Shown: positions 1-5,590 of the stretch, piece after piece
How positions within the stretch are numbered: the stretch's first letter is position 1
How the letters are laid out: every line of letters starts with the position of its first letter
From: Ruminococcus sp. UBA4385
Lineage (GTDB): Bacteria > Bacillota_A > Clostridia > Oscillospirales > Ruminococcaceae
Length of the DNA stretch: 5,590 nt
Assembly (NCBI GenBank): GCA_002391065.1
Contig: DGRP01000029.1
Location: forward strand, 1 to 5,590
Reading direction: 5' to 3'
Made by a program: the position numbers and the translations under genes
The notes under the pieces: model-generated
Database searches by the model: none
Told to the model about the DNA's origin: nothing
Seen by the model: the letters and a program-made list of their open reading frames with translations, nothing else

Positions 1-204
1 CTCTGTGCATCAGATGCGCCGTCCAGAGGCGTTAGCCGTGGGTCGTGCGGTATTGCCTTAAACAAGAGCATAACAATGTCAAAGGCTGTCAAGGCGATAG
101 ACCCGAACGCTGAGGGCTTTGGGCCTGCTCTGTTCGGCTACACCGCCTTTACAAGCTTCGCAGGCGGTGCAGCTATGCTTGCACGAAGAAAAAAGAAGAG
201 CTGA
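1..204 (+). CDS. C-terminal end of a probable surface-anchored protein (5' end outside window)
   Basis: The frame is open from the first base to a TGA at 202-204, giving 67 residues of a gene that begins upstream. The last ~30 residues are a glycine/alanine/phenylalanine-rich hydrophobic stretch (GFGPALFGYTAFTSFAGG) followed by a short basic tail (ARRKKKS). This hydrophobic-plus-basic ending is typical of Gram-positive proteins held at the membrane or presented to a sortase. No LPXTG-like pentapeptide is visible; the equivalent place reads DPNAEG. The first ~35 residues show no recognisable domain. The minus strand also has a short open stretch here, but it has no ribosome binding site and no start giving a convincing protein. 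No clear terminator separates this gene from the next, though the following gene has its own promoter. The reading frame is moderately supported; the surface role is inferred only from the tail. Confidence 0.42.
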   Translation, partial: LCASDAPSRGVSRGSCGIALNKSITMSKAVKAIDPNAEGFGPALFGYTAFTSFAGGAAMLARRKKKS

Positions 205-268
205 GAATTTACAAATATTGTATTCACATTATGTTCTTTAATATTTGATAGAATAAAATCGTTATGTA

Positions 269-277
269 TGCTATAAT
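269..277 (+). promoter_or_regulatory. Extended -10 promoter for the EAL gene
   Basis: A perfect TATAAT at 272-277 is preceded by TGC at 269-271, which makes an extended -10 (TGnTATAAT) for the housekeeping sigma factor. No good -35 lies at 16-18 nt; the nearest candidate, TTGATA at 245-250, is 21 nt away. That is consistent with an extended -10 promoter. Transcription would start near 284, leaving a leader of about 24 nt that holds only the ribosome binding site. Confidence 0.68.
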
Positions 278-307
278 TACCAAAAGCTCTGCAAAAGGAG
301 GATAACT

Positions 308-2386
308 ATGGCGAATAAGGCAGTAAAGCTTCTGAATGAATATTTTGAAAAGGTATACTCCGCAGACACTACATCAAAATTTAATGCTCTGTGCAAGGAG
401 TACTCTCAGCTTATCCCAATGGCTGACCCCGACGCTGAAACTGCAAAGCTCATGGAAAACATTTTTGAAGCTATGTCGCATATACTTTCCCCGGAAAGGA
501 AGCATAACACCGGAAAAGAGCGCCTTTCCGATACTGAGAAGAAAGAAATGGACATGGTTCAGAGACTTATTGACATGAACCTCTTTACTTATCATTTCCA
601 GCCAATAGTTCGTGCCGACACGGGAGAGATCTATTCCTATGAGGCTCTTATGAGAGCAGGAGATATAACAGAGATCACTCCGTTTCATATACTGAAGTAT
701 TCCGAGCTTACCGACAGGCTTGATGAGATAGAAAAGTATACCTTCCTTAATGTACTTCATTTTATGAAGACTAACCCTGAGCTTTTCAGGGATAAGCTTG
801 TTTTCATTAACAGTATGCCAAGCGTTCACATCGACAGTGACAGTCAGGCTGAGATAGAAAGGCTCTTGTCCGAGCTTTCGGATAAGGTCGTTGTTGAGAT
901 GACCGAAAACTCCGAATATGATGACGATGACCTCAATGACATCAAGCGCAGGTATTTCAGGCTTAATATCCCGATAGCCATTGATGACTACGGCACAGGC
1001 TACTCGAATATCAGCAATCTTCTGAGATACACCCCGAACTACGTTAAAATTGACCGTTCTCTCATCAGCGGTATTCAGGATAACCCGAACAAAAAGCACT
1101 TTGTAAGGGAGATAATCGACTTCTGCCACGATAACGGCATTATGGCTCTTGCCGAGGGCGTTGAAACGTCAGAGGAGCTTCGTACTGTTATACTGCTCGG
1201 TGCTGACCTTATACAGGGCTTCTACACTGCAAGACCCTCTGCCGAGGTTATTCAGTCGCTGACCTATGAACTGAAGGCTGAAATAAAAGCCCACCAGCAG
1301 GAGCGTCAGAACGGCAGACGTCTCAGAATGTATACCGCTGAAAACGGAGAGCACGTCTCTCTTGAAAGGCTTGAAAAAGACGGCTACAGCTGTATCCGCA
1401 TTGGCTCGGACTACACATGGGGAAATGTCACGGTAAGCGGCTCTGCAAGCCCCGATTCGGCGCTTCATATTGAGGTCGCTGAAAGCTTCAGCGGACAGAT
1501 AACCCTCGAAAATGCCACACTTTCAAACCTGACCGAAAGCCCCTGCATTGATATAGGCTCGGACTGCGATGTAAGCCTTTTGCTTATCGGTGTAAACAAG
1601 CTTGTAAACAGCGGTATCCGTGTACATGAAAGCGCATCATTCACCCTTAAAGGCAAGGGAAACCTCGATATAGCTCTCGGAAGCTCCGACTACTACGGCA
1701 TCGGAAACGACAAAGCTTCTCGTCACGGCACACTCATTTTCAATCAGGACGGAACAGTCAGCATTCGCGCTGACAGCCATGCAGGTGTGCTTATAGGCTC
1801 GGGACTCGGCGGTAAAATCAGCATACAGAGGGGCAGATACATTCTTAAAGGCAACGGAAGCATCAATGTCTGCGTAGGCTCACTTGACGGCGATACAAGA
1901 GTTGAGCTTCACGGCTGTGACTTTGAGGGCACTGCTCTCGGTGCTGTCGGAGTGGTGATCGGCTCTATGAACGGCTCTGCGGATATCCATGCGATATACT
2001 CAAGTGTCAAGTGCATTTCGTCAAGCCAGCTATCTGCCTCGATCGGAACAATAGAGGGCAAAAGCGCAAAGCTTCATGCAGAGAGCGTAAGCATAGAATC
2101 TAAGAGCAGCGCTGATGCACTCACTTCCTTCGGTGCGCTCAATGGTCTCTCAGATATAAGGATCGAACGCTCCTCTGTCAAGGCAGAGGCCGAGGGCGCA
2201 AAGGCGCTCATATTCGGAAGCCATCAGAACGGCGCTAAGCTCACACTTACTGATGTTGATATCTCGGCATCAATTTCAACCGAGCACGCAGCCTACATTA
2301 TTGCGGAAAAATCCGATATACACACCTCGGGCGGAAGATACCGCTTTACTATCAACGGCAGCGAAGCCAGCGGGCCTATACACTGA
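308..2386 (+). CDS. EAL-domain c-di-GMP phosphodiesterase fused to a C-terminal beta-helix-like repeat domain
   Basis: Predicted to hydrolyse cyclic di-GMP to pGpG in the cytoplasm. Residues 1-80 are a mostly helical N-terminus I do not recognise. Residues ~83-325 form an EAL domain with every expected catalytic element: the EAL motif (YEALMR, Glu112), Asn168 (FINSMP), Glu197 (VEMTE), Asp226-Asp227 (DDYGTGYSN), Lys247 (KIDR), Glu283 (AEGVE) and Gln303 (QGFYTARP). It should therefore be active rather than a degenerate c-di-GMP receptor. Residues ~340-692 are rich in Gly, Ser, Ile and Val and carry IGS-type motifs spaced about 28 residues apart, as in a right-handed parallel beta-helix; clostridial carbohydrate-binding beta-helices of the Cthe_2159 kind are the closest comparison I can make. 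No signal peptide or membrane segment is visible. The start is set by AAAGGAGG at 294-301, 6 nt before ATG. The gene appears monocistronic and converges on the STAS gene. The EAL call is firm; the fold and role of the C-terminus are inferred. Confidence 0.95.
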   Translation: MANKAVKLLNEYFEKVYSADTTSKFNALCKEYSQLIPMADPDAETAKLMENIFEAMSHILSPERKHNTGKERLSDTEKKEMDMVQRLIDMNLFTYHFQPIVRADTGEIYSYEALMRAGDITEITPFHILKYSELTDRLDEIEKYTFLNVLHFMKTNPELFRDKLVFINSMPSVHIDSDSQAEIERLLSELSDKVVVEMTENSEYDDDDLNDIKRRYFRLNIPIAIDDYGTGYSNISNLLRYTPNYVKIDRSLISGIQDNPNKKHFVREIIDFCHDNGIMALAEGVETSEELRTVILLGADLIQGFYTARPSAEVIQSLTYELKAEIKAHQQERQNGRRLRMYTAENGEHVSLERLEKDGYSCIRIGSDYTWGNVTVSGSASPDSALHIEVAESFSGQITLENATLSNLTESPCIDIGSDCDVSLLLIGVNKLVNSGIRVHESASFTLKGKGNLDIALGSSDYYGIGNDKASRHGTLIFNQDGTVSIRADSHAGVLIGSGLGGKISIQRGRYILKGNGSINVCVGSLDGDTRVELHGCDFEGTALGAVGVVIGSMNGSADIHAIYSSVKCISSSQLSASIGTIEGKSAKLHAESVSIESKSSADALTSFGALNGLSDIRIERSSVKAEAEGAKALIFGSHQNGAKLTLTDVDISASISTEHAAYIIAEKSDIHTSGGRYRFTINGSEASGPIH
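1787..2290 (+). repeat. Six degenerate ~28-residue coding repeats (IGS-type coils)
   Basis: In the C-terminus of the EAL protein, a hydrophobic-Gly-(Ser/Thr/Ala) motif recurs with glycines at residues 497, 524, 552, 580, 609 and 637. The spacings are 27, 28, 28, 29 and 28. Each copy continues with a polar/Gly turn (for example GSLDGD, GSMNGS, GTIEGK, GALNGL), then an alternating hydrophobic strand (ISI, VEL, DIHA, AKLH, DIRI, LTL). This is the pattern of stacked coils in a solenoid. Less regular copies occur earlier, at residues 366, 417, 458 and 466. The repeats are diverged in sequence, so they are old rather than a recent tandem expansion. Confidence 0.72.
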
Positions 2387-2419
2387 TATATAAATACCTC
2401 AGACAGTATTTATATATCA
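2384..2419. repeat. 14-bp perfect inverted repeat starting on the EAL stop codon
   Basis: The arms TGATATATAAATAC (2384-2397) and GTATTTATATATCA (2406-2419) are perfectly complementary around the 8-nt loop CTCAGACA. The left arm starts with the TGA stop codon of the EAL gene. The stem is almost entirely A-T and no T-run follows on the plus strand, so it is a poor intrinsic terminator. It could be a 3'-end mRNA hairpin or a protein-binding palindrome. Confidence 0.7.
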
Positions 2420-2425
2420 TATTAA

Positions 2426-2443
2426 AATACCATATATAGTATT
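2426..2443. repeat. Second short inverted repeat (AATAC-N8-GTATT)
   Basis: AATAC at 2426-2430 and GTATT at 2439-2443 are complementary around the 8-nt loop CATATATA. The geometry, AATAC-8 nt-GTATT, is identical to the core of the inverted repeat just upstream (2393-2410). The stem is short and AT-rich; a function is not evident. Confidence 0.4.
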
Positions 2444-2456
2444 CAGATATAAAAAA

Positions 2457-2492
2457 CTGCCCGAAAGGACAAGTCTTTCGGACAGCTTTTTT
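2457..2492. terminator. Bidirectional intrinsic terminator between the convergent EAL and STAS genes
   Basis: The 11-bp arms CTGCCCGAAAG (2457-2467) and CTTTCGGACAG (2475-2485) flank a 7-nt loop. On the plus strand a T-run follows (2487-2492); on the minus strand the A-run at 2451-2456 supplies the T-run. The single imperfect position (2460/2482) is a C-A mismatch in the plus-strand RNA but a G-U wobble in the minus-strand RNA, so the hairpin is better paired for the STAS transcript. It lies immediately after the STAS stop codon. Confidence 0.88.
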
Positions 2493-2495
2493 CTT

Positions 2496-2801
2496 TTATG
2501 CAGGCTTTACATTCATGATCTGTGTGAAGCCTGTGGTTTCAAGTATTTCCAGAACTATGGGTGATACATTTACAATGGACAAAGGCTGTTCGTATCTTGT
2601 GCCGACCTGCAAAAGCACCCTGAGCCCTGCACTGGATATATACTCAAGCTTCTTCGCATCAAACAGGGGCGCTGTATCAGAGCACTTTTCCAGTACATCA
2701 AAGACAGCCTTTCTAACCTCTTCGACATTGTTCATATCTATTCTTCCCGACAATGAAATCGTCAGCTTTCCGCTTTCAAAAACCGAATCAACATTCTGCA
2801 T
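2496..2801 (-). CDS. STAS-domain protein, anti-sigma factor antagonist type (SpoIIAA/RsbV-like)
   Basis: A 101-residue protein made of a single STAS domain, the usual length for this family. The N-terminal strand region (LTISLSGRIDMNNVEEVRK, residues 13-31) fits the conserved STAS opening. The switch motif YISSAGLRVLL (residues 54-64) is the signature, with Ser57 at the position that SpoIIAA-like proteins have phosphorylated by an anti-sigma kinase. In known systems the unphosphorylated protein binds the anti-sigma factor and frees a sigma factor; STAS proteins also serve in other partner-switching circuits. No partner kinase, phosphatase or sigma factor lies in this window, so the partner is unknown. 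Its position between c-di-GMP making and breaking enzymes is suggestive only. The start is fixed by AAAGGAG (complement of 2809-2815), 7 nt before ATG. It is transcribed alone from its own promoter and ends at the shared terminator. It is cytoplasmic, with no membrane segment. Confidence 0.93.
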   Translation of the reverse strand: MQNVDSVFESGKLTISLSGRIDMNNVEEVRKAVFDVLEKCSDTAPLFDAKKLEYISSAGLRVLLQVGTRYEQPLSIVNVSPIVLEILETTGFTQIMNVKPA

Positions 2802-2819
2802 AGCTGTTCTCCTTTCGTT

Positions 2820-2849
2820 TTAACCGCCTCAGACTTAACCGTCTCAGAC
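2820..2849. repeat. Tandem 15-nt direct repeat in the STAS leader
   Basis: TTAACCGCCTCAGAC (2820-2834) is followed directly by TTAACCGTCTCAGAC (2835-2849), matching at 14 of 15 positions. The second unit with its flank forms a near-perfect palindrome, CCGTCT-C-AGACGG (2839-2851). The pair lies between the predicted STAS transcription start (~2856) and the ribosome binding site. It could act as an operator for a repressor or as a small leader-RNA hairpin. Confidence 0.7.
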
Positions 2850-2862
2850 GGAACTCACTATT

Positions 2863-2891
2863 ATTATGCATTATTTTGTCGGATTTGTCAA
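2863..2891 (-). promoter_or_regulatory. Promoter of the STAS gene
   Basis: Read on the minus strand, a perfect -35 TTGACA (complement of 2886-2891) is followed after 17 nt by the -10 CATAAT (complement of 2863-2868; 5 of 6 matches to consensus). This is a strong housekeeping-type promoter. Transcription would start near 2856, giving a leader of ~55 nt that contains the 15-nt direct repeat. Confidence 0.8.
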
Positions 2892-2935
2892 TAGGAAAGT
2901 TTTTTTGAAAATTATTGAAAAATTATTTAAAAGAC

Positions 2936-2964
2936 TTGAAATCATTATTAATATATGTTATAAT
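2936..2964 (+). promoter_or_regulatory. Promoter of the diguanylate cyclase-esterase unit
   Basis: The -35 TTGAAA (2936-2941) and a perfect -10 TATAAT (2959-2964) are separated by 17 nt. The DNA just upstream (2897-2932) is rich in A and T runs and could act as an UP element. Transcription would start near 2971. The ~55-nt leader is too short for a c-di-GMP riboswitch and none is seen. Confidence 0.83.
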
Positions 2965-3025
2965 ATGTAAATAAGTATAGTGTACGTTTAACTAAACCCA
3001 GTAATTATTTTAGGAGTATCTCATT

Positions 3026-4750
3026 ATGAATGAAAACAAGCGTAAAAGCCTGACATTTGTCAACCTTGCACTTGCGCTCGCAAATGACTATAAAACGCTG
3101 TATGTTATCAGCTCAGATGATGACAGCTATATTGAGTATGCTCCTCACGGCGACGATAAGGAGCTTGTTCCTGTTTCCAGCGGTGATGATTTCTACAGCG
3201 ATTCAATAAAAAATGCAAGGGAGCAGGTCTGGCCTGCTGATCTTGAGTTTTTTCTTAATGCAATTAGCAAGGAGGCTGTTGTCAGCGCTCTTCAGGACGG
3301 AAAATCTTTCTCTCTGAACTACCGTCTGAATATAAACGGTGTACCCCGCTACTATTTTCTTAAAACTATACGTGCTACCGACAGAAGCATAGTTATCGGC
3401 GTTCAGGACATTGACAAACAGAAGCGCCGTGAGCTTGAAAATGAAGCTGTCAGCAGAACCTATTCGGAGATCGCAGATTCTCTTGCAAGCCTGTTTGAGG
3501 TTATCTACCATGTTGATATTTCTACGGGGCGTTATACTGAGTACAGCTCCAGCGAGAGCTATGCGGAGCTTGGTCTTAGCAGCAGCGGAGCTGACTTTTT
3601 CCGCAAGGCGCAGGAGGATATTGTCCGTGTTGTACATAAGGATGATAAGGAAATGGTGGTTCAGCGCTTTGACCGTGAAAGCCTTATAAAAGACCTTCGG
3701 GAAGAGGGCTCGGTTCAGCTGACTTACAGACAGGTGCTTGATAACAGGATACAGTATGTGCAGATGCTTGCCTTTTTCAAGAAAGACAACGAGGAGCGCC
3801 TTGTAGTTGCTGTCAGGAACATTGACCAGCAGATGCGCAATGAGCAGAGGCTCAGACAGCAGAGCCGTGATTTCAGCGATATGGCTATGGCTCTGGCTCA
3901 GCAGTATGAGGTCATTTACAGGGTAGACCTGAACACAAATGAATATTTTGAATACACCTCAAGCACGCAGTTTGCTCGTCTGGAGCTGGGTACTGTCGGG
4001 AAGGATTTCTTTGCCGAAGCAGCAGAGAACATGAAGCACGAAATCTACAGCGAGGATCTGCCCATGATGCAGATGTCAATGAAAAAGGAAAACCTGATTG
4101 AAAGCCTCGGCGTTTCGGGAAAGGTGTTCTTTAACTACAGGCAGATAATTGATAACAGACCTCAGTATGTGTCTTTGTATGCGGTCAGACCGAGCGATGA
4201 CTCAGACCATATCATTATAGCTGTTGCAAACATTGATGCCGCAAAGCGAATGGAGCTTCAGTACAGAAACGCAGTTGACCTTGCAAACCGTGACGCTCTT
4301 ACCGAGGTCAAGAACAAGAGAGCCTATGCCCAGTGTGAAATGGAGCTCGACAATCAGATATATGCAGGAAAAATATCTGGGTTCTCAATCGTTATCTGCG
4401 ACCTGAACGGTCTGAAAAATGTAAATGACACACTCGGACACAAGGCAGGAGATGACTTTATCAAAAGCGGCTGCAAATACATCTGCGACACCTTTGACCA
4501 CAGCCCTGTTTTCCGTATCGGCGGAGATGAGTTTGCGATAATCGTCAAGGGCAGAGATTTTGAGCGCCGTGATGAGCTTATGGAGCGTTTCAGAACGATC
4601 ATGAACGAGAACAAGCAGAAGGGCCTTGTGACAGTTGCCTGCGGTATCTCCGACTTTGACCCTGTCAGGGATATGAGAGTGCAGGACGTTTTCGAGCGTG
4701 CCGATGCACTGATGTACGAGAACAAGAAGTTTCTGAAAGCCGGAAACTGA
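3026..4750 (+). CDS. Diguanylate cyclase with three tandem PAS-like modules and a C-terminal GGDEF domain
   Basis: Predicted to make cyclic di-GMP from two GTP in the cytoplasm; 574 residues with no signal peptide or membrane segment. Residues ~11-410 are three related sensor-like modules. Residues ~412-572 are a GGDEF domain with the expected opening RDALTEVKNKRAY (422-434), metal-binding Asp459 in DLNGLKNVND, an intact GGDEF active site (499-503, in FRIGGDEF), and the closing ADALMYENKK (559-568). The usual allosteric inhibitory RxxD site, five residues before GGDEF, is absent: the tetrapeptide there is FDHS. Product inhibition through that site is therefore not expected. The modules have a PAS-like pattern of aromatic, charged and hydrophobic residues, but I cannot name their ligand. 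The start is set by AGGAG at 3012-3016, 9 nt before ATG. The gene is divergent from the STAS gene and its stop is 1 nt before the esterase start. The cyclase call is firm; the PAS assignment is likely but not certain. Confidence 0.94.
   Translation: MNENKRKSLTFVNLALALANDYKTLYVISSDDDSYIEYAPHGDDKELVPVSSGDDFYSDSIKNAREQVWPADLEFFLNAISKEAVVSALQDGKSFSLNYRLNINGVPRYYFLKTIRATDRSIVIGVQDIDKQKRRELENEAVSRTYSEIADSLASLFEVIYHVDISTGRYTEYSSSESYAELGLSSSGADFFRKAQEDIVRVVHKDDKEMVVQRFDRESLIKDLREEGSVQLTYRQVLDNRIQYVQMLAFFKKDNEERLVVAVRNIDQQMRNEQRLRQQSRDFSDMAMALAQQYEVIYRVDLNTNEYFEYTSSTQFARLELGTVGKDFFAEAAENMKHEIYSEDLPMMQMSMKKENLIESLGVSGKVFFNYRQIIDNRPQYVSLYAVRPSDDSDHIIIAVANIDAAKRMELQYRNAVDLANRDALTEVKNKRAYAQCEMELDNQIYAGKISGFSIVICDLNGLKNVNDTLGHKAGDDFIKSGCKYICDTFDHSPVFRIGGDEFAIIVKGRDFERRDELMERFRTIMNENKQKGLVTVACGISDFDPVRDMRVQDVFERADALMYENKKFLKAGN
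3056..4255 (+). repeat. Three tandem homologous sensor modules of ~137 residues (coding)
   Basis: Within the cyclase, each module opens with a motif of the LYVISSDDDSYIEY / FEVIYHVDISTGRYTEY / YEVIYRVDLNTNEYFEY kind. Each then has a central Asp-rich helix and a YR-x-x-DNR-x-QYV-like strand pair, and closes with VGVQDID / VAVRNID / IAVANID. The closing Asp lies at residues 130, 267 and 404, exactly 137 apart both times. The opening aromatic residue of modules 2 and 3 (157, 294) is also 137 apart. Module 1 is the most diverged, with its opening shifted by about 2 residues and GVPRYY in place of DNRxQYV. Modules 2 and 3 look like the more recent duplication. Confidence 0.8.
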
Positions 4751-4751
4751 T

Positions 4752-5561
4752 ATGAACAAATACAGAGATATACTCGCAGAGAAAGCGTCGGAGAGCGTGC
4801 TTGAAAAAAGAGCTTCCGTCAGCTATTCTGCTTTCAGAAAATACAGCTACTACTCACGGACAGCACAGCGTGAGACCCCTGTAAATGTACTCCTGCCTGC
4901 CGAAACGGAAGAGGGCAGACGCTATCCTGTGCTCTACATTCTGCACGGCTACTGGTGCGATGAAAACTGGATGAGCGACGAGAGGGTGCATATCCCCGAA
5001 ATGCTTGCAAACCTCACCGCTGATGGCTCTGCCGAGCAGATGATAATTGTATGTCCGTACATCTATTGCAGTAAGGATAAGCCTCGCTGTACCGCTATGG
5101 ACTATGAGAACTCCTCAGCCTATGATAACTTCATCAATGACCTGAATACTGACCTTATGCCCTTTATTGAAAACACCTTTCCTGTCCTGACCGACCGTGA
5201 AAGCACTGCCATAACAGGCTTTTCAATGGGCGGAAGAGAAGCACTTTTTATAGGGCTCAGTCAGCCTGAGCGCTTCGGCTATATAGGTGCTGTCTGCCCC
5301 GCCCCCGGGCTTGTAAGAGGTACAGAGGATCCATTTAATCTGGAGAACGAAGACCTTCGCTTTGAGCACGATGCCCCGAAGGTGCTTCTTCTGAGCGCCG
5401 CCGTCGGAGACCCTGTAGTCAGGGGCTGCCCCGAGCTTTATCACAGGCTCTTCACCGAGAACGGCACAGAGCATATCTGGCATCACATTCACGGCACAGG
5501 CCATGATGCAGACAGCGTTATACCTCACCTGTATAACTTTTTAAGAATGATATTCCGATAA
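4752..5561 (+). CDS. Alpha/beta-hydrolase esterase (putative esterase, esterase D/CE1-like family)
   Basis: A 269-residue serine esterase of the PF00756 type, a family that includes S-formylglutathione hydrolases, tributyrin esterases and acetyl-xylan or feruloyl esterases. The family opening (VNVLLPAETEEGRRYPVLY, residues 44-62) leads into the oxyanion region LHGYWCDENW (64-73). The nucleophile elbow is GFSMGG with Ser158. Asp220 (VGDP) and His251 (HGTGHD) fit the rest of the triad. No signal peptide is present, so it should act inside the cell, perhaps on acylated sugars or oligosaccharides taken up from plant material; the substrate is inferred and not shown. ATG lies 1 nt after the cyclase stop, with only a weak GGAAA before it inside the cyclase 3' end, suggesting translational coupling and one transcript. 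A terminator follows the stop directly. Confidence 0.9.
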   Translation: MNKYRDILAEKASESVLEKRASVSYSAFRKYSYYSRTAQRETPVNVLLPAETEEGRRYPVLYILHGYWCDENWMSDERVHIPEMLANLTADGSAEQMIIVCPYIYCSKDKPRCTAMDYENSSAYDNFINDLNTDLMPFIENTFPVLTDRESTAITGFSMGGREALFIGLSQPERFGYIGAVCPAPGLVRGTEDPFNLENEDLRFEHDAPKVLLLSAAVGDPVVRGCPELYHRLFTENGTEHIWHHIHGTGHDADSVIPHLYNFLRMIFR

Positions 5562-5590
5562 AAAAACGCACAGGAAAGCCTGTGCGTTTT
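5562..5590. terminator. Intrinsic terminator after the esterase gene
   Basis: A perfect 9-bp stem, ACGCACAGG (5566-5574) with CCTGTGCGT (5579-5587), encloses the 4-nt loop AAAG. It is flanked by A-runs on the left and a T-run on the right that is cut off by the window edge. It starts immediately after the TAA stop, ends the cyclase-esterase unit, and could also stop transcription arriving from the other side. Confidence 0.9.

Follow-up and report, generated by a model that had tools for sequence, protein, structure and literature searches.

Enzymes of the EAL class (PF00563), including PdeA, MorA, YahA and DosP, are known phosphodiesterases, and beta-helices are likewise a known fold. The beta-helices of autotransporter passengers, tailspikes and adhesins are extracellular. 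MinC is also a beta-helix, and both MinC and bactofilin place this fold in the cytoplasm, as we propose for the protein described below, with helices that are much shorter. A further beta-helix family, Cthe_2159 (PF14262), is reported to bind cellulose and pectic acids (PMC6712302; see also PMC9210967). The protein considered here is encoded in a 5,590-nucleotide stretch of Ruminococcus sp. UBA4385 DNA (the window; Table 1) and differs from the known EAL phosphodiesterases by a C-terminal beta-helix accessory domain. No description of an EAL-beta-helix fusion was found in the titles and abstract openings of open-licence papers, which is not proof of absence, and titles in that literature offered nothing on point for c-di-GMP signaling in Ruminococcus or rumen bacteria. 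Matches joining the terms EAL, beta-helix and phosphodiesterase concerned, as far as the available text goes, a surface adhesin and the auxin response.

Table 1. Features of the window, with positions numbered from its first nucleotide
Feature	Position	Strand	Basis
EAL-beta-helix gene, 692 aa	308..2386	+	Intact open frame; 85 matching proteins
Shine-Dalgarno-like AAGGAGG, 6 bases 5' of ATG	295..301	+	Read directly
N-terminal helical segment, residues 1-75, variable across the family	308..532	+	AF2, conservation
EAL domain, probable c-di-GMP phosphodiesterase, residues 83-310	554..1237	+	PF00563
Linker helix, residues 320-335	1265..1312	+	AF2 secondary structure
Right-handed parallel beta-helix, residues 362-682	1391..2353	+	Predicted structure
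First half of helix, residues 370-524, homolog of secreted surface repeats	1415..1879	+	hhalign
NDKASRH, residues 467-473, most conserved polar stretch of helix	1706..1726	+	Alignment
Hairpin resembling a terminator, both strands with a T-rich tail, separating the EAL-helix gene from the convergent STAS gene	2457..2481	.	Pattern scan
STAS-domain gene, convergent with EAL-helix gene	2496-2801	-	PF01740, E 4.9e-12
Candidate diguanylate cyclase, GGDEF domain (RIGGDEF), second gene downstream	3026..4750	+	PF00990, E 3.5e-23
Putative esterase gene	4752-5561		PF00756, E 5.5e-21

The EAL domain is the sole Pfam match to the window protein at the curated cut-off (E 3.8e-51; 174.2 bits versus a gathering threshold of 31.3), and NCBIfam returned EAL-type equivalogs, every one below its cut-off. 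A preliminary description of this DNA had called the domain catalytically complete, and the relatives bear this out. Ten key residues (E112, N168, E197, E200, D226, D227, K247, E283, E286 and Q303) are the same in all 68 aligned sequences, comprising the window protein and 67 relatives out of 86 sequences, and again in all 76 members of a second set assembled from the window protein, 71 of 80 genome loci and four distant paralogs (nine loci were dropped as truncated or partial). We take the roles of these residues to be those of RocR-type enzymes, and presume that the metal and catalytic set consists of the Glu of EAL, an Asn, the Glu of ExT, the DD pair, a Lys, the Glu of EGVE and the Gln of QG. 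Judging from this complete active site and from the fold, the domain probably hydrolyzes c-di-GMP to pGpG.

Structure prediction for the whole protein (pLDDT 89.2, pTM 0.75) places a beta-solenoid at residues about 362-682. Fold searches with this model returned only EAL entries among the best 50 of each search, silent on the helix; we therefore folded residues 336-692 separately, and confidence rose to pLDDT 95.1 and pTM 0.93. At a whole-protein pTM of 0.75 the mutual placement of the two domains is uncertain. Coiled parallel strands, together with structural matches spanning the greater part of the domain, mark the predicted fold as a right-handed parallel beta-helix, as the preliminary description had anticipated in calling the C-terminus solenoid-like; the common sensor fold that it had named as the refuting outcome is ruled out by both predictions. 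Foldseek with the helix alone found no PDB match at E <= 0.001, while VIA-align on 418 chains ranked by Foldseek gave clear matches, the top ones to extracytoplasmic helices. Vag8, UpaB, the Sf6 tailspike and PfbA resemble the window helix in fold only (10-14% identity) and, unlike what appears to be the case here, are extracellular.

Sequence models offer no name for this region: no Pfam or NCBIfam model matched the beta-helix of the window protein, and Cthe_2159 (PF14262) gave no match in that protein at E <= 1 and was not listed for the 68 sequences at E <= 0.1. Several stray matches were set aside as chance, among them three PDB sequences, all O-methyltransferases, that matched the helix profile at E 1.5-1.6, and Pfam matches scattered over 19 families in the 68 sequences, no family hitting more than two members (best E 0.0022). 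A phage or viral origin was likewise rejected, as none of 81 pattern-matching stretches in viral contigs encodes a relative and a fold search of BFVD gave no match at E <= 0.001.

The protein is apparently cytoplasmic, judging from Kyte-Doolittle hydropathy. By this measure there is no segment of membrane strength and no hydrophobic N-terminus: the highest 19-residue mean is 1.21, and the first 40 residues stay at or below -0.07, in line with the earlier remark that no export signal is visible. Residues 1-75 are predicted to form helices at 3-17, 22-39 and 43-60 (pLDDT about 70-78), followed by a poorly modeled stretch at 61-70 (pLDDT 42). The N-terminal segment and the last 20 residues are the least conserved parts of the window protein among its aligned relatives.

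The fusion recurs widely enough to rule out a frame or assembly artifact, the second refuting outcome named beforehand. A search with residues 335-692, scoring the 7988 candidates with the most shared words, detected 85 proteins at E <= 0.001, with identity down to 33%; a precomputed EAL domain is present in 84, and nine also carry a LacI-type periplasmic-binding-like domain. A profile built from eight helices found seven proteins, five with EAL and the remaining two on contigs of 1,058 and 1,739 bases. When genomes were scanned with helix-only patterns, 127 relatives were confirmed. In the best 80 of these, EAL motifs lie upstream of the helix at 79 loci, the exception (L030) being cut by a contig end; because the loci were picked by their helix, loss of the helix could not have shown. 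Identity matrices of the two domains correlate across the 76-sequence set (r = 0.852, reached by 0 of 999 permutations), as expected if they traveled together. The C-terminal helix is thus genuine, neither chance nor a frame artifact, and its pairing with EAL, equally genuine, is conserved among bacteria of the rumen and gut.

Hosts, read from record titles, include Ruminococcus (with R. albus and R. flavefaciens among those named), Ruminiclostridium, Eubacterium, Oscillospiraceae, Lachnospiraceae and other Clostridia, many of them from ruminants. Seven Ruminococcus and Lachnospiraceae genomes hold two to five matches each, 22 in total. Within the family of R. flavefaciens Y1 (G001), the helix profile matched in 29 of 148 genomes (25 strongly, four only weakly). 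Of 35 loci drawn from this sample and from the seven genomes and checked for EAL motifs, 30 have them upstream, the rest being one contig-edge helix and four weak matches; counted over strong helix loci, 30 of 31 have them, 24 from the family sample and six from genomes already present in the helix-pattern scan. Among 398 genomes sampled across the phylum there were three strong matches, two of them also in the family sample, and two weak ones, which suggests a fusion concentrated in a subset of the Clostridia.

Where a helix came without EAL, the sequence was short or broke off with its contig, as in P0057 (404 aa; the longest of its contigs has 1,728 bases), P0091 (344 aa; 1,058 bases) and the loci L030 and L113. 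P0094 (329 aa), with an AFOR_N domain ahead of the helix and a single contig of 1,739 bases behind it, probably arose by chimeric assembly. Some copies in genomes G002, G003, G026, G051, G078 and G150 were listed with stop codons within the match, and a few such paralogs may be undergoing decay or reflect misassembly. In L093, the copy from G002, the frame stays open for 1252 residues and its stop coincides with the end of the matched region; some of the listed stops are therefore natural ends.

The fusion forms a family, which the preliminary description could not see, with several copies per genome and several N-terminal variants. The 76-sequence set falls into length classes of 51, 21, three and one members, and L107-L112 and L115-L117 add members whose open frames run to 1007-1034 residues (1311 for L109). 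Pfam architectures were run on six chosen members. Two (L036 and L075) read LacI-type, EAL, helix, and a third (L088) inserts GGDEF after the LacI-type domain. In the class of about 860-930 residues, L089 has a marginal GGDEF (24.9 bits versus a cut-off of 23.8), while L087 and L090 lack any N-terminal Pfam match. Counting the short helical N-terminus of the window protein, there are four layouts. The EAL-helix pair is constant, and what precedes it varies (short helical, LacI-type, GGDEF-like, or both of the latter).

GGDEF genes are enriched beside EAL-helix genes, though most loci lack one: by phmmer, and with the window excluded, one is an immediate neighbor at 13 of 79 loci and none is adjacent at the other 66. 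Among immediate neighbors 15 of 140 genes encode GGDEF, versus 8 of 571 other genes (p 1.5e-6, from loci that are related to one another). Thinning to 50 loci of <60% identity leaves six with an adjacent GGDEF gene and 7 of 92 versus 5 of 383 genes (p 0.0028). The phmmer count supersedes a motif-based one (14/140 versus 6/571), and both use mechanical gene calls. At L009 and L075 the neighboring gene overlaps the EAL-helix gene, and the partners carry PAS, GGDEF and EAL. The GGDEF gene of the window starts 639 bases downstream of the EAL-helix gene, past the convergent STAS gene, and because the latter intervenes it was not counted as an immediate neighbor.

A conserved operon was looked for and rejected, as the STAS and esterase genes of the window recur at only 2 and 4 of 80 loci, respectively. 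The widest neighbor clusters within 6 kb, assigned by eye, are ABC ATP-binding proteins at 14 loci and response regulators at 8, which we took as generic because their distances and strands are scattered. The hairpin in Table 1 is weak, one of six such patterns versus a shuffle mean of 5.1, and no RNA family reached its gathering threshold anywhere in the window.

Some details of individual loci are recorded here. Ahead of its GGDEF domain, the product of the window GGDEF gene has about 400 residues in which PAS-like sequence appears, by eye, to repeat and in which Pfam gave no match at E <= 1; the putative esterase gene begins one base after the stop codon of the GGDEF gene. Window positions 1-204 hold the 3' end of an open frame closing with a hydrophobic stretch and RRKKKS. 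At L001, the best-matching genome locus, the equivalent place is taken by a glycoside hydrolase of family 44 (PF12891, E 1.7e-69) whose tail, LARKKKKG, resembles it. Two genes upstream of the EAL-helix gene of that locus (625-1473) lies a DUF3737 gene (PF12541, E 4.9e-117), presumably beta-helix-like. At L029 a flagellin-like gene (3130-4803) lies two genes upstream, with a LacI-like protein between, both assigned by eye.

The preliminary description had likened the helix to secreted beta-helices. Profile comparison bears this out and locates the resemblance in the first half of the domain: hhalign aligns the helix family to secreted repeats with a probability of 99.0% (147 columns, 29% identity) and an E-value of 3.4e-18, which is optimistic because the five repeat stretches compared, from three secreted proteins, had been selected by their match to the profile. 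Of eight places with weak matches, four were examined over their full length, a pair from G143 and a single one from each of G090 and G103. Judged by eye, all four proteins have signal-like N-termini; one (L123) contains InlB B-repeats and CBM_X2, another (L125) a dockerin and Cthe_2159. Under the default bias filter of HMMER, L123 alone among them hit the helix profile (45.7 bits for its best stretch). With the filter off the four scored 45.7, 31.3, 28.9 and 20.3 bits, the last being the weak match of L125, and 2 of 1000 shuffled sequences were reported, the best at 4.3 bits.

These profile matches indicate that the helix, in its first half, is a homolog of the beta-helix repeats carried by secreted surface proteins. 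GAGIGGG-type surface proteins such as L123 share the homologous repeats with that half only. They have surface domains and, by eye, an export-signal-like N-terminus, of which the window protein has neither; and they are not joined to a c-di-GMP enzyme, as the window helix is. Because the secreted form is common, the domain presumably moved from surface proteins to the enzyme rather than the reverse. The relation to Cthe_2159 itself, also a beta-helix, is a weak profile similarity through L125.

From the computed architecture, active-site residues, predicted fold, homology and conserved fusion, we infer an activity, a location, a binding role and a target. With moderate confidence, we favor a c-di-GMP phosphodiesterase that works in the cytoplasm and carries, as its helix, a platform for binding or targeting borrowed from surface proteins. 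The EAL domain would hydrolyze c-di-GMP to pGpG, at a rate probably set by the N-terminal part, which differs between family members. The helix would most likely act as an elongated platform that takes the enzyme to a specific target in the cytoplasm, either a polysaccharide or an assembly of proteins. There the enzyme would locally remove the c-di-GMP that cyclases produce, the GGDEF protein encoded nearby being one candidate source. Several points count against this reading: the 66 of 79 loci with no adjacent GGDEF gene, the STAS gene that intervenes in the window, the uncertain placement of the two domains, the three of four secreted proteins that matched only with the bias filter off, and a pattern of helix conservation (below) that reveals no obvious binding face.

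The main rival, which we regard as possible but rather doubtful, makes the helix a sensor through which an intracellular carbohydrate (glycogen, or imported cello- or pectin-oligosaccharides) switches EAL on or off. The kinship with secreted repeats and, weakly, with the dockerin-bearing Cthe_2159 protein points this way, as does the presence of R. albus and R. flavefaciens among the hosts; the LacI-type sugar-binding-like domain of other members makes a sugar input plausible. In Streptomyces, c-di-GMP is reported to bind the glycogen debranching enzyme GlgX (PMC9530166). However, LacI-type members keep the helix despite having a sugar-sensor-like domain of their own. It is for this reason, and because the input domains differ from member to member whereas EAL and helix stay together, that we prefer targeting to sensing, a preference that is an argument and not a demonstration.

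We consider it unlikely that the helix instead polymerizes the enzyme, in the manner of bactofilin, into a filament-bound phosphodiesterase. Cytoplasmic filament formers with beta-helices do exist (bactofilin and MinCD). Against this, and as weak evidence, the top VIA-align matches are extracytoplasmic helices and no Pfam family of this kind matched: the bactofilin profile gave nothing in the window protein at E <= 1 and was not listed for the 68 sequences at E <= 0.1. The bactofilin fold is absent from the best 50 VIA-align matches of 418 chains, which is no exclusion.

Conservation within the helix bears on a last alternative. Residues 467-473 are not retained in distant paralogs; H473 is present in 72 of 75 helices and absent from the four distant paralogs. 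Elsewhere, positions conserved in at least 80% of helices are mostly glycines and hydrophobics, so that the sequence does not single out a binding face. The helix has also changed more quickly than EAL, with a mean pairwise identity of 0.363 versus 0.568. An inert spacer or stability domain kept by history would fit this pattern but is improbable, given that the helix persists at a near constant length of about 320 residues across several paralog classes and, among loci chosen by helix, always follows EAL where the contig permits a view.

A further reading can be offered, tentatively. Firmicutes of the gut and rumen, fiber-degrading ruminococci included, may have brought a surface-type glycan-binding helix into the cytoplasm and fixed it to a c-di-GMP phosphodiesterase, giving rise to a family of enzymes that would sense intracellular polysaccharide or imported oligosaccharide directly and translate it into c-di-GMP turnover, the LacI-type and GGDEF variants forming one carbohydrate-responsive network. 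It is through their accessory domains that c-di-GMP enzymes acquire the inputs of the signal or its place of action. The EAL-helix family links the turnover of c-di-GMP with a fold familiar mainly from extracellular proteins, and provides a testable entry into the c-di-GMP signaling of gut Firmicutes.
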